From positions 1 to 64,000 of the forward strand of contig CANGOP010000009.1 of the NCBI GenBank assembly GCA_947455595.1: DNA of 64,000 bases. Direction: 5' to 3'. Shown one piece after another: positions 1 to 64,000 of this stretch. Under the pieces are notes generated by a model. It made no database searches. It saw only the letters and a program-made list of their open reading frames with translations, and had not been told where the DNA came from. A program made the translations under genes and the position numbers. The DNA is from Gammaproteobacteria bacterium. GTDB taxonomy: Bacteria > Pseudomonadota > Gammaproteobacteria > Steroidobacterales > Steroidobacteraceae. Positions within the stretch are counted from its first letter, which is position 1; each line of letters begins with the position of its first letter.

Positions 1-2
1 CC

Positions 3-152
3 TCGCCTGAGACGCCGGACGTGGCGCCGCAACCGCTTTGCGTGCTCCTAAAAGGTGCAGTGGCCAGGTTTGTGCGCCTGCAGCTGCAAGATCGGAATTA
101 CCTGCATCTTGATCAGGTGGAAGTGTACGGACAGGCCTGGACGGGTAGCTAA
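3..152 (+). CDS. C-terminal end of a discoidin (F5/8 type C)-like protein, partial
   Basis: An open frame enters from the left edge and stops at TAA 150-152, giving the last 49 residues of a protein. The stretch ARFVRLQLQDRNYLHLDQV followed by EVYG matches the terminal strand pattern of F5/8 type C (discoidin) domains (R-[FY]-V-R-[LI]-x-L...L-x-L-x-E-[VI]-E-V-[YF]-G). These domains bind carbohydrates or surfaces and are usually appended to secreted enzymes. The catalytic part lies outside the window, so the protein's function cannot be given. No start codon is visible. The domain call rests on a short match. Confidence 0.5.
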   Translation, partial: SPETPDVAPQPLCVLLKGAVARFVRLQLQDRNYLHLDQVEVYGQAWTGS

Positions 153-281
153 CGCCGAGAGGCGCACAAGGCCGATTCGGCGCAACGGTTGGACCCTACG
201 GCGGACCTTTCTGAGTAGGTTGAATAGTACAGTTAACATAACATACATTATGCGAAGTAATGATATAGCAGCCAAGTTAAG

Positions 282-314
282 ATGTCCGCTTTGAGCCGAG
301 TTCAAATGTCCGCT
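282..314 (+). repeat. Tandem 9-bp motif ATGTCCGCT, possible insertion-element end
   Basis: The motif ATGTCCGCT occurs at 282-290 and again at 306-314, 24 bp apart in the same orientation. It lies exactly where the hydrolase pseudogene on the minus strand loses similarity to its family. The sequence just left (about 220-280) is AT-rich compared with the surroundings. Multiple short direct repeats at an end are known for IS21-type elements, but no transposase is present, so this is only a possible scar. Confidence 0.35.
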
Positions 315-317
315 CTG

Positions 318-797
318 GACGATTAGCCCGCACTCTCTCGTGCCCTTGTCGCCTTCCGGCGCCGTCGTCGTAAATGCCACCAAAGTGGTGCCCGTCGATC
401 GGTATATCGGCGAACTCGTGCCGTAGGTGCCGCTCCACGACCCGATTCCCGCCGACAACGGCTTACTCGCGGCCACCGAATCATTAACGACCGCCGCACC
501 CAATCCAAAGCCCCAGCCCGGACCGAGCCACGTCTGCAGTAAGCCGATCTGATGGCTCTGCACGGATTCGACGGTGGCCAGGCGCATCACGCCCTCGCCT
601 CCGAGCCGGATCGCCTGGAGAAACTTCGCGTAGTCCCCCGCGGTCCCGGCCATGCCTTCACCGCCGGACGGAAAAGAACGACCATCGAACGCGGGTCCCG
701 GAAAGACACGCAGAAAGATGGCGTACCCGATCGCCATCGCCTACCCGGCCGACACCCGCGCCAACTGGCCCCACCTTGTAACGCCACGACCAAAATT
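318..797 (-). pseudogene. Serine hydrolase (class C beta-lactamase/EstB family) C-terminal fragment
   Basis: The minus strand encodes the family's C-terminal third: FPSGGEGMAGTAGDYAKFLQ (the SGG.G..ST..DYA.F pattern), then PGWGFGLGAAVV and SGTYGTS. The N-terminal part with the S-x-x-K catalytic motif is absent. An in-frame TAG (741-743) interrupts weak upstream similarity. The upstream break falls on the repeat at 798-814 and the downstream break near the ATGTCCGCT repeats at 282-314. An open frame from 737 to 48 exists, but its last third reads through the repeats into unrelated sequence. I read this as a dead remnant bounded by two element scars. Confidence 0.6.
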
Positions 798-814
798 GAG
801 TAACGCCAGCCCGA
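798..814 (+). repeat. Single copy of direct repeat GAGTAACGCCAGCCCGA
   Basis: GAGTAACGCCAGCCCGA at 798-814 recurs as two tandem copies at 5377-5415 in the same orientation. The copies bracket the M3 peptidase, M19 protein and AraC regulator genes. This copy coincides with the 5' break of the serine hydrolase pseudogene. Likely a remnant of a mobile-element end or a recombination point; no transposase was found. Confidence 0.45.
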
Positions 815-906
815 AAATTCTTGCGATAGCGCACTAGGCTCAAACTGCGTGGTCACGCACGGTCACTGCGCCATACCGGCGATGGGTGTCGAGGGGAGAA
901 ACAAAG

Positions 907-3096
907 ATGAGAACGTCGACTGCGGACGGCAGCTGTACCCGCAGCGCCCGTATGGTGACCGGCACGCTGGCGGCCGTCATGATGCTCGTCGGAATCGCCG
1001 CCCTCGGCGCACAGGCGGAGCCTGCTTCAGAGCCCACTCCCTCGGTCAGCATCTTGACGACTTGGTCCGGGCCTTACGGCGGCCTGCCGCCCTTGGATCG
1101 GGCAACGCCTGCAAGCCTTGAGAGCGCGATCCGAAGCGGCATCGAGGCCAAACGCGCCGACATCACCGCCATCACCTCGAATCCCAAAGCCCCCACCTTC
1201 GAAAATACAGTTCTGGCGCTCGATTCCAGCGGCAAGCCGTTGGCCCGCGCCCAGAGTGTGCTGCAGGAACTGCTCTCCACCGCAAGCACCGACGAATTGC
1301 GCGCCGTGGCCGGACGCGTGCTCCCGCTCTCGGCGGCGCTCGAGAATGAGATTGCGTTCAACGATGCGCTCTATGCCCGGATCGATGCCGTGTTCCGGGG
1401 TCTCCCGGCGTCGGCACCGACGCCGGAGGCGCGCCGGCTGGTCACGGTCATGCGTGCCGATCTGCTGCACCGCGGCGCCGGACTCGATGCGGCCGGGCGG
1501 TTGAAACTGAAATCTGTCAATGCCCGCCTCACGACGCTGATGTCCGAATTCGCACAGAACACCTCGCGTGAGGAGGAGGCCCTCGTCGTCTACGTCGACG
1601 ACGTCACTGAACTGAAGGGGCTTCCGGACGACAGGATCGCGGCGGCGAAAGCGGCGGCAACCCAGCGCGGCAAGCCTGAGAGTTGGGCGATCCCCATGCA
1701 AAGGCCGGCGGTCTGGCCGGTACTGACACGCGCGGAGTCACGGCCGCTGCGCGAACGGGTCTTCAAATTGTGGGAGTCGCGTGGCAACAACCGGGGCACC
1801 TTCGACAACGGGCTGATCATCACCGAAATCTTAAAACTTCGCGGGGAGCGTGCCCGTATCCTCGGTTACCCGACCTACGGCCACTACGCCACCGCGAGGC
1901 GCATGGCCGGGACGCCGGACGTTGCACTTGCCATGGTGGAGCGGGCGTGGAAATTGCTCCTGCCGGTCACGCGCCTCGAAATCGCGAACCTACAGCGCGT
2001 CGCCGACGCGGAACACGCGAACATCACGATCGAGCCTTGGGACCGACTCTACTACGCTGAAAAGTACCGTCAGCAGGAGTTCGGCCTCGACAGCGACGCT
2101 GTGCGCCCCTATCTCTCTTTGCAGAACACGCTGGACGGCATGATGTGGGCCGCAGGCCGGACCTATGGCCTCAGCTTCCGTGAACTGAACGGGATCCCGG
2201 TGATCTCGCCCGACATCCGGGTCTATGAGGTGTCGCGCGGGCAGGACGTCGTCGGCGTTCTGTACCTCGACCTCTTTCAGCGCAAGGGCAAGGGGCCGGC
2301 CTCGTGGACGACCGAAGCACGACCCGCCGAGCACAACGGCGCTGCCGTCCTGCCGATCGCCATGATGCACTCCAACGTCGTGCACCCGGCCGACGGCAGC
2401 GAACCGCAGCTGTCCTGGGAAGTCGCGAATGTACTCTTCCATGAGTTCGGTCACGCGCTGCACATGCTGTCCAATCACGCGCCGTATGTCGGCCTTGGCA
2501 GTCTGCAGGTCCCGTGGGACTTCATCGAGGTGCCCTCGCTGCTGAACGAGCGCTGGCTGCTCGACCGCGCGGTTCTGTCCCGCTTTGCCCGTCATCGTGA
2601 GACAGGGGAAGCGATGCCGGCGGCGCTGATCGACAAGGTCGAGCGAGCGCTGCGACATGATCGCGTCTTCAGCGTCAATTTAGAGTTTCTGGCAACGGCC
2701 TTGGTCGATCTTCATCTGCACGCCCTGCCCGACACTTCCGCCATTGACGCGGTCGACGAGGAACGAAAACTGCTGGCGAAGATGGAGATGCCGTCTGCCG
2801 TCACGCCGCTGCTGCGGGTCTCTAACGCCTTCCACATCTTCACGGAAGCCTACGGCGCGGGCGTCTACACCTACCTGTGGTCGGACGCCATCGCGGCCGA
2901 CATCGCCGAGGGGTTCCTCGCCGCCCCGGGCGGTCTTTACGACCCCGACGTCGCGGCGCGGTACCGGCGCACGATCCTGGAGGCCGGCGCCACGCGACCC
3001 ATGAGCGAGGCCTTCCGTGAATTCCGCGGTCACGATCCGGATCCGGACGCGCTCTTCCGCCGGTTCGGCCTGCTGCCCGATACTGGGACGCATTGA
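907..3096 (+). CDS. M3 family metallopeptidase (thimet oligopeptidase / peptidyl-dipeptidase type)
   Basis: A 729-residue zinc oligopeptidase that cuts short peptides. The zinc motif HEFGH is at residues 512-516, followed by ALHML, with the downstream glutamate region EVPSLLNE about 30 residues later; this is the M3 arrangement. I chose ATG 907 because GAGGGGAG lies about 10 nt upstream; an in-frame GTG at 886 is also possible. The N-terminus has a basic stretch, a hydrophobic segment and a GAQAEP-type cleavage region, so it is probably periplasmic, like several Dcp-like proteins of TonB-receptor-rich bacteria. It is the first gene of the same-strand island and its stop overlaps the next start (TGATG at 3094-3098). 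Confidence 0.92.
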   Translation: MRTSTADGSCTRSARMVTGTLAAVMMLVGIAALGAQAEPASEPTPSVSILTTWSGPYGGLPPLDRATPASLESAIRSGIEAKRADITAITSNPKAPTFENTVLALDSSGKPLARAQSVLQELLSTASTDELRAVAGRVLPLSAALENEIAFNDALYARIDAVFRGLPASAPTPEARRLVTVMRADLLHRGAGLDAAGRLKLKSVNARLTTLMSEFAQNTSREEEALVVYVDDVTELKGLPDDRIAAAKAAATQRGKPESWAIPMQRPAVWPVLTRAESRPLRERVFKLWESRGNNRGTFDNGLIITEILKLRGERARILGYPTYGHYATARRMAGTPDVALAMVERAWKLLLPVTRLEIANLQRVADAEHANITIEPWDRLYYAEKYRQQEFGLDSDAVRPYLSLQNTLDGMMWAAGRTYGLSFRELNGIPVISPDIRVYEVSRGQDVVGVLYLDLFQRKGKGPASWTTEARPAEHNGAAVLPIAMMHSNVVHPADGSEPQLSWEVANVLFHEFGHALHMLSNHAPYVGLGSLQVPWDFIEVPSLLNERWLLDRAVLSRFARHRETGEAMPAALIDKVERALRHDRVFSVNLEFLATALVDLHLHALPDTSAIDAVDEERKLLAKMEMPSAVTPLLRVSNAFHIFTEAYGAGVYTYLWSDAIAADIAEGFLAAPGGLYDPDVAARYRRTILEAGATRPMSEAFREFRGHDPDPDALFRRFGLLPDTGTH

Positions 3097-4163
3097 TGGG
3101 ATCGACGCAAACCCATGAGGGATCAGGAATGCCGCCCGTAACCCCCGTAAGCCGACCCGCGTATCCCGGTCGCATCGTGATCAACGGGCTCGACTGCTCC
3201 GTGCCGAGCGAATCCTATGTGGAGAAGCTGCGCGCAGGCGGCGTCGACTGCATGCACCTCAGCATCGAGGACATGGACGGACGGGGTAACGTCCACCCCT
3301 TCGTCTTTGTCTACGAAACGCTGGACCGGCTCGCAGGCTCCCTCACGCTGGCGCGCAGCGCGGCTGAGATCCTTGAGATTCAGCGTCGCGGCAAAATTGC
3401 GCTGGTGCTCGGGTGGCAGGGTGCTGACCCGATCGGCGTGGAGCACGGCACGCTGCGCGCCTACTATGAACTCGGCCTTCGGATCATCGGCATCACCTAC
3501 AACATCACCAACCGCTACGGCAGCGGCTGCCTCGAGCCCGGCGGACGCCTCAGTGAGGACGGTAGTGCGCTCGTCAAGCAGGCGCACTCCCTCGGCATGC
3601 TCATGGACATCGGCGGACACACCGGCGAACAGACGTCGCTCGATGTGATTGCGCTGGCCGACGGCCGACCGGTGATCTGCTCGCACACGGCGCTCGCCGC
3701 CCTCAATCCCAATCCGCGCAACACCAGCGACCGCGTCTGCGAGGCGATCGCCGCGACCGGCGGCGTCGTCGGTGTGCTCTGCCTCAACGACTTCCTGGTT
3801 CGCAACGCCGCAAATGCAACGCCCGGTCAACCGAACCCGCAGGCAAAGCTCGGCGTCTACCTCGATCACCTTGACTACCTGAAGCGACTCATCGGCGCAG
3901 ACCACATCGGCATCGGCCCCGACTTTGTGGACGGGCAGGACTTCACCAAGACAGGCGCCTGGCCGGGTCTGCGGTTTACGCCCGATATGGTCGGCGGTCT
4001 GACGCCTGATGGCACCATTCTCTACGCGGAGGGCTTCAGCAGCATCGACCAACTGCCGAACGTGGTTGCCGGCTTAGACGCCCGGGGCTGGAGCGCCGCC
4101 GAGATCGCCAAGCTGCTCGGCGAGAATTGGCTGCGTGTGTATCGGGAAGCATGGGGCGGTTAA
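3096..4163 (+). CDS. M19 (membrane/renal dipeptidase) family protein with incomplete metal site
   Basis: A 355-residue TIM-barrel protein of the M19 family, whose members hydrolyse dipeptides (including D-amino-acid ones). Two histidine ligands are visible: H175 in DIGGHT and H197 in ICSHTAL, 22 residues apart as in the family; HIGIGPDFVDG is the late Asp motif. The N-terminal His-x-Asp motif (DGHND in typical members) reads NGLDC here, and the bridging Glu position reads LGWQG. The binuclear zinc site is therefore probably altered. ATG 3096 overlaps the preceding stop; ATG 3129, with GAGGGA just upstream, is an equally good start. No clear signal peptide. Likely co-transcribed with the M3 peptidase. 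Confidence 0.85.
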   Translation: MGSTQTHEGSGMPPVTPVSRPAYPGRIVINGLDCSVPSESYVEKLRAGGVDCMHLSIEDMDGRGNVHPFVFVYETLDRLAGSLTLARSAAEILEIQRRGKIALVLGWQGADPIGVEHGTLRAYYELGLRIIGITYNITNRYGSGCLEPGGRLSEDGSALVKQAHSLGMLMDIGGHTGEQTSLDVIALADGRPVICSHTALAALNPNPRNTSDRVCEAIAATGGVVGVLCLNDFLVRNAANATPGQPNPQAKLGVYLDHLDYLKRLIGADHIGIGPDFVDGQDFTKTGAWPGLRFTPDMVGGLTPDGTILYAEGFSSIDQLPNVVAGLDARGWSAAEIAKLLGENWLRVYREAWGG

Positions 4164-4293
4164 GGCCCCACCCCTCGCCGCCTCCACACGCACGCTTGCG
4201 GTGCGTCAAATGGCAGGGTCCCGGCTCCTCGGCGTGAGCGTTGCGTGCAGCGCCGCACGATGACACGATGGGATCGGACTCCACGAGGTATGC

Positions 4294-5403
4294 ATGCTCC
4301 GTTCCTCCGACGCCCCGCCGGCCGTTCCAGCGCGCACCTATGCGCTCTCGCTGACCGAAATGCAGGCGGCGGCGGCGCGCGGCGGACATCCGCAGCCGCG
4401 CCTGCTGCACGGCTGCGAATCCGAACAGTTCTCCGAATCCATTGGCCTCGGCTCCAACGGCGCGCTCGTGCCGTGGGGCTCGCAGGAACTCATCACGCTG
4501 TCGGATGATCTGATGCTCGTGCGCTCGGATGTCACGTCCACGGAACTCTGCGGCGGACGCGATGCCGCGTTTGAGATCGACACCCGCGGATGGCTCTATC
4601 TGCACTTTCGGCTCGACGGCATCAGCATCGACTGCTTCCCGGACGGCAGTTCCCGCACCGTCGGCGGCGGATCGTTCTTAGTCGGTGCGTCCTCACGGCC
4701 GACGTCCTTCACCCGCCAGGTGCTGTCGGATGCATGGCAGGCGGTCACGGTGGCGTTTCGGCCGTCGGACTCGTTTCAGAGTCTGCCGGTGACGGACAGC
4801 ATGCTGCCGAGCGAACTGCGCCGTTTTAGGGCCGGTGACCCGGACATCGATTTCCTCTACGCGAGTCCGTTCACCGCCGACATGCGATCGGCAGCGGGCG
4901 CTCTCGTGCGCCCCATGGTCAGCGGCGGCATGCGGCCGTTTTACCTCAAGGCAAAAGCCGTGGAACTCGTGTGCTTGGCCGTCGAGCAGGTCGGCCGGCC
5001 GGCGCCGCAGACCGACGCGCCGCTGCAACTGAGCTACCGCGACGTCCGGGCGCTTGAGGAGGCGAAGCGGCTCGTCGACAACGCGACCGAAAATTACTCG
5101 CTCGAGCAGCTCGCGCGCCGGGTCGGCATCAACCGCCGCAAGTTGGCACTCGGCTTCAAGATCCTCTTCGGTGAGACCGTCGGCGAATACCGCCGCGACG
5201 TCCGCCTCGAACTTGCCCGCCGGCTGCTCGAGGATCGGACGACCTCGGTCACCTATGCCGCAACCGTCGCCGGATACAGCGATGTCGGCAGCTTCGGCAA
5301 AGCGTTCAAAGCCAAATTCGGCTGGCTCCCGTCGCAGTCAAGGCCCGCCGGCAGCCGGCATGCCCGCTCGCCTAAAAGTAACGCCAGCCCGATTTCTGAG
5401 TAA
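4294..5403 (+). CDS. AraC family transcriptional regulator, PchR-like
   Basis: A 369-residue regulator. Residues about 245-355 form the double helix-turn-helix AraC domain (YSLEQLARRVGINRRKLALG, then VTYAATVAGYSDVGSFGKAF and FG..PSQ). The segment FYLKAKAVELVCLAVEQ just before it matches the linker helix of PchR-type regulators, which sense an imported ligand such as ferri-pyochelin and activate the cognate TonB receptor gene. That makes it a good candidate regulator of the receptor at 9720 (inference). ACGAGG lies before ATG 4294. The last ten or so codons and the stop run into the direct repeats at 5377-5415, so the natural C-terminus may have been altered; the DNA-binding domain is complete. 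Confidence 0.9.
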   Translation: MLRSSDAPPAVPARTYALSLTEMQAAAARGGHPQPRLLHGCESEQFSESIGLGSNGALVPWGSQELITLSDDLMLVRSDVTSTELCGGRDAAFEIDTRGWLYLHFRLDGISIDCFPDGSSRTVGGGSFLVGASSRPTSFTRQVLSDAWQAVTVAFRPSDSFQSLPVTDSMLPSELRRFRAGDPDIDFLYASPFTADMRSAAGALVRPMVSGGMRPFYLKAKAVELVCLAVEQVGRPAPQTDAPLQLSYRDVRALEEAKRLVDNATENYSLEQLARRVGINRRKLALGFKILFGETVGEYRRDVRLELARRLLEDRTTSVTYAATVAGYSDVGSFGKAFKAKFGWLPSQSRPAGSRHARSPKSNASPISE

Positions 5404-5415
5404 CGCCAGCCCGAT
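5377..5415 (+). repeat. Two tandem copies of the AGTAACGCCAGCCCGAT repeat
   Basis: AGTAACGCCAGCCCGAT is at 5377-5393 and 5399-5415, repeating every 22 bp, in the same orientation as the single copy at 798. The first copy supplies the last codons of the AraC gene (SNASPISE end). Tandem short repeats at the edge of a gene block, with another copy 4.6 kb away, suggest the trace of a mobile-element terminus or a recombination that joined the M3/M19/AraC genes to the DUF885 genes. Confidence 0.5.
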
Positions 5416-5501
5416 CACACGCGCGACCGTCTCCCTACTCTCGACCTCAGTCTGACCCATCTGGCAGCACGGGGGGAGCGCTTGCGGCTCAGTGCTAAGC
5501 A

Positions 5502-7199
5502 ATGACGGCAACATCAGCGCTGCGGACACTCGCAGACGAGTACTGGGAGTTCCGGCTTCGGGAATACCCGATGCTGGCGCACGACGTCGGCGACGCCCGC
5601 TACGCTCACGAGCTGTTCCATGAGTCGATCGCGGATTTCGATCGAAGGGCAATCGAACAGCGGCGGATGTCCGAACGCCTCGCGGCGATCCCGCTCGTCG
5701 AATTAAGCGCTGCCGATCAGATCACCCATCGCCTGCTCGCGCGCGAGATCGGCGAAGAGCGCGAAAAATACGCCTTCAACGCCCACCTGCGTCCGGAACT
5801 CTTTCCGACGGGACCGGAGAGCATGGTCGGATTTGCCATGCAGAAGACCTCGCTCCGCCATCGCGACGACGCCGAGGCGTTTCTTGCGCGCCTGGCGACT
5901 CTGCCTCAATTCTTCGCGGCGCATCGCGAGCGGCTGCGCGCCGGCCTTGCCGCCGGCTATCGCCTGCCAAGAGCCGTACACACGCGCATCGTCGCGAGCG
6001 TCACGGCGTATTGCGACGGCGCCGTGCCATCACACGCCTGCTATCGACCGCTTGCCGCGGCCGCCGAGCGGGACGCGGGCGCCTTCGCGTCCGCACTCGC
6101 GCAGGGTCAACGACTGATCGAAGACGAGGTTCTGCCAGCGTTGCGCGGCTGGCGTGAGGCGCTCACCGACTATGCGCCACACTGCCGCGACGCCGACAGC
6201 GTCCGCGGTGAACCCGACGGCGAAGCGTACTACGCCTTCCTCGCGCGCCATTTCACGACGACCTCCCTCTCACCGGGCGAGATACACGCAACGGGTCGCG
6301 ATGAAGTCGCGCGGATCAGCGCCGCGATGCACGCCGCCGCTGCGGAGGCGGGATTTGCCGGAGACCTTGCCGGCCTGCGGACTGAGATCGCAACCGGCGC
6401 GCGCTTCGTTGCGAAGAATCGGGACGAGCTGCGCGAACGGATGCAGGTGCTCGCCAAGCGGATCGAGCGTCGCATCCCCGAATTCTTCGGCCGCCTGCCG
6501 CGGATGACCTATGGGATCGAGTCGATCCCAGATGCGCTCTCCGCGCAATTGCCGCCCGCCTACGCTCAGCCCAACCCGCCGAGCGGTCTGACCGCCGGCG
6601 TCTTCTGGATTACCGGCTTGCCGGAACGTTGCCCGACGCCCATGCACGTGCCGATCACGCTGCACGAGGCCTGGCCCGGTCATCTGATGCACATCGCCCT
6701 GCTGCAGGAGATGACCGAGCTGCCGGCGTTCCGCCGCTACGGACTTGCCAATTACACCGCCTACCTCGAGGGCTGGGCGATGTACTGCGAGCAACTGGGC
6801 TACGACTTCGGCCTGTATGAGGACCCGTTTGCCCGCTACGGTCAGCTCGACATGGAAATGTGGCGCGCGGTGCGTCTCGTCGTGGACTCCGGGATTCACG
6901 CGATGGGCTGGAACCGCGCCGAGGCGATCGCCTTCATGAGCGAGCACGTCGCGCTTCCCCCCGACACCATCGCCGCAGAAGTGGACCGCTACATCGGCTG
7001 GCCCGGTCAGGCGCTCGGCTACAAGATCGGGGAGCTGAAGGTGCGGGGCCTGCGCGAGCGAGCGGCGCGCCGTCTCGGCGATGCGCTTGATCTGCGCGCG
7101 CTGCACGACCGCTTCAGTGATGCCGGCCCCGTCACGCTTGAGATCCTGGATGAGCACGTCGAGGCCTGGATCTCGGCCGCCGAAGCGCGGGTGGCCTAG
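5502..7199 (+). CDS. DUF885 family protein (HExxxGH putative metallohydrolase), copy 1
   Basis: A 565-residue DUF885 protein. The zinc-type motif HEAWPGH is at residues 388-394, followed by the family signature YLEGWAMYCEQLG, which supplies the probable third ligand region. Biochemical roles of DUF885 proteins are poorly known; the fold resembles M32/M3-type helical peptidases, so peptide hydrolysis is a reasonable guess. There is no signal peptide, so it is probably cytoplasmic. The Shine-Dalgarno sequence before ATG 5502 is weak. Its stop is four nucleotides before the start of a second, diverged DUF885 gene. Confidence 0.88.
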   Translation: MTATSALRTLADEYWEFRLREYPMLAHDVGDARYAHELFHESIADFDRRAIEQRRMSERLAAIPLVELSAADQITHRLLAREIGEEREKYAFNAHLRPELFPTGPESMVGFAMQKTSLRHRDDAEAFLARLATLPQFFAAHRERLRAGLAAGYRLPRAVHTRIVASVTAYCDGAVPSHACYRPLAAAAERDAGAFASALAQGQRLIEDEVLPALRGWREALTDYAPHCRDADSVRGEPDGEAYYAFLARHFTTTSLSPGEIHATGRDEVARISAAMHAAAAEAGFAGDLAGLRTEIATGARFVAKNRDELRERMQVLAKRIERRIPEFFGRLPRMTYGIESIPDALSAQLPPAYAQPNPPSGLTAGVFWITGLPERCPTPMHVPITLHEAWPGHLMHIALLQEMTELPAFRRYGLANYTAYLEGWAMYCEQLGYDFGLYEDPFARYGQLDMEMWRAVRLVVDSGIHAMGWNRAEAIAFMSEHVALPPDTIAAEVDRYIGWPGQALGYKIGELKVRGLRERAARRLGDALDLRALHDRFSDAGPVTLEILDEHVEAWISAAEARVA

Positions 7200-7203
7200 C
7201 GTC

Positions 7204-8892
7204 ATGAGTGCCCGCAACGCCGTGAATCGCCTGGCGGACGACTACCTTGCCCACCTGCAGTCCACGAGTGCGCAGGTGCGCCGTCGCTGCGGCTTAGCCG
7301 TCGAACGGCTGGACGATGTGTCCTTTGCCGCCGCGCAGCGCGAGGCCGACTACTGCCGCAACGGGCTCGCGACGCTGGCAACGATTCCCCTCGAGGAACT
7401 CGATGAGGAGCACTGGCTGCTCGCCCAACTGCTGCAGCACAGTTTCAGCAGCGGTGTCGACGCTGAACTCGACTACTGGCTGACCTTCGCCGTGACGCCC
7501 TACTCAGGCGGCTGGGTGCTCGGGGCCGTGCACGACCTGCTTACCGCCCAGCCGGTGGCAACGTCTGCCGATCAGCAAGGTTTCCTCACCCTCGTGCGGG
7601 AGTACGCACGACTGCTCACGCAGGTGGCGGAGAAGACTGAGCAACAGGCCGCGCGCGGCATCCGAGTGCCCGTGCCGGCGATCCCGGGCGTACGCGCGAC
7701 GGTGCTCGGCTTAAGAGACGCTGCCGAGGCGCTGCTGCGCGTCGCGACGGTGGCACGCGCGGCCGCCTCGCCGACCTGCGCGGCATTCACCGAGGATCTG
7801 CACCGGCTGCTGGATCGCGAGGTTCACCCGGCCTACGCGCGGCTTCAGGACTTCCTCGGCGACGCTTATGCCGCAGCGGCCTCGGTTGAGGTCGGTCTCA
7901 GTCGACTGCCGGGCGGCGCGGAGAGTTATCGCCGGCGCATCCTGCGCTCGATGGGCACAGCGATGGAGCCGATGGCGATTCACCGACGCGGACTTGAAGA
8001 TGTTGCGGCCCTTGAGGCGCGCATGCGCACCCTGCGCGACGAACTCGGATTTTCAGGCACTCGCGAGGAGTTTCACGCGCAGCTGCGCCGCGATCCGCGG
8101 TTCCTCGCCAAGACGCCCGAGGACGTGGAGCGCCGTTACCTCGGCTACATGGCGCGCATCGAGCCCGTGCTGCCGCAGTACTTTTCCCAGCGCCCGGCGT
8201 CGGCATACGGCGTACGTCGCGTGGATCCGGCCGCAGAAGCCGGCATGACCTTCGGCTATTACCAGGTGCCCACCCCGAAGGATCCGGTCGGCTATTACCG
8301 CTACAACGGCTCGGGACTTGAGTCCCGGCCGCTGATCAGCGCCGCGCACCTCATCTACCATGAACTGATCCCGGGACATCACTTCCACCTGGCGCTCGAA
8401 TTCGAGGCCGGCCACGTCCACCCGCTGCGCAAGCATCTCTACTACGGCGCGTTCGCCGAAGGGTGGGCGGAGTACGCGGCGGGACTTGCGGAAGAGATGG
8501 GTCTCTACGATGACCCCTATGATCTCTACGGGCATCTGGCGTGCGAGATCTTTGTCGCGACGCGGCTCGTCGTCGATACGGGCCTGAACGCTTTCGGCTG
8601 GTCCCTTGAGCAGGCGCGCGCCTTCATGCGCGAGCACGTGCTCGAATCCGACGCGCTGATCGCAACGGAGACCCTGCGCTACTCCACGGACCTCTACGGT
8701 CAGGCGCTCGACTATCGACTCGGGTTCCACTGCTTTCGCGATCTCAGGCGCGAGGCGCAGGCGCGGCTCGGCGATCAATTCGACCTCAGACGATTCCACT
8801 CGGTCGTGATCGGCAGCGGCGGCATGCCGCTTGAAACGCTGGGCGCTCACGTCGAACGCAGCCTGCGCGCACCTGAGGGAGCTGACGCATGA
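7204..8892 (+). CDS. DUF885 family protein (HExxxGH putative metallohydrolase), copy 2
   Basis: A 562-residue DUF885 protein with HELIPGH at residues 386-392, then HFHLALEFE and EGWAEYAAGL, so the predicted metal site is intact. It shares the motif spacing of the copy just upstream (386 versus 388) but little obvious identity elsewhere, which suggests an old duplication with different substrate preferences. The open frame extends upstream to 7081, but ATG 7204 follows the previous stop by four nucleotides and gives the usual family N-terminus (NRLADDYLAHL). It overlaps the next gene by ATGA (8889-8892). Probably cytoplasmic. Confidence 0.88.
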   Translation: MSARNAVNRLADDYLAHLQSTSAQVRRRCGLAVERLDDVSFAAAQREADYCRNGLATLATIPLEELDEEHWLLAQLLQHSFSSGVDAELDYWLTFAVTPYSGGWVLGAVHDLLTAQPVATSADQQGFLTLVREYARLLTQVAEKTEQQAARGIRVPVPAIPGVRATVLGLRDAAEALLRVATVARAAASPTCAAFTEDLHRLLDREVHPAYARLQDFLGDAYAAAASVEVGLSRLPGGAESYRRRILRSMGTAMEPMAIHRRGLEDVAALEARMRTLRDELGFSGTREEFHAQLRRDPRFLAKTPEDVERRYLGYMARIEPVLPQYFSQRPASAYGVRRVDPAAEAGMTFGYYQVPTPKDPVGYYRYNGSGLESRPLISAAHLIYHELIPGHHFHLALEFEAGHVHPLRKHLYYGAFAEGWAEYAAGLAEEMGLYDDPYDLYGHLACEIFVATRLVVDTGLNAFGWSLEQARAFMREHVLESDALIATETLRYSTDLYGQALDYRLGFHCFRDLRREAQARLGDQFDLRRFHSVVIGSGGMPLETLGAHVERSLRAPEGADA

Positions 8893-9683
8893 GCGCACAC
8901 GGCGCGCCGCCGGCTGTCACCTCCGGCACGACGCGATCGGGCATCTACTTTGAGGTGCACGGCCGTGCAGGTCCGCTGCTCTTCCTCGGCTTTCCGGTCA
9001 CCGCGTCGCCGGACGCGATCCCGAGCATGGGCGGGTCGCCGGCGGGTCCGCGGTTTCTGGCCGGGCTCACCGACCGGTACCGCGTGCTCGTCGCGGATTA
9101 TCCGAGCCTCGGACGCAGCAGCACCATTCCGTCGGCGGAATTCACGGTCGATCGCGTGTGCGCCGATCTGCTTGAAGTCGCCGATGCCGCCGGCTTTGCG
9201 CGCTTCGCGTGGTGGGGCGGCACTTTCGGTGCCATCGCGGGACTTCAGCTCGCCACGCGGACCGACCGCATCACCGCGCTCGTCAGCGCCGGCTGGCCGC
9301 CGCTCGGCGGCCCGTACGCCGCGATGCTCGAAGGCACCCGGATCAATGCGATCGACCCGCCGCCGCACGCGCGCATGATCCTGCGCGAGCCGGCTCAGTA
9401 TCAGCAGTGGGTCACCTTCTACGAAAGCCTCGCCGGCTGGCCCGAGGAAGCGGCCGCCGTACGGCGACTCTCCTGCCCACGCCTCGTGGCCTTCGGCGCC
9501 AACGCCGAAGCGGACGTCGCCGGCATCCCGCTGCATCCGGCGGCGACGATCCGCGCCAGACGCACGGAACTTGAGGCACTCGGGTGGCAGGTCATCGAAG
9601 TGCCTGATCGCGACAGTGCTCTGATTCTGGATCCGGAGACCCTCGTCCCGATCGTGCGCAGATTTCTCGATACGGTTCTTTAA
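8889..9683 (+). CDS. Alpha/beta hydrolase-fold protein with Thr at the nucleophile-elbow position
   Basis: A 264-residue alpha/beta hydrolase-fold protein. Strand order and the oxyanion region (LLFLGFP...) are recognisable, and the elbow that normally reads G-x-S-x-G is G-G-T-F-G, with Thr112 where Ser is expected. A late Asp (VPDRDSA) and the family layout remain. It may be a non-hydrolytic member, a Thr-nucleophile enzyme, or a lyase-like relative. It is translationally coupled to the DUF885 gene (ATGA overlap) and followed 36 bp later by the TonB receptor gene. No signal peptide. Confidence 0.8.
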   Translation: MSAHGAPPAVTSGTTRSGIYFEVHGRAGPLLFLGFPVTASPDAIPSMGGSPAGPRFLAGLTDRYRVLVADYPSLGRSSTIPSAEFTVDRVCADLLEVADAAGFARFAWWGGTFGAIAGLQLATRTDRITALVSAGWPPLGGPYAAMLEGTRINAIDPPPHARMILREPAQYQQWVTFYESLAGWPEEAAAVRRLSCPRLVAFGANAEADVAGIPLHPAATIRARRTELEALGWQVIEVPDRDSALILDPETLVPIVRRFLDTVL

Positions 9684-9719
9684 ATCACTTCAGCTTGGAC
9701 AATACACGGGGAGCGTGCC

Positions 9720-11810
9720 ATGAAATCGATCAAACTGATGTCGTCCGGTCCGTTGGCGGCGGCGATTGCACTCGCGGTGAGCGGCAACGCGCTCGCCGAG
9801 TCCGTCGCCACGCCTAAGGACAGCCTCGAGGAGGTGGTCGTCACGGCGCAGAAGCGTAGCGAGAGGCTGATCGACGTGCCCATCTCGATGGCGGCGTTGA
9901 CGGAAGGGGTGCTGCGCGATGCGGGCGCAAGCCAGCTCGGCGAAGTGCTCGGTACGGTTCCCGGCGTCGGCATCGTCGACAGCGGCTCCGGCACGCAGAA
10001 CATCGAAATCCGCGGCATCAACTCGGTGTACGGCAACTCGCCGGTCGGGTACTACCTCGACGAACTGCCGTTCACCTACCTTGGCAACACGCAGCTGCCG
10101 GACGTGCGCATGTACGACGTCGAGCGCGTCGAGGTGCTGCGCGGCCCGCAGGGGACGCTCTACGGAGACGGCTCTCTCGGCGGCACCATCCGCGTGCTCA
10201 CCAATGATCCGAACCTCTCCAAGCTGCAGTACGGCGTCGACGTCGAGGGGCTGAACACCAAGTCAGGCTCCTCCAGCAATTCCGAGCAGGGCATGCTCAA
10301 CCTGCCCTTGGTCGACAACTCGGCCGCGCTGCGTCTCGTCGCCTCGCACGAGGATCTCGGCGGCTGGGTGGATAACCCGGTGACCCACGTCAAGGACCAG
10401 AACGGCCGTATCGCCGATACCTATCGGGGTAAGTTCCGCTACGCGCCGAACGATCGCCTCGACATCGTGCTGTCGGCATGGCACACGAAGGAACACGTCC
10501 TCGGAGACTCCTCGTCGATGAAGGACCTGACCTCGTTCGACCCGGTCACGGACAATACGACGCTCTACAACCTGTACGCGGCCACGGTGCGGTATCGGTT
10601 CGACTCCGTCGACCTCGTCAGCGCAACCTCCAAGATGCAGTATCACAACGTCGCGGACATCGCGGATTACTTCGGCTTCGGTGCGTTCAACATCGAGAAC
10701 CACATCGATGTGCTCAGCCAGGAACTGCGCCTCGCCTCCCGCGGCACCGGGATGTTCCGCTGGACGTCGGGAGTCGCCTACCGCAGCGTCAAGGAACACA
10801 CCAACCTTGAACTGCCCGCCTTCGGCATTACGCAGGATCAGGCGCACAAGAGCGACTCCTACGCGATCTTCGGCGAGGGCACCTGGAGTCTGTCGAAGAA
10901 GCTCGACCTGACGCTCGGCCTGCGACTCTTCAAGGACGATCAGGAGTTCCACGAGCCGGTGGATCCGGCACTCCTCGCCTTCATCCAGAGCGTCAACCCA
11001 AGCTTTACCGGCACGACGAAACCAAGCTTCCAGACCGTCAATCCGAAGCTCAACGTCGCCTACCACTTCACCGGCAACTGGCTTGGGTATGCGACCGTCG
11101 CCAAGGGCTTTCGCACCGGTCAAGCGCAGCCGGTCATCTCGCTGGAGAGCGCCATCCTGCACAATCCGCCGATCGCGATCCCGGTCGGCATCGATCCTGA
11201 GACGCTCTGGAGCTATGAGGTCGGCACGAAAGGTCAGTTTGCGGACGGCAAGGTGACCGTGGAGGCCGACGTGTTCCAGAACGACTGGAAGAATCTGCAG
11301 ACGGTGGTCTTCCCCGCACCGCGCATCGGCGCCTTGATCAACGGCGGCCCCGCCCGCACCAAGGGCTTTGAGTTCGGGCTCGGCGTGCGGCCGGTGAAGG
11401 GTCTGACGCTGCAGCTGACCGGCAGCTTCATCGACGCGAAGTACACCTCCGACGTCGCAGGCTCGAACGTGCACGCCGGTGACTCGATCATCTCGGTCCC
11501 GAAGACGCAGTTCGCCGCGAGCGGCCTGTACCGCTGGCCGATCACGGGCGGGCTCTCGGGCTTTGCGCGCGCCGAAGTGCAGCACACCTCGCCGCGCAGC
11601 GGCACGATCCTCGGACTCCCTGATTCCGACTCGATTACGGCGGTCAATGCGCGCTTGGGTGTGGAGACCGGTGCCTGGGGCGTGTACTTCAGCGCGAACA
11701 ACCTGACCAACGAGTCAGGCGGCGTCGACATCGCCCAGTCGGGCAACGTCGGTGTCCCGCGTCTGCGTCCACGGACCCTCGGACTGCAGGTCACCTACAA
11801 GCACGATTAG
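9720..11810 (+). CDS. TonB-dependent outer-membrane receptor
   Basis: A 696-residue receptor that imports a ligand across the outer membrane using energy from TonB-ExbB-ExbD (an operon for these is at 51.8-54.1 kb). Residues 1-26 are a signal peptide ending GNALA. The plug begins with LEEVVVTAQKR (TonB-box region) and has IEIRGI and ERVEVLRGPQGTLYG; a 22-strand barrel follows, ending RTLGLQVTYKHD. No N-terminal signalling extension is present, so control is more likely through the PchR-like regulator at 4294. CGGGGAGCG precedes ATG 9720. The substrate is unknown; the peptidase and esterase neighbours point to a peptide or ester-bearing compound rather than a simple siderophore. Confidence 0.93.
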   Translation: MKSIKLMSSGPLAAAIALAVSGNALAESVATPKDSLEEVVVTAQKRSERLIDVPISMAALTEGVLRDAGASQLGEVLGTVPGVGIVDSGSGTQNIEIRGINSVYGNSPVGYYLDELPFTYLGNTQLPDVRMYDVERVEVLRGPQGTLYGDGSLGGTIRVLTNDPNLSKLQYGVDVEGLNTKSGSSSNSEQGMLNLPLVDNSAALRLVASHEDLGGWVDNPVTHVKDQNGRIADTYRGKFRYAPNDRLDIVLSAWHTKEHVLGDSSSMKDLTSFDPVTDNTTLYNLYAATVRYRFDSVDLVSATSKMQYHNVADIADYFGFGAFNIENHIDVLSQELRLASRGTGMFRWTSGVAYRSVKEHTNLELPAFGITQDQAHKSDSYAIFGEGTWSLSKKLDLTLGLRLFKDDQEFHEPVDPALLAFIQSVNPSFTGTTKPSFQTVNPKLNVAYHFTGNWLGYATVAKGFRTGQAQPVISLESAILHNPPIAIPVGIDPETLWSYEVGTKGQFADGKVTVEADVFQNDWKNLQTVVFPAPRIGALINGGPARTKGFEFGLGVRPVKGLTLQLTGSFIDAKYTSDVAGSNVHAGDSIISVPKTQFAASGLYRWPITGGLSGFARAEVQHTSPRSGTILGLPDSDSITAVNARLGVETGAWGVYFSANNLTNESGGVDIAQSGNVGVPRLRPRTLGLQVTYKHD

Positions 11811-11812
11811 TC

Positions 11813-13003
11813 GTGGACAGTCTCGCTGCGCTGCTCAGCCACGACTCCGCCGGTCTTGCCGCCGTCGCGATCCTGCTCGCGCCGGCGGCCTGGCTCGTGC
11901 GCCGCGCACGCTCGAGGATGGGGCGGGTCGGCGCATGGGGTGCCGTGGTCGTGCTCGGCGGCCTCGGCATCGGCGCGGTCTACCACCTCGTTCACCTCGC
12001 GGGCATCCGGGCGGCGTTGCCGCCGCCCGGACACCTCGTCGACGTCGGCGGCTATCGGATCCACGTGCTCGCCGAAGGCCCGCGCAACGGCGCAGCGACG
12101 GTGGTCTGGATGCCCGGCGCGCATGAGGCCGGCTACGCGCTCTACCACCTGCACGCGGGACTGCGCGGCGAAGCGCGCTCCGTGCTCATCGACCGGCCGG
12201 GTTCCGGCTGGAGCGATCCCGGGCCCTTTCCGCGCACGACTGCGCGGGAGACCGAGGAGATCGTCCGCGCGCTGGCGGCGGCCGGCGAGCGCGGACCCTT
12301 TGTGCTGGTCGGGCATTCTTTCGGCGGACTGCTGGTGGCGAACATCGCGCGCCGCTACCCGCAACGCGTGGCGGCCGTCGTGCTCCTGGACGCTACGCCG
12401 CCCGATGCCATCAACTACGCGCCCCCGAACCCCTATCTTTCCGACATGCGACGCGTGGCCCTGCAGACGAGCCTCTTGCGCCTGTTCGGCCTTCATCACG
12501 ACACGCTGGCGCGGCTGGCCGGCGAGGACGCCGATGCGGAGGCGCGGCGCGTCAATGGCCTCATGGCCGATCAACTCGGATCACGCATGAGCGCGATGCT
12601 CGCGATTGAAGACACCTCGGCGGTGGGTGCGGCCGATTACTCGATCTTTGCAGAACTCAATCGGGGCGGACTCGGCTGGGAGAACAGTGTGTATGACGGC
12701 GAGCTCGGCGCACTGCCGGTGTATCTCGTCGCGCCGATCGGAATTCCGAACTTCGACACGCTCGCGCGCGTGATGTACGCCGCCGGCGGCGGTGCGGCGG
12801 CCCTCGGGCCTGAAGCGGACTATCACGAGCGGCTGCGCAATTTCTGGGATCGTTCGCGCGAGCGCTACCTCGCCGTGTCGACACGGACGCAGCGCATCGA
12901 AGCCGCGCCGGGCGCCAGTCACAATTTTATCTACGAGGATCCAGAGTTCGTGCTCAACGTCATCCGGCGCGTTCTCGCCGAACACTCCGCGGGCACACAC
13001 TGA
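11813..13003 (+). CDS. Alpha/beta hydrolase with N-terminal membrane segments
   Basis: A 396-residue protein starting at GTG 11813, two nucleotides after the receptor stop, so translation is probably coupled. Residues about 12-28 and 42-62 are hydrophobic and likely anchor it in the inner membrane. The hydrolase domain follows: the oxyanion region VVWMPGAHEAG, IDRPGSGWSD, the nucleophile elbow GHSFGG with Ser169, and the late His in APGASHNF. Unlike the hydrolase at 8889, its triad looks complete, so it probably cleaves an ester or amide of the imported compound. Similar to membrane-anchored alpha/beta hydrolases found near TonB receptors. Confidence 0.87.
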   Translation: MDSLAALLSHDSAGLAAVAILLAPAAWLVRRARSRMGRVGAWGAVVVLGGLGIGAVYHLVHLAGIRAALPPPGHLVDVGGYRIHVLAEGPRNGAATVVWMPGAHEAGYALYHLHAGLRGEARSVLIDRPGSGWSDPGPFPRTTARETEEIVRALAAAGERGPFVLVGHSFGGLLVANIARRYPQRVAAVVLLDATPPDAINYAPPNPYLSDMRRVALQTSLLRLFGLHHDTLARLAGEDADAEARRVNGLMADQLGSRMSAMLAIEDTSAVGAADYSIFAELNRGGLGWENSVYDGELGALPVYLVAPIGIPNFDTLARVMYAAGGGAAALGPEADYHERLRNFWDRSRERYLAVSTRTQRIEAAPGASHNFIYEDPEFVLNVIRRVLAEHSAGTH

Positions 13004-13488
13004 TGGCGGTCAGCCCGGTGGTCTTTCATCTTGTCATCCGAAGCACGATCGTCATCGACGCCTCCGCGTCGGTCGTGTGGCAGTACCTCGAGAGGCCGCG
13101 CGACTGGAAACCGAGTATCGTCTCCCTCGAGCACCTGGCAGGCGAGCCGGGCCAGGTGGGCGAAACGCTGCGCCTCGGTCAGCGACCGGGCGATGAGACG
13201 GTGTACGTACGCATGCAGACCTTACAGGCGGAACCTGCGGTGCGCCGCGTGCAGACGCTCACGACCGAGGCGGACTCTTCCATCGACGGCTTCGTGATGT
13301 ATGCACTGACGGCCGTCGGCAACGGGACGCACCTCGCCTGCGATGTCGTCGCGCGCTGCACGCTGCCGAACGAGGCGCTCTCGGGGCGCTCGGTGAGCGA
13401 CTTTGCGCAGACGGTCAACGAGGCCACCGCCGCGAAGCTCGACGCGGATCATCGGGCGCTGAAAGCGCTCATCGAGCAGTGGGGCTGA
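13003..13488 (+). CDS. SRPBCC (START/polyketide-cyclase-like) family protein
   Basis: A 161-residue SRPBCC-fold protein. The N-terminal strand and helix (IRSTIVIDASASVVWQYLER) and the C-terminal long helix (VNEATAAKLDADHRALKALI) are typical of the fold, which forms a hydrophobic ligand cavity. It could bind or isomerise a hydrophobic intermediate. ATG 13003 overlaps the previous stop (TGATG), so it belongs to the same transcript. No signal peptide, hence cytoplasmic. The exact role cannot be deduced. Confidence 0.75.
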   Translation: MAVSPVVFHLVIRSTIVIDASASVVWQYLERPRDWKPSIVSLEHLAGEPGQVGETLRLGQRPGDETVYVRMQTLQAEPAVRRVQTLTTEADSSIDGFVMYALTAVGNGTHLACDVVARCTLPNEALSGRSVSDFAQTVNEATAAKLDADHRALKALIEQWG

Positions 13489-13560
13489 GGTGCTGAACGT
13501 GACGGCGAAAGCGGCCGCGCTGAACCCTGAGACACCGAGGCGGTTCTGCCGAACGGATCT

Positions 13561-14946
13561 ATGACCGACACTCCGCCAAGCCGCAGCGCACTTGATTGGC
13601 TGGTCCTGGCCGCCTACGCGGCGCCTGCCTTTTCCCAATCGCTGATCCACGGCCCGACCGGGGGTGTGATTCAGGGGATCTATGCGCGGGACTTCAGCGT
13701 TTCACTTCAAAGCATCGCCACCGTGCTGCTGATCGCAAGCCTGTTCGATGCAACGGTCAATCCTCTCATGGGACTGCTCTCCGATCGCCATCGCGCCCGC
13801 GGGGGAACCCGCAAACCCTGGCTGCTCTTCGGCTCGCTGTTCAGCGCCGTGGCCTGCTGGTTTCTGTTCGCGCCGAGCCCGCCCGTGACGCCGGTGTATT
13901 TCGGAACCTGGCTGCTGCTCGCCTATGCGGGGTGGGCCATCGCGGAAGTGCCGTATGCGGCCTGGATGTCGGAAATCTCCAGCGACTACGACGACCGGAC
14001 GCGACTTGCGACTTGGCGCGGCGTGGCCATGTACGGCGGTGCGATGGCTTTCGTGGCGATCCCGTATCTGCCGATGTTCCCGACCACGGAGTTCTCGCCG
14101 GCAACCCTGCGCTGGACGGCGATCCTCGCCGCTGCGGCACTGCCCCTCTTGGCCGTATGGGCGATCTTGAAGGTACCCTCAGGCGCAGGCGCCTCGCGAG
14201 CGGGCGTGACACCCAACGCGTTCCGCGGCGTGATCGGCAATCGCCCGCTGCGCCGGTTTGCGCTGCTCTTCTTCCTCTACAACCTCGCCTCCGGGGTGAT
14301 GAACGGCGTGATGTTCTTCTACATCGACAGCCACCTGCACCTCGGGTCTTTCATGGCCGGCCTTTTTCTGCTGACCCTGCCGCTCGGCGCCATCGCCGTT
14401 CCGCTGTGGGGTGCGCTGTGCCGCCGCTATGGGAAGCAGCGAACGTGGGCCGCGGGCGCTGCGGGCAGCGCGCTGTGCATCCTGTTGTTCCTCGCAGTGC
14501 CGGCAGGACCCGGCGGCACGCTGTGGCTTGCCATCGTGCAGGTGCTCGTGATCCTTCTGTACGCCGGATTCCCCGTCGCTGCACCGGCGGTGCTTGCCGA
14601 TGTGATCGATTACGGCCGTCTGCGTTTCGGCGTGGACTACGCGGGAACGTATTTTTCGATCTACAACATCATGTACAAGGCCGTCCCCGGACTCGGCGGG
14701 GCGCTTGCGATCGCGCTGCTCGTCCGCGGCGGGTTCGATGCGAGCCTCGCCGAACAGTCGAGCCGCGGCACGATTTCGCTGCTGGCAACGTTCTGCGGCA
14801 TCCCGGCGCTGCTGCTGCTGATCGTCACGCCGATGCTGTGGTACTTCCCCATCGATGCGCGTCGCCACCGCATCATCATCAAACGCCTGCAGCTGCGCGA
14901 GGCACGGCGTGCCGCACTGCCGGCATCGGCCCGCTTGAGCGCATAA
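13561..14946 (+). CDS. MFS transporter, GPH (glycoside-pentoside-hexuronide symporter)-like
   Basis: A 461-residue inner-membrane carrier with about twelve hydrophobic segments. The loop GLLSDRHRARGGTRKPW fits the GPH/MelB-type MFS signature (D-x-x-x-x-x-[RK]-x-G-x-x-[RK]-P-[WY]), as do the AEVPYAAW segment and the second-half SIYNIMYKAVPGLGGA helix. It would move a solute, perhaps a hydrolysis product of the compound taken up by the receptor at 9720, between periplasm and cytoplasm. It starts 72 bp after the SRPBCC gene; the ribosome-binding site is weak. Confidence 0.85.
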   Translation: MTDTPPSRSALDWLVLAAYAAPAFSQSLIHGPTGGVIQGIYARDFSVSLQSIATVLLIASLFDATVNPLMGLLSDRHRARGGTRKPWLLFGSLFSAVACWFLFAPSPPVTPVYFGTWLLLAYAGWAIAEVPYAAWMSEISSDYDDRTRLATWRGVAMYGGAMAFVAIPYLPMFPTTEFSPATLRWTAILAAAALPLLAVWAILKVPSGAGASRAGVTPNAFRGVIGNRPLRRFALLFFLYNLASGVMNGVMFFYIDSHLHLGSFMAGLFLLTLPLGAIAVPLWGALCRRYGKQRTWAAGAAGSALCILLFLAVPAGPGGTLWLAIVQVLVILLYAGFPVAAPAVLADVIDYGRLRFGVDYAGTYFSIYNIMYKAVPGLGGALAIALLVRGGFDASLAEQSSRGTISLLATFCGIPALLLLIVTPMLWYFPIDARRHRIIIKRLQLREARRAALPASARLSA

Positions 14947-14964
14947 CTCACAAGGATCTTGCCC

Positions 14965-16365
14965 ATGGCCCCTGCCCTCACCGCCCGCCTGGCACCGCTT
15001 CGCGCCGCGATCGCTTTGTTCGCGCTCGCCCTCACCTCGGCGACACAGGCTGCACCGCGAACGGAGGTGGTGACCGATGCGGACGTGACGCAGTGGGCGC
15101 GCACCCACCTGCATGCGCTCGACCGGGTGACGGCCGATGAGGATTTTCGCGATCTTGAACCTTTGCGGGCGCTGATTGGGGACGCACACATCGTCTCCTT
15201 CGGCGAAGGGATGCACGGTGCCGCCGAACCGCTTGAGTTTCGCAATCGGCTGTTCCGGTTCTTGGTCGAACGGATGGGCTTCACAGCCATCGCACTCGAA
15301 TCCGGCATCGTGGAGGGCTTTGAGGTCAACCGGTACGTACTCGGCGCCGGCCACGATCTGGAGAACACCGTGAAGCGCGGCTTCAGTTTCGGGTTCGCGC
15401 AGTTGCCGCAGGAGGCGAGCCTCGTGCGCTGGATGCGCGCCTACAACGATGATCCGAAGCACGCGCGCAAGATCGAGTTTTACGGCGTTGACGTCTCAGG
15501 CGGTGACGACAGCATGGAATTGCCGCTGCGCACCGCGCTGGCGTACCTCGCGGCGCGCGAGCCTGCCAAGGCCTCGGTGTTCACCTCGCGCGTCGCGGAC
15601 CTGCTGTCCCACCTGCACCTCAATCGGTTGGCCGAGGCGCCGAACCAGTATCCGGAACTGACACAGGCCGAGCGCGATCGGCTGACCGGCACCATCGCTG
15701 ATCTGATCGCCGAGTACGATGTGCACGAGACGGAATGGTCGGCCGCCACCTCGCGGCGCGAGTATGAGACGGCACGACAGGCCGCCATCGCCGCGCGGCA
15801 GGTCGACAGCTACCTGCGCTGGGTGCCCGTCGGCTGGAAGCCGAAGGACGGGTTCGGCGGCATCTTCCCGACGGTCGCCTCGGCAGATCGGACGAAAGGC
15901 GACAACCTCGAGTGGGTGCGCAGTCAGATGGGACCCGGAGCGCGTGTGCTCGTGTTCATGCACCGCGGCCACCTCATGTACACGCCCTCGACCATTCGGC
16001 TGCCCCCGCCCACCGGCACGGTCACCCTGCCGCCCATGGTGGGTGTGTACATGAACGAGCGCTATCAGCGCGACAACGTGATGATCGCGCATCTGTTCGG
16101 CACAGAGTCCACGCGCTGCGGCGAGCCGCCGCGGGAGGCGCCGGCCGATACGCTGGAGGGGCAGTGGTCAACGCTGCCAGCCCCGCTGTTCGTGCTCGAC
16201 CTGCGCACCGCCCCCCGGAGCATTGCCGAGCGCCTGCAAATGCCGCGCGAGGAGTTCGGCATGCCGCCGCTGAACACGATCGGGATCGGCAAGTCGTATG
16301 ACGCCATCCTCTACTCACGCGGCGTCACGCGGGCTGTCCCGTGTCCGGCCGGGTCGGTCCCGTGA
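14965..16365 (+). CDS. Erythromycin esterase family protein, exported
   Basis: A 466-residue member of the EreA/EreB-like family, enzymes that open macrolide lactones or act on related esters and succinoglycan-type substrates. The hallmark G-E-x-x-H-G is at GEGMHG (Glu81, His84), followed by the LVERMGFTAIALE core and the late conserved histidine in VFMHRGHLMY. ATG 14965 has AAGGA eight nucleotides upstream, and residues 1-27 form a signal peptide (ATQAAPR region), so the enzyme is probably periplasmic. Most resistance enzymes of this type are cytoplasmic. It sits right after the MFS gene. Antibiotic inactivation is possible but not shown; a catabolic esterase is equally likely. Confidence 0.85.
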   Translation: MAPALTARLAPLRAAIALFALALTSATQAAPRTEVVTDADVTQWARTHLHALDRVTADEDFRDLEPLRALIGDAHIVSFGEGMHGAAEPLEFRNRLFRFLVERMGFTAIALESGIVEGFEVNRYVLGAGHDLENTVKRGFSFGFAQLPQEASLVRWMRAYNDDPKHARKIEFYGVDVSGGDDSMELPLRTALAYLAAREPAKASVFTSRVADLLSHLHLNRLAEAPNQYPELTQAERDRLTGTIADLIAEYDVHETEWSAATSRREYETARQAAIAARQVDSYLRWVPVGWKPKDGFGGIFPTVASADRTKGDNLEWVRSQMGPGARVLVFMHRGHLMYTPSTIRLPPPTGTVTLPPMVGVYMNERYQRDNVMIAHLFGTESTRCGEPPREAPADTLEGQWSTLPAPLFVLDLRTAPRSIAERLQMPREEFGMPPLNTIGIGKSYDAILYSRGVTRAVPCPAGSVP

Positions 16366-16401
16366 CGGAGTCAAGGAGTCGCACGCCTTGTCCGTAACGG
16401 C

Positions 16402-16790
16402 TTAGGCTTCAGCGTGAAGTCCCGGCTCCCGCCGATGAACATCGGCGAAGGGAAATCGGCCAGGATCGAAGGAGCGAGGCACGGCATCACTGCAGGATGG
16501 TCGAACGGGGCCCCCTGTCAGTACGGTTCGAGCACCGGCGCATTTAAGGCGTCATCGGTCTGTGACAACGTGCGCGCACCGCACAGTGGCGCCCGAATAT
16601 AAGTCCGCCGTCGCGAAGACTCCGGCACTGACGAGGCTCGCATACTCGGCGCCCGGCACGCACGGCAGCGCCGACAAGTCTTGCTAGAGCCCCTGCACGC
16701 TCATCGGGTCCGGACAGTGGAGTGCAGTGGCCGTTACGGTGACGCGCCGCTGCAGCGCGTCGAGCGGGTCCATGGGGAGTCCGTGTCATC
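16402..16790 (-). pseudogene. Decayed alpha/beta hydrolase (acetyl-esterase-like) fragment
   Basis: The 560-bp gap between the esterase and amidohydrolase genes is not empty. The minus strand encodes LAPSILADFPSPMFIGGSRD, which fits the strand-8/Asp-loop region of alpha/beta hydrolase-3 esterases (FPPTL.I.GTRD), preceded by TDDALNAPVLEPY, a stop, then QGAPFDHPAVMPC. Upstream pieces (GAEYASLVSAGVFATADLYS) continue in another frame, with a further TAG near 16684-16686. At least one frameshift and two stops, and no nucleophile elbow, indicate a pseudogene. The remainder (16790-16925) shows only the GGGAG ribosome-binding site of the next gene. Confidence 0.45.
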
Positions 16791-16925
16791 GTGCTTGCCC
16801 TGCCTCACCGCCCTTGCGCTTTGATACTCGATCGCTGCGTCATCGTCCAAGCACGGGATCCGCGACTCGCGTAAGAGTGACCGTACCTTGCCAATTCAGA
16901 TTCGCAATTCAGCTGGGAGCGCATC

Positions 16926-17993
16926 GTGCACCTCAAATACGCCATCCATTGGATGCGGCGAATGAAGCGCCGGCCGCGCTGCCTGACGCCGATGTCGTTC
17001 GCGGGCCTGCTCTGCGCGGCGACCCTGTCGGTCGCGGAGCCGCCGGCGCCGGCCGACCTCATCCTGACCCACGGGCACATCCATACCGGCAACGCGGCCC
17101 AGCCCTGGGCCGAAGCGGTCGCCGTCGCGCAGGGCCGGATCATCGCCGTCGGCACGAACGCGCAGGCGGAGGCTGTCGCCGGCGCGCAAACCCGCCGCGT
17201 CGACCTGCAGGGTCAGTTCGCGATGGCCGGTCTCATCGACGACCACGTGCATCCCGTGATGGGCGGGCTCAAGCTCCTGTACGAGTGCAACTTTCCGTTC
17301 TCATCCGGGCCCGAGGATGTGGCCCGCGCCGTGGGTCGATGCGCCGCAAGCGCCCCGCCCGGCGCGTGGATCCGCGGCGGCCAGTGGGACAGCGGCTTCT
17401 TCGACACCCACCCCTTGGATGAGCCGAGGCGCCTCCTCGACGCCGTCAGCGGCGACCATCCCGTCATGCTCGTCGACGACAGCGAACACAATGGCTGGGT
17501 GAACTCGCGCGCGCTGCAGCTGGCGGGGATCGACGCGGGCACGGCCGATCCGCCCGGCGGGCGCATCGTCCGCGATGCCGCCGGCAGCCCGAACGGGGTG
17601 CTGCTCGAGAGCGCCTTCCGCGTCCTCTTCAAGCAGGTCCTGCCTGCATGGACGCCGGAGCAGCACGTCGCGGCGGTGCGCGAGGCGGTGCGCCGCGCCA
17701 ATGCCGTCGGCATCACGGCCTTCAAGGACGCCGGGGCCTACGAGGAGTACCTCGCCGCCTACAACGCCGTGGACGCGGCGGGCGACCTGACGCTGCACGT
17801 CGCGGCGTCCCTGCGCACACCGTCGGGATCACGGTCGGACGGTCTCGACTACGCCGCGCTGAATTCCTGGCGCAGGCAGAAAGTGCTCGAGAACAGATGC
17901 TGCAGACGGGTGAAGGATACGACGCAGATTGCGTGCACCAGTACATCCGCGAGCGACTCGCTGGGGGCAAGCCTTCCCGCCCTCAGCCTGTAA
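16926..17993 (+). pseudogene. Amidohydrolase (YtcJ-like, amidohydrolase_3) truncated by fusion
   Basis: The first 310 or so codons encode an exported amidohydrolase_3 protein: a hydrophobic export segment, ILTHGHIHTGNAAQPWAEAV, and the metal motif GLIDDHVHP, then GGQWDS and DDSEHNGWVNS. Family members are about 550-600 residues. Here homology ends near LDYAALNSWRRQ (about 17880), and the frame continues through unrelated codons to a stop at 17993. The C-terminal half of the metal site is lost, so it is almost certainly inactive. GTG 16926 has GGGAG six nucleotides upstream. The foreign 3' sequence is the end of a toxin-antitoxin module read in another frame. Confidence 0.8.
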
Positions 17994-18007
17994 AATGGCG
18001 CGGCTGA
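17866..18007 (+). pseudogene. C-terminal remnant of a type II antitoxin
   Basis: In the frame ending at TGA 18005-18007, the end of the amidohydrolase fusion encodes EFLAQAESAREQMLQTGEGY, then DADCVHQYIRERLAGGKP and SRPQPVKWRG. This resembles the C-terminal, toxin-wrapping tail of RelB/ParD-type antitoxins. The N-terminal DNA-binding part is missing; the amidohydrolase fragment stands in its place. An internal ATG near 17897 could start a 36-residue peptide. The stop overlaps the toxin start (17995) by 13 nt, the spacing expected of an antitoxin-toxin pair. Confidence 0.55.
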
Positions 18008-18294
18008 TCTACTCAGATCGAGCGCTACGCGATCTTGAGCGTCTCAGCAACTTCCTAATCGAATCTGACCCCTTAGCGGCAATCGAGACATTTGCCCTCA
18101 TAGAGGAAGCTGTCCGCATCACGACTCGTCACCCTTACATCGGTCGACCCGTCGGAAAACACATTCGCGGACTGATCATTTCACGAGGCCGGTCGGGCTA
18201 CATTGCCAAGTATGACGTCGACGAAAGAGAGAACGTCGTGCGACTGCTCGCCATACGACATCAACGAGAAGTTGGGCTCTTGGTGGCTTTTTAG
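17995..18294 (+). CDS. RelE/ParE family toxin
   Basis: A 99-residue ParE-superfamily toxin (MARLIYSDRALRDLERLSNF ... PYIGRPVGKHIRGLIISRGR ... YIAKYDVDERENVVRLLAIRHQREVG). The RPV...GLRE-like centre and the late R..H motif (LLAIRHQRE) match the family, whose members poison DNA gyrase or cleave mRNA. ATG 17995 lies inside the end of the antitoxin remnant. The toxin reads intact while its antitoxin has lost its N-terminus. Either the toxin is weak or silent, the short antitoxin tail is enough to neutralise it, or an antitoxin elsewhere does so. Confidence 0.82.
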   Translation: MARLIYSDRALRDLERLSNFLIESDPLAAIETFALIEEAVRITTRHPYIGRPVGKHIRGLIISRGRSGYIAKYDVDERENVVRLLAIRHQREVGLLVAF

Positions 18295-18328
18295 TCGTTA
18301 TGAGACCCATCAGGACAGGAAAATTGTG

Positions 18329-18526
18329 ATGAGCGTATTCCAACGCCCCACTGCTCGATGGGCAGCGTTCGCCGCGCTGACGGTCTCTGCCATTGCCGAG
18401 TTCGTTCGCGTGCAGAAAGCGTCCCACTCGGTGTCGGACACCGTCCTGGGCGTCGCGCCCCTATGGGTGGTTTGCGTGATCGCGGCTTGGTGGATTATTC
18501 GACTAGGGCGCTCGAAGCGCCCCTAG
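18329..18526 (+). CDS. Small two-helix membrane protein, hypothetical
   Basis: A 65-residue protein with two hydrophobic stretches (about residues 10-24 and 38-58: AAFAALTVSAIAEF and GVAPLWVVCVIAAWWII) and a basic C-terminus RLGRSKRP, so probably an inner-membrane protein with both ends in the cytoplasm. ATG 18329 has AGGACAGGA about eight nucleotides upstream. It lies 34 bp after the ParE-like toxin. I do not recognise the family. Possibly an unrelated housekeeping-type small membrane protein. Confidence 0.55.
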   Translation: MSVFQRPTARWAAFAALTVSAIAEFVRVQKASHSVSDTVLGVAPLWVVCVIAAWWIIRLGRSKRP

Positions 18527-18539
18527 TTGCCGAGGCCGA

Positions 18540-18971
18540 CTAGCGGCCTTCGGTAGCATTCGGAAGGATCCCGCGGCAGACCGCCGCCAGCTTGTTCCCG
18601 TCCGGATCCCGCAGATACGCCGCATAGAAGTCCGCATTGTACTGCGGCCTAAAGCTCGGCGGACCTTCACATCTACCGCCTAATTCCAACGCAACCCGAT
18701 GAAATTCATCGACTTGTTGCAGGGATTGGGCTTTGAGGGCCACCATCGTCCCATTGCCGCTGTGAGCGGGTTGGCCATCCAATGGCGGGCACAGCCACAG
18801 CGCCAATTGGTCCTCGCCATGGCGTTCGTAATGGCCCCAACCGACCCAATCGCCAAAGTCTTCCCCGGGCGTCAGGCATCGGCGGATGCCCAGAGCACCC
18901 AGAACCGCGTCATAAAAGACTTGGGATCGTTTGGGGTCGTTCGTGCCCAGACAGATGTAGGCAAACATCAT
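18540..18971 (-). CDS. VOC (glyoxalase/bleomycin resistance) family protein
   Basis: A 143-residue VOC-fold protein: MMFAYICLGTNDPKRSQVFY at the start (strand, then helix), QLALWLCPP and the terminal AAYLRDPDGNKLAAVCRG, which carries the DPDGN loop typical of lactoylglutathione-lyase-like proteins. It probably acts as a single-domain dimer in the cytoplasm. Substrate not predictable. It stands alone, with its end 14 bp from the convergent membrane protein and its start 41 bp from the tannase-family stop. Confidence 0.82.
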   Translation of the reverse strand: MMFAYICLGTNDPKRSQVFYDAVLGALGIRRCLTPGEDFGDWVGWGHYERHGEDQLALWLCPPLDGQPAHSGNGTMVALKAQSLQQVDEFHRVALELGGRCEGPPSFRPQYNADFYAAYLRDPDGNKLAAVCRGILPNATEGR

Positions 18972-19011
18972 CGGCGCCTTTTGTCAGACCTATCACAACC
19001 CCATTCGACGC

Positions 19012-20541
19012 TTATTTCGGCGCAGCACACGCCCAGTATTCAGCCTTGTGGTGCTTTCCCCGACCTTTCTGGAGTCGGGCCTGCTCAGGATAGGCGCAGA
19101 CCGGTCGCTCAAAGGCCGGCCCATCCTGGTCGGCGGCATGCTTGGCGGGCAACGCGCCCGGCGCGCGTCCGGTCTCGACCCAGCTGTCGAGGGCATGCAG
19201 CCAGTCGATGTCCCCCGCTCCAGCGCCACCGGCGCAGTGATCCATCCCCGGTACTTCGTAGTAACGAACACCCTTGGCCGCGCGATAGCCCACCGTGCGC
19301 TTGACCGACCAGTGGTAGGCCCGCGTGTTGCGGTAGGGAATTAAGCTGTCGGCAGTACCGTGATAGGTCAACAACTTGCCGCCATGTCCGAGGAACGGAC
19401 TCAAGTTAGGGTCCATCGCGCTCATGGATCCATGGTCGGCAGCTTCCGCAGCCGCCTGGTCACGATCGACGTCGAAGGACTGCGCGCTCCACTTCGGGTT
19501 GCGATAGACGAGATACCGATAAGCGCTCTCGCCGATGAGGAAGCCGGGGCTCGCGAAGGAGTCCCAGTGCAGCTCGCTGCCCGGCCCGGTGCCCGGATAG
19601 ACCTGCCTCCCCTTCCCGTCCACGACACCCGCATACATCCGTCGGGCCGAGGCTATTTCATCCCGGGTCAGGCAGCCCTCGGTCTTGTTGGACTTACAGA
19701 GCAGCGTCCCCGGATCAAACCGACAGTGATCGGGGTTGGCGATCACGCCATCCTTCACGCCATCATTCAGATCACACGCCGCGACGGCCGCCTGATGCAG
19801 GAGCGGCAATTTCGCGGGCGGAAAGCCCGTCGGCGAGGTCAATTCACGCTGCAGGATGACGGCAAGGCTGCCTTCGGGTACCCAGTTAGCGACCGGCGCG
19901 CCAGCAATGATCCCATCGTAGTCATCGGGAAACCGCTGCGCCTCCACATAACCTTGGCGTCCACCGGTGGAGCATCCCATCCAATAGGACAGTCGCGGCC
20001 GGTCGCCGTAGTACGCCTGCACGAGTGCCTTGCCGGCGAGAGTGACTTCATGCACGGCTCGGTAGGCGAAATCGGTGACCTTTTCAGGGTGGCCAGCGGC
20101 CCACGAGAAATCGCCACCCCCACCCACGTGGCCGGTGTCGGTATGGGCCACCGCATAGCGTCGCGCCAATGGCGCTGCAAGGACGGGATAGATGAGAGAG
20201 CCGGCTGCGCCGCCGTTACCGGCTTGGAGGAACTTACCGTTCCACCCACTGGCCGGCAGCCACACTTCAAATCGGATATCCGAATCCGGCGTCGGATGCA
20301 GACGTCCGGCGACCCGACAGAAGGCCGGCAGGTGGCTGAAGGTTTCCGCGGGCCACCAATCGGGGTGTTCGGGGGCGGTGAACGTGCCGGCGGGAACGAC
20401 GACCGCGGTCGTGATCTCCGTTCCCTGCCGATGGAGGTTGCGCAACTCGGCGCAGTCGGTGGCCGCGACAGCCGATCCGCTGAGCAGCGTCCACCCCAAT
20501 AACCATGAGTAACCGACCGATACGATCCGTCGACTGACCAT
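19012..20541 (-). CDS. Tannase/feruloyl esterase family protein, secreted
   Basis: A 509-residue tannase-family esterase, which would hydrolyse ester bonds of phenolic acids. Evidence is FEVWLPASGWNGKFLQAGNG, the nucleophile motif CSTGGRQGY (Cys-Ser with the neighbouring disulfide Cys of this family), FPDDYDGIIAGAP and the late VPGMDHCAGG, with conserved His and Cys. I start at ATG 20541 (MVSRRIVSVGYSWLLGWTLL), which gives a signal peptide; the frame is open back to 20592. Around 110 bp upstream is a perfect 20-bp palindrome (20649-20668) that may be an operator. Confidence 0.87.
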   Translation of the reverse strand: MVSRRIVSVGYSWLLGWTLLSGSAVAATDCAELRNLHRQGTEITTAVVVPAGTFTAPEHPDWWPAETFSHLPAFCRVAGRLHPTPDSDIRFEVWLPASGWNGKFLQAGNGGAAGSLIYPVLAAPLARRYAVAHTDTGHVGGGGDFSWAAGHPEKVTDFAYRAVHEVTLAGKALVQAYYGDRPRLSYWMGCSTGGRQGYVEAQRFPDDYDGIIAGAPVANWVPEGSLAVILQRELTSPTGFPPAKLPLLHQAAVAACDLNDGVKDGVIANPDHCRFDPGTLLCKSNKTEGCLTRDEIASARRMYAGVVDGKGRQVYPGTGPGSELHWDSFASPGFLIGESAYRYLVYRNPKWSAQSFDVDRDQAAAEAADHGSMSAMDPNLSPFLGHGGKLLTYHGTADSLIPYRNTRAYHWSVKRTVGYRAAKGVRYYEVPGMDHCAGGAGAGDIDWLHALDSWVETGRAPGALPAKHAADQDGPAFERPVCAYPEQARLQKGRGKHHKAEYWACAAPK

Positions 20542-20648
20542 CCCAAACCCCTGAAATTGCTGCCCCAACCCGGCGCGGACATTAACGCACAAAGTGGTTG
20601 ATTCTCCACCTATTTAGCAGCCCGCAATGACCATAGACCGACCGACAG

Positions 20649-20668
20649 ACAACCGTGCGCACGGTTGT
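20649..20668. promoter_or_regulatory. Perfect 20-bp palindrome, possible operator
   Basis: ACAACCGTGCGCACGGTTGT is a perfect inverted repeat with no spacer. It is about 110 bp upstream of the tannase-family start and has no T-run on either side, so an intrinsic terminator is unlikely. Dimeric regulators of TetR, MarR or GntR type bind such sites. No regulator gene lies next to it, so the protein that would bind is unknown. Confidence 0.45.
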
Positions 20669-20725
20669 GCCCTGCGACCTTCAACGGAAGAGGTTCAGGC
20701 AATCGCAAGACCAAATAAATTCCTC

Positions 20726-21104
20726 TTAGCGATTAAAGGCCATGATGGAGGAGACGGCTAAGGCGATGAAAACGCTCACGCCCACCGTCGTTGCGAGCCG
20801 TCGCCAACGATCGACTTGGGGAAGCGGCGCCCAGCGCTGATGTAAGGCACCGCAGGCGCTATAGAGCACCACGTTACCGAGCACGGCGATCGCGATTGGT
20901 CCGACGAGACGGGGCCCCTTGGGGCCGAAGTAGACCACGGCCGCGACGGTGCCAAGGGGGCGGAGAAGAAAAACGGCCCCGCCAGTCCCTCCGAGAGAGA
21001 GCTAAAACCCGCCTGATAGGCAAGCCATGACCCGCCCCCCCCAATCCGATCGGCACGACGAGGCCGGCCATGATCCACATCAAAATCAGACGCTTGTATC
21101 GCAT
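20726..21104 (-). pseudogene. Frameshifted small membrane protein
   Basis: Three reading frames joined in order give one about 125-residue membrane protein: MRYKRLILMWIMAGLVVPIG, then GSWLAYQAGFSSLSEGLAG, then VVYFGPKGPRLVGPIAIAV and the tail ending SSIMAFNR. The first shift falls at the run of eight C (21035-21042, G on the coding strand) and the second near the G-run at 20956-20960. Coding looks continuous otherwise, with four hydrophobic stretches. This is either a recent pseudogene, phase-variable slippage at the eight-base run, or sequencing error at homopolymers. AAGGGA precedes ATG 21104. Family not recognised. Confidence 0.6.
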
Positions 21105-21478
21105 TCTGGACGTCCCTTGGGGCATCTCGAAGCGCTGCACGACCCTAGCGCAGAGGGGGCCGAATCACACCTCAAAGGATGCCCACGGCCCGGCGCCGGT
21201 GACATCCGTATTGCTCACCGCACCGAAGGCCGAACACCAAAGCAGAAAAAACTTGTGGGTAGCGGCCGATGGCGACAGACCGGGATTCACGTCACACCTT
21301 GTCACAGAAAATTTGAAAAAAATGACGTTAGCCCTTGATTACTAGATACTCTCTTTCGTAAGTTCTCATCCACGACCGCGCGGGAGGGGAATCCCTGCGC
21401 AAGGACCCGGCCCGTCTCTACTGAGCGAGACGACCGGTTCACGGCGCTGATCGGGCGTTACGGTTCCGGAGATTGACG
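21105..21478. other. Intergenic 374 bp with a possible promoter for the gene at 21479
   Basis: No convincing gene is present in this stretch between the frameshifted membrane protein and the next plus-strand gene. The middle (about 21300-21370) is AT-rich and contains TTGATT (21335-21340), an 18-bp spacer and TAAGTT (21359-21364), a plausible sigma-70 promoter about 115 bp before ATG 21479. Short open frames here show no family resemblance. Confidence 0.3.
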
Positions 21479-21850
21479 ATGAACCACGTCCGAACACTGC
21501 ATGCTGCCGCACTGGAACTGGTGTCTCATCTGCCGTTAAAACAACGGCTTATCAACGCTTATTCGAAGCACTTGGAAACGTTGGAAGTCGACTTGCTGCC
21601 CAGTGCCGCCGCCGATGAATGGTCGCGCTTGCAGGCAGACCTGACCGCGCATGCGCCGATGCGTGGCGAAACCGCCATCCAGGCGACCGTGCGCAAACTG
21701 AGTCAGTCCGAACTCGAGATCCTCGCCGCCCGTATTCTGACGCTCTACCGCGATGCCGGCAGCCTCGGAACACTGCGTGTGATGGAAGACACCCGCTTCT
21801 CCGAGGGTACGCCGACGGACATTCCGTCCAGCTTCTTGGCGCGGGCCTAG
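21479..21850 (+). CDS. Conserved-looking hypothetical protein
   Basis: A 123-residue, mostly helical, soluble protein (MNHVRTLHAAALELVSHLPL ... LINAYSKHLETLEVDLLP ... RKLSQSELEILAARILTLYR). ATG 21479 has GGAG nine nucleotides upstream; an in-frame TTG at 21473 is less likely. No catalytic motif, signal peptide or membrane segment is visible. Codon use looks like that of genuine genes in the window. It is convergent with the TIR-like gene: its stop touches that gene's stop. I do not recognise the family. Confidence 0.65.
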   Translation: MNHVRTLHAAALELVSHLPLKQRLINAYSKHLETLEVDLLPSAAADEWSRLQADLTAHAPMRGETAIQATVRKLSQSELEILAARILTLYRDAGSLGTLRVMEDTRFSEGTPTDIPSSFLARA

Positions 21851-22306
21851 TCAGTCCAGCGTGAAGTCGATCGTGTCCCAACGCGCCCCAGACTCACCAC
21901 GGGCCTGACGGCGGATGGCATCCACCAAGGTCCGTTCATTCCAGTCAACGACCGCAGCCGCCTGACGGCTGAGCGTCAAGGGCGGCGCTAGCACACTTCC
22001 AAAACGACGCATGACGAGGACCGGCTTCCCAGCCGACCGTGCGAACCTCACCTGGAACTCCATCGCCTCGGCATCGACGTCGGCCAGCGCACTCGGCGCG
22101 ATCACCACTTCCGCGGCTTGAATCTGAGCACGCCAACGATCCCGATCCGCCTCCCGACCACCGGTACGGGGCGCCACCGGATCCGACACCACGTGGTAGG
22201 CAAAGCGGCGCGCGCCATCCAGATATTCCAGAACACGCAGATACTCTTCGTCCGCCCGAAACACATGGCAGATATAGAGCTGGATCGGTTGGTCTGTCGT
22301 ACTCAT
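21851..22306 (-). CDS. TIR-like domain protein (MTH538/ThsB-type)
   Basis: A 151-residue protein made of one TIR-like domain. It begins with the strand/BB-loop region IQLYICHVFRADEEYLRVLE, has FAYHVVSDP (compare f.y.nySvp in MTH538-type proteins), a long helix with the pattern D.W..Q...A.VVIAPS, GKPVLVMR, and ends with VVDWNERTLVDAIR, which matches the I-V-x-W-N-x-x-x-I-V-x-A-I tail of ThsB/MTH538 proteins. Such domains make or bind NAD-derived signals in Thoeris-type defence, but some have housekeeping or unknown roles. No ThsA-like effector is adjacent. It is divergent from the phosphohydrolase at 22387. Confidence 0.6.
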   Translation of the reverse strand: MSTTDQPIQLYICHVFRADEEYLRVLEYLDGARRFAYHVVSDPVAPRTGGREADRDRWRAQIQAAEVVIAPSALADVDAEAMEFQVRFARSAGKPVLVMRRFGSVLAPPLTLSRQAAAVVDWNERTLVDAIRRQARGESGARWDTIDFTLD

Positions 22307-22386
22307 CCTGTCGCCCCAAGACTGTGCGCTAACTGTAACGCAGTCGTGCCGTGAAGCCGTTAAGATTGGTCCCTGACGAGGCTTCC

Positions 22387-23127
22387 ATGCGCATACTGGT
22401 TTACAACATTCGCTACGCGACCGGCACGGGCCCGTCGTTTCACCTGCCGCTCCCGGGCGCCGGGTATCTGCGATCTAACCGCCAAGCGCTCGAAGACATC
22501 ACCGCCTTCATTCGTCGCGAGGATCCCGACATTGTGGGCCTCGTGGAAGTCGATACCGGCTCGGTGCGCAGCGGCATGATCAATCAGGCCGACTACATCG
22601 GCGCGGCGATTGGCCACTACTCCACCTACGAGTGTAAATACGGCGCGGACTCCATCAGCTCGATGGTTCCGATCGTCCGTAAACAGGCCAACGCCCTGCT
22701 CGCCGCGCCCCGCGTCCACGGTCAGCGCTTCCATTATTTCGACACCGGGATGAAGCGGCTCATCATCGAACTGGAACTCGAGAATGCGGTGGTGTTTCTG
22801 GTGCATCTATCGCTCAAGTACCGCACGCGGCAGGAGCAGTTGCGATTCCTGCACGATCTGGTCCGTGCCTCAACCAAGCCGGTGATTTTGGCGGGCGACT
22901 TCAATACCTTCTTCGGCGAGGACGAGATGTTCTTGTTCCGAGAGGCCACCGGCCTTCGCAGCGCCAATCTGGCAGGTTTGAAGACCTATCCGAGCCATCA
23001 GCCGCGGATGGAACTCGACTTCATCCTGTACGGCGAAGGCATCGAACCGGTTGACTTCCGAATTCCGCAGCTACGCTACTCCGACCATCTGCCGCTGGTC
23101 TTCGACTTCCACGTCAGTCGACGCTAA
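22387..23127 (+). CDS. Endonuclease/exonuclease/phosphatase (EEP) family protein
   Basis: A 246-residue EEP-fold enzyme, the DNase I/Mg-dependent phosphodiesterase superfamily. Motifs in order: MRILVYNIRYATG (the N of the first metal motif), DIVGLVEVDTGS (Glu metal ligand), VFLVHLSLKYR, ILAGDFNTF (Asp-Asn catalytic pair) and YSDHLPLVFDF (Asp-His). ATG 22387 gives the canonical N-terminus, although the frame is open to 22351. No signal peptide. Substrates in the family range from DNA and RNA to phospholipids and sugar phosphates. Being divergent from the TIR-like gene, it could share a control region with it. Confidence 0.88.
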   Translation: MRILVYNIRYATGTGPSFHLPLPGAGYLRSNRQALEDITAFIRREDPDIVGLVEVDTGSVRSGMINQADYIGAAIGHYSTYECKYGADSISSMVPIVRKQANALLAAPRVHGQRFHYFDTGMKRLIIELELENAVVFLVHLSLKYRTRQEQLRFLHDLVRASTKPVILAGDFNTFFGEDEMFLFREATGLRSANLAGLKTYPSHQPRMELDFILYGEGIEPVDFRIPQLRYSDHLPLVFDFHVSRR

Positions 23128-23303
23128 GCCGCCCAAGCGGAGCCTCGAACGCGCGCCCGGCCGTTTGATCGGTACCGCCCACGTTCCGGCGGATCATCCG
23201 CTACCATGGTCCCACGATGAGCGTTCGGCTTGCGGACCCTCGCCCCATTCGAATCTCAGAACCGACCTTGATGGATCCCTATCCCGCGCTTTGAGGACTT
23301 GCC

Positions 23304-23735
23304 ATGCGGAAGAAGAGCGGTCGCAGCTTGAATGCCCTCGTGTGCGATGACGTGCGTGAGGAGGTTGGACACAAATCGACCTTGGTCGGTGTGTACCAGG
23401 GCGACCTCACCGTACCCGAAGCACCGACGATCTTGCCGAAGCTCAGCTTCTTCTTTCGGGTTGTGGCGCGGACCGAACGGCCGATGACGCGGCTTGTGGT
23501 GCGGGTTCTGAAAAATGGGGAAGACTTCCTCACGGCTGATTTTGCCGAAGACGCCTTGCCGAAGCCCGACTCAAAAGATGGGACGTATCACGTGCAGATC
23601 GTGTTACAGGCCCAACCTTTTGAAGTCACGGGACCTGCGGATCTGCGGTTTCTCGCCGACACGGAAGACGAAACCCTCGACGGTGGTCATCTCATCATCC
23701 GGGTCGCCGAATCGGGATCGATGACGTTGCAGTAA
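23304..23735 (+). CDS. DUF6941-like protein
   Basis: A 143-residue protein with the opening LNALVCDDVREEVGHKSTLV followed by GVYQGDLTVPE and LPKLSFFFRV. This fits a widespread family of proteobacterial proteins of unknown function that start with a C-D-D-x-R-x-E-x-x-x-K-x-[ST]-[LI]-x-G-[VI]-Y pattern (I associate it with DUF6941). It is predicted to be an all-beta, cytoplasmic protein. GAGG lies eight nucleotides before ATG 23304. The last strand ends in VAESGSMTLQ. No function is proposed. Confidence 0.7.
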   Translation: MRKKSGRSLNALVCDDVREEVGHKSTLVGVYQGDLTVPEAPTILPKLSFFFRVVARTERPMTRLVVRVLKNGEDFLTADFAEDALPKPDSKDGTYHVQIVLQAQPFEVTGPADLRFLADTEDETLDGGHLIIRVAESGSMTLQ

Positions 23736-23792
23736 GCGCGCACCGCGAATCAGGCGCTGCGTTGTCCGGATCACCCACCCACTGCTCAACAC

Positions 23793-24617
23793 TCAGTGGA
23801 CGTTCGAGAGTTCGCGCACCAAGCGATCCCGCCAGACACGATATCCCGCCAAGCTCGGGTGCAATCCGTCGTTGAAATACTCGGTGATCTGTTCACCCTG
23901 GGCATCGACAAAATCGGCGTGCAAATCCACGAGCTGCAAATAGCCTCGGGATTTGTCCTGAGCCAAGGCGATTAAGCGAGCATTTACCGGCTCCACGACC
24001 TCACGATTACGAGCGCGCTCGTTAGTGGGCAGCAGCGTCTGCAGAACAATCCGTGACATCGGCTTGCGTGCGTGGACCGACTCGATCACGGCAACCATAC
24101 CGGCATACACGCTGTCGGCCGCTGGCGACTCCGCGGCCCACGAGTTGTTAATACCAATCAGCAGCACAACCGCATACGGCTGCAGCTCGGGCGCATCCAG
24201 TTCCCCACCGCCACCCTGTGTGCGCGGTAAGAGTCGTTGTAAGACGTGCTCCGTACGATCGCCGGAGATGCCGAGATTAATCGAGGTCAGACGCGGGTCT
24301 TTGCCGGCAAACGTTTCATCCCAAAGCTGACGACCGCAATAGCGCCCCGGCATCCACGGGTTTTCGTCCAACGACCAGAAGTCCGTGATGGAGTCGCCCA
24401 AGAAGACGAGTCGCACCGCAGGTAGATGCGCCTTGTCAGCCAACTCCTTCGTGATTTGCGCTTCCCGCTTCTGCCAGTACTCGATGCGCACTGCCGGCTG
24501 TGTAGCCAAAAAACGGCCTTCTGCAGCTGCAATACCAGGCCAGACAATTACGGAAGCGATGAACGAAAGAAAACTTATCCCCGTCCGGAGAATGTCCGCA
24601 CTCAGACGCCTTCCCAT
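23793..24617 (-). CDS. SGNH/GDSL hydrolase, exported
   Basis: A 274-residue GDSL-family hydrolase with all SGNH blocks: GDSITDFW (Ser nucleophile), NLGISGDRT (Gly), LIGINNSW (Asn) and DGLHPSLAGYRVW (Asp-x-x-His). The layout resembles platelet-activating-factor acetylhydrolase-like acylhydrolases acting on lipids or acetylated sugars. I start at ATG 24617 because AAGGA lies eight nucleotides upstream; ATG 24626 and TTG 24635 are in frame. The N-terminus (ADILRTGISFLSFIASVIVW ... GIAAAEG) is a signal peptide, so it is periplasmic or secreted. Confidence 0.88.
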   Translation of the reverse strand: MGRRLSADILRTGISFLSFIASVIVWPGIAAAEGRFLATQPAVRIEYWQKREAQITKELADKAHLPAVRLVFLGDSITDFWSLDENPWMPGRYCGRQLWDETFAGKDPRLTSINLGISGDRTEHVLQRLLPRTQGGGGELDAPELQPYAVVLLIGINNSWAAESPAADSVYAGMVAVIESVHARKPMSRIVLQTLLPTNERARNREVVEPVNARLIALAQDKSRGYLQLVDLHADFVDAQGEQITEYFNDGLHPSLAGYRVWRDRLVRELSNVH

Positions 24618-24668
24618 CTTGCACATCCTTTTCAAGTAGCAACTAGCCGCAGTCGCATTCGATGGGAA

Positions 24669-25046
24669 TTATGGCGTGGCTGTTGTGTGATGACGCAACC
24701 AGTCTACGAGATTCTCGAAATTGAAGGCCTTGCGTTCGTACAAGTCGATGAGAAATCGATACGTTTCATCAGGATCGGACGAAATGAACGTTCCGTTGAT
24801 CGCTAGGAATGTGTATGTCGCTGCAAACGCTGCCCGCTTGTTGCCGTCTATAAAGGGATGGTTCTGGGAAAGACTTTCCCAGAGAGCAACAGCTTCCTCA
24901 ACGAGGTCACCGTAATAACCGGTTTGCGGACGATACAAGGCCGCTTCAAGCTGGCCCGGATCGCGCACACCACTTGATCCACCGTATCGCGCGATCTGAT
25001 CCTCATGGATCGCGAGAACTTCGATGATCGTCAAATAGTCCGTCAT
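24669..25046 (-). CDS. doc: Doc/Fic-type toxin (death-on-curing family)
   Basis: A 125-residue Doc-type Fic protein. The motif HPFIDGNKR (residues 63-71) is the Doc form of the Fic loop (HPFx[DN]GNKR); Doc proteins phosphorylate elongation factor Tu and stop translation. GSSGVRDPGQLEAALYRPQT is the typical Doc N-terminal segment. The start overlaps the antitoxin stop (ATGA at 25043-25046), so the two are translated together, antitoxin first. Confidence 0.9.
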   Translation of the reverse strand: MTDYLTIIEVLAIHEDQIARYGGSSGVRDPGQLEAALYRPQTGYYGDLVEEAVALWESLSQNHPFIDGNKRAAFAATYTFLAINGTFISSDPDETYRFLIDLYERKAFNFENLVDWLRHHTTATP

Positions 25047-25270
25047 TTGGCCAAATTCTGGTAAAGCGATGCATATCGTTCATGACTCGCCTGATAGGCG
25101 GCCATGACGGAGGCGCGCGGCCGAGCAGTGCGACGCTTCTCAATTAAGTCCACCAGTGCCTCTTCAACAAGCATCTGCAATTGGCGCCCTTCCTGTTGCG
25201 CCAACTTGCGGACCCCGGCCAACACATCGGACTGCACCTGCGTAGCAAATTTTTCTCGAACTTCCGACAT
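25043..25270 (-). CDS. Antitoxin of the Doc-type module
   Basis: A 75-residue protein preceding the Doc toxin with a 4-bp overlap. The N-terminal half (REKFATQVQSDVLAGVRKLA, then QEGRQLQMLVEEALVDLIEK) looks like a ribbon-helix-helix DNA-binding domain; the C-terminal tail (ASVMAAYQASHERYASLYQN) would fill the toxin's active-site groove. GGAG lies nine nucleotides before ATG 25270. A perfect palindrome at 25300-25313 is 30 bp upstream and is the probable autoregulatory operator. Confidence 0.82.
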   Translation of the reverse strand: MSEVREKFATQVQSDVLAGVRKLAQQEGRQLQMLVEEALVDLIEKRRTARPRASVMAAYQASHERYASLYQNLAK

Positions 25271-25299
25271 GTTGACGAACTCCTTGTGGATGCGCGCAG

Positions 25300-25313
25300 T
25301 TTGTCATGACAAA
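25300..25313. promoter_or_regulatory. Palindromic operator of the Doc toxin-antitoxin operon
   Basis: TTTGTCATGACAAA is a perfect 14-bp inverted repeat 30 bp upstream of the antitoxin start, with a further TCATGA half next to it (25314-25319). On the minus strand TTGATA lies just upstream, where a -35 box would sit, so a repressor bound here would block the promoter. The arrangement matches conditional autoregulation by RHH antitoxin-toxin complexes. Confidence 0.55.
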
Positions 25314-25431
25314 TCATGAAATATCAAGAAAGCGTAACGAGCTCGCGGAACTTCCAAAGGCCAGACCAGATCACCTGGGCAAGTAAAAAAACGGAATTTC
25401 TTATTATATCAGAAGGTTATTTTCTTCCAAT

Positions 25432-25451
25432 AACCGTTATTCCCGGCCGAT
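25432..25451. terminator. AT-rich hairpin between the Doc module and pilZ
   Basis: The interval 25271-25491 is AT-rich. It contains GGTTATT and AATAACC arms separated by about seven nucleotides (near 25410-25451), the only stem-loop I see between the end of the minus-strand pilZ operon (25492) and the promoter of the Doc module. It may end the pilZ transcript, but there is no clean T-run, and the exact arm positions are approximate. Confidence 0.25.
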
Positions 25452-25491
25452 CACCGCGCGAACGATGTGCTAGCAAGTTCTCCCAGATACC

Positions 25492-25842
25492 TCACATCGT
25501 GTGCGTGGCCTTATCCCCACCCAACGCACCAGCCAAGTACGACTCAATGCGCTTTTGGGTATTGCCGCGGTCTTGATCCGAGAACTGCACCCCAATCCCG
25601 GCCACCCGTCGACCGGCAACACCCTTCGGGGTCACCCAGATCACCTTCCCCGCCACCGGCAGCTTCTCATCCTCACCCATGAGGCTTAGGAGCATGAAGA
25701 CGTCATCGCCCAAGCGATACGGGCTGTTGGTCGGGATGAAAAGGCCACCGTTCTTCACAAAGGGCATGTAGGCCAAGTACAGCGCCGATTTGTCCTTGAT
25801 GGTGAGGTTCAAGAGGCCAGGTTTTCCCAGATTGGTCGACAT
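25492..25842 (-). CDS. pilZ: PilZ domain protein (type IV pilus assembly protein PilZ)
   Basis: A 116-residue PilZ protein at the end of the fab-holB operon, its standard place in Xanthomonads and Pseudomonads. The sequence (ALYLAYMPFVKNGGLFIPTN, LGDDVFMLLSLMG, KVIWVTPKG, GIGVQFSDQD) matches the PilZ orthologue that lacks the RxxxR c-di-GMP motif and instead works with FimX and PilB in pilus extension. ATG 25842 gives the standard start (MSTNLGKPGLLNL) with AGAGGA upstream; the frame is open farther. The gap to holB is 10 bp. Confidence 0.9.
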   Translation of the reverse strand: MSTNLGKPGLLNLTIKDKSALYLAYMPFVKNGGLFIPTNSPYRLGDDVFMLLSLMGEDEKLPVAGKVIWVTPKGVAGRRVAGIGVQFSDQDRGNTQKRIESYLAGALGGDKATHTM

Positions 25843-25852
25843 CGGATCCTCT

Positions 25853-26869
25853 TTAAGCGCGGCGCGAGGCCTGGCGCAGTGCATCCATTTCACGGGCAAT
25901 CGAGACGAACACCTGTTCGAAGAGTAGCGCGACGGCCGCGTTGGAACTTAAGAGACTACGCGCCCGACGCACCTCGTCGAGCAATCCGTATAAACGCTGA
26001 ATGTGACGACGCCGCACCTCGGGCGAGACCGTGGGCTGACCGGGCGCGCTCGGCGCCGGTGAGGTCAGGCCATAACGAATCCGCTCGCTGATCCAAAACT
26101 CAAGGCACCGGAAGCGCTCGGCCGGAAAGTGTTTCTGGCAGCGTTCAGCCATGGCCGGGATATCCGCATCCGGACGACTCAGCATCTGCGGGACTTCCGC
26201 CATCTCCGACTCCACCTGCGGAACGGCCGAGAGCGCCAACGCCGCCAAGGGGGCACCCGCACTCAGCTTCAGGGGCAACGTCCAGTCTTCAGCCTTGCCG
26301 TGGGCGTCAAGCCAGGTGCGGGCGACCGCCTCATCCGGGGCCTGCAGTTTGACGCGCTGGCAGCGGCTCGCGATGGTCGCTGGCAGTCGCTCAGGACGCA
26401 CCGCGACCAAGATCAGCAGCGCGCTGCCCGAAGGCTCCTCTAACGTTTTCAGTAGCGCGTTGGCGCCATTCACATTGAGCGCATCGGCCGGTTGCACGAC
26501 GGCGACCTTGCGCCGTCCCCGATAGCTCGACAGCGCCAGCGCCCCGATCATGTCGCGGATGTCATCGATGGCAATCTGCTTCTTGCCCTCTTCCACGCCG
26601 ACCCGCAAAAGGTCTGGATGATTGCCAGCCTGATAGAACTGGCAGGACGGGCACTGCCCGCAGGCATCCACACTCGGCGCATCGCACAGCGCGTAGCGCG
26701 CGATCCATTCGGCTAAAGCAGCCTTACCTAGGCCCGGGATGCCCTGCAGCAGCAACGCCTGCGGCAAGCGGTCAGCGGCGCAGGCGCCAGCAATCGCCTC
26801 ACGCGCGCGCGCAAGCCACGGTGCCGACGCGGCAAGGTCAATGGGGTTGGGTAGGTTCGCGTCGCTCAT
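25853..26869 (-). CDS. holB: DNA polymerase III subunit delta'
   Basis: A 338-residue clamp-loader subunit. Features in order: Walker-A-like QGIPGLGKAAL, the zinc module CGQCPSCQFYQAGNHPDLLR, RDMIGALALSSYRGRRKVAV, NALLKTLEEPSGSALLILV (the SRC/LLKxLEEP region) and SRCQRVKL. The protein couples the beta clamp loader to the replisome in the cytoplasm. The start overlaps the tmk stop by ATGA (26866-26869), typical for this operon. Confidence 0.95.
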   Translation of the reverse strand: MSDANLPNPIDLAASAPWLARAREAIAGACAADRLPQALLLQGIPGLGKAALAEWIARYALCDAPSVDACGQCPSCQFYQAGNHPDLLRVGVEEGKKQIAIDDIRDMIGALALSSYRGRRKVAVVQPADALNVNGANALLKTLEEPSGSALLILVAVRPERLPATIASRCQRVKLQAPDEAVARTWLDAHGKAEDWTLPLKLSAGAPLAALALSAVPQVESEMAEVPQMLSRPDADIPAMAERCQKHFPAERFRCLEFWISERIRYGLTSPAPSAPGQPTVSPEVRRRHIQRLYGLLDEVRRARSLLSSNAAVALLFEQVFVSIAREMDALRQASRRA

Positions 26870-27492
26870 CGTCCGAGTATGGGCCGAATGAGGGTCTGAA
26901 TGCGCGCGGCAACCGCTTCACGCGATCCGGTCGCATCCACCACCTGAATGCGGCCGGGTTCTGCCGCCGCCCGCGCGCGGTATCGATCCCGCACCCGCTC
27001 GAAAAATGCGAGGGTCTCGCTCTCAATACGATCCGTCTTGCCGGTGCGTGCCTTCGCCCGCTCCAACGACGGCCCGACCGGCGCGTCCAGCAAAATGGTG
27101 AGCGCCGGCCACAAGCCGCGCTGGGCGAGTTCCACCAGCGGATCGATCAAGCGATCCGCAATGCCGCGGCCGCCACCCTGGTAGGCGTAGGTGGCGTCCG
27201 TATAGCGATCACACAGCACGATCGCGCCGCGCTCCAGCGCTGGACGAATCAGGTTCTCGGTATGCACGGCGCGAGCGGCAAACATCAGCATCAGTTCCGC
27301 CGCATCCGGCATGGGTTCTGAGCGGTTGTGCAGCACCAGCGCACGCATCTGTTCCGCGAGCGGCGTGCCGCCGGGCTCGCGCGTGACGACCACGTCAAAA
27401 CCGTCGCTCACGAGGCGATCTTCCAACAGGCCCAACTGCGTGGACTTACCCACGCCCTCAACGCCTTCAAAGGTGATGAAACAACCGCTCAT
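26866..27492 (-). CDS. tmk: Thymidylate kinase
   Basis: A 208-residue dTMP kinase that makes dTDP for DNA synthesis. The P-loop GVEGVGKSTQ is near residues 10-19, REPGGTPLAEQ is the substrate-binding DR/REPGGT motif, and DRYTDATYAYQGGGRG plus LIDAPVG-type segments (ILLDAPVGPSLERAKARTGK) complete the family set. Overlaps both mltG (27489) and holB (26869) by four nucleotides, so it is translated from the same mRNA. Confidence 0.96.
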   Translation of the reverse strand: MSGCFITFEGVEGVGKSTQLGLLEDRLVSDGFDVVVTREPGGTPLAEQMRALVLHNRSEPMPDAAELMLMFAARAVHTENLIRPALERGAIVLCDRYTDATYAYQGGGRGIADRLIDPLVELAQRGLWPALTILLDAPVGPSLERAKARTGKTDRIESETLAFFERVRDRYRARAAAEPGRIQVVDATGSREAVAARIQTLIRPILGR

Positions 27493-28532
27493 GGACCCTG
27501 ATCCTTCCGCCGCCGCTGGCTCGCCACATAACTCGCCACCGCTGCATTATGCGCCGCCAAGGTCGGTGAGAACGTATGCCGCCCGTCGCCTTTACCGGAT
27601 GCCACGAAATACAGATCCCCCGTCGGCGCCGGATGCAGCGCCGCCTCGATGGCCGCCCGCCCGGGCACTGCGATCGGCGTCGGCGGCAGACCGTCCCGGG
27701 TGTAGGTGTTCCAAGGCGTGTCGGTCTGCAGATCTTTCTTGTGCAGCACACCGCTATAGCGCTCGCCGAGCCCATAGATGACGGTGGGATCGGTTTGCAG
27801 GCGCATACCTTTGCGCAAGCGATTCACAAAGACACCGGCAATGCGGGGCCGTTCATCGGGGTTGCCGGTTTCTTTTTCGATGATCGAGGCCAGCGTCAGC
27901 GCTTCATACGGCGAGGTGTACGGCAGTTGCGGATCGCGTCCTGCCCAGGCCGTCGCCAGTTCTCGGGTCAGACGCCCGTGCGCCCATTTCAAGACATCCA
28001 GATCCGTCGTGCCTTTGGGCACGAGATACGTATCGGCAAACAACTGGCCCTCGAGGCTGCGTTGCGCCAGACCCAAACTCGTCTGGATCGCAGGGTCACT
28101 CGCAGACGTCACGCGCGGCCGGATGAAGGGCAGTGCGTGCAGCGTCGCGAGCACCTCCCGCACCGTCCAACCCTCGACCAGCGTCACGGGATGCAGTACC
28201 ACCTTGCCGGACACCACTAAGGCTAAGATCTCGCGCGGCGTCGCCTGAGCCTTGATCTCGTATTCGCCGGTGCGCAGATGTCCTGCCTGCCCGCGCAAGC
28301 GCGCCTGCCAGGCCCATAGCGTTGGATGGTCGAGTACCCCCAGAGCACTCAGGCGCTCGGATAGCGCGCCGACCCGTTCGCCCGAGGCCACTTCGATGAC
28401 CACGGGCGCCGTGAGACCCGCCAAGGGCTCATCCCACCACTGAAGCGCGCGATAACCGATGCCGCCCACGATCGCGACCACGACCGCCAGCACCAGCAGC
28501 AACCGACCGCGTCGCACCCTCACTCTGCCCAT
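27489..28532 (-). CDS. mltG: Endolytic murein transglycosylase MltG
   Basis: A 347-residue inner-membrane lytic transglycosylase that cuts nascent glycan strands. It has one N-terminal membrane segment (LLLVLAVVVAIVGGIGY), a LysM-like region, and the YceG catalytic part with LASIIEKETGNPDERPRIAG (catalytic Glu) and FVNRLRKGMRLQTDPTVIYG. ATG 28532 lies within the last codons of pabC (13-bp overlap); the upstream extension of the frame only shadows pabC. Standard neighbour order with tmk. Confidence 0.95.
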   Translation of the reverse strand: MGRVRVRRGRLLLVLAVVVAIVGGIGYRALQWWDEPLAGLTAPVVIEVASGERVGALSERLSALGVLDHPTLWAWQARLRGQAGHLRTGEYEIKAQATPREILALVVSGKVVLHPVTLVEGWTVREVLATLHALPFIRPRVTSASDPAIQTSLGLAQRSLEGQLFADTYLVPKGTTDLDVLKWAHGRLTRELATAWAGRDPQLPYTSPYEALTLASIIEKETGNPDERPRIAGVFVNRLRKGMRLQTDPTVIYGLGERYSGVLHKKDLQTDTPWNTYTRDGLPPTPIAVPGRAAIEAALHPAPTGDLYFVASGKGDGRHTFSPTLAAHNAAVASYVASQRRRKDQGP

Positions 28533-29332
28533 TGCGCGATCTCCGTCTGCAACCGCCTCGCCCACGGTCCGATCGGCAGCGGCCGTCCATCCAATTCGAT
28601 CACCGGCCACACGCCGAGCAACGCATTGGTGAGAAACAGTTCACTGGCCACCGCAACCTCCGCCAGCGCCACATCGCGCACGACAACCGGTGTCCCGCGC
28701 CGCGCCAAATGGTCCACAACCGCGCCCCGCATAACGCCCTCGATCCCGCAGTGCTCAACGGCTGGCGTGACAACCACGCCCTCGATCACGAGGAAGACAT
28801 TGGTCATCGCACCACTGATCACGCGACCCGCCGTATCCGCAACGAGCCCTTCATCGACACCCTGTTGCGCCACGTCATCGCGCAGCAAAACTTGCTCGAG
28901 ACGATTGAGATGTTTCAAGCCAGCGAGTCTTGGTGAGGCGGCGATGGGCGTCGACAGGCACACGATCCGCGCGCCGTCGATTCCGGGACGAATCGCCGCG
29001 CGTCGTGGCGCCGAGGTCACCACATACACGCGGGATCGTGAGTGACGGGGCATGGCATACCCCACCCCGCCCTCGCCGCGCGTCACGATGACCTTGATCA
29101 CACCCGTGTCGGGGGTCGCAGCGGCCACTTGAATCTGCTCGCGCAGCGCATCGAGATCGGGCGTGTGTAGCCGCAGTCGCTCGCAACCGCGCGATAAACG
29201 ATGAAGATGCCGATCGAGCAGTCGTACGCGACCGGAGACGACGGCCATCGTCTCGAAGAGGCCGTCGCCAAATTCGAGCCCCCGATCCAGAGGCTCGGCA
29301 GCGGCCACCGGGTGGCCATCGATCCAGAGCAT
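28520..29332 (-). CDS. pabC: Aminodeoxychorismate lyase
   Basis: A 270-residue PLP-dependent lyase of the fold-type IV aminotransferase family that releases p-aminobenzoate from 4-amino-4-deoxychorismate in folate synthesis. Recognisable segments: DRGLEFGDGLFETMAV, GVIKVIVTRGEGGVGY, LAGLKHLNRLEQVLLRDD (Lys of the Schiff base in GLKHLNR) and GAMTNVFLV. Its ATG shares one base with the pabB stop, so the two folate genes are coupled. Confidence 0.93.
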   Translation of the reverse strand: MLWIDGHPVAAAEPLDRGLEFGDGLFETMAVVSGRVRLLDRHLHRLSRGCERLRLHTPDLDALREQIQVAAATPDTGVIKVIVTRGEGGVGYAMPRHSRSRVYVVTSAPRRAAIRPGIDGARIVCLSTPIAASPRLAGLKHLNRLEQVLLRDDVAQQGVDEGLVADTAGRVISGAMTNVFLVIEGVVVTPAVEHCGIEGVMRGAVVDHLARRGTPVVVRDVALAEVAVASELFLTNALLGVWPVIELDGRPLPIGPWARRLQTEIAQWAE

Positions 29333-30708
29333 CAGGCCTCCTCGGCTCCGAGCGCCCGCAACAGACCGCGCGCCTTGGCACGGGTTTCCTCCAGCTCTCG
29401 CTGAGGATCGGAGTCTGCCACGATGCCGGCGCCGGCGAGTATTGACAATTCACGACCGGTGGCAGACTCGGTGACCATCGCCGTGCGAATCAGAATATTG
29501 AGGTCCATGCGGCCATCACAACCGAGGTAACCGAGGGAACCGGTGTAGGCGCCGCGCGGGCGACCTTCCAAGGCGGCAATGATCTCCATGCAGCGCACCT
29601 TGGGGCAGCCGGTGATGGTGCCGCCGGGAAACAGCGCGCGCACGATGTCGCCCGGCGTGGCATCGGGGCGCACCTGACCCACCACATTCGAGACGATGTG
29701 GTGCACGTGTGCGTAACTCTCCACCACCATGTACTCATCGACGCGCACGGTGCCGCCCACCGACACACGCCCCAAATCATTGCGCTCGAGATCGACCAGC
29801 ATCACATGCTCAGCGCGTTCTTTGACGTTTTCGATGAGTTCGCGAATCACCGTCGCGTCATCGCCGCGGCGCGCGCGCGTCCCCGCGATGGGGCGGCTCT
29901 CGATGCGACCGGAACGCACCGCCACCAGACGCTCCGGCGAGGTCGACAACACCGAGGTCCCAGGCAAAGTCGCCAAGGCGGCGAAGGGGCCTGGATTGGA
30001 ACGCCGCAAGTGGCTGTACAGGCGCTCGGCCGTCACCGACTCCGGCAGCGCCACGCGCCATTCGCGTGCGAGGTTCGCCTGATACACGTCGCCGGCCGCG
30101 ATGTGCTCGCGCGCCTGACGCACCGCCTCGCGGTAATGCTCTGGATCATCCTCGGTGATCGTCAGCGGCGGCAGTGGGGCGACCACCGCGCCTTCAACAG
30201 CCGATGTGAGGAGGCTCGCGAGCCAATCGGCATCGGACTCAGCGCCCGCCTCATGCACGATCGAGAGCTGCTGCGCCGCGTGATCCCAGATCGCGGCGGT
30301 GCGCACCCGGCGCGCGTAGGCTCGCGGCGCTTCACCCACAGGCAGGCGGAGTTTCGGCTCCACTTCGCCGGCGAACTCATAACCAAAGTAGAGGAACCAT
30401 CCGCCGGCAAAGGGGAGACCCTCGCCGGTCTGCGGACAGCGTTCGCGGCCATACCAGGCATCGAGGGCGCTTAAGAAACGCGCGTGATCGGCAGCACCCA
30501 CGCCGCTCAAGTGGCCCGCACCGTCCAAGAGCAGCGCCTCTTCAGAGGCCAGCATGAGGATGTCGTAGCGCCCGATGGCTGTGCCAAAGCTCGCGCTCTC
30601 GAGCAAAAACGGGAGCTTCGCGCGGTGCTCCGCGTGGGCTTTGAGGAAGTCGGGGCGTCCGCCGGGCAGATCCCGGCGCACGACCGTCGCTGAATGGCCG
30701 TGGGTCAC
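29332..30708 (-). CDS. pabB: Aminodeoxychorismate synthase component I
   Basis: A 458-residue chorismate-using enzyme that forms 4-amino-4-deoxychorismate with the glutamine amidotransferase PabA (not in the window). The chorismate-binding domain is clear: PIAGTRARRGD, ELIENVKERAEHVMLVDLER, NDLGRV, ALFPGGTITGCPKVRCMEII and GAYTGSLGY; the PIAGTRxRG form favours PabB, but TrpE similarity makes the distinction mostly contextual (pabC adjacent). I start at GTG 30708, seven nucleotides past the fabF stop; the frame stays open to 30960 only as a shadow of fabF. Confidence 0.9.
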   Translation of the reverse strand: MTHGHSATVVRRDLPGGRPDFLKAHAEHRAKLPFLLESASFGTAIGRYDILMLASEEALLLDGAGHLSGVGAADHARFLSALDAWYGRERCPQTGEGLPFAGGWFLYFGYEFAGEVEPKLRLPVGEAPRAYARRVRTAAIWDHAAQQLSIVHEAGAESDADWLASLLTSAVEGAVVAPLPPLTITEDDPEHYREAVRQAREHIAAGDVYQANLAREWRVALPESVTAERLYSHLRRSNPGPFAALATLPGTSVLSTSPERLVAVRSGRIESRPIAGTRARRGDDATVIRELIENVKERAEHVMLVDLERNDLGRVSVGGTVRVDEYMVVESYAHVHHIVSNVVGQVRPDATPGDIVRALFPGGTITGCPKVRCMEIIAALEGRPRGAYTGSLGYLGCDGRMDLNILIRTAMVTESATGRELSILAGAGIVADSDPQRELEETRAKARGLLRALGAEEA

Positions 30709-30715
30709 GGCGCGA

Positions 30716-31960
30716 TTACTGCAGGCGACGGAATACCAAACTGCCGTTCGTGCCGCCAAAGCCGAAGGAGTTCGAGAGCGCCACATCGATCGACATCGGG
30801 CGGGCGATATTCGGCACGTAGTCGAGATCGCACCGCGGATCCGGGTTGTCGAGGTTAATGGTCGGCGGCGCAACCTGGTCGCGGATCGCCAAGATCGCAA
30901 AAATCGCTTCCACCGCACCGGCGGCACCCAGCAGGTGCCCCGTGATCGACTTGGTGGCACTGATCGCCACGTGGTAAGCGGCGTCTCCGAGCGCGCGCTT
31001 CAGCGCCGTCGTTTCACCCACGTCGCCAAGCGGTGTCGAGGTCGCGTGGGCATTGATGTGCTGCAGTTCGGACGGGTTCACGCCCGCGTCTTTCAGCGCT
31101 GCGATCATCGAGCGCCGTGCGCCATCGCCGTCCTCGGGTGGCGCCGTGATGTGGTGGGCATCGCCACTCATGCCAAAGCCGACGAACTCGGCGTAGATAC
31201 GCGCGCCGCGCGCCTTGGCATGCTCGTACTCTTCGAGGACGATCGCGCCGGCACCGTCGGCCATCACAAAGCCGTCGCGGTCGCGGTCGAAGGGACGACT
31301 CGCCTTGGTCGGCTCGTCGTTACGCTCCGAGAGCGCCTTGGCCTGACAGAAGCCCGCCACGCCGAGCGGGTTGATGGCCATCTCGGCGCCACCGGCAATC
31401 ATCACGTCGGCATCGCCGTACTGAATGGTGCGCGCCGCGATGCCGATGCTGTGGGTCGAGGTCGTGCAGGCAGTGACCATCGCCAAGTTCGGGCCCTTGA
31501 GGCCGTAGGCGATCGAGACGTGACCGGAAATCATGTTGATGATGCTGGCCGGGATAAAGAACGGGGACACCTTGCGAGGGCCCTGCGCTTCGGTCAGCTT
31601 GAAATGCGTCTGCTGAATGGTGTCGAGACCGCCGATACCCGCGCCCATGGCCACGCCAATGCGCTCAGCGTTCGCCTCCGTCACTTCAAGGCCGGAGTCC
31701 TTGAACGCCTGCGAGGACGCGGCAAAGCCGAACTGAATGAAATGATCCATCCGGCGGGCTTCCTTCGCCGGGAGGTAATCCTCGACCGCGAAGCCGCGCA
31801 CTTCACCGGCAAACCGGGTCGGATACGCCGAGACGTCAAAACCCGTGATGGGCCCGATGAACGAACGGCCGTTGAGGACATTGTCCCACGCCTCCGTGAT
31901 CTGACTGCCAACCGGCGAGACAATGCCGAGACCGGTGACAACAACACGACGCTTGGACAA
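30716..31960 (-). CDS. fabF: 3-oxoacyl-[acyl-carrier-protein] synthase II
   Basis: A 414-residue KAS II that elongates acyl-ACP with malonyl-ACP. The active-site Cys165 is in VTACTTSTHS, the His ligands in NAHATSTPLGD and SITGHLLGAAG, and GFGGTNGSLVF closes the protein. The only good start is TTG 31960 (TTG-TCC-AAG-CGT), five nucleotides after GGGAGG; such a start lowers translation relative to the abundant acpP. It is separated from acpP by 98 bp holding a hairpin with a U-rich tail. Confidence 0.96.
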   Translation of the reverse strand: MSKRRVVVTGLGIVSPVGSQITEAWDNVLNGRSFIGPITGFDVSAYPTRFAGEVRGFAVEDYLPAKEARRMDHFIQFGFAASSQAFKDSGLEVTEANAERIGVAMGAGIGGLDTIQQTHFKLTEAQGPRKVSPFFIPASIINMISGHVSIAYGLKGPNLAMVTACTTSTHSIGIAARTIQYGDADVMIAGGAEMAINPLGVAGFCQAKALSERNDEPTKASRPFDRDRDGFVMADGAGAIVLEEYEHAKARGARIYAEFVGFGMSGDAHHITAPPEDGDGARRSMIAALKDAGVNPSELQHINAHATSTPLGDVGETTALKRALGDAAYHVAISATKSITGHLLGAAGAVEAIFAILAIRDQVAPPTINLDNPDPRCDLDYVPNIARPMSIDVALSNSFGFGGTNGSLVFRRLQ

Positions 31961-32008
31961 GGCAGCCTCCCGATCCGGGATCCGGACGTACTGGGTATCA
32001 GCAAAGAA

Positions 32009-32042
32009 TAAACAAACGCGCCCGGCCCTCGGGGGCCGGGTC
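32009..32042 (-). terminator. Partial intrinsic terminator between acpP and fabF
   Basis: On the minus strand CCCGGCCC, a four-base loop and GGGCCGGG (plus positions 32021-32040) are followed by CGCG and then a T-rich stretch, TTTGTTTATTCTTT. The position and partial T-run suggest that some transcripts stop after acpP, giving more acpP than fabF mRNA. An RNA-processing hairpin is an alternative. Confidence 0.55.
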
Positions 32043-32058
32043 GCGTCTGCGCCGGGAC

Positions 32059-32301
32059 TTAGGCCTTGGCCTGGTGCCCAGTGACGTAGTCGATCGCCTG
32101 CTGGACGGTGGTGATCTTCTCCGCGTCCTCGTCAGGAATTTCAGTCTCGAATTCCTCTTCGAGCGCCATCACGAGCTCGACCGTATCGAGCGAGTCGGCC
32201 CCGAGATCATCCACGAACGACGCGTCGTTGGTGACTTCCTCCGACTTCACCCCGAGCTGTTCGGCAACGATCTTCTTGACCCTCTCTTCCACGCTGCTCA
32301 T
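32059..32301 (-). CDS. acpP: Acyl carrier protein
   Basis: An 80-residue acidic ACP. The phosphopantetheine attachment Ser37 is in [21 protein letters not shown] 32301 ([19 protein letters not shown]) with AAAGGA upstream is the family start; the frame is open to 32331. It carries acyl chains between FabD, FabG and FabF, encoded around it. A promoter of its own upstream is likely, given the level needed. Confidence 0.97.
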
Positions 32302-32385
32302 CGTTAGGTTTTCCTTTATGACGCAAAGCAAACTGAACCGCGGGCCGGTGGGATCCCCATCCCGAACCCTGCCGCGGACGGGCGC

Positions 32386-32430
32386 ATTTTAGGGCAATCC
32401 CGTCTTGCCCGCTACGGTCAATTTAGTCTT
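32386..32430 (-). promoter_or_regulatory. Possible acpP promoter in the fabG-acpP gap
   Basis: The 158-bp gap between the fabG stop and acpP is AT-rich near fabG. The minus strand has TTGACC (about 32415-32420) and TAAAAT (32386-32391). The spacing between these two is too long (24 bp) for a standard pair, so only the TAAAAT -10-like element is credible. Position and gene logic, not sequence quality, support an acpP promoter. Confidence 0.3.
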
Positions 32431-32459
32431 TTAATTCAAAAGGTTAAAAATTTATGCCT

Positions 32460-33218
32460 TCAGGGCATGTGCATGCCGCCGTTTACAGAGAGGGTTTCAC
32501 CGGTGATATAGCCCCCTGCCGGGGACGCCAGGAACACCACCGCCGCAGCGATATCCTCCACGCTGCCGAGGCGTGCCAAGGGGATTTGCACCGACAACGC
32601 GGAGCGCTGTTCGTCGCTGAGCGCGCGGGTCATATCGGTATCGATGAAGCCGGGCGCCACGACGTTGGCGGTGATGCCGCGCGAGGCCACCTCCCGGGCG
32701 AGCGAGCGCGTGAAGCCGATGATGCCGGCCTTGGCAGCGGCATAGTTAGCCTGACCGGCGTTGCCAATCTGCCCGACGATCGAGGCGATGCTGATGATGC
32801 GACCGGTCCGCGCCTTCATCATGCCGCGCAGAACGGCCTTGGACAGCCGGAACACCGAGGTGAGATTGGTGTTCAAGATCGCATCCCAATCCTCGGTCTT
32901 CATCCGCAACAGGAGCGTGTCCCGGGTGATGCCGGCGTTATTGACGAGGATGCCCACCGCCCCTTCGGCCGCCTCAATGTTCTTCAAGGCCGCCTCGACG
33001 CTGGCCTCGTCGGTCACATTGAGCACGAGACCGCGACCGCTCAGACCGGCCTCAGCAAGGCCCGTCGAGATGGCCGCCGCACCGGATTCCGTCGTTGCGG
33101 TCCCCACCACGGTCGCGCCTGAGGCGGCCAGTGCGTGCAGGATGGCCCGACCGATACCGCGCGAGGCACCCGTCACCAAGGCCACTTGGCCGTCGAGTCG
33201 AAACGAAGGTAATGACAT
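32460..33218 (-). CDS. fabG: 3-oxoacyl-[acyl-carrier-protein] reductase
   Basis: A 252-residue SDR that reduces 3-ketoacyl-ACP with NADPH. The Rossmann motif TGASRGIG is near residues 16-23, NNAG follows, and the catalytic triad is in SIASIVGQIGNAGQANYAAAK (Ser, Tyr-x-x-x-Lys). The C-terminus ITGETLSVNGGMHMP is typical of FabG. ATG 33218 follows the fabD stop by two nucleotides; the frame is open further upstream only as a fabD shadow. Confidence 0.96.
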   Translation of the reverse strand: MSLPSFRLDGQVALVTGASRGIGRAILHALAASGATVVGTATTESGAAAISTGLAEAGLSGRGLVLNVTDEASVEAALKNIEAAEGAVGILVNNAGITRDTLLLRMKTEDWDAILNTNLTSVFRLSKAVLRGMMKARTGRIISIASIVGQIGNAGQANYAAAKAGIIGFTRSLAREVASRGITANVVAPGFIDTDMTRALSDEQRSALSVQIPLARLGSVEDIAAAVVFLASPAGGYITGETLSVNGGMHMP

Positions 33219-33220
33219 GT

Positions 33221-34156
33221 TCAAACTCCCGTGCCCAGCACCGCCTGAAGGCTCGCCGGGTCTTCCATGCAGATCATCGAAATATCCTTGTTGCGCTCGA
33301 TGCGTCGGTTGAGCGACGTGAGCACCTTGCCCGGACCGCACTCGACGATCTGGGTCACGCCGGCGCCGATCATGTCGCGGACCGTGTCAGTCCAGCGCAC
33401 GGCACCGGCCAACTGCGCCACGACCTGGGCGCGAATCGCGGCTTCCGAGTCGTGTCGCTTAAGCCCCATGGCATAGACGGGGATCGACGGCACGCGCACC
33501 GGCACGGTCGCCAGATACTCGGCCAGACGATCAGCAGCGGGTTTTAACAGTGAGCTGTGCGCGGGCACGCTCACCGGCAGCAAGAGTGCGCGCTTGGCGC
33601 CGCGCGCCTTGGCCGCCTCGAGCGCCCGACCCACGGCTGCTGCCGACCCGGCGATGACCAACTGGCCCGGGGAGTTGTAGTTCACGGGCTCCACCACCTC
33701 GCCTTGCGCGGCGTCGGCACAGGCGGCTTCCACGTCGGCATCCTCCAGCCCCAGGATCGCCGCCATGGCGCCGGCCCCGGGCGGCACGGCTTCTTGCATC
33801 ACGCGACCGCGAAACTGCACCGCCGCAATGGCATCCCGGAAGACCAGCGCCCCGCTGGCCACCAGTGCGGTGAATTCACCCAAGCTGTGCCCGGCCATGA
33901 CGGCGGGCACGGGCTTGCCCTGCTCGTTCCAGACGCGCCAGACCGCCACACCCGCGGCCAGCATCGCCGGTTGGGTGCGCTCCGTCGCGTTGAGCGCCTC
34001 GTCGGGGCCTGACTGCACGAGCTGCCACAGGTCGTAGCCGAGCACCTCGGACGCTTCGGCGAAGGTCGCCTGCACCGTCGGGTACTCGGCCGCGAGCGCC
34101 GCCAACATACCCACCGACTGCGAGCCTTGGCCTGGGAATACCACCGCTAACGTCAT
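33221..34156 (-). CDS. fabD: Malonyl-CoA:ACP transacylase
   Basis: A 311-residue transacylase that loads malonate on ACP. FPGQGSQ at residues 7-13, the nucleophile Ser91 in MAGHSLGEFTALV, and the catalytic His in VPAHSSLL are all present. ATG 34156 has AGGA upstream. It is the first gene of the minus-strand operon, divergent from gspG with a 116-bp gap. In most gammaproteobacteria fabH and plsX precede fabD; here they do not. Confidence 0.96.
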   Translation of the reverse strand: MTLAVVFPGQGSQSVGMLAALAAEYPTVQATFAEASEVLGYDLWQLVQSGPDEALNATERTQPAMLAAGVAVWRVWNEQGKPVPAVMAGHSLGEFTALVASGALVFRDAIAAVQFRGRVMQEAVPPGAGAMAAILGLEDADVEAACADAAQGEVVEPVNYNSPGQLVIAGSAAAVGRALEAAKARGAKRALLLPVSVPAHSSLLKPAADRLAEYLATVPVRVPSIPVYAMGLKRHDSEAAIRAQVVAQLAGAVRWTDTVRDMIGAGVTQIVECGPGKVLTSLNRRIERNKDISMICMEDPASLQAVLGTGV

Positions 34157-34237
34157 CTCGGATCCTCGTCTGGAAAGGCCGTAGTATAACCGACACGGGC
34201 TTAGACCCGCCGTGTCACGGCGCTGACGTCTGGGCTT

Positions 34238-34245
34238 GCTATGAT
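34238..34245 (+). promoter_or_regulatory. Extended -10 promoter of the gsp operon
   Basis: TGCTATGAT (TG-n-TATGAT) ends at 34245, 27 bp before the gspG start at 34273, with GAAGGGAG as the ribosome-binding site in between. No good -35 box sits 17 bp upstream, which is common for extended -10 promoters. It lies in the divergent fabD-gspG gap. Confidence 0.5.
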
Positions 34246-34272
34246 CCGTCTAGGTTTTGAAGGGAGTCGCTC

Positions 34273-34701
34273 ATGCATCGTCGTCAACGTGGATTCACCC
34301 TGATTGAGATCATGGTGGTCGTCGTGATCCTCGCCATATTGGGGACGCTCGTCGCCCCGCAAATCTTGGGTCGCATCGACGAAGCGCGCATCACCAAGGC
34401 GCGTGAGGATATGAAGCTGTACGAGAGCGCGCTCGATCTGTACCGCATGGACAACTTCCGGTACCCCGGTAACGAGCAGGGACTCGATGCGCTCGTTCAC
34501 CGCCCCAATGATCCAAACCTGAAGAACTGGCGTGCCGAGGGGTACGTCAAGCAGCTGGTCAAGGATCCCTGGGGTCATGACTATGTGTACGTCTCGCCAG
34601 GCACCGGTGGTGCGCCCTACGACCTCATGAGTTTTGGTGCGGACGGCGCGCCGGGTGGCACGGGCAATGATGCCGACCTCAGCATCCGCGATCCCAAGTA
34701 A
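34273..34701 (+). CDS. gspG: Type II secretion major pseudopilin GspG
   Basis: A 142-residue pseudopilin. The prepilin peptidase site and N-methylation segment RGFTLIEIMVVVVILAILG start at residue 6, with cleavage after Gly and Glu+5 present. The C-terminal half has DPWGHDYVYVSPGTGG and the calcium-loop type ending PGGTGNDADLSIRDPK, diagnostic for GspG. It builds the pseudopilus in the inner membrane/periplasm. First gene of gspG-N here; gspC-F are missing from the window. Confidence 0.96.
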   Translation: MHRRQRGFTLIEIMVVVVILAILGTLVAPQILGRIDEARITKAREDMKLYESALDLYRMDNFRYPGNEQGLDALVHRPNDPNLKNWRAEGYVKQLVKDPWGHDYVYVSPGTGGAPYDLMSFGADGAPGGTGNDADLSIRDPK

Positions 34702-34704
34702 TTT

Positions 34705-35253
34705 GTGACGCGCGCGTCGCGCCCGCGACAGGGCGGCCTGCGTGCGCGCGGGTTCACTCTGATCGAGATCCTCGTCGTTCTGGTCATCATCGCGGTGATG
34801 ACCGGGGCGGCGTTGTATCGCATCACGGTGACGGGCGTGGACCGCGGACTGGATCTCGAGGGTGACCGGTTGAGCGACGTGATCGCAGCGGCGACGCAGC
34901 AGTCGGGCTTGGAAGGGCGGGATCTCGGTATCCACTTTTTACCCGACCGTTACGAGGTGCTCGCCTACTCCGCATTCACCAACGAGTGGCAGACGCTGCC
35001 CGATGATCGCACGTACGAGCGGCATGAACTGCCGGAGGGTGTGCACCTGGCGATCGAGATCGAGGGCAAAGCGGCGGTCCTGAAAATGCCCGTCGACAAG
35101 GAGCCCTTGGTGCCGCAGGTCATCCTCTCGGCCGCCGGTGATGCCACGAGTTACCGCGTCACGTTCAGTCGCGAGGGCACCGACCACGAGTTTGTTGTCG
35201 AGGGTCTGGCCGATGGCACGCTCAGCGTTCGACGCCCCGGAGCCGCGCCATGA
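34705..35253 (+). CDS. gspH: Type II secretion minor pseudopilin GspH
   Basis: A 182-residue pseudopilin beginning at GTG 34705, three nucleotides after gspG. The prepilin motif RGFTLIEILVVLVIIAVMTG follows a basic leader (about 16 residues). It is assigned as GspH by position between gspG and gspI and by size; the C-terminal domain is a beta-rich globular part (FSREGTDHEFVVEGLADG). It overlaps gspI by ATGA. Confidence 0.9.
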   Translation: MTRASRPRQGGLRARGFTLIEILVVLVIIAVMTGAALYRITVTGVDRGLDLEGDRLSDVIAAATQQSGLEGRDLGIHFLPDRYEVLAYSAFTNEWQTLPDDRTYERHELPEGVHLAIEIEGKAAVLKMPVDKEPLVPQVILSAAGDATSYRVTFSREGTDHEFVVEGLADGTLSVRRPGAAP

Positions 35254-35750
35254 CCCGCCGCGGCTTTACGCTGATTGAAGTGTTGGTCGCACTGGCCATT
35301 GCGGCGATCGGCTTGGGCGCCGCCTTATCGGTCGTCACCAACGCGACGTCGAACACCGTGTATTTGCGCGACCGCGTACTGGCCTCGTGGGTTGCCGAAA
35401 ACTTGATCGCGGAAATGCGCCTTGCGCCCAATTTGCCCGACCTGACCCGTCGCGATGGCGTCGTCGAGTTCGCCGGCCGTAAGTGGAAATGGGAAACCAC
35501 CGTGACGCAAACCCAAGTTGAGGGCTTGCGGCGCATCGATGTGGAGATACGCGACGGCGCCGTGGAGTCTGGATCCACGCTCGGGCGCATGAGCGGCTTT
35601 GCCAGCCGTGCGGCCCTGAACGCTTCGATGGCCATCACCGGCGATCCCTTTGATCCCGCGACCGCGATGCCGCCCGGTGGCCCGGGCGGTGGGCCCGTGG
35701 TCCCGGCGACGGCCCCAGTCCCGGGCCAACCCTCGATTCGGACCCGATGA
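35250..35750 (+). CDS. gspI: Type II secretion minor pseudopilin GspI
   Basis: A 166-residue pseudopilin with the leader MTRRGFTLIEVLVALAIAAI and the GspI-type segment LASWVAENLIAEMRL. GspI nucleates the tip complex with GspJ and GspK. The C-terminus carries a Gly/Pro-rich tail (about residues 135-166, MPPGGPGGGPVVPATAPVPG) that is longer than usual and probably disordered. Overlaps gspH and gspJ by ATGA. Confidence 0.92.
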   Translation: MTRRGFTLIEVLVALAIAAIGLGAALSVVTNATSNTVYLRDRVLASWVAENLIAEMRLAPNLPDLTRRDGVVEFAGRKWKWETTVTQTQVEGLRRIDVEIRDGAVESGSTLGRMSGFASRAALNASMAITGDPFDPATAMPPGGPGGGPVVPATAPVPGQPSIRTR

Positions 35751-36373
35751 TGCGCCAACACCCTCGCACGGCCGGCTTTACGCTCATCGAAGTGTTGGTC
35801 TCGGTGTTTCTGATGGCCGTGCTGTCCGGACTGGCCTACGAGTCGCTCAACTACGTGCGCCGCTCACGGGAGGTGACGCAATCGGTCTACGCCCGCCTCG
35901 GTGCCGTGGAACTCACCGTGCATCTCCTGTCGAGCGATTTTGGCCAACTCTCGCCGCGACCCGTGCGCGACGTGGTCGGCACCTCGGTGGTCCCCGCGCT
36001 CTTGGCTGACTCGCGCACCACGAACCTCGCGACGCTGACGCGCGCCGGCTGGATGAACACGGCCGGTCTGCCGCGCTCGACGCTGCAACGGGTGACGTGG
36101 CGCTTGGATGGCACGCGCTTGTTACGCGAGCACACCACGGTGCTCGATTCCACGCTGTCCACACCGCCGGTGCAGCGCGAGATGCTCACCGATGTGGTGT
36201 CCATCCACCTGCGGTTTCTGGATGCGCAGCGCAACTGGCAGGAGACCTGGCCTGCCGCGTCGGTCGGAGGACCGGCCGGTGCTGCGCTCTCATCACGACC
36301 ACGCGCGATCGAGATCACGCTGGAACTGAAGGATCTCGGGATCATTCGCCGCCTCGTCGAGGTGCCGGGATGA
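35747..36373 (+). CDS. gspJ: Type II secretion minor pseudopilin GspJ
   Basis: A 208-residue pseudopilin: prepilin segment AGFTLIEVLVSVFLMAVLSG, then the GspJ pattern of a beta-rich domain with LLREHTTVLDSTLSTPPVQR, and the ending AIEITLELKDLGIIRRLVEV (compare RaIEvtl...G.i.Rl...p). Tip-complex partner of GspI and GspK. Overlaps gspK by four bases. Confidence 0.92.
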   Translation: MMRQHPRTAGFTLIEVLVSVFLMAVLSGLAYESLNYVRRSREVTQSVYARLGAVELTVHLLSSDFGQLSPRPVRDVVGTSVVPALLADSRTTNLATLTRAGWMNTAGLPRSTLQRVTWRLDGTRLLREHTTVLDSTLSTPPVQREMLTDVVSIHLRFLDAQRNWQETWPAASVGGPAGAALSSRPRAIEITLELKDLGIIRRLVEVPG

Positions 36374-37311
36374 TGCGCCGTCGCGGAGTCGCCCTCATCA
36401 TTGCGCTCGTCATTGTGGCGTTGGCGACGATCTTTGCCGCGCGCATCGGTGCGGAGGGAGCCCTGGATCAACGCCGCGCGTCGACCCTGTTGGCACAAGA
36501 ACAAGCCATGCAGGTCGCCTTCGGCGCCGAAGACTGGGTGATGGAGATCCTGCTCGAGGATGCCCAGCACTCCCAGCAGGTCACCCTGAACCAAGTGTGG
36601 GCCCAGCCCATGCCGCCACTGCCCGTCGATGGCGGGCAGGTGGTCGGCCGAGTCGAGGACCTGGCGGGTCGATTCAATCTGAACAACCTTGTCACGGTGC
36701 AAGGCACGCGCAACGAATTTGCCTTCGCCTGGTTTCAACGTCTGCTCGCGCGACTGCAATTGGAGCCCAAATGGGCGGCTCTCTTGCAGGACTGGATCGA
36801 CCCGGACAACGTCACCAACGGCGCGGACGGTGCCGAAGATGGCGTCTACCTCGGCATGAATCCGCCCTATCGCCCGCCCAACCGGCCGATTTCGACCACG
36901 AGCGAATTGCTCTCGCTGCCCGGCTTTGGCATCGAACGGTATCGCCGTCTCGCGCCTTATGTCGCGGCGCTGCCGATCGGCACGCCGTTGAATGTCTGCA
37001 CGGCGTCAGGCTTCGTCCTCGACACGCTCGCGCCCTCCATGTCTGCCTTCGCGCAGGACCCGAAGCTCCTGATGTCCTACCGGGCCAAGGGCTGCTTTCC
37101 GACCCTGCGAGATGTCACCACGGCCGTGCAGGCCACCCTGCCGGCGGCCGAGAAAGCCGCGGCCAGCTCGATGCTGGCAGAAACCTCCAGTTGGTTTCGT
37201 CTGACGACCTCGGTGCGTATTGGCACTACCGAAGTCACCCTGTACAGTTTGCTGCAGCGAAACCCCGCCGGGCAGTCCCGCGTTGTCTTGCGCAGTCTCG
37301 GGACCGAGTGA
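36370..37311 (+). CDS. gspK: Type II secretion minor pseudopilin GspK
   Basis: A 313-residue GspK, the large pseudopilin that caps the tip. The leader MMRRRGVALIIALVIVALAT lacks the usual Glu at +5, as is typical for GspK. DLAGRFNLNNLV, LQDWIDPDN and PPYRPPNRPISTTSELLSLPGF are hallmark segments. ATG 36370 overlaps the gspJ stop; the frame is open upstream to 36097 only as a shadow. Confidence 0.93.
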   Translation: MMRRRGVALIIALVIVALATIFAARIGAEGALDQRRASTLLAQEQAMQVAFGAEDWVMEILLEDAQHSQQVTLNQVWAQPMPPLPVDGGQVVGRVEDLAGRFNLNNLVTVQGTRNEFAFAWFQRLLARLQLEPKWAALLQDWIDPDNVTNGADGAEDGVYLGMNPPYRPPNRPISTTSELLSLPGFGIERYRRLAPYVAALPIGTPLNVCTASGFVLDTLAPSMSAFAQDPKLLMSYRAKGCFPTLRDVTTAVQATLPAAEKAAASSMLAETSSWFRLTTSVRIGTTEVTLYSLLQRNPAGQSRVVLRSLGTE

Positions 37312-37313
37312 AT

Positions 37314-38564
37314 ATGTCCGACCATCTGATCCTGCTCTACCCCCTCATCGACGCCGCCACCGAGTGCGAGTGGCTGCGCGTAGACGCCGACGCCAGCGTC
37401 ATCGGCGAGCAACCGCACGGTGCCGGCTCGCTGGCCGATGCCGCGCAAGCCGCCGCGGGTGCACGCGTCATCCTGGTGCTGCCGGGCAACGAGGTCTCCT
37501 TGAGCCGACCGTTGTTACCGCCGAAGAGCGGCAAGCGACTGGCGTCGCTCGTGCCTTTTGCGCTCGAAGATCAGGTGGCCGCAGAAATCGACACCCTGCA
37601 TTTCGCGATCGGCACGCAAGCGGACGATGGCGCGGTCGACACTGCGATCATCGACCGCGAGCAGTTGGCCGGATATCTCGCCGCCTTGGGCGAGCACGGC
37701 CTGATGCCCGTCGCCGCCTATGGCGCGCCGCAACTCACGCCGGTGACCCCGGGCACCATCACCATCGTCACCGATGGTCCGACGATGAACGTCCGCCGTC
37801 CGGACGGCGTGGGCTTTAATACCGACGTCATGTCCGACCGTCCGGTGCGCGAGTCGCTCACCCTGAGCGAATCGGATCCCAAGGCCTGCCTCGTCTACAC
37901 CACCGCGACGTCCTACAACGCTCGGCTGTCGTTGCTGCCTAACGACACCGGGTTACCCGACGGCGCGCATTACGTCGGCGGTGCACCGCAGTTTCTGCAG
38001 CACGGGCCGCTGCAAAAATATGCCGAGGTGGCGCTGCGCGATCATCCGGTGAGCCTGCTGCAGGGGTCGTTTGCACCGGTGAGCACCGGTGCGGCCCACT
38101 GGGTTCGTTGGCGGGTACCTGTCTTTCTGGTGCTCGGCTGCGTGCTCTTGAACGTGATCGTCTCAACCGTCGATCTGATCCGCGCCCACCGGATGGAAGC
38201 CACCCTCGACCCGCAGTTGTACGCCGCGTATGCGCAAGCATTGCCGGGCATGGATCCCGCACGCCTACCCGCGCCGCGACTCCTGGTGGAATCGCGCGTG
38301 CGGCGCATCGCCGGGACCGGTCAGGGCGGATTGATTGGCGCCCTCGACAGCTTAGGGGTTGCCGTCATCGCGACCCCGGGCATCACGGTGAAGTCCATCA
38401 ACTATCACGACGGCGCTTTGGAAGCGGTGCTCTCGGCCGGCGACTTGGCCTCTCTCAATCAAGTACAGCAGACCGTGGGTCCTTCATCGCGCCTCGCCGG
38501 CGTGTCGACGCCCGATGCCCAGCACGCCGAAGGTCGTCTTGAAATCACAGGCACCGCGCCATGA
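37314..38564 (+). CDS. gspL: Type II secretion inner-membrane protein GspL
   Basis: A 416-residue protein with an N-terminal cytoplasmic actin-like domain (VILVLPGNEVSLSRPLLPPK, then LVPFALEDQVAAEIDTLHF), one membrane segment (about residues 267-285, VPVFLVLGCVLLNVIVSTV), and a periplasmic ferredoxin-like domain. It links the GspE ATPase to GspM. ATG 37314 is two nucleotides after the gspK stop. The partner gspE is not in the window. Confidence 0.92.
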   Translation: MSDHLILLYPLIDAATECEWLRVDADASVIGEQPHGAGSLADAAQAAAGARVILVLPGNEVSLSRPLLPPKSGKRLASLVPFALEDQVAAEIDTLHFAIGTQADDGAVDTAIIDREQLAGYLAALGEHGLMPVAAYGAPQLTPVTPGTITIVTDGPTMNVRRPDGVGFNTDVMSDRPVRESLTLSESDPKACLVYTTATSYNARLSLLPNDTGLPDGAHYVGGAPQFLQHGPLQKYAEVALRDHPVSLLQGSFAPVSTGAAHWVRWRVPVFLVLGCVLLNVIVSTVDLIRAHRMEATLDPQLYAAYAQALPGMDPARLPAPRLLVESRVRRIAGTGQGGLIGALDSLGVAVIATPGITVKSINYHDGALEAVLSAGDLASLNQVQQTVGPSSRLAGVSTPDAQHAEGRLEITGTAP

Positions 38565-39043
38565 ACGTACTCTTGCAACGCTTAGAAACGGCGTATGCCG
38601 ACCTGCAGCCTCGCGAACAAGTGTTCGTGCGGGTCGGCGCGATCCTCGTCGCCCTACTTCTCGTCGTGGTGCTGCCGTGGCAGTTGCACGGGCGCGCTCA
38701 AAAAGCGCACGCCCGCGTCGCCGCCAAGCAGGCTGATCTTGCGTACTTGGCATCGGTCGCGCCGGTGCTCGCCGCGGCACCGGCCACCCAAGACGCCGTC
38801 CCGTTGGTCAGCGTCGTGGACGCCACCACGCGCGATGCGGGGTTGGCCGGTGAACTGCGGGGCACCGAGCCGTCGGGAAGCGATTCGTTGCGGGTGCGGT
38901 TTGAAGGCGCGTCCTTTGCGCAGTTGACGACGTGGTTTGTGCAACTGAGTCAGAACTACGGCGTGACGGTACAGCAGGCGACGCTTGAGCACACCGACTC
39001 GCCGGGCCGGGTCAACGCGAGCATCGTGCTCGTTCGTCGCTGA
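38561..39043 (+). CDS. gspM: Type II secretion inner-membrane protein GspM
   Basis: A 160-residue GspM: a short cytoplasmic stretch ending LQPREQVFVRVGAILVALLL (with the R-E-Q/R motif just before the membrane helix), then a periplasmic ferredoxin-like domain (LRVRFEGASFAQLTTWFVQL). It stabilises GspL. The start overlaps gspL (ATGA). Confidence 0.9.
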   Translation: MNVLLQRLETAYADLQPREQVFVRVGAILVALLLVVVLPWQLHGRAQKAHARVAAKQADLAYLASVAPVLAAAPATQDAVPLVSVVDATTRDAGLAGELRGTEPSGSDSLRVRFEGASFAQLTTWFVQLSQNYGVTVQQATLEHTDSPGRVNASIVLVRR

Positions 39044-39047
39044 GCCG

Positions 39048-39788
39048 ATGCGCGCCCTGCGCGGATATCTGCTGCTCGGGGTTCTGGTCTTCGCTGTCGT
39101 GATCGCCGCGACCTTACCCGCCCGGGTGGTGGTGCCGTTCCTGCCGACACGGCTCGCCTTGCATGATGTGAGTGGTTCGATCTGGGAGGGGGCCGCGGCG
39201 CAGGTGAACCTTGATGGCGCGCCGCTCGGCCAACTGCAATGGCATCTCTCACCGCTCGAGGGTCTGCGCGCGCGGTTAGCCGGTGACGTCACGATCACCC
39301 GGCCCGACGGGCATCTCTCAGGGCATCTCTCCGTACAGCGCGATGGCCAACTCGAGGCGCAGGGACTGTCGCTGGACTTGCCTCTCAACACCCTGCATCC
39401 CGAATCCACACAGGCCGGCTGGCAAGGGCGCCTGCGCGGCGAGGTGACCTATGCGCGTCTTGAGCAGGGTTGGCCGGTTGCGCTGGCAGGCCACTTCACG
39501 ATCGAGCATCTGCGGGCGCCGAATGCACCCGACGACCTCGGCCGCTTTCGCCTCACCTTCGATCCGCGCGACAGCACGCCGCAGGCCCTGCTGGGCCGTC
39601 TGCAGGACGACGGCGGCCCCTTGAGCGTGATCGCGCAACTGCGCTTAGAACCCGCCCGTGCGTATCAACTGGCCGGAGATGTGGCGGCGCGAGGCGCGCT
39701 GTCCGATGAACTTTCGCGGGCACTCGCCTTCCTCGGCGCTCCCAGCGAAAATGGCCGTCGGCCGATCAGTCTGAGTGGCACGTTCTGA
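39048..39788 (+). CDS. gspN: Type II secretion protein GspN
   Basis: A 246-residue protein with one N-terminal membrane segment (YLLLGVLVFAVVIAATLPAR) and the GspN pattern LALHDVSGSIWEGAAAQVNL then LGQLQWHLSPL, with the late tandem-repeat-like beta domain LDLPLNTLHPE. GspN is present only in some type II systems (Xanthomonas, Klebsiella) and its role is uncertain. ATG 39048 lies four nucleotides past the gspM stop. Confidence 0.88.
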   Translation: MRALRGYLLLGVLVFAVVIAATLPARVVVPFLPTRLALHDVSGSIWEGAAAQVNLDGAPLGQLQWHLSPLEGLRARLAGDVTITRPDGHLSGHLSVQRDGQLEAQGLSLDLPLNTLHPESTQAGWQGRLRGEVTYARLEQGWPVALAGHFTIEHLRAPNAPDDLGRFRLTFDPRDSTPQALLGRLQDDGGPLSVIAQLRLEPARAYQLAGDVAARGALSDELSRALAFLGAPSENGRRPISLSGTF

Positions 39789-40075
39789 TGGAGACGCACC
39801 ATCCGATCATCGATGTACCGGAGCGCTCGCGTTTCGAGTGGGTGATGGGCGAACACGTCGCCGTCGTGACCTATCGACGGGAGGGGTCGGTCTTGTGGTT
39901 GAACCACGCCGGCGTCCCGCCGGCGCTCGGCGGTCGGGGCCTCGGCAGTCAGTTGGTTCAGGGTGTCTTGCACCTCATCCAGGCGCGCGGCGAGCAGATC
40001 GTGCCGGTGTGTTCGTTTATTGTGCGGCACTTGGAACGGCACCCGGAGTTTCAGGCGCTCATCGCGTTGCGCTGA
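39788..40075 (+). CDS. Small GNAT-type N-acetyltransferase (NATD1-like)
   Basis: A 95-residue single-domain acetyltransferase. The acetyl-CoA loop is GGRGLGSQLVQGVL, preceded by LWLNHAGVPPALGG and followed by IVPVCSFIVRHLERHPEF, which matches the small NATD1/YjdJ-type family (H...VP...GkGiG..L...aL.......v.p.CsFv..yi..hpey). Target unknown. It starts on the last base of gspN, and its 3' end overlaps that of the convergent ABC ATPase gene by 17 bp. Confidence 0.87.
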   Translation: METHHPIIDVPERSRFEWVMGEHVAVVTYRREGSVLWLNHAGVPPALGGRGLGSQLVQGVLHLIQARGEQIVPVCSFIVRHLERHPEFQALIALR

Positions 40076-40835
40076 GCGGGACGAATCGCTCTGTGCGCGC
40101 GGCGAGCAAGCGCGAGAGTGCCGGCGGAGTGGCAGACGCATATAACGCATCGGTCTCGCCATCCGCCACCAGGCGCCCCGCTTCCAAGACGAGACACCGT
40201 CGCGCCACATACGCCACGGCGGCCAGATCATGGCTGACGATCACGAACGCAGTGCCCGATTCACGGGTCAACTCGCCCATCAGATTGAGGACCGATGCCG
40301 CGGCGGACGCATCCAGCGCACTGGTGGGCTCGTCGAGAATGACCAGCGCCGGCTTCAGGATCAGCGCCCGGGCCAAGGCCACGCGCTGCGCCTCACCCCC
40401 TGAGAGCGCGTCCGGCCAGCGCGCGGCAAACTGACCCGGGAGTCCCACTTGCGCGAGCGCCGCCGCCACCCGGTCTTGGCGCTCGCGCGCCGAGAGGGCA
40501 CGCGCATGCGCAAGGAGCGGCTCGCCTATCGACGCACCGATCAAGCGACGCGGATTGAGACTCGCGGCCGGTTGCTGGAAAACCGCGCCCAGACGGGCAC
40601 GCGCGGCACGCCGCGCCGCCGTCGACAAGGCCCAGGGATCGTCGATACCCCACCGCACGGTGCCCGAGTGCGGCCGTTCAAGCCCGAGCGCGACCCGCAC
40701 CAGCGTGCTCTTGCCCGCGCCAGACTCGCCCACGAGACCCACGGTTTCGCCTGCGGCCACCTCCAGCGACACCTCGGCCAGCAAGGCACGTGAACCCCGC
40801 TGCACGCTCACCGCGGCCAGGCTTAACACGCTCAT
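40059..40835 (-). CDS. Peptide-type ABC transporter ATP-binding protein (DppF/OppF-like)
   Basis: A 258-residue ATPase: Walker A GESGAGKST, Q-loop VFQQPAASLNPR, signature LSGGEAQRVALARAL, Walker B LVILDEPTSALD. The NPR after the Q-loop is typical of oligopeptide/nickel ATPases. Last gene of the four-gene minus-strand transporter operon. ATG 40835 overlaps the previous stop (ATGA); the frame upstream is a shadow. Confidence 0.92.
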   Translation of the reverse strand: MSVLSLAAVSVQRGSRALLAEVSLEVAAGETVGLVGESGAGKSTLVRVALGLERPHSGTVRWGIDDPWALSTAARRAARARLGAVFQQPAASLNPRRLIGASIGEPLLAHARALSARERQDRVAAALAQVGLPGQFAARWPDALSGGEAQRVALARALILKPALVILDEPTSALDASAAASVLNLMGELTRESGTAFVIVSHDLAAVAYVARRCLVLEAGRLVADGETDALYASATPPALSRLLAARTERFVPLSATR

Positions 40836-41791
40836 GCGGCCCCCAGCGGCCAGTGACAGGCCACCTCGCGGCCGGCGATCGTTCGCCACGCGGGTGGCGT
40901 CTCGGCGCACACCGACTGCGCGCGCCCACAGGTCGCGGCAAAGGCGCAGGCCCTGGCCACGCGTGCGCACGGGGCTGGCCGCGGCGCTTCGGCTAAGCGC
41001 GCGGGGCGCGGTGGGGTGAGCGGCGGACACGCGGCCATGAGAGCGGCCGTCAACGGATGTTGCGGCTGGCTCAACACCGCCGCCGTCGCGCCGATTTCCA
41101 CGAGGCGACCGCCGGCCAGGACCGCCACGCGATCCGCCGCGTGCGCGGTCGCCGACAGATCGTGGCTGACGATCAGCACACCGCGCCGCTGAACGCGTGC
41201 CTGTGCCTGCAGCAAGGCGAGGAGTTCGTGGGTGGCCCGCGGATCGAGCGCGGAGGTCGGCTCATCCGCCAACAGGATGGCCGGGTTGCCGGCCAGCGCG
41301 AGCGCCACCAGCACCCGTTGCCCCTGACCGCCGGAGAGCGCGTGCGGATAGCGCGGCAACAGTTCGCCCGTTAAGCCCACCGACGTCAGCAGGGCCGCCG
41401 CCTGCTCGGCCCGCATCGGCCGCGTCGATCCGGGCGCGTGCGTCGCCAGCACCTCGTCCAGATGCTGCGCCACCGTGCGATGGGCCGACAGCGCGGTCTG
41501 CGGATCCTGCGGCACAAAGCCGATGGTGGCGCCCCGCAGAGGCGTGATATCCCGCCGCTCCCGCAAGCCGCCGTCGGCCTGCGCGAACCGCAGCAACCCC
41601 CTGGTCTGCGCGGTCGCCGGGGACAGACCGAGCAGTGCCCGCAGCAACGCACTCTTGCCCGACCCGGACGCGCCGATGAGCGCCACGACCTCCCCCGCGT
41701 GCACGGACAACGCAATGTCCGCGAGTATGGGCGTCGAGTCGTAGTCGACCCCGAAGCCCTCGGCCTGCAGCAGGACGCGCTCAGTCGGCAT
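40832..41791 (-). CDS. Peptide-type ABC transporter ATP-binding protein (DppD/OppD-like)
   Basis: A 319-residue ATPase: Walker A GASGSGKSA, Q-loop FVPQDPQTALSAHRTV, signature LSGGQGQRVLVALAL, Walker B ILLADEPTSALD. After residue 250 the C-terminal Cys-containing extension (ACAFAATCGRAQSVCAE) is the oligopeptide/dipeptide transporter domain that in several members binds an iron-sulfur cluster. ATG 41791 starts 11 bp inside the permease gene. Confidence 0.92.
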   Translation of the reverse strand: MPTERVLLQAEGFGVDYDSTPILADIALSVHAGEVVALIGASGSGKSALLRALLGLSPATAQTRGLLRFAQADGGLRERRDITPLRGATIGFVPQDPQTALSAHRTVAQHLDEVLATHAPGSTRPMRAEQAAALLTSVGLTGELLPRYPHALSGGQGQRVLVALALAGNPAILLADEPTSALDPRATHELLALLQAQARVQRRGVLIVSHDLSATAHAADRVAVLAGGRLVEIGATAAVLSQPQHPLTAALMAACPPLTPPRPARLAEAPRPAPCARVARACAFAATCGRAQSVCAETPPAWRTIAGREVACHWPLGAA

Positions 41792-42584
41792 GGGCGATCC
41801 GATCCCGCCAGGCTTCACCCAACGCCGTCAGAGTGCCGACCACCGTCACGAGTAACGCGGCCGGGGCGATGAGCAGCCACGGCGCGCGCTCCATCTCGCG
41901 CGCACCGTCGTGCAGCAGATTGCCGAGGCTCGCACCCGGCTCTTGCACGCCGAGTCCCAAAAACGACAAGAAGCTTTCCAGCACCACGAGGGACGGCACG
42001 GAGACGGTTGCCTGCACCAAGACCGGACCGAGCAGATTCGGCAGGACGTGGCGCGTGAAGATCCGCACGCGCCCCACACCCATCACTGTCGCGGCGAGCA
42101 CATAGGGCGCGCAGGCCAGTCGGCGCGTCTCGGCGCGCACCATGCGCGCGGTCGACAACCAACCCACGGTACTGGCCGCAACCACCAGCGAGCCGGTGCC
42201 GCGACCGAGGACCACGCTCAACAACAAGGCGAGGAGCACCACCGGCAACGCATAACCCACATCAACCGCCCGCATCACGAGGGCGTCCACCCCACCCCCC
42301 ACCGTGCCCGCCAACGCGCCTGAGAATCCGCCGATCAGGAGGCCGATCCCCGTGGCGGCGAGCGCGATCCACAACGACACCCGCAGCCCCTCGCAGGTGC
42401 GTACCCACACATCGCGCCCCAGGGTATCGGTGCCGAAGAGGTGCGCATGCCAAACGGTGGGACCGACCGCCGGTGCGTCCCAATCGAGCTGCGCGGCCGT
42501 CCACGGGCTCAGCAGGGGACCGACGAGCGCCACGAGAACCATCAGCACGAGCAGCGCCTGCAGAACCCGCACTCGGCGCGTCAT
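41781..42584 (-). CDS. Peptide-type ABC transporter permease (DppC/OppC-like)
   Basis: A 267-residue permease with about five or six membrane segments. HLFGTDTLGRDVWVRTCEGL is the family N-terminal signature, and ESFLSFLGLGVQEPGASLGN with LLHDGAR is the EAA-loop region that docks on the ATPases. ATG 42584 overlaps the partner permease stop (42581) by ATGA. The frame open to 43034 is a shadow. Confidence 0.93.
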   Translation of the reverse strand: MTRRVRVLQALLVLMVLVALVGPLLSPWTAAQLDWDAPAVGPTVWHAHLFGTDTLGRDVWVRTCEGLRVSLWIALAATGIGLLIGGFSGALAGTVGGGVDALVMRAVDVGYALPVVLLALLLSVVLGRGTGSLVVAASTVGWLSTARMVRAETRRLACAPYVLAATVMGVGRVRIFTRHVLPNLLGPVLVQATVSVPSLVVLESFLSFLGLGVQEPGASLGNLLHDGAREMERAPWLLIAPAALLVTVVGTLTALGEAWRDRIAHAD

Positions 42585-43543
42585 GATTCGGGCACTCCTC
42601 GGTACACACGCTCGCGCAGACGCGGATCCACGCCCAAGGCCGCCAGATCCGCCGCAAGGTTCAGGAGCAACACGAGAACGGCGTACACGACGACCTTGCC
42701 TAAGACCAAGGTGTAATCGCGGTTCAAAGCGCCCTCGACCAAAAAACGCCCCATGCCGGGCAGTCCGAAGACCGTCTCGACCACCAAAGAGCCACCCAAG
42801 AGCGCCGCCGCCGCACCGCCGAGATACGCGATCACCGGCGACAGCGCCGGCGGGAGAACGTGTACCAAGAGCACGCGTCGCGCCGACAAGCCGCGCGCGC
42901 GTGCGGCGAGGATCGCCGGCGAGTCGAGGACATCGAGCGCACTGGCGCGCAAGAGCCGCATGAGACCGCCCGCGGTGGGCAAGGCCAACGCGATCACCGG
43001 CAGCACGAGATCCGCGGGGCGACCGGCTTCCCAACCCGCCACCGGTAACCAGCCTGTGCCCACCGCGAAGACCAGGACGAGGAGCGGCGCCGTGACATAC
43101 GGCGGTAAGGCCACGGCCAGCACCGCCGCCCGACCCAGCCAGCGATCCACGGCGCGACCGCGCGCCACTGCGCAGAGGAGCCCGCCGCTCACGCCGAGCA
43201 AGAGCGACAGCGACAGCGCGAGGCCTCCCAACGTCAAGCTCACCGGCAAGCCCTCACGCACCAGATCGACAACCCGACGATCGCGCTGGCGCAGCGAGGG
43301 CCCAAGATCCCCCTGCACGAGACCGGCAAGGTAACGGGCGTACTGGACCGGCAAGGGTTGATCGAGGCCGTAGGCGCGATCGAGGTTGGCCCGCACGGCC
43401 GGCGGGAGTCGTTGCTCGTCCTCGAACGGACTTCCCGGCGCGAGGCGCACGAGCAAAAAGGACAGCGTCACGACGATCCACAGCGTGGGAATTGCCGCCA
43501 GGAGACGTCCGGCGACGAGGCGCAGCCACGGGTGGCGCGTCAC
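42581..43543 (-). CDS. Peptide-type ABC transporter permease (DppB/OppB-like)
   Basis: A 320-residue permease: the N-terminal LLAAIPTLWIVVTLSFLLVR helix, PGSPF, YGLDQPLPVQYARYLAGLVQ, DLGPS (the DLG.S signature) and the EAA-like loop near VFGLPGMGRFLVEGALNRDY. It starts at GTG 43543. No substrate-binding protein gene accompanies the four genes, so the periplasmic component must be elsewhere. A terminator-like hairpin lies 54-78 bp upstream. Confidence 0.93.
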   Translation of the reverse strand: MTRHPWLRLVAGRLLAAIPTLWIVVTLSFLLVRLAPGSPFEDEQRLPPAVRANLDRAYGLDQPLPVQYARYLAGLVQGDLGPSLRQRDRRVVDLVREGLPVSLTLGGLALSLSLLLGVSGGLLCAVARGRAVDRWLGRAAVLAVALPPYVTAPLLVLVFAVGTGWLPVAGWEAGRPADLVLPVIALALPTAGGLMRLLRASALDVLDSPAILAARARGLSARRVLLVHVLPPALSPVIAYLGGAAAALLGGSLVVETVFGLPGMGRFLVEGALNRDYTLVLGKVVVYAVLVLLLNLAADLAALGVDPRLRERVYRGVPES

Positions 43544-43596
43544 GGGGCGCCGCCGGACGAACCGATCGGTGCACCGTCGCAGCGGCGATCAGCCAT

Positions 43597-43621
43597 AAAA
43601 AAAGCGGCGCCGTGGCGCCGC
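43597..43621 (-). terminator. Intrinsic terminator upstream of the ABC transporter operon
   Basis: On the minus strand a GC-only stem GCGGCGC/GCGCCGC with a four-base loop (43604-43621) is followed by seven T (43597-43603). It faces the transporter operon, whose first start is at 43543, so it would stop transcripts coming from 43622-43885. Either a small RNA or short gene ends here, or it is the terminator of a leader that controls the operon. Confidence 0.75.
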
Positions 43622-43820
43622 CCCTTAGTTACCCAGCGGCGTCTTGCGCGCACCGGTCCCCCCTCCCATCCCGCTTTGTCGTTTTTGAATCCACGCAGGA
43701 CGGTTTCCAATTCGCGACGGACAGTAACATCAACGAAAATAAGGCGTAAAGCTGCACTGCAAAAAAGCGTGTTAGCCGAGGGGTTGGCGGGCACGCCACG
43801 GCGGAGTTGCCGCAGAGTCA
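43622..43820 (-). other. Gene-poor leader region ahead of the terminator
   Basis: The 342-bp gap between the transporter (43543) and etfB (43886) holds the terminator at 43597-43621 and the etfB promoter at 43821-43849. Between them no protein is recognisable; the minus strand has an open frame (43540-43893) that would read through the terminator, so I do not call it. The stretch could hold a minus-strand small RNA or regulatory leader ending at the terminator. Confidence 0.3.
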
Positions 43821-43849
43821 TTGACACCTGCGCGCCCTTCCCATAGCGT
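43821..43849 (+). promoter_or_regulatory. Sigma-70-type promoter of etfBA
   Basis: A perfect -35 box TTGACA (43821-43826), a 17-bp spacer and TAGCGT (43844-43849) as a weak -10 box lie 37 bp before the etfB start at 43886. Confidence 0.5.
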
Positions 43850-43885
43850 GCCGCATCGCAAAAATTGGCGGGCGTGGAGTACCAC

Positions 43886-44635
43886 ATGCGCAAGATTCTG
43901 GTTGGAGTGAAGCGGGTCGTTGATTACAACGTCCGGGTCCGGGTCAAGCCGGACGGTTCGGGCGTTGCGCTCGAAGGCGTGAAGATGAGCGTAAATCCTT
44001 TTGATGAAATCGCGCTGGAAGAGGCGCTGCGCATCAAGGAACGCGGCGAAGCGGCGGAAGTCGTGGCCGTGTCGATCGGTCCGGATGATGCCCAGCAGCA
44101 GCTGCGCACCGCGCTCGCGATGGGCGCCGACCGCGCCATCCTCGTGAAGGTGACGGACGCCGTCGACCCCTTGGTCGCCTCGCGTGTGCTCACCGAGATC
44201 GCGAAGAAGGAAAACGCTGACCTCGTGATCCTGGGCAAGCAGGCGATCGATGACGATGCTGCGCAAACAGCGCCGATGGTGGCCGCTCTGTGGGGCCGTC
44301 CGCAGGCCACCTTCGCCTCGAAGATCGAGATCAACGGTGCAACGGCCGTCGTGACGCGTGAAGTCGATGCCGGCCTTGAGACCATCGAAGTCGATCTGCC
44401 GGCTGTGTTCAGCGCAGATCTGCGCTTGAACGAGCCACGCTATGTGAAGCTGCCGGACATCATGAAGGCCAAGAAGAAGCCGCTCGATGTCGTCGAGTTC
44501 GCCTCCTTAGGTGTGGCGGCGGACGTGGGCTTGAAGACCACGTTTGTCGAACCGCCCAAGCCACGCGCGAAGGGCATCGTGGTCAAGGACGTCGCCGAAC
44601 TGGTCGACGCGCTCAAGAAGAAGGGGCTGGTCTGA
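43886..44635 (+). CDS. etfB: Electron transfer flavoprotein beta subunit
   Basis: A 249-residue ETF beta subunit. MRKILVGVKRVVDYNVRVRV, SVNPFDEIALEEALR, the AMP-binding loop GADRAILV and LGKQAIDDDAAQTAPMVAAL are characteristic. With EtfA it passes electrons from acyl-CoA dehydrogenases to ETF-quinone oxidoreductase. ATG 43886 gives the standard start. Overlaps etfA (TGATGA). Confidence 0.96.
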   Translation: MRKILVGVKRVVDYNVRVRVKPDGSGVALEGVKMSVNPFDEIALEEALRIKERGEAAEVVAVSIGPDDAQQQLRTALAMGADRAILVKVTDAVDPLVASRVLTEIAKKENADLVILGKQAIDDDAAQTAPMVAALWGRPQATFASKIEINGATAVVTREVDAGLETIEVDLPAVFSADLRLNEPRYVKLPDIMKAKKKPLDVVEFASLGVAADVGLKTTFVEPPKPRAKGIVVKDVAELVDALKKKGLV

Positions 44636-45579
44636 TGAGCAAGATTCTGATCGTTGCCGAACACGACGGCACCACACTCAACCAAGCCACGGCCCGCGCC
44701 GTGACCTGCGCCCGGCAGATCCCGGCGGCCCATGTCACCGTCGCCGTCTTCGCTGCGGATCCGGCGGCTGTGGCCGCGGCTGCCGCCGCGCTCGTCGGCG
44801 TCGATGCGGTCGTGACGGTGGCACATGCGGCCAACGCCTCCCCTTTGGCCGCCACGCTGGCGCCGCAGGTGGTTGCCTTGGCGTCGGGCTACACGCACGT
44901 CTTCGCGGCCTCCACGGCGTTTGGCAAGGATCTCTTGCCGCGCGTCGCCGCCTTGCTCGGCGTGCCGCAGATCTCCGACGCCATGGCGGTGGTGGGTGCG
45001 TACTCCTTCAAGCGTCCGACCTACGCGGGCAACGCGATCGTCACCTTGGAAGCACCGGCCGACCGCACGCTCGTCGCGACGGTGCGCAGCGCGAGCTTCG
45101 AGCCCGCCGCTCAGGGTGGCAGCGCGCCGATCAGCGCCGCCACGGTGACGGCCGACCTGCCGACGCACACGCGCTTTGTGGGTCTGTCGGCGTCGCCCAA
45201 GAGCGATCGCCCGGATCTCGCGTCCGCCGCGAAGGTCGTCTCGGGTGGCCGTGCGCTCGCCTCGAAGGAAAACTTCAATATCGTCTATAGCCTCGCCGGC
45301 AAGATGGGCGCAGCGGTGGGTGCGTCGCGTGCAGCGGTGGATGCCGGTTACGCGTCGAACGAGTTGCAGGTCGGTCAGACCGGCAAAATCATCGCGCCGG
45401 ATCTGTACGTCGCGGTCGGTATCTCGGGTGCGATCCAACATCTGACGGGCATCAAGGATGCCAAGACGATCGTGGCGATCAACAAAGATCCTGAAGCCCC
45501 GATTTTCGAAGTCGCGGACTTCGGGCTCGTAGCGGACTTGTTCGTCGCGGTGCCTGAGATCGAAAAAGCGCTCGGCTGA
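44635..45579 (+). CDS. etfA: Electron transfer flavoprotein alpha subunit
   Basis: A 314-residue FAD-binding ETF alpha subunit. The C-terminal domain shows [74 protein letters not shown] and [20 protein letters not shown], the standard FAD-domain blocks. A strong terminator lies 45 bp after its stop, so etfBA is a two-gene operon. Confidence 0.96.
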
Positions 45580-45623
45580 TAGCCGCGACGCCCTGCGGGG
45601 GTCATGCCTATCGGTTGCGATTC

Positions 45624-45654
45624 ACGGCCCGCCTCGTGCGGGCCGTTTTGTTTT
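45624..45654 (+). terminator. Intrinsic terminator of etfBA
   Basis: ACGGCCCGC, a five-base loop CTCGT and GCGGGCCGT are followed by a TTTGTTTT tract, 45 bp after the etfA stop. Confidence 0.9.
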
Positions 45655-45806
45655 GCAAAGCCCGCAACGCGCGCGCGTGTGCCTGGCTGCGGAAACTCCG
45701 TAGGCATAGCTCACAATCCGTGAAGGTTCAGTGCGGATACCCCTCCGTAACCGCACCAAACACACTACTCCCACGCCCAACTCCGTCGGGCATGAGGAGA
45801 TCCACG

Positions 45807-47150
45807 ATGCGCCTATCCGTCACTCCGCGTCTGCGCCGGCTCGCCGGCTGGGTGTTCGCGTTGAGTCTCGCCGCCTCGACGGCGCAAGCCGTTCCGAGCT
45901 TCACGCGCCAAACGGGCGTCGCCTGCGAGCAATGCCATACCGTGGCTTATGGCCCGGCTCTGACACCGTACGGCCGACAGTTCAAATTGAACGGCTACAC
46001 GTGGGGCACGAGCGCACTGCCGTTATCCTTCATGGTGCAGGGCGGCTACACCCACACCGGGAAGGATCAGCCGGATCCGCCCGCCGATCACACGTCGGTG
46101 AATAACAATCTATCGGTCGATCAAGTCAGCCTCTTCTACGGCGGCAAGCTGAGCGAGCATCTGGGAGCTTTTGCTCAGTTCACCTACAGCGGACCGGATC
46201 GTGCGTTCTCGTGGGACAACCTCGATGTTCGCTACGCCCGCGCCGTGTCGTTCGGCAACCACTCGGCCGTAGTCGGCGTTAGCCTGAACAACAACCCCAC
46301 GGTGCAGGACTTGTGGAACTCCACACCTGCCTGGGGCTTCCCGTACATCAGTTCGGCGCTCGCCCCGGGTCCCGCGGCCGGAACGCTGGTCACCGGCCTT
46401 GGCGGCACGGTACTCGGCACGAGCGCTTACGCCATGTTCGACGATCACTGGTACGTGGAAGTAGGCGGCTACCGCGGCCTTGCCGACCGTTGGCTCGGCA
46501 ATGTCGGCGCCGGTGCCGATGCCAGCCCCCACCTTGACGGCGTCGCACCGTATGTGCGGGCGGCTTATCAATGGGACGGTGAAGTTCACCACGGTTCCAT
46601 CGGGGTGTTGTCGCTGGCCGCGAATCTGCACCCGGATCCGGCCGACCCCGCGACCGACCGCTACGTGGACACGGGCCTCGATGCAACCTACCAGTGGGCA
46701 CCGGGCAATGGGCACGCAGTCGCCGCGAACGCCGCGTTCATCCACGAGAAGCGCTCACTGAATGCCAGTTTCGCCCAAGAGGCGGTGTCGAGCGCGGACC
46801 AAACCGTCGATTCCCTGCTGATCGATGCCACGTACGTGTACCGCGCGACCTGGTCAGCCGGGATCGGGTACTTCGATATCCACGGCACGAGCGACCCCTT
46901 GGTGTATACGCCCGACCCCTTCAGCGGCAGCGCCACCGGCAGCCCCGACAGTCGTGGCACAACGCTGAAGCTCGAGTACATCCCCTGGGGCAAAGCCACC
47001 ACCACAAAACCGTCCTGGCAGAACCTCCGGGTCGGCGTGGAGTACACGGCGTATTCGACCTTCAACGGGGCAAGCCGCAACTACGACGGCGCCGGACGCA
47101 ACGCCAGTGACAACAACACGCTCTTCCTCTACTTCTGGATCATCCATTGA
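45807..47150 (+). CDS. c-type cytochrome with outer-membrane beta-barrel-like domain
   Basis: A 447-residue exported protein. Residues 1-28 form a signal peptide ending TAQA; a single haem motif CEQCH (Cys40, Cys43, His44) follows directly within QTGVACEQCHTVAYGPALTP. The rest is rich in alternating aromatic/polar strands with short turns and ends with NNTLFLYFWIIH, typical of beta barrels. GAGGAGA precedes ATG 45807; the frame upstream is not coding. Similar porin-like cytochromes occur in metal-oxidising and denitrifying proteobacteria. Next to azurin, it suggests electron passage between periplasmic azurin and an outer-membrane haem. That role is inference. Confidence 0.75.
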   Translation: MRLSVTPRLRRLAGWVFALSLAASTAQAVPSFTRQTGVACEQCHTVAYGPALTPYGRQFKLNGYTWGTSALPLSFMVQGGYTHTGKDQPDPPADHTSVNNNLSVDQVSLFYGGKLSEHLGAFAQFTYSGPDRAFSWDNLDVRYARAVSFGNHSAVVGVSLNNNPTVQDLWNSTPAWGFPYISSALAPGPAAGTLVTGLGGTVLGTSAYAMFDDHWYVEVGGYRGLADRWLGNVGAGADASPHLDGVAPYVRAAYQWDGEVHHGSIGVLSLAANLHPDPADPATDRYVDTGLDATYQWAPGNGHAVAANAAFIHEKRSLNASFAQEAVSSADQTVDSLLIDATYVYRATWSAGIGYFDIHGTSDPLVYTPDPFSGSATGSPDSRGTTLKLEYIPWGKATTTKPSWQNLRVGVEYTAYSTFNGASRNYDGAGRNASDNNTLFLYFWIIH

Positions 47151-47161
47151 GGTCTCATCCC

Positions 47162-47620
47162 ATGCGCACCTGGCCACTCTCCTCGCTCGCGGTCCTCGGT
47201 CTCCTGAGCTTAAGCCCCGTCGTCTACGCGGATGGCTGTGCCTTAAGCATTGATGCGAACGATGCGATGCAATATTCCGTGAAACATCTGGAGGTGCCGG
47301 CCAGCTGTACTGACGTGACGCTGACCTTGCACCACATCGGCAAACTGCCCGTCAAAGCGATGGGACATAACTGGGTGTTGACACGCAAGGCGGATGCGGC
47401 CGCCGTCGCGTCGGCGGGTGCGGCCGCGGGCGCCGCGAAGGAGTATCTGCCCAGTGGCGACGCCCGCGTCATCGCCGCCACCAAACTGATCGGCGGCGGC
47501 GAAAGCGCCTCCGTCACTTTCTCGACCGCCGCGTTGAAGGCCAGTGAGGACTACAGCTACTTCTGCTCCTTCCCCGGTCATGCCTCGATGATGAAGGGAA
47601 CCCTCACGCTCGCGAAGTAA
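47162..47620 (+). CDS. azu: Azurin
   Basis: A 152-residue precursor of the blue copper protein azurin. Signal peptide to about residue 23 (VVYA/DGC). Copper ligands His69 (in GHNWVL), Cys135, His140 and Met144 (in CSFPGHASMMKG) are all present, as is the disulfide pair Cys26-Cys49. An Ala-rich loop (AAAVASAGAAAGAAKEYLPS) is in the usual flap region. It shuttles electrons in the periplasm, here probably with the cytochrome/barrel protein 11 bp upstream. Terminator 14 bp downstream. Confidence 0.95.
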   Translation: MRTWPLSSLAVLGLLSLSPVVYADGCALSIDANDAMQYSVKHLEVPASCTDVTLTLHHIGKLPVKAMGHNWVLTRKADAAAVASAGAAAGAAKEYLPSGDARVIAATKLIGGGESASVTFSTAALKASEDYSYFCSFPGHASMMKGTLTLAK

Positions 47621-47633
47621 CGGCGCCCAACAC

Positions 47634-47665
47634 AAAGGCCCGGTCAGTCACCTGACCGGGCCTTT
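47634..47665. terminator. Bidirectional intrinsic terminator between azurin and peroxiredoxin
   Basis: AAAGGCCCGGTCAG, loop TCAC, CTGACCGGGCCTTT: a 14-bp stem with A/T ends, followed by GCTTTT on the plus strand. It serves azurin from the left and the convergent peroxiredoxin gene (stop at 47686) from the right. Confidence 0.92.
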
Positions 47666-47685
47666 GCTTTTGATCGACGCGATGC

Positions 47686-48168
47686 TTAGAGCGACTCGAG
47701 CACGTGCTCCGCGGTGCTGACCTTAAACTCACCGCCGTTCTCGACGTGCAACGCCGTGACCACACCATCCTTGGCCACCAGCGCGAAACGCTTACCGCGC
47801 ACGCCCATCCCAAAGCCGGTGGCATCCAACTCAAGACCGAGCGCGCGCACGAAGTCTGCATTGCCATCGGCGAGCAGCGTGATGGCCTCACCCGCGTGGC
47901 TGGCCTTACCCCAGGCGTCCATCACGAAGACATCGTTCACCGCCGTGCAGGCGATGGTGTCGACGCCCTTCGCCTTCAACGCATCCGCATGGCTGACAAA
48001 GCCCGGCAAGTGCTTGGCGTGACAGGTCGGCGTGAACGCACCCGGCACGGAGAACAACACGACGGTCTTACCCGCCGTCAACTCAGCCACCGTCACGTTG
48101 GCAGGGCCATCCTTCGTCATGTGCTTGAAGGTTGCTTCCGGCAATTTGTCACCGACTTGAATCGTCAT
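47686..48168 (-). CDS. Peroxiredoxin, Prx5 family
   Basis: A 160-residue thiol peroxidase. The peroxidatic Cys49 is in PGAFTPTCHAKHLPGF, the Prx5 motif, with a second Cys74 in TIACTAVND. MTIQVGDKLPEATF is the usual start and AGGA lies eight nucleotides upstream. It reduces H2O2 and alkyl hydroperoxides, probably with glutathione/glutaredoxin. Cytoplasmic, monocistronic, sharing the terminator with azurin. Confidence 0.94.
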   Translation of the reverse strand: MTIQVGDKLPEATFKHMTKDGPANVTVAELTAGKTVVLFSVPGAFTPTCHAKHLPGFVSHADALKAKGVDTIACTAVNDVFVMDAWGKASHAGEAITLLADGNADFVRALGLELDATGFGMGVRGKRFALVAKDGVVTALHVENGGEFKVSTAEHVLESL

Positions 48169-48349
48169 GGAGTTTCCTCATCTGTGTCTGTGGGGGCCGA
48201 ACAAGGCTTGGATAATACTCGCTCAGCCGCCTATTCGTCGGTCGACTGCACGCAAGCCGCCACAGGGGGCGCTTGAGGCGCGAAACCGCCACGAGAAGGG
48301 GGAAGCGTCACCCGAAACGGCCGGCGCCGTCGCAAGCCCCGAGCGACCC

Positions 48350-49141
48350 TTAAGCCGTTCCCTTCGCAGGCCGCGCCATGAACGCCGACAGCGCCGTCAC
48401 CAATCGACGCGGCAAAAAGCCCACACTGATGGCCGCGAGTTGATTCAACACACCGGGAATGACGATTCGACGACCCGCGATCGCGCCTTGATAGCCGACG
48501 TGAGCGACCGCCTGGGATCGAGACACCGGCAGTAGACCGGACATCAGCCCCGACCGATGGGTGCCGGCGCGCTCATGAAAGCGCGATGTGGTGGGACCTG
48601 GGCACAGGACGGTGACCGTGACACCGGTGCCTGCCAACTCGTAGGCCAGTGCTTCCGAATAGTGCAGGACGTATGCCTTCGAGGCGTAGTACGCGGCCAT
48701 CCGAGGTCCCGGTTGGAAGGCCGCCGTGGATGCGACGTTCAGAATTCGCCCCGAACCCCGACGAACCATGGCGGCTTGAAAGGCCTGGGTGAGACGTGTG
48801 AGCGCCCACACGTTGACCGCCACGATCGTCTCTTCACTGCCCGCAGGTAACTCGCGTGACAGGCCATACGCCCCGAGACCCGCGTTATTCACGAGCAGGT
48901 CCGGCACAATCGCGAGACTGCTCACCCACTGCAACAGACCCTCAACGCCCTCTGCCGTCGCCAGATCCGCCACGTGGGTCTGCACGATCAACCCAGGCCT
49001 CGCCAGTTCGGCCGCCAGGGCCGTCAGCGCAGCCCCATCGCGACCGGTCAGAAGGAGCCCAGAAACGTCAACGGCCGCGCGTCTGGCGACGTCGCGGCCG
49101 ATGCCGTGCGAGGCGCCCGTGATGAGCGCCCAGCCAATCAC
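48350..49141 (-). CDS. SDR family oxidoreductase
   Basis: A 263-residue short-chain dehydrogenase: TGASHGIGRDVA (cofactor loop), NNAGLGAYG, SRILNVAS-like VASTAAFQPGPRMAAYYASK (Ser, Tyr-x-x-x-Lys) and CPGPTTSRF. The C-terminus (GFLPRRLVTALSAFMARPAK) resembles the lipid-associated SDRs of the DltE/YqjQ type with an amphipathic tail. GTG 49141 is two nucleotides after the TPR gene stop, so it is likely the last gene of that operon. Confidence 0.85.
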   Translation of the reverse strand: MIGWALITGASHGIGRDVARRAAVDVSGLLLTGRDGAALTALAAELARPGLIVQTHVADLATAEGVEGLLQWVSSLAIVPDLLVNNAGLGAYGLSRELPAGSEETIVAVNVWALTRLTQAFQAAMVRRGSGRILNVASTAAFQPGPRMAAYYASKAYVLHYSEALAYELAGTGVTVTVLCPGPTTSRFHERAGTHRSGLMSGLLPVSRSQAVAHVGYQGAIAGRRIVIPGVLNQLAAISVGFLPRRLVTALSAFMARPAKGTA

Positions 49142-49143
49142 GA

Positions 49144-50388
49144 TCAGCCCTGCGGCGCGTCGAGCGACGGCAACGCGATCAGCCAGAGGTTAGCGGCGTT
49201 TGCCATCCGCTTGTCCGACTTGGCCTTGTTGAAGGCCTCGATCGCTTTGTCCTTCTTGCCGGCGTGCAGGTAGGCGATGCCTAAGGTCATGTAGGCATCA
49301 TCCACGCGCTTGACCTTGACGATCCGCTCGTCGGTCAGGCCGCGCTCGATGGCTTCGATCGCCTTGTCGTACTCGCCGAAGCCCAAGTACGCGAGACCCA
49401 CCTTCACGTCCGCCTGCCCGTTCTTGCCCGCGCGGGCTTCCTTATCGAGCGACGGCAACAACTTCTTGTCTTCAGCCGTCAGCGTCTTGGCCTGTGCCAA
49501 GAGCTTGCTGTTGCGATCGGTCGCCGCAATGAACTTGACCACATCGCGCTTCTGACCCTGTTCGATGACCTTGAGCGCTTCCGCCGGTGCACCGGCATCG
49601 ATCGCGCCGTCCGTGTAGTTCACGTACTCGCTCTCGCGAGTCATTTCGTTACGATCGAACAGCAGGCGATACATGTTCAGCATCGCCAGTGGCTCGGAAT
49701 CGGCTTCGTAGATGCCGATCAGATCCACTACGTACTCCCGCTTCGGGAACTTCGTCACGAGCGTTTCCATCACTGCAAGGCGCTTGGCCTTGTTCTCGGT
49801 GCGGTAGTACGCGACGTTCAACTGCTTGAGCGTGTCTTCCTTCGGCTCCGGCGTGGCGGCCGCAATTTTCTCAAGCCAAGGGATCGCGCCCGGGTAATCC
49901 TGTTGGATTAACATGATCTGCGAGCCCAGCGTGTAGGCATCGACGCTCTTCGAGGCATCGGCCCACTTGCCCACCCAGACCAACGCCTTGTCGTACGTCT
50001 TGTTCTGGGCACTGATCTGGGCCAGCGCCTTATAGTCCTTGACGCGTTCGTCATCGGTCATGTTCGGCGCGGCGTCGAGCAGCTGCTCCGTGAACTCCGC
50101 ATACAGGTTGAAGTCCTGCTTCTTGGCCGCGGCGTAGGTCATCATGCGCAAGGAGGTTTCCTTGTCGTACGGCGTCTTGGCAGCCGCCAAGCCCGCCTTG
50201 GCGAGCGTGAGCCCGCCATCGAAGTCACCCTTCGCCATCGCGTCCTGCGCCGGCTTCAACTGCTTGGCGACGGCTTCCGTCAGAGATTCCTTCTTCTCCT
50301 TCTCTGCCGCACCCGCCGAGGTGGCGACCATGATCGCCAGAAAACCCGCCATCAGCGGGGCCTTCATTCGCGTAACCCAGTTATTCAT
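49144..50388 (-). CDS. Periplasmic tetratricopeptide-repeat protein, copy 1
   Basis: A 414-residue protein with a signal peptide (MKAPLMAGFLAIMVATSAGA), a Lys/Glu-rich start, and helical repeats of TPR type (for example DVKVGLAYLGFGEYDKAIEA then DAYMTLGIAYLHAGKKDKAI near the end). It is paralogous to the next gene upstream: both share the FPKREYVVDLI / FPKKEWFQAVL region and the GQADVKVGLAYLG / GETDVKLGLRYYS region. GAGG precedes ATG 50388. Such TPR proteins follow exbD genes in several gammaproteobacteria, and may organise TonB-linked transport; the function is not established. Confidence 0.82.
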   Translation of the reverse strand: MNNWVTRMKAPLMAGFLAIMVATSAGAAEKEKKESLTEAVAKQLKPAQDAMAKGDFDGGLTLAKAGLAAAKTPYDKETSLRMMTYAAAKKQDFNLYAEFTEQLLDAAPNMTDDERVKDYKALAQISAQNKTYDKALVWVGKWADASKSVDAYTLGSQIMLIQQDYPGAIPWLEKIAAATPEPKEDTLKQLNVAYYRTENKAKRLAVMETLVTKFPKREYVVDLIGIYEADSEPLAMLNMYRLLFDRNEMTRESEYVNYTDGAIDAGAPAEALKVIEQGQKRDVVKFIAATDRNSKLLAQAKTLTAEDKKLLPSLDKEARAGKNGQADVKVGLAYLGFGEYDKAIEAIERGLTDERIVKVKRVDDAYMTLGIAYLHAGKKDKAIEAFNKAKSDKRMANAANLWLIALPSLDAPQG

Positions 50389-50416
50389 GTCGCACCTCGT
50401 CGGTTTAGCGTTGGCT

Positions 50417-51637
50417 TCAGTTGCCCGCCCACATCTTCGCAGCCACGGCCATGCGCGGGTCGGCCTTCGCCGCAGCGAACGCCTTATCCGCTTCAGCCTT
50501 CTTCTTCAACTTCGTGAGGCAGATACCCAGGACCAAGTTGGCTTCATCTGGACGACGAACCTTGGCCACGTGATCGGCCGACAGACCGCGGGTGAGTGCT
50601 TCTGCTGCCTTGTCGTACTGACCCATCGAGTAGTAGCGCAGGCCGAGCTTGACGTCGGTCTCGCCGTTCTTACCGGCCTTTGACTCCGCATCGAGCTGCG
50701 TGACGGTCTTCGCGTCTTCCGCAGCGCGGTCCTTTGCCTGCTTCATCAGGCTCTCAGCCTTGTCCTTACCCTTTGCGCCGATCGCCTTCTTCGAAAAGGC
50801 CTTCTCCAGCACGTGCTGGGCTTCCGCCGTCGTGCCTTCCGAGAGCGCCAAGTCAGCGAGCTTGGTGTAGTCGCCCTCGTCAGCCAGGAAGTCACGCTCG
50901 TAACCGAAACGGAGCACGCCGAGCATGGCCAGATCATCCGGCTTCTTCGGCTCGAGATCCGCAAGCACCGCCTGGAACCATTCCTTCTTCGGGAAGCGGC
51001 GCAGCAGCTCCTCCGCTACGCTCGCCGCCTTCGCCGCCTGCTTACCCTGCGTGTAGCAGGTGTAACGCAACTTGAGCGCCGACTCACCCGCTTCCTTGCC
51101 TGCCGGCGCCGCGCGGTCGATCGACTCCAAGGCACCCGTGCAGTCGTGCGCACCGTACTGCAGCTGAGCCAAGAGTTCCCAATCGGCAGGGCTACCGGCG
51201 CCGGCCGCCATGTACGACTTCATCTCGGTGACCGCCTTGTCGTAGTGGTTCGTCGCCGCATAGATCGGCGCCAACGACTTGTGGAACTGCACCTTCTCAG
51301 CCGCCGAGACGCCCTCGGTGTTCAACAGCTGTTCCAACGCTTCCTGCTGGTCCTGCACCTTGCCCGACGCACCGGCCACGACGAGGAGCAACTTCAGCGC
51401 GGCGCTCTTCTCAAAGCCCGACTTCGCGACCGAGTGCGCTTCCTTGGCCGAACTCAGCGCCTTGCCCATGTCATGGGCTTTGTACGCCGTCACGCCCGCG
51501 TTGTACTTCTCAGAGAACTCCGCGGAGGTCTGCGCCTGCGCATAGGCGCCCTGCGAGGCCAAGGTCGCGACGCCGAGAAGACCGGCGACAAGGAGTCCGC
51601 GCGTGGCGCGCGAAAGAACAGTGGCGAGCTTCGTCAT
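50417..51637 (-). CDS. Periplasmic tetratricopeptide-repeat protein, copy 2
   Basis: A 406-residue exported TPR-like protein: signal peptide about residues 1-33 (RGLLVAGLLGVATLASQGAY), then helical repeats; TDVKLGLRYYSMGQYDKAAE and LVLGICLTKLKKKAEADKAF are the clearest. Paralogue of the following gene. ATG 51637 has GAGG eight nucleotides upstream. A terminator (51722-51755) separates it from exbD, so it is probably transcribed on its own as well as by readthrough. Confidence 0.82.
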   Translation of the reverse strand: MTKLATVLSRATRGLLVAGLLGVATLASQGAYAQAQTSAEFSEKYNAGVTAYKAHDMGKALSSAKEAHSVAKSGFEKSAALKLLLVVAGASGKVQDQQEALEQLLNTEGVSAAEKVQFHKSLAPIYAATNHYDKAVTEMKSYMAAGAGSPADWELLAQLQYGAHDCTGALESIDRAAPAGKEAGESALKLRYTCYTQGKQAAKAASVAEELLRRFPKKEWFQAVLADLEPKKPDDLAMLGVLRFGYERDFLADEGDYTKLADLALSEGTTAEAQHVLEKAFSKKAIGAKGKDKAESLMKQAKDRAAEDAKTVTQLDAESKAGKNGETDVKLGLRYYSMGQYDKAAEALTRGLSADHVAKVRRPDEANLVLGICLTKLKKKAEADKAFAAAKADPRMAVAAKMWAGN

Positions 51638-51721
51638 CGTATACCTCGGTAAAATCACTGAAAATCAAAAATCTGGTGTTGGGTCGTGCCACGCGATCGG
51701 TAAAGACCGCCATCGACACCC

Positions 51722-51755
51722 CGAAAAACGAATGGGCCGACAGAGCCGGCCCATT
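51722..51755 (-). terminator. Intrinsic terminator of the tonB-exbBDD operon
   Basis: On the minus strand AATGGGCCG, a seven-base loop and CGGCCCATT (51731-51755) are followed by CGTTTTTCGG. A second hairpin, CTAACCG...CGGTTAG with an inner AGGCC/GGCCT pair (51772-51802), straddles the exbD stop. Together they would end or stabilise the operon mRNA. Confidence 0.8.
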
Positions 51756-51798
51756 CTTCTACTCTCGACTCCTAACCGCAAGGCCCCTCGGCCTACGG

Positions 51799-52218
51799 TT
51801 AGAGGTTTCCGCTCGCGTCAGCGACGAAACCAATCTTCTTCAACCCACCGCGCTGCACCGCGAACAAGACGTTCGCTGCGAAGTCGTAGCGGGCGCGGCG
51901 ATCGATCTGCAGCAGGACTTCCGGCTGCGGATCCTGCGCGGCCGACTCCTTGATCTTCGCGATCATCTCGATCGGCGCCATGTTCTGACCATCCCACGTT
52001 ACGGCGCCATTGTAGGCGACCGCAATGTTGATCGGCTTGGCCGGATTGGCCGGTGGCGGATCGTTCGAAGCACGCGGCAAGTCGATCTTCACCGAGTGCG
52101 TCATCACCGGAAGCGTGATGATGAAGATGATCAGCAGCACGAGCATGATGTCAACCAGCGGCACGACGTTGATGGTCGTGTTGTAGTCGCCGCTTTCTTT
52201 TTCAGAGGAAAATGCCAT
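51799..52218 (-). CDS. exbD: Biopolymer transport protein ExbD, second copy
   Basis: A 139-residue ExbD: a short cytoplasmic N-terminus (NTTINVVPLVDIMLVLLIIF, with the essential membrane Asp in PLVDIMLVLLIIF), one membrane helix and a periplasmic domain. It forms the proton-driven motor with ExbB. Its periplasmic half differs clearly from that of the other ExbD encoded 17 bp upstream, so the two are not a recent duplication. Confidence 0.93.
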   Translation of the reverse strand: MAFSSEKESGDYNTTINVVPLVDIMLVLLIIFIITLPVMTHSVKIDLPRASNDPPPANPAKPINIAVAYNGAVTWDGQNMAPIEMIAKIKESAAQDPQPEVLLQIDRRARYDFAANVLFAVQRGGLKKIGFVADASGNL

Positions 52219-52235
52219 CTGGAGCTGCTCCGGTC

Positions 52236-52655
52236 TTATTCCTGGTGAGGCGGTTCAGCAATGAACGCGACCTTGAGCAGATAGTTCCGCTGCAGGGTCG
52301 TGAGCACGTCCGCGACGTAGGCATAGGTCACGCGCTTATCCGCGCGGATCTGCACCTCAGGCTGCGGCTGCTGGGTCGCCTCGCTCTGTGCAAGCTTCGC
52401 CAGATCATCAAGCGTGATCTGACCGTCGTTCCAGTAAACCGTGCCGGCGAAATCGACCGAGAGACTGATGTTCTCGGGCTTCGTTTCCGTCGGCACGTTC
52501 GCGTTCGTCGGGAGCACGACCTTGATCGCCTTCGTCGCCACCGGGATGGTGATGATGAAGATAATCAGGAGCACGAGCATGATGTCGACGAGCGGCACAA
52601 CGTTGATTTCGTTGTTCAACTCGCCATCTTTAATCGGACCACCACCGCCTGCCAT
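52236..52655 (-). CDS. exbD: Biopolymer transport protein ExbD, first copy
   Basis: A 139-residue ExbD: NNEINVVPLVDIMLVLLIIF with the membrane Asp, then a periplasmic domain ending VLTTLQRNYLLKVAFIAEPP. It follows exbB by 41 bp and precedes the second exbD by 17 bp. Two ExbD genes behind one exbB are common in Xanthomonas and relatives, where exbD2 is needed for some functions but not iron uptake. Confidence 0.94.
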   Translation of the reverse strand: MAGGGGPIKDGELNNEINVVPLVDIMLVLLIIFIITIPVATKAIKVVLPTNANVPTETKPENISLSVDFAGTVYWNDGQITLDDLAKLAQSEATQQPQPEVQIRADKRVTYAYVADVLTTLQRNYLLKVAFIAEPPHQE

Positions 52656-52696
52656 GAACGTGCTCCTCGTCTAAACGCTTTCTACTGTAATGACTC

Positions 52697-53428
52697 TTAC
52701 TTCTTCGCCGCCGCTGGGGCCGCCTTCGAGCTGGCCACGCGGCCGCCCGAGAGAATGGCCTGGTGCAGATCGTGCGAGAAGTGGGTGACCGCTTCGCTGA
52801 TCGACTTGTTACGGCGGGTCAGCCAGTTGAAGCCCAACACCGCTGGGATAGCGACGCCGAGACCGATAGCCGTCATCCAGAGCGCCTCACCGACGGGACC
52901 GGCGACCTTTTCGATCGACGCGTTGCCCGACATGGCGATGGAGCGCATGGCGTTGAGAATACCGAGAACGGTACCGAGCAGACCGACGAACGGCGCGGTG
53001 GCGCCGACCGAGGCGAGCACGGCCATGCCTTCATTCAGATCGCTATTGATCTGATCGACGCGACGCTGCATGTGGGACGAAACCCAGTCGTGCATGTCGA
53101 TCGTTTCGGTCAGGCGACCCTTGTTCTTCTCGTGATGGTTGACCGACTCCATCGCCTCGACGGCAACGGTGCGGAACACATTCTCGTCGCCGCCCTTGAG
53201 ACGGGCAATGCCGTCGGCGATCGACGAAGCGCCCCAGAAGTCCTTATCAACCGTCGACGCGTACTTATTGAGCGCGTTCTGGTCGAGAAGCTTCACGATG
53301 AGGACGTACCACGAATACAGGGACATGATGACGAGAATCGTCAGCAGGACCTTGCTAACCGGACCGGAGTCCCAAAGGTCCTGAATACCAAAGTTGTGAT
53401 TCTCCGGAGCAACAGCTGCGTCGGCCAT
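52697..53428 (-). CDS. exbB: Biopolymer transport protein ExbB (MotA/TolQ/ExbB family)
   Basis: A 243-residue inner-membrane protein with three membrane segments. LLTILVIMSLYSWYVLIVKL is the first; SVGATAPFVGLLGTVLGILN and GLGVAIPAVLGFNWL are the conserved pore helices of the family. ATG 53428 (MADAAVAPENHNFGIQDLWD) is preferred to the TTG two codons upstream. It forms the pentameric motor core. Confidence 0.95.
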   Translation of the reverse strand: MADAAVAPENHNFGIQDLWDSGPVSKVLLTILVIMSLYSWYVLIVKLLDQNALNKYASTVDKDFWGASSIADGIARLKGGDENVFRTVAVEAMESVNHHEKNKGRLTETIDMHDWVSSHMQRRVDQINSDLNEGMAVLASVGATAPFVGLLGTVLGILNAMRSIAMSGNASIEKVAGPVGEALWMTAIGLGVAIPAVLGFNWLTRRNKSISEAVTHFSHDLHQAILSGGRVASSKAAPAAAKK

Positions 53429-53496
53429 GATCAAAGACCTCTGATGGGTTCAGGTAAAAAGAACGAAGTTAACTATCAAAAAATCGGAACGGCGTA

Positions 53497-54120
53497 TCAG
53501 TTCGTAAGACGCCATGTCCACTTCATGCGCTGCCAAGAGCCAATCGCTTCATTACCGACCTTCGTCGGCTCAAAGCGACCCTGGGCGGTCACGCACTTGG
53601 CGGCAGCATCGTCGAGGCGCTGAATGCCACTCGATGTTTCCACCTTGGTCTCGGTCACTTTGCCGTTCGGCGCGATGAACACGAGAAGCACCACCGAGCC
53701 CTCTTCGCTAAGACGCTTAGAGGCGGACGGATAGTATGAGGCGCACGCTTCGCCGAGGTTGGAACCCTTGGCGACCTTCGCCTGCGTGATCGGCGGCGGC
53801 TCAGCCTTCGGCGCCGGCTTCGGCTCCGGCTTCGGCTCCGGCTTGGCCACGATCGCCTGCGGAGGCGGCGGGCCTGCCACGATCGGCAAGTCGACGAGCG
53901 GAGTCGTGACCGGTGGTGGCTTGAAATCGGGTGGCGGCGGAGGCGGAGTCTTTTTCATCTCCTCCTCGACCTGCTTGACGAGGCGCATATCCAGCGCGTC
54001 CGCCAGCTGTGGCACGTACTTGAACGCCGTGGCAACAATGATGCCCAAGGCGAGCGCAACGTGCAGTCCGATGACTACGAATCCAACGATAGCTTTACGA
54101 GAATACTTGCCGCTAGACAT
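53497..54120 (-). CDS. tonB: Energy transducer TonB
   Basis: A 207-residue TonB: N-terminal membrane helix (VGFVVIGLHVALALGIIV, with the conserved His), a proline-rich spacer (KKTPPPPPPDFKPPPV and a run of PKPE repeats) and the C-terminal TonB domain (SEEGSVVLLVFIAPNGKVTE ... RFEPTKVG). ATG 54120 is the family start. It energises receptors such as the one at 9720. The 281-bp region up to ilvD holds the likely promoter and a small inverted repeat CGATTC/GAATCG (54172-54190); I see no gene there. Confidence 0.94.
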   Translation of the reverse strand: MSSGKYSRKAIVGFVVIGLHVALALGIIVATAFKYVPQLADALDMRLVKQVEEEMKKTPPPPPPDFKPPPVTTPLVDLPIVAGPPPPQAIVAKPEPKPEPKPAPKAEPPPITQAKVAKGSNLGEACASYYPSASKRLSEEGSVVLLVFIAPNGKVTETKVETSSGIQRLDDAAAKCVTAQGRFEPTKVGNEAIGSWQRMKWTWRLTN

Positions 54121-54401
54121 GTCGCAGGGAGCCCCTAATTCTCCCGACTCACTCTCAAAGTCCGATGTCACCGATTCGTGATTCGAATCGACTCCACCGG
54201 AGTGACGTCCAACCGAGGTCGGACTAAAAACCGCTGGTGCTCGACACTCGCTGAGGGAGACGCAAATCACCCCCCGGCTGCGTCAGCGCGGATGGACGAT
54301 AACCGCTGATGCGCGTCTCTGCAAGAGTCAATTCACGCGCTCGCACTAAAGAATGTAACAAGCGGTTGTTCTCTCTCATTTGCTGCACTGCCCACAACGC
54401 C

Positions 54402-56126
54402 TCAACGAGACGTTTTTTTAGCCTTTTTCGATGCGGTTGCAACGACGTCGGTGACGGCACCCAGTGATGCGCTGGACACTTCACGCGCGTACTTTGCCAA
54501 CACGCCTTTGGTCACGGAAGCGCGTGGCGCCACCCACTTCGCGCGCCGACGCTTCAATTCCGCGGCGCTGACCTTGAGGTCCAACGTACGGTGCTGCGCA
54601 TCGATGACAATCTTGTCGCCGTCGTGCACCAGGGCCAGCGGGCCGCCCACAGCCGCTTCAGGCGAGACGTGGCCCACAACAAACCCGTGGCTACCGCCCG
54701 AGAAGCGGCCATCGGTAATGAGCGCCACTTTATCGCCTAAGCCTTTGCCCATGATCGCGCCTGTCGGGCTCAGCATCTCGCGCATACCCGGCCCACCCTT
54801 GGGGCCTTCATAGCGAATGACCACCACGTCACCGGCACCCACCGTGCCGTCGAGGATCGCCTGTAGACTCTGTTCCTCGGAGTCGAAGCAGCGGGCCGTG
54901 CCTTCGAAGCGCAGGCCTTCCTTACCGGTGATCTTGGCAACCGCGCCCTCCTCGGCCAAGTTTCCGTACAGAACAACCAGATGGCTGTCTTTCTTAATCG
55001 GATTCTTAAAATTACGAACGATGCTCTGGCCGGCCGGATAGTCCTTCACACTCTTCAGGTTCTGCGCCACCGTCTTGCCGGTGACCGTGAGGCAATCCCC
55101 GTGCAAGAGGCCGGCCTTCAACAGACGCTTCATAAGCGGCTGAATCCCGCCGATGTCAATCAACTCCGACATCAGATACTTGCCGCTCGGCTTGAGGTCG
55201 GCGAGCACCGGCACCTTCTTGCCGATCCGCGTGAAGTCGTCGAGGCTGAGCTTCACGCCCGCCGCCTGCGCTATCGCGAGTAAGTGCAGTACCGCATTGG
55301 TCGAGCCGGCCAACGCGATCACCACCGTGATGGCATTCTCGAAAGCCTTACGGGTCAGAATATCCGAAGGCTTGATGCCCGCCTTCACAAGCCCCAGCAC
55401 CGCGGCGCCTGCCCGCTTGCAATCATCGAGCTTGTTCTGCGAGACGGCCTCTTGGGCCGAGCTATTCGGTAAGCTCATTCCCAGCGCTTCGATCGCCGAG
55501 GCCATCGTGTTGGCCGTGTACATCCCTCCGCAACTGCCCGCGCCCGGGATCGCGGTCGCTTCCACTTCGTGCAACTGCGCATCGGAGACACTGCCGTTGG
55601 CGTGGCCACCGATCGCTTCGAAGACCGAGACAATGTCCCGACGCTGCGCGCCGGGGCGGATGGTGCCGCCGTACACGAACACGGCCGGCCGATCGAGCCG
55701 CGCCAGCGCCATCATGCAGCCGGGCATGTTCTTGTCGCAGCCGCCAATCGCCACCACGCCGTCAAAGCCCTGCGCACCCACCACCGTCTCGATCGAGTCG
55801 GCGATGACTTCGCGCGAGACGAGCGAGAACCGCATGCCAGGCGAGCCCATCGAGATGCCGTCCGAGACGGTGATGGTGTTGAAAATCCGGCTCTTGCCGC
55901 CGGCGCCATCCACCGCAGACGCCGCTGCCGCGGCGAGGCCGTCAAGGTGGACGTTGCACGGGGTGATGTTCGACCAGGTGGTGGCTACGCCCACCGAGAC
56001 CTTATCGAAGTCGCCATCCACGTAGCCCACGGCTCGCAACATCGCCCGCGCAGGGGTCTGCGCAACGCCTTCGGTCACGAGGCGCGAATGGGCTCGGGGA
56101 TCAACAGTCTTCGTCTTGCGGGTCAT
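54402..56126 (-). CDS. ilvD: Dihydroxy-acid dehydratase
   Basis: A 574-residue iron-sulfur dehydratase for valine, isoleucine and leucine synthesis. Family blocks: [31 protein letters not shown] (cluster Cys), [58 protein letters not shown]. Usual length is 560-620. It ends with a Lys-rich tail KKAKKTSR. It stands apart from ilvC/leu in this window, and no ilvB/ilvH or ilvE is nearby. Confidence 0.95.
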
Positions 56127-56218
56127 GATGGCGTCCGTAGTAAAAAGGAGATCAAGCCCGCACCCGATCGGGCGCAGGGCTCAGTCGTATTGTGATGGTG
56201 AGGACGGTCAGCGGCAAA

Positions 56219-57598
56219 TCAGGTCAATGCCGTGCGGTAGCGGCGCTGCAGCCACTCAACCACCGCCCGCAATGTGTGCGCTTCCGCACCGACGGGTCGC
56301 CCGGGTCGATCCTTGGGATTCCACGCATACAAGTCGAGATGGATCCAGTGCTGCCCGCTCGGCACAAAGCGGCGCAAAAACAGTCCTGCAGTAATCGACC
56401 CGGCGAAACCCGATGACGAGGCATTCTGCAGATCCGCAATTCGCGACTGCAACTCATCCTCATAACCGCGCCACAGCGGCATGGGCCACACCGGATCCGC
56501 CGCGGCGGTCGCGGCCTCGGTCAGTTCCGCAAGCAGGGCGTCGTCACTGCCGTAGGCGGCCGGCAACTCCGGCCCGAGCGCCACTCGCGCCGCGCCCGTC
56601 AGAGTTGCAAAATCGATGATCACATCCGGGTGGGCCTCGCTTGCCCGGGTTAACGCATCGGCCAACACGATGCGGCCTTCGGCATCCGTGTTGGTCACTT
56701 CAACCGTCAATCCCGCGCGTGTCTTCAACACATCACCCGGCCGGTAGGCGTGCGGGCCGACGCCATTTTCGACCGCGGGTATCACGAGCAAGAGCCGAAC
56801 CGGTAGCTCCAAGGCGAGAACCAGTTCAGCGACCGCGAGGGCAATGGCTGCCCCGCCCATGTCTTTTTTCATGAGGGCCATGCCACTGGCGGGTTTTAAG
56901 TCCAGACCGCCGGTGTCAAAGCACACGCCCTTGCCAACCAGCGCCACGAGCGGACCGGTCGACCCCGCCTGCAAGGTCAGTAAGCGCGGCGCTTGGGCAC
57001 CGGAGCGCCCGACAGCATGCACAGCCGGATAGCCTGCACTCAGCAGGTCATCACCGACGATCGCCTCAAATTGCGCAGCGTGGCGCTGCGCCACGGCAGC
57101 AACCGCCGCCGACAGTTCGCTCGGCCCCATGTCCTGCGCGGGCGTGTTGATGAGATCGCGGGCCAAGGCATCTGCCCGCGCAATCGCCGCGACAACATCA
57201 CCCCCTGCACCCGTGGGGCCGACGAGCCGCGCGCCCGCGTGTGCGACCGCTTTGTAGCGCGCAAAGCGATAGGCGCCGAGCGCAAAGCCCAACGCGAGGG
57301 TCGTCGTGGTCGCCTCGGGCAGCGTTTCGTCGAGGGTGTAGTCCCCTGCCGGCAGACGATCCGGCATGCCCAGCGCCAACGTCAGATCCACCCGACCTGA
57401 CCCCAAGCCGACCCAGACCTCCACGGGAGCCCCACCCGCCGCGTCAGGGAGCGCCAACACGCGACCGCGCTCCGCCAGGAAACCGTGCGCCTCCACCCAA
57501 TCGCGCGCAGCTGGGCTCAGCCCCGCCTTGCAGGCGGCAAGGCCCGCCTCGTCCACCCAGCGTAGCCGTCGCGGCGCGGTCGTCATGTTCATAGTCAT
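56219..57598 (-). CDS. pepA: M17 leucyl aminopeptidase
   Basis: A 459-residue M17 aminopeptidase, cytoplasmic. Metal and catalytic blocks: VGKGVCFDTGGLDLKPASGM, MKKDMGGAA (Lys, Asp), NTDAEGRIVLADAL (the NTDAEGR signature) and DFATLTGAARVALG. The N-terminal domain is short, as in PepB-like members. ATG 57598 has AGGA eight nucleotides upstream; ATG 57592 and 57586 are in frame. Farther upstream the frame lacks coding character. It releases N-terminal residues from peptides; the gene is divergent from ilvC. Confidence 0.93.
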   Translation of the reverse strand: MTMNMTTAPRRLRWVDEAGLAACKAGLSPAARDWVEAHGFLAERGRVLALPDAAGGAPVEVWVGLGSGRVDLTLALGMPDRLPAGDYTLDETLPEATTTTLALGFALGAYRFARYKAVAHAGARLVGPTGAGGDVVAAIARADALARDLINTPAQDMGPSELSAAVAAVAQRHAAQFEAIVGDDLLSAGYPAVHAVGRSGAQAPRLLTLQAGSTGPLVALVGKGVCFDTGGLDLKPASGMALMKKDMGGAAIALAVAELVLALELPVRLLLVIPAVENGVGPHAYRPGDVLKTRAGLTVEVTNTDAEGRIVLADALTRASEAHPDVIIDFATLTGAARVALGPELPAAYGSDDALLAELTEAATAAADPVWPMPLWRGYEDELQSRIADLQNASSSGFAGSITAGLFLRRFVPSGQHWIHLDLYAWNPKDRPGRPVGAEAHTLRAVVEWLQRRYRTALT

Positions 57599-57821
57599 CG
57601 GTATCCTGGTCGGTCTCGGCAGGGCCGCGCACGCAGCGCGCAACGCCTCAAAAAGTCGCCGCGGGATGCAAGGCCGCCCCGGTGCACGGGTCATCATATC
57701 AAGCGCGAACCGAGGGCCGATCACTTGAGCGATGGCGAACAGCGCACCGGCGCCACTCAACGCAACCGCCTTGCGCGGCCAAAGAGGCCGTTTGCAGGCG
57801 ATCACGCAGGCCGCGAAAACG

Positions 57822-57851
57822 TTGACAAGTCCTCGTTCTCTATGGTGATAT
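57822..57851 (+). promoter_or_regulatory. Promoter of the ilvC-leuACDB operon
   Basis: A perfect -35 box TTGACA (57822-57827) is followed 17-18 bp later by GTGATAT (57845-57851), a weak -10 region. It lies upstream of the leader peptide and attenuator, giving a leader of about 285 nt before ilvC. Confidence 0.5.
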
Positions 57852-57890
57852 CCCAACCTCCCGTTTGCCTTTTCGAAGACGAATCCGCCA

Positions 57891-58004
57891 GTGACCCACC
57901 TGCCCGCCAACGCTGCTTTCTCGCTGACCCACGTCGCGCTGCGTTCTGTGCTGCTTGCGGACCTCCTTCTTCTTCGACCACAGGGGTGCGGGATCCACGG
58001 CTGA
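57891..58004 (+). CDS. leuL: Leu-rich leader peptide of the ilvC-leu attenuator
   Basis: A 37-codon frame from GTG 57891 to TGA 58002-58004. Its centre reads VLLADLLLLRPQG, with four consecutive Leu codons (CTC CTT CTT CTT) preceded by a Leu pair, and its end is GCGIHG, which resembles the end of E. coli LeuL (VSGIQH). The consecutive Leu codons avoid the CTG that dominates this genome. The peptide would stall the ribosome when leucyl-tRNA is scarce and prevent the terminator at 58028-58063 from forming. GTG start and ribosome-binding site are weak; the start may differ. Confidence 0.7.
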   Translation: MTHLPANAAFSLTHVALRSVLLADLLLLRPQGCGIHG

Positions 58005-58027
58005 GCGACTATCGCCACCAACACAGG

Positions 58028-58063
58028 AACCCCGCACCGGCTAGCCGAGGCGGGGTTTTTTTT
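58028..58063 (+). terminator. Attenuator terminator of ilvC-leuACDB
   Basis: AACCCCGC and GCGGGGTT arms with a GC-rich inner palindrome (CGGCTAGCCG) and then eight T (58056-58063), 24 bp after the leader-peptide stop and 80 bp before ilvC. Position and neighbouring Leu-rich peptide make it the attenuator rather than a gene-end terminator. Confidence 0.85.
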
Positions 58064-58142
58064 AGGTTTTGCTTTCGCGGTTTCTGATTCGGAATGTGGT
58101 TGAAGTTTTTTTGTTTTACGACATCACTCTCGGAGTACATCA

Positions 58143-59135
58143 ATGCGGATTTATTCGGCTAAGGACGTTGATCAAAAGGCACTCAAAGGCGCCACCATCG
58201 CCATCGTCGGTTACGGCAGCCAAGGCCGTGCGCACGCGCTGAACCTCAAGGACAGCGGGTTCAACGTGGTGATCGGCGCCCGTAAGGGTGGCGCGAGCTG
58301 GAAGAAGGCGCAGAAGGACGGCCTCAAGGTCGCCGAACCGATCGACGCTGTGGTCGGCGCGGGCCTCGTCGCCCTGCTCACCCCGGACATGGCGCAAGCC
58401 GCGGTGTACGAAGAGATCAAGGGCCACCTCGCCACCGGCGCGGCGCTGTTGTTCGCCCATGGTTTCAACATCCACTTCGGCCAGATCAAGCCGCGTAAGG
58501 ATTTGGACGTGGTGCTCATCGCCCCGAAGGGCCCAGGCGACCTCGTGCGCCGCCAGTATCAGCAGGGCCGCGGCGTGCCTTGCCTGATCGCGGTCGCGCA
58601 GAATGCCACCAAGAAGGCGAAGGCGAAGGCGTTGGCCTATGCCCACGGCATCGGTGGCACCCGTGGTGGCGTCCTTGAGACGACGTTCGAAGAAGAGACC
58701 GTCACGGACCTCTTCGGCGAGCAGGTTGTACTCTGCGGCGGCGCAACGGAACTCGTGGTCAAGGGCTTCGAAACGCTGGTGGAAGCCGGCTACAAGCCGG
58801 AAGCTGCCTACTACGAATGCTTGCATGAGCTGAAGCTCATCGTCGACCTGCTCCAGGAAGGCGGCATCACGAAGATGCACGAGTTCATCTCCGAGACGGC
58901 CAAGTGGGGCGCCTTCGTGACCGGCAAGCGTATCGTCAATACGGCGACCAAGAAGGAAATGAAGAAGGTCCTCACCGAAATCCAGAACGGCAAGTTTGCC
59001 CGCGGCTGGATCCGTGAGAACAAGACCGGCAAGAAGCGCTACCAGAAGGAGCTGAATGCCGATATCAAGCACCCGATCGAGAAGGTCGGTCGTCAGCTGC
59101 GCGCGCGCATGCCGTGGCTGGAGCAGGGCCGCTAA
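58143..59135 (+). CDS. ilvC: Ketol-acid reductoisomerase (class I)
   Basis: A 330-residue short-form (class I) KARI, which makes dihydroxy acids for valine and isoleucine (and leucine via valine precursors). NADPH motif [14 protein letters not shown] at about residues 21-34; [14 protein letters not shown]; metal Glu/Asp in [12 protein letters not shown] and the knotted C-terminal domain [10 protein letters not shown]. Usual class I length is 330-345. GGAG lies ten nucleotides before ATG 58143. It heads the leu genes and shares their attenuator. Confidence 0.96.
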
Positions 59136-59155
59136 GGCCCATCAGGAGACTCGAC

Positions 59156-60739
59156 ATGTCGAACCAAGATCCCAATCGCGTCATCATTTTCGATACCACC
59201 CTCCGCGACGGCGAGCAGTCCCCGGGCTGCAGCATGACCCCGCCGGAGAAGCTTCGAATGGCGAAGGCGCTTGCGGATCTCGGTGTCGATGTGATCGAAG
59301 CGGGTTTCCCAGCCGCCTCCCGCGGCGACTGGGAGTCCGTGCAGACGATCGCCCGCGAAGTGCGCGGGCCGATCATCTGCGGACTGGCCCGCTGCAACAC
59401 AGATGACATTGACAAAGCCTACAGCGCGGTCAAAGAGGCGCCGCGGCATCGCATTCACGTCTTCCTCGCCACGAGCGCCATCCATCGCGAGCACAAGCTC
59501 AACATGGCCAAGGAAGAGATTATCCGCACGGCGGTCGAGGGCGTTCGCTACGCCAAGGCGCTGTGTGAGGACATCGAGTTTTCTCCGGAAGACGCCTCGC
59601 GCACGGAACTCGAGTTTCTCGCGGAAGTGGTCACCGCCGTCATTGCAGCCGGCGCCACCACGATCAACGTTCCCGACACGGTCGGGTATTCCACACCGCA
59701 GGAATATGCCGAAATCTTCCAGTACTTGAAGCAACACGTCGCCGGCATCGACGCGGTGGTGCTGTCGGTGCACTGCCACGATGACCTCGGCATGGCGGTG
59801 GCCAATAGCCTCTCGGCGGTCCACGCCGGCGCCCGGCAGATTGAGTGCACCATCAACGGGATCGGCGAGCGGGCCGGCAACTGCTCCTTGGAAGAAGTCG
59901 CCATGGCACTGAAGACCCGCGAGGGCTTCTATGGCCTGCATACGGGCATTCAGACCACCCGCCTCTACCCTACCTCGCGCTTGCTGTCGACCACGACCGG
60001 CATGCTGGTGCCGCGTAACAAGGCGATCGTCGGCGAAAACGCCTTCGCGCATGAATCGGGCATTCACCAGCATGGCATGCTCAAGCATCACTCCACCTAC
60101 GAGATCATGCGCCCCCACGATGTGGGTCTGTCGCGCACCAATCTTGTGTTGGGCAAGCACAGCGGTCGTCACGCCTTCCGTGACCGCGTAAAGGATCTGG
60201 GTTTTGAACTCTCCGAAGAGGAACTGAATCGGGCGTTCACCGAGTTCAAGGCGCTCGCCGACAAGAAGAAAGAACTCTTCGACGGCGATATCGAAGCGAT
60301 CGTGCTGCGCACAGGCGACGCCGGTGAAGGCCCGTGGTCGCTCGTCCAGCTGTGGGCCTCGGCCACTTCGGGCGAAGCCTCGGCGGTGGTGCGTCTCGTC
60401 CATACCGACGGTCGCGAGGTGGAGCAAGGTGCCACCGGGGACGGTCCGGTCGACGCCGTCTTCAAGGCGATCGAACGCGCGACCGGCACTCCGGCCAAGC
60501 TCGTGACCTTCGATGTCCACGCGATGACCGAGGGCGAGGATGCGCTGGGCGAGTCGATCGTGAACGTCGAGTACAACGAACGCAGCTATCGCGGCGTCAG
60601 TTTGAGCACCAACATCCTCGAATCAAGCGCCAATGCGTTCATCGAGTGTGTAAACCGTATTCAGTCGAGCCGTTCAGAGGGCCGCCGTACCCACGCGCAG
60701 CTGTCGGCCGACGCTTCCACCGTGAAGGTGATGGCATGA
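59156..60739 (+). CDS. leuA: 2-isopropylmalate synthase
   Basis: A 527-residue enzyme that condenses acetyl-CoA with 2-ketoisovalerate. [16 protein letters not shown] is the N-terminal signature (Arg-Asp metal/catalytic), [14 protein letters not shown] the zinc His motif, and [19 protein letters not shown] the next block. Residues about 395-527 are the LeuA regulatory dimer domain that binds leucine. CAGGAGA lies six nucleotides before ATG 59156. Gap to ilvC is 20 bp. Confidence 0.97.
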
Positions 60740-62133
60740 ACCCGACGACCCTGTTCGAGAAGATCTGGCGCGCACACGAAGTCGTCGCGCAGACGGCCGA
60801 CACGCCGGCCGTTTTGTATATCGACCTGCACCTGACGCATGAAGTGACGAGCCCTCAGGCCTACTCTATGTTGCGGGAGCGTGGCCTGCCGGTGCGCCGC
60901 AAGGATCGCACGTTGGCCACCATGGACCACTCGACGCCCACCGATGCGGACCAGCTGTTCGGGCGGATTCCCATCAAGCTCGAAAGCGCCGCGCAGCAGG
61001 TCTCGCAGTTGGAGAAGAACTGCGCAGAGTTCGGTGTGGAGTTGTTTGCCGTCGGCAGCCCGCACCGCGGCATCGTGCACGTGATCGGCCCGGAACTGGG
61101 TGCGACGCAGCCCGGCAAGACCATCGTCTGTGGTGATAGCCACACCAGTACGCACGGCGCGTTCGGCGCGCTCGCCTTTGGCATCGGCACCACCGAAGTC
61201 GGCCACGTGTTGGCGACCCAGTGTCTGCTGCAACGTAAGCCGAAGACGCTGGCCGTCAACGTGGAAGGCGCGCTGCCTGCGGGCGTCACGGCGAAGGATC
61301 TGGTGCTCGCCATCATCCGCCAGCTCGGCGTCTCCGGCGGCACCGGCAGCGTGATCGAATACCGGGGCAGCACCATCCGGGGGCTGTCCATGGACGAGCG
61401 CATGACGGTCTGCAACATGTCGATTGAAGCCGGTGCTCGCGCCGGACTCGTTGCGCCGGACGAGACGACCTTTGCCTATCTCAAGGGCCGTCCGCGTGCG
61501 CCGCAAGGTGCCGATTGGGAGGCTGCCGTGGCCCGTTGGCGCACGCTCGTCACCGACGAGGGCGCGACCTTCGACCGTGAGATCCACATCGACGCCACGA
61601 CGTTGCGTCCGATGATCACCTACGGTACGCACCCGGGGATGTCGGTCGCGATCGACGAGGCCATCCCGAGCGATGGCGATGCGGTGTACCAAAAGGCACT
61701 GAGCTACATGGGCCTCACGGCCGGTCAGAGCATGCTCGGTCAGCCCGTGCAGTATGTGTTCTTGGGCAGCTGCACGAACGGCCGCCTGTCGGACCTTGCA
61801 GCCGCCGCTCACCTCCTCAAGGGCCGACGCGTCGCCGCGGGCGTGAACTTCCTGGTCGTGCCAGGCTCGGATGCGATCAAGCGCGAGGCCGAAGCGCTCG
61901 GTCTCGATCGGATCTTCAAGGACGCCGGTGCAGATTGGCGTGAGGCCGGTTGCTCGATGTGCCTAGGTATGAACGGAGACACCGTGACCAAGGGCGCGTA
62001 TTGCGTCAGCACCAGCAACCGGAACTTCGAAGGTCGTCAGGGCGTCGGATCGCGCACCCTGCTCGCCTCACCGGCCACCGCCGTCGCCGCCGCCATCGCC
62101 GGTCACGTTGCCGACGCCCGTCAGCTCTCCTGA
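60736..62133 (+). CDS. leuC: 3-isopropylmalate dehydratase large subunit
   Basis: A 465-residue aconitase-family protein. DHSTPT (near residue 55), [33 protein letters not shown] and GCSMCLGMN carry the three 4Fe-4S cysteines. It forms the isomerase with LeuD. ATG 60736 overlaps the leuA stop; the open frame upstream is a leuA shadow. Confidence 0.97.
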
Positions 62134-62141
62134 GGTCTGTC

Positions 62142-62720
62142 ATGGAACCCATTCGCATGATCCGCTCGCGCACCGTCGTGATCGCGAGCACCAATATCGA
62201 TACCGACCAGCTCATGCCGGCGCGCTTCCTCACCACGACGACGCGGGAAGGCTTGGGTCAGCATCTCTTTGCCGACTGGCGTTATGACGCCGCCGGACAG
62301 CCGATTCCCTCCTTCGTACTCAATCAGCCGCAAGCCAAGGGCTGCCAGATCCTCGTCGCAGGGCGGAACATCGGCTGCGGTTCATCACGCGAGCATGCGC
62401 CCTGGGGGCTCTATGACTACGGCTTTCGCGCGGTGGTTTCGACCGAGATCGCCGACATTTTTCGCAACAACTCGCTGAAGAACGGCCTCGTGCCCGTGGT
62501 GGTTGACGAGGCCACGCACGCGTGGCTCCTGGAGAACCCGGGCGCCGAGATCAGCATCGATCTTGAGAGCCGCGTACTGCGGTTACCGGACGGTCGCGAA
62601 GTGACCTTCCCGATGGAAAGTTTTGCGCGCTACTGCCTCTTGAACGGCGTTGATGAGACCGGTTATCTGCTCTCGCAGATTCCGGCCATCGAAGCGTACG
62701 AGCAGAGGATCGGCGCATGA
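62142..62720 (+). CDS. leuD: 3-isopropylmalate dehydratase small subunit
   Basis: A 192-residue LeuD swivelling domain: [33 protein letters not shown] (the YLPGxNFGxGSSREH-type motif) and [21 protein letters not shown]. coli LeuD is 201 residues. Starts eight nucleotides after leuC and overlaps leuB by ATGA. Confidence 0.96.
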
Positions 62721-63772
62721 AGGCCCTGATCGCGCTCATGGCCGGTGATGGCATCGGTCCGGAAGTCACCGCCGAAGCGGTGCGTTGCCTCAACGTCGTG
62801 GCCCGTCAGCACGGCCATGATTTTGCATTTGAGGCCGCCCCGGTGGGCGCAATCGCCATCGAAACCACGGGCTCACCGCTGCCGGAGCCCACGCTGGCGC
62901 TCGCCAAGCGCTGCGATGCGATTCTCTTCGGCGCCATCGGCACGCCAAAGTACGCCGATCCCACCCTGAAGGTGCGCCCCGAGCAAGGGCTGCTCAAGCT
63001 GCGCCAAGAACTCGGGCTGTATGCCAACCTGCGACCGGTGACCTGTTTCCCGTCGGTGTATGACGTCTCACCGCTCAAGCCTGAACTCCTGGCGGGCGTT
63101 GACATCATGGTCATCCGCGAGCTGACCGGCGGGATCTATTTCGGTGAGAAGACCCGCACCGAGACCTCGGCCACCGACATCTGCACGTACACCGTCGCCG
63201 AAGTCGAGCGCATCGTGCGTTTGGGCGCGACCTTGGCGCGTGCCCGTCGCGGCAAGCTCTGCTCGGTCGACAAGGCAAATGTCCTAGAAACCTCGCGGCT
63301 GTGGCGCTCCGTCGTTCAGCCCATCATGAAGGACGAGTTCCCGGACGTCGCGCTGGAGCACATGTACATTGACGCGGCCGCGATGCACCTGCTGCGTCGC
63401 CCGTCAGATTTCGACGTCGTGATCACCGAGAACATGTTCGGCGACATTCTCACCGACGAAGCCTCAATGCTGCCGGGGTCGTTAGGGTTATGTCCGTCGG
63501 CATCGCTCGGCACCGGCACGCGCGGCCTGTACGAGCCCATCCACGGTTCGGCGCCGGACATCGCCGGAAGGGGTATCGCCAATCCGTACGCGACGATCCT
63601 CTCCGCCGCCATGCTCCTGCGTCATTCGCTGGGGCTTGAATCCGAAGCCCGACAGATCGAGGCAGCGGTTGCGTCGGCGCTCGCGGACGGCGTGCGCACT
63701 GCCGACTTAAAGCCCACAGGCCAGCCCGCCAACACGCGCGAGGCCGGCGATGCGGTGGTCGCCCGCCTCTAG
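62717..63772 (+). CDS. leuB: 3-isopropylmalate dehydrogenase
   Basis: A 351-residue NAD-dependent decarboxylating dehydrogenase: [62 protein letters not shown] and [20 protein letters not shown] (metal Asp). Last gene of the operon; I see only a weak GCCCGC/GCGGGC inverted pair near 63762-63800 as possible end signal. Confidence 0.96.
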
Positions 63773-63790
63773 GGGCGACCGGGCATCCGC

Positions 63791-64000
63791 CTAGCGGGCG
63801 GGATCGTTTGCGCCGCGCCGCACCGCGTTCACGATCGCGAAGAAAACGTCCGTATTGTCGATCACCCCATGGAAGCGTCGGCTGCCGGCGCCCATGGCCG
63901 ACAACGGCACGTCCGCACCCGTATGCGTTGCCGAATCTCCCTCCACTTGTCCGGTGACGAGAAAGTCGCCCCGCACATCGCGCTGCAGCGGCGTGGTCGG
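63791..64000 (-). CDS. Alkaline phosphatase, C-terminal part
   Basis: The frame enters from the right edge and stops at TAG (63791-63793), giving the last 69 residues. THTGADVPLSAMGAGSRRFH then GVIDNTDVFF matches the C-terminal block of PhoA-type alkaline phosphatases (HTGEDVPVYA.GP.A..F.G..DNT.IF), including the His zinc ligand. It would be periplasmic; the signal peptide and active-site Ser lie outside. Convergent with leuB, 18 bp apart. Confidence 0.82.
   Translation of the reverse strand, partial: PTTPLQRDVRGDFLVTGQVEGDSATHTGADVPLSAMGAGSRRFHGVIDNTDVFFAIVNAVRRGANDPAR

Follow-up and report, generated by a model that had tools for sequence, protein, structure and literature searches.

The locus and its two genes

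The window (the whole stretch of 64,000 nucleotides that was analysed) carries on its forward strand a gene for a porin-like protein with a single haem site, directly followed by a gene for azurin. The pair and the features around it are the following:

43883-45579: etfB and etfA, upstream of the pair
45624..45646, + strand: terminator-like hairpin between etfA and the pair (consensus match only)
45807..47150, + strand: Cyc2-like fused monohaem cytochrome-porin, 447 aa (translation, AlphaFold2 barrel, 33% identity to a rus-cluster Cyc2)
45807..45890, + strand: putative signal peptide, residues 1-28, ending TAQA/VPSF (by eye)
45924..45938, + strand: haem c attachment site CEQCH, residues 40-44 (translation)
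46023..47144, + strand: residues 73-446, predicted to form a beta barrel of 16 strands (strands 47-420 in the AlphaFold2 model of the mature protein, porin matches)
47162..47620, + strand: azurin, 152 aa, putative signal peptide at residues 1-23 by eye (TIGR02695 5.7e-55, PF00127 1e-19)
47633..47666, + strand: terminator-like hairpin after azurin, 15 pairs (consensus match only)
47686-48168, opposite strand to the pair: redoxin, downstream of the pair

An earlier note on this DNA had claimed that one protein joins a CxxCH site near its mature N-terminus to a barrel, and the translation and the predicted structure bear this out. CEQCH is the sole CxxCH of the 447-residue protein; its two cysteines and its histidine are kept in all 104 aligned relatives, which were picked for having CxxCH. 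The list of open reading frames gives a longer frame from 45615, via an upstream TTG. The ATG at 45807 is the likely start, because the signal peptide comes right after it. Profile searches matched the protein to no Pfam or NCBIfam family, and single-sequence and profile searches found no relative in the PDB. For the structure prediction that the earlier note had proposed for 45807-47150, the input was an alignment termed A3, with 81 rows comprising the mature window protein and 80 relatives. The AlphaFold2 model has 16 strands (mean pLDDT 94.6, pTM 0.91), so that a barrel is predicted with high confidence. Three short helices (4-10, 14-17 and 28-35 of the model) lie before the strands and around the haem site. 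In Foldseek and VIA-align comparisons the matches are ordinary 16-strand porins of the OmpC/OmpF type, the best VIA-align row being OmpC (Z 22.6, rmsd 3.6, 299 residues). We are confident in the architecture that the model predicts, a 16-strand porin with a small N-terminal helical haem domain. The protein would presumably be loaded with haem, reside in the outer membrane and carry its haem in the barrel. Lys60 is invariant (104/104 sequences) and Met76, in strand 1, is conserved in 98 of the 104; either residue may be the sixth haem ligand, to judge from this conservation.

The azurin gene starts 11 bp past the cytochrome-porin stop, where the earlier note had placed it. Its product matches TIGR02695 over the full length, with 185 bits against a cut-off of 105.1, and its His69, Cys135, His140 and Met144 occupy the positions of the azurin copper ligands. 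Rusticyanin was rejected as its identity (TIGR03095 scores 14 bits against a cut-off of 146.7), and the host genome gave no rusticyanin match. The 16 other azurins that are paired with a porin of this kind (for example at loci L008, L009, L039 and L041) have C-termini 5-33 residues longer than that of the window azurin, an extension which perhaps serves docking. The only other Copper-bind match in the host genome is a 564-residue protein (L113 1330-3024, host contig C5) which combines a plastocyanin-like domain with, by eye, an apparent beta-helix (NosD-like) part.

Terminator-like hairpins flank the pair on both sides, which makes a two-gene transcript the natural reading; the scan of the stretch gave three such sites against 1.5 expected by chance. 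No sigma-70-like promoter was found by a scan of the stretch around the pair. Judged from the gene order and the hairpins, the arrangement suggests that cytochrome-porin and azurin form a two-gene unit. Two adjoining TPR proteins with signal-like starts, similar to each other, are encoded at 49144-50388 and 50417-51658 on the reverse strand; both also lie near the pair in G006 (L032) and G008 (L033). Apart from G005, G006 and G008, no genome was found to have the pair's window neighbours close to it (many loci offer only 1.5 kb of flank), so that the pair is kept more widely than its surroundings.

Relation to Cyc2 and to other outer-membrane systems

Cyc2 proteins are described (PMC8406198, in excerpt) as having a signal peptide, a single CXXCH preceded by the motif AXPXFAR[Q/K][T/Y] and followed after four residues by PXL, and a porin of 16 strands. 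The window protein reads AVPSFTRQT and deviates from the strict motif at a single residue (FTRQT), while its PXL is PAL (within GPALT) and stands two residues further from CXXCH than described. Its 447 residues, including the signal peptide recognised by eye, exceed the Cyc2 minimum of 365. The strict motif is failed as well by 13 of the 17 azurin-linked relatives and by both Cyc2 homologues of genome G358, including the copy in a rus-type cluster.

This cluster was located by seeking rusticyanin in 369 genomes of the class and searching the four top-scoring ones with A3. Matches appeared in one of the four, G358, which has two Cyc2 homologues, one of them 7 kb from a rusticyanin-like gene. 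On one strand the stretch carries a Cyc2-like gene, then COX2, COX1, a rusticyanin-like Copper-bind gene and SCO1 (Pfam), and further along a Cytochrom_C protein with two matching stretches (Pfam); judged by this gene content it is a rus-type cluster. Directly after Cyc2 lies a 190-aa protein with no Pfam match (L154 16773-17342, reverse strand), possibly the cupredoxin Cup. Residues 18 to 446 of the window protein align with the Cyc2 of this cluster, at 33% identity and an E-value of 1e-67.

By its sequence, then, the window protein is a Cyc2 homologue of a divergent subtype and not Cyc2 in the strict published sense; we prefer the label of homologue because one motif residue is missed and PXL is shifted by two. 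The spacing from haem to PxL splits the tree of 102 non-redundant relatives, among the matches listed, with a single change into a PxL and a GPxLT type. The rus-cluster Cyc2 falls on the PxL side, and the window protein on the GPxLT side, alongside many alphaproteobacterial proteins. One Cyc2-like frame of the PxL type (L015, G042) contains one in-frame TAA, which probably reflects decay of the gene or a mistake in the assembly.

The Cyc2 proteins of A. ferrooxidans and M. ferrooxydans PV-1 (PMC8406198, PMC7029218, both in excerpt) share with the window protein the signal peptide, the N-terminal CXXCH and the 16-strand barrel. A PXL follows the haem site in both, two residues further on in the window protein, which also differs in having FTRQT and an azurin partner. 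The rus operon, cyc2-cyc1-cup-cox-rus (PMC10654088, in excerpt), likewise encodes periplasmic carriers in the same unit as its Cyc2-type protein, and its rusticyanin, like azurin, is a blue copper protein. The window unit, however, has only two genes, with azurin for rusticyanin and with the oxidases elsewhere in the genome. MtrAB, PioAB and MtoAB also move electrons through the outer membrane by means of a barrel and a haem protein (PMC10654088, in excerpt). They use a separate multihaem cytochrome and a barrel of ~26 strands, where the window protein has one haem fused to 16 strands. Within the azurin family (TIGR02695), the azurins of the window's clade are distinguished by their fixed place downstream of a cytochrome-porin.

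The earlier note had also proposed a minimal electron route between the periplasm and the cell surface. Analogy with the description of the Cyc2 family (PMC8406198, in excerpt) supports a one-haem route of this kind; it is already known from Cyc2, which the note did not recognise, and the novelty lies in azurin as the partner.

Conservation of the pair and the carrier slot in relatives

Among the matches listed, 20 distinct loci, distinguished by their contigs, share at least 50% identity with the window porin. Azurin is the next gene in 17 of them and absent in two (G003 and G009), and one locus (L038) is untestable, with 123 bases of contig left. The pair is thus conserved across genomes, in 17 of 19 testable loci, and a chance pairing is rejected on this count. 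With the barrel predicted and the pair conserved, the earlier note withstands both of the refutation tests that it had set. The two proteins stay together at 48-63% identity. All 17 azurin-linked porins fall into one group of 20 rows, supported by SH-aLRT values of 96 and 99 in two trees. The other three rows are L038, where the contig ends, L046, where no azurin is seen within the 500 bases of remaining contig, and L011 (G003). The presence or absence of azurin requires three changes on the porin tree, which a single gain together with two losses would, for instance, account for. In G003, an azurin of the paired kind lies at another place in the genome. The Cyc2 of G009 is a fragment at the edge of a contig, and the search of that genome yielded no azurin.

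The azurin tree, from which L135 was left out as it is cut off before the copper site, places the paired azurins and that of G003 in a modestly supported (80/77) group of 18. The window azurin is the basal member of this group, and the row closest to it by path belongs to an unpaired azurin. Because of this position and the modest support, azurin may have been replaced later at the window locus. No Cyc2-like frame was found in 20 stretches of 2.5-5.5 kb around azurins that do not adjoin the porin.

Within the window's genus, azurin occurs in nine of ten genomes that have the Cyc2 subtype and in none of the five without it (Fisher p 0.002, uncorrected for kinship and therefore flattering, since the genomes are related). 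The 11 genomes with the pair among 98 searched have one azurin match each. Azurin as the sole mark of the module is rejected: 12 genomes of the same family carry azurin (E <= 0.001; 11 over the cut-off) without the Cyc2 subtype.

The place occupied by azurin was compared in a wider set of relatives. We define the slot as the first same-strand gene to follow the porin within 400 bases, and label azurins in it with a profile built from the clade's own azurins. The count covers 102 loci, two of them untestable at contig ends. Left out were the window's own locus found again (L001, L112), seven duplicates (L032, L033, L035, L036, L040, L043, L045), fragments or broken frames (L014, L015, L027) and two distant loci (L028, L029). 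One of the searches behind the count gave the best 80 of at least 588 loci, so that distant relatives are under-sampled. Among the matches listed, the 100 testable relatives have azurin in the slot in 17 cases, a haem c protein in 47 and neither in 36. The haem proteins comprise 24 with two CxxCH and 23 with one, and all but one of the 47 match Cytochrom_C. Only five of the 36 loci with neither carrier have a cytochrome c elsewhere within 3 kb, which indicates that an adjacent carrier is not essential.

The order of porin and then cytochrome in the relatives resembles cyc2-cyc1, the order in the rus operon of Acidithiobacillus (PMC10654088, in excerpt). Since a cytochrome fills the slot in many relatives, azurin occupies what is there the cytochrome's place. 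The near tree neighbours of the azurin clade include loci with neither carrier (L047), for which reason two histories are left standing: azurin may have displaced a cytochrome or may have entered an empty slot.

A possible route for electrons and its alternatives

We propose that the pair is a two-gene module for electron uptake, from Fe2+ via the haem and azurin to the oxidases, and give this reading a probability of roughly 0.52. A small extracellular reductant, most likely Fe2+, would enter the pore and reduce the haem at its periplasmic end. Azurin, made from the same unit, would collect the electron in the periplasm and pass it to the respiratory chain, where a cbb3- or aa3-type oxidase would transfer it to oxygen. 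The transfer to azurin, the inward direction and Fe2+ as the substrate are the parts of this scheme that we infer. Azurin has a potential of ~300 mV. With Mariprofundus Cyc2 at 208 mV (PMC8406198, in excerpt), the steps would be downhill.

The host genome offers what such a route would use. The assembly of 3.04 Mb, ~88% complete, encodes two haem-copper oxidases (cbb3- and aa3-type by eye) and CcmH for haem attachment. It also has, away from the pair, a di-haem c-type cytochrome (G000:C2:223367-224014). RuBisCO has no match in this ~88% complete assembly; autotrophy by RuBisCO is rejected on that basis, and classic chemolithoautotrophy is unlikely. A role of azurin with a nitrite reductase was likewise rejected, as NirS and NirK gave only weak matches below the cut-off in the same ~88% complete assembly. 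With CcmH present, neither NirS nor NirK over the cut-off and no RuBisCO, the host would be an oxygen-respiring heterotroph which supplements its energy, if the inference of electron uptake holds.

Besides the oxidases, CcmH and the downhill potentials, uptake is favoured by the fold and haem site, the homology to the rus-cluster Cyc2, the constancy of azurin at the testable loci, its association with the subtype in the genus and the haem c proteins in the slot of relatives. Against it, the subtype, whose oxidation of iron is putative, has a branch of its own in the tree, away from that of the rus-cluster Cyc2. The di-haem cytochrome of the host could be the true partner, more than a third of the relatives listed do without either adjacent carrier, and the window azurin, basal in its group, resembles unpaired ones; the missing RuBisCO also counts here.

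The same module may instead draw electrons inwards from a reductant other than iron, such as Cu(I), Mn(II), a thiol, a reduced phenol or a shuttle. The separate branch of the subtype and the RuBisCO-less host would fit this, and additional functions are allowed for where an organism has no known iron oxidation (PMC8406198, in excerpt). Yet the Cyc2 proteins named as tested in the published excerpts are iron oxidases and no result points to another substrate, and we regard a non-iron reductant as rather unlikely, if well worth bearing in mind. An outward flow, in which azurin reduces the pore haem and electrons exit to an extracellular acceptor or shuttle, is improbable in our view. Direction is not readable from sequence and azurin can exchange electrons both ways, but for a protein that would donate to minerals its potential of ~300 mV is high. 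The descriptions of Cyc2 homologues, moreover, present them as oxidases (PMC8406198, in excerpt).

The pair might also carry no meaningful net flow across the membrane, the haem domain gating the porin or sensing redox conditions while azurin sets the state of the haem. The likeness of the fold to ordinary porins and the small size of the haem domain are compatible with such a role; an adjoining haem c protein in 47 and an adjoining azurin in 17 of the 100 relatives listed form the pattern of a redox chain, and the gene order recalls cyc2-cyc1 of the rus operon (PMC10654088, in excerpt), which makes gating or sensing very improbable. Hardly to be expected, finally, is an adjacency without any functional link, with azurin serving other pathways. 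The pairs do form one clade, so that the adjacency arose few times, perhaps once, and the 12 azurin-bearing genomes of the family without the subtype agree with other uses of azurin. Nevertheless, the pair persists at 48-63% identity where other neighbours were found close to it in three genomes only (many loci offering only 1.5 kb of flank), and azurin tracks the porin within the genus.

Cyc2-like proteins, azurin and the combination of Cyc2 with rusticyanin in acidophiles are already known. No report of a Cyc2-azurin pair was found in literature on Cyc2 or porin-cytochromes with azurin or cupredoxins, a search conducted mostly outside subscription journals. What is new is the carrier swap, in which azurin stands where a Cyc2-type operon would have its cytochrome. 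Which carrier accepts electrons from Cyc2 in neutrophilic iron oxidisers is an open question (PMC7029218, PMC8406198, both in excerpt); a conserved two-gene unit which names a partner lets it be tested directly, and two small proteins suffice. The slot contents (azurin, di-haem c, mono-haem c) suggest what other Cyc2-like proteins may have as partners. The relaxed motif is a warning that strict motif filters overlook a Cyc2 subtype. On a larger scale, we tentatively suggest that the members of the Cyc2 superfamily form a modular device for electron uptake with an exchangeable periplasmic carrier, in which azurin displaced the cytochrome in this gammaproteobacterial clade and gave a two-gene iron-oxidation unit in RuBisCO-less lithoheterotrophs. 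If so, the strict filter would miss such organisms.

Cyc2-like homologues also occur on nine plasmid records. In all four plasmids inspected (Polymorphobacter, Caballeronia, Methylocystis and A. ferrooxidans) a c-type cytochrome is annotated downstream, in A. ferrooxidans ~500 bases after the Cyc2-like gene. The gene of the A. ferrooxidans plasmid (L114 4890-6257, CP084173.1) adjoins an annotated transposase, and a match on a plasmid of Acidiphilium cryptum equals it in score and identity, from which the gene seems to travel; the other plasmid records concerned are NC_009469.1 and NC_015179.1. On the Caballeronia plasmid (L116 3939-6956), the Cyc2-like gene has a high-potential iron-sulfur protein upstream and the c-type cytochrome downstream, and the former may represent a third carrier type for the module.
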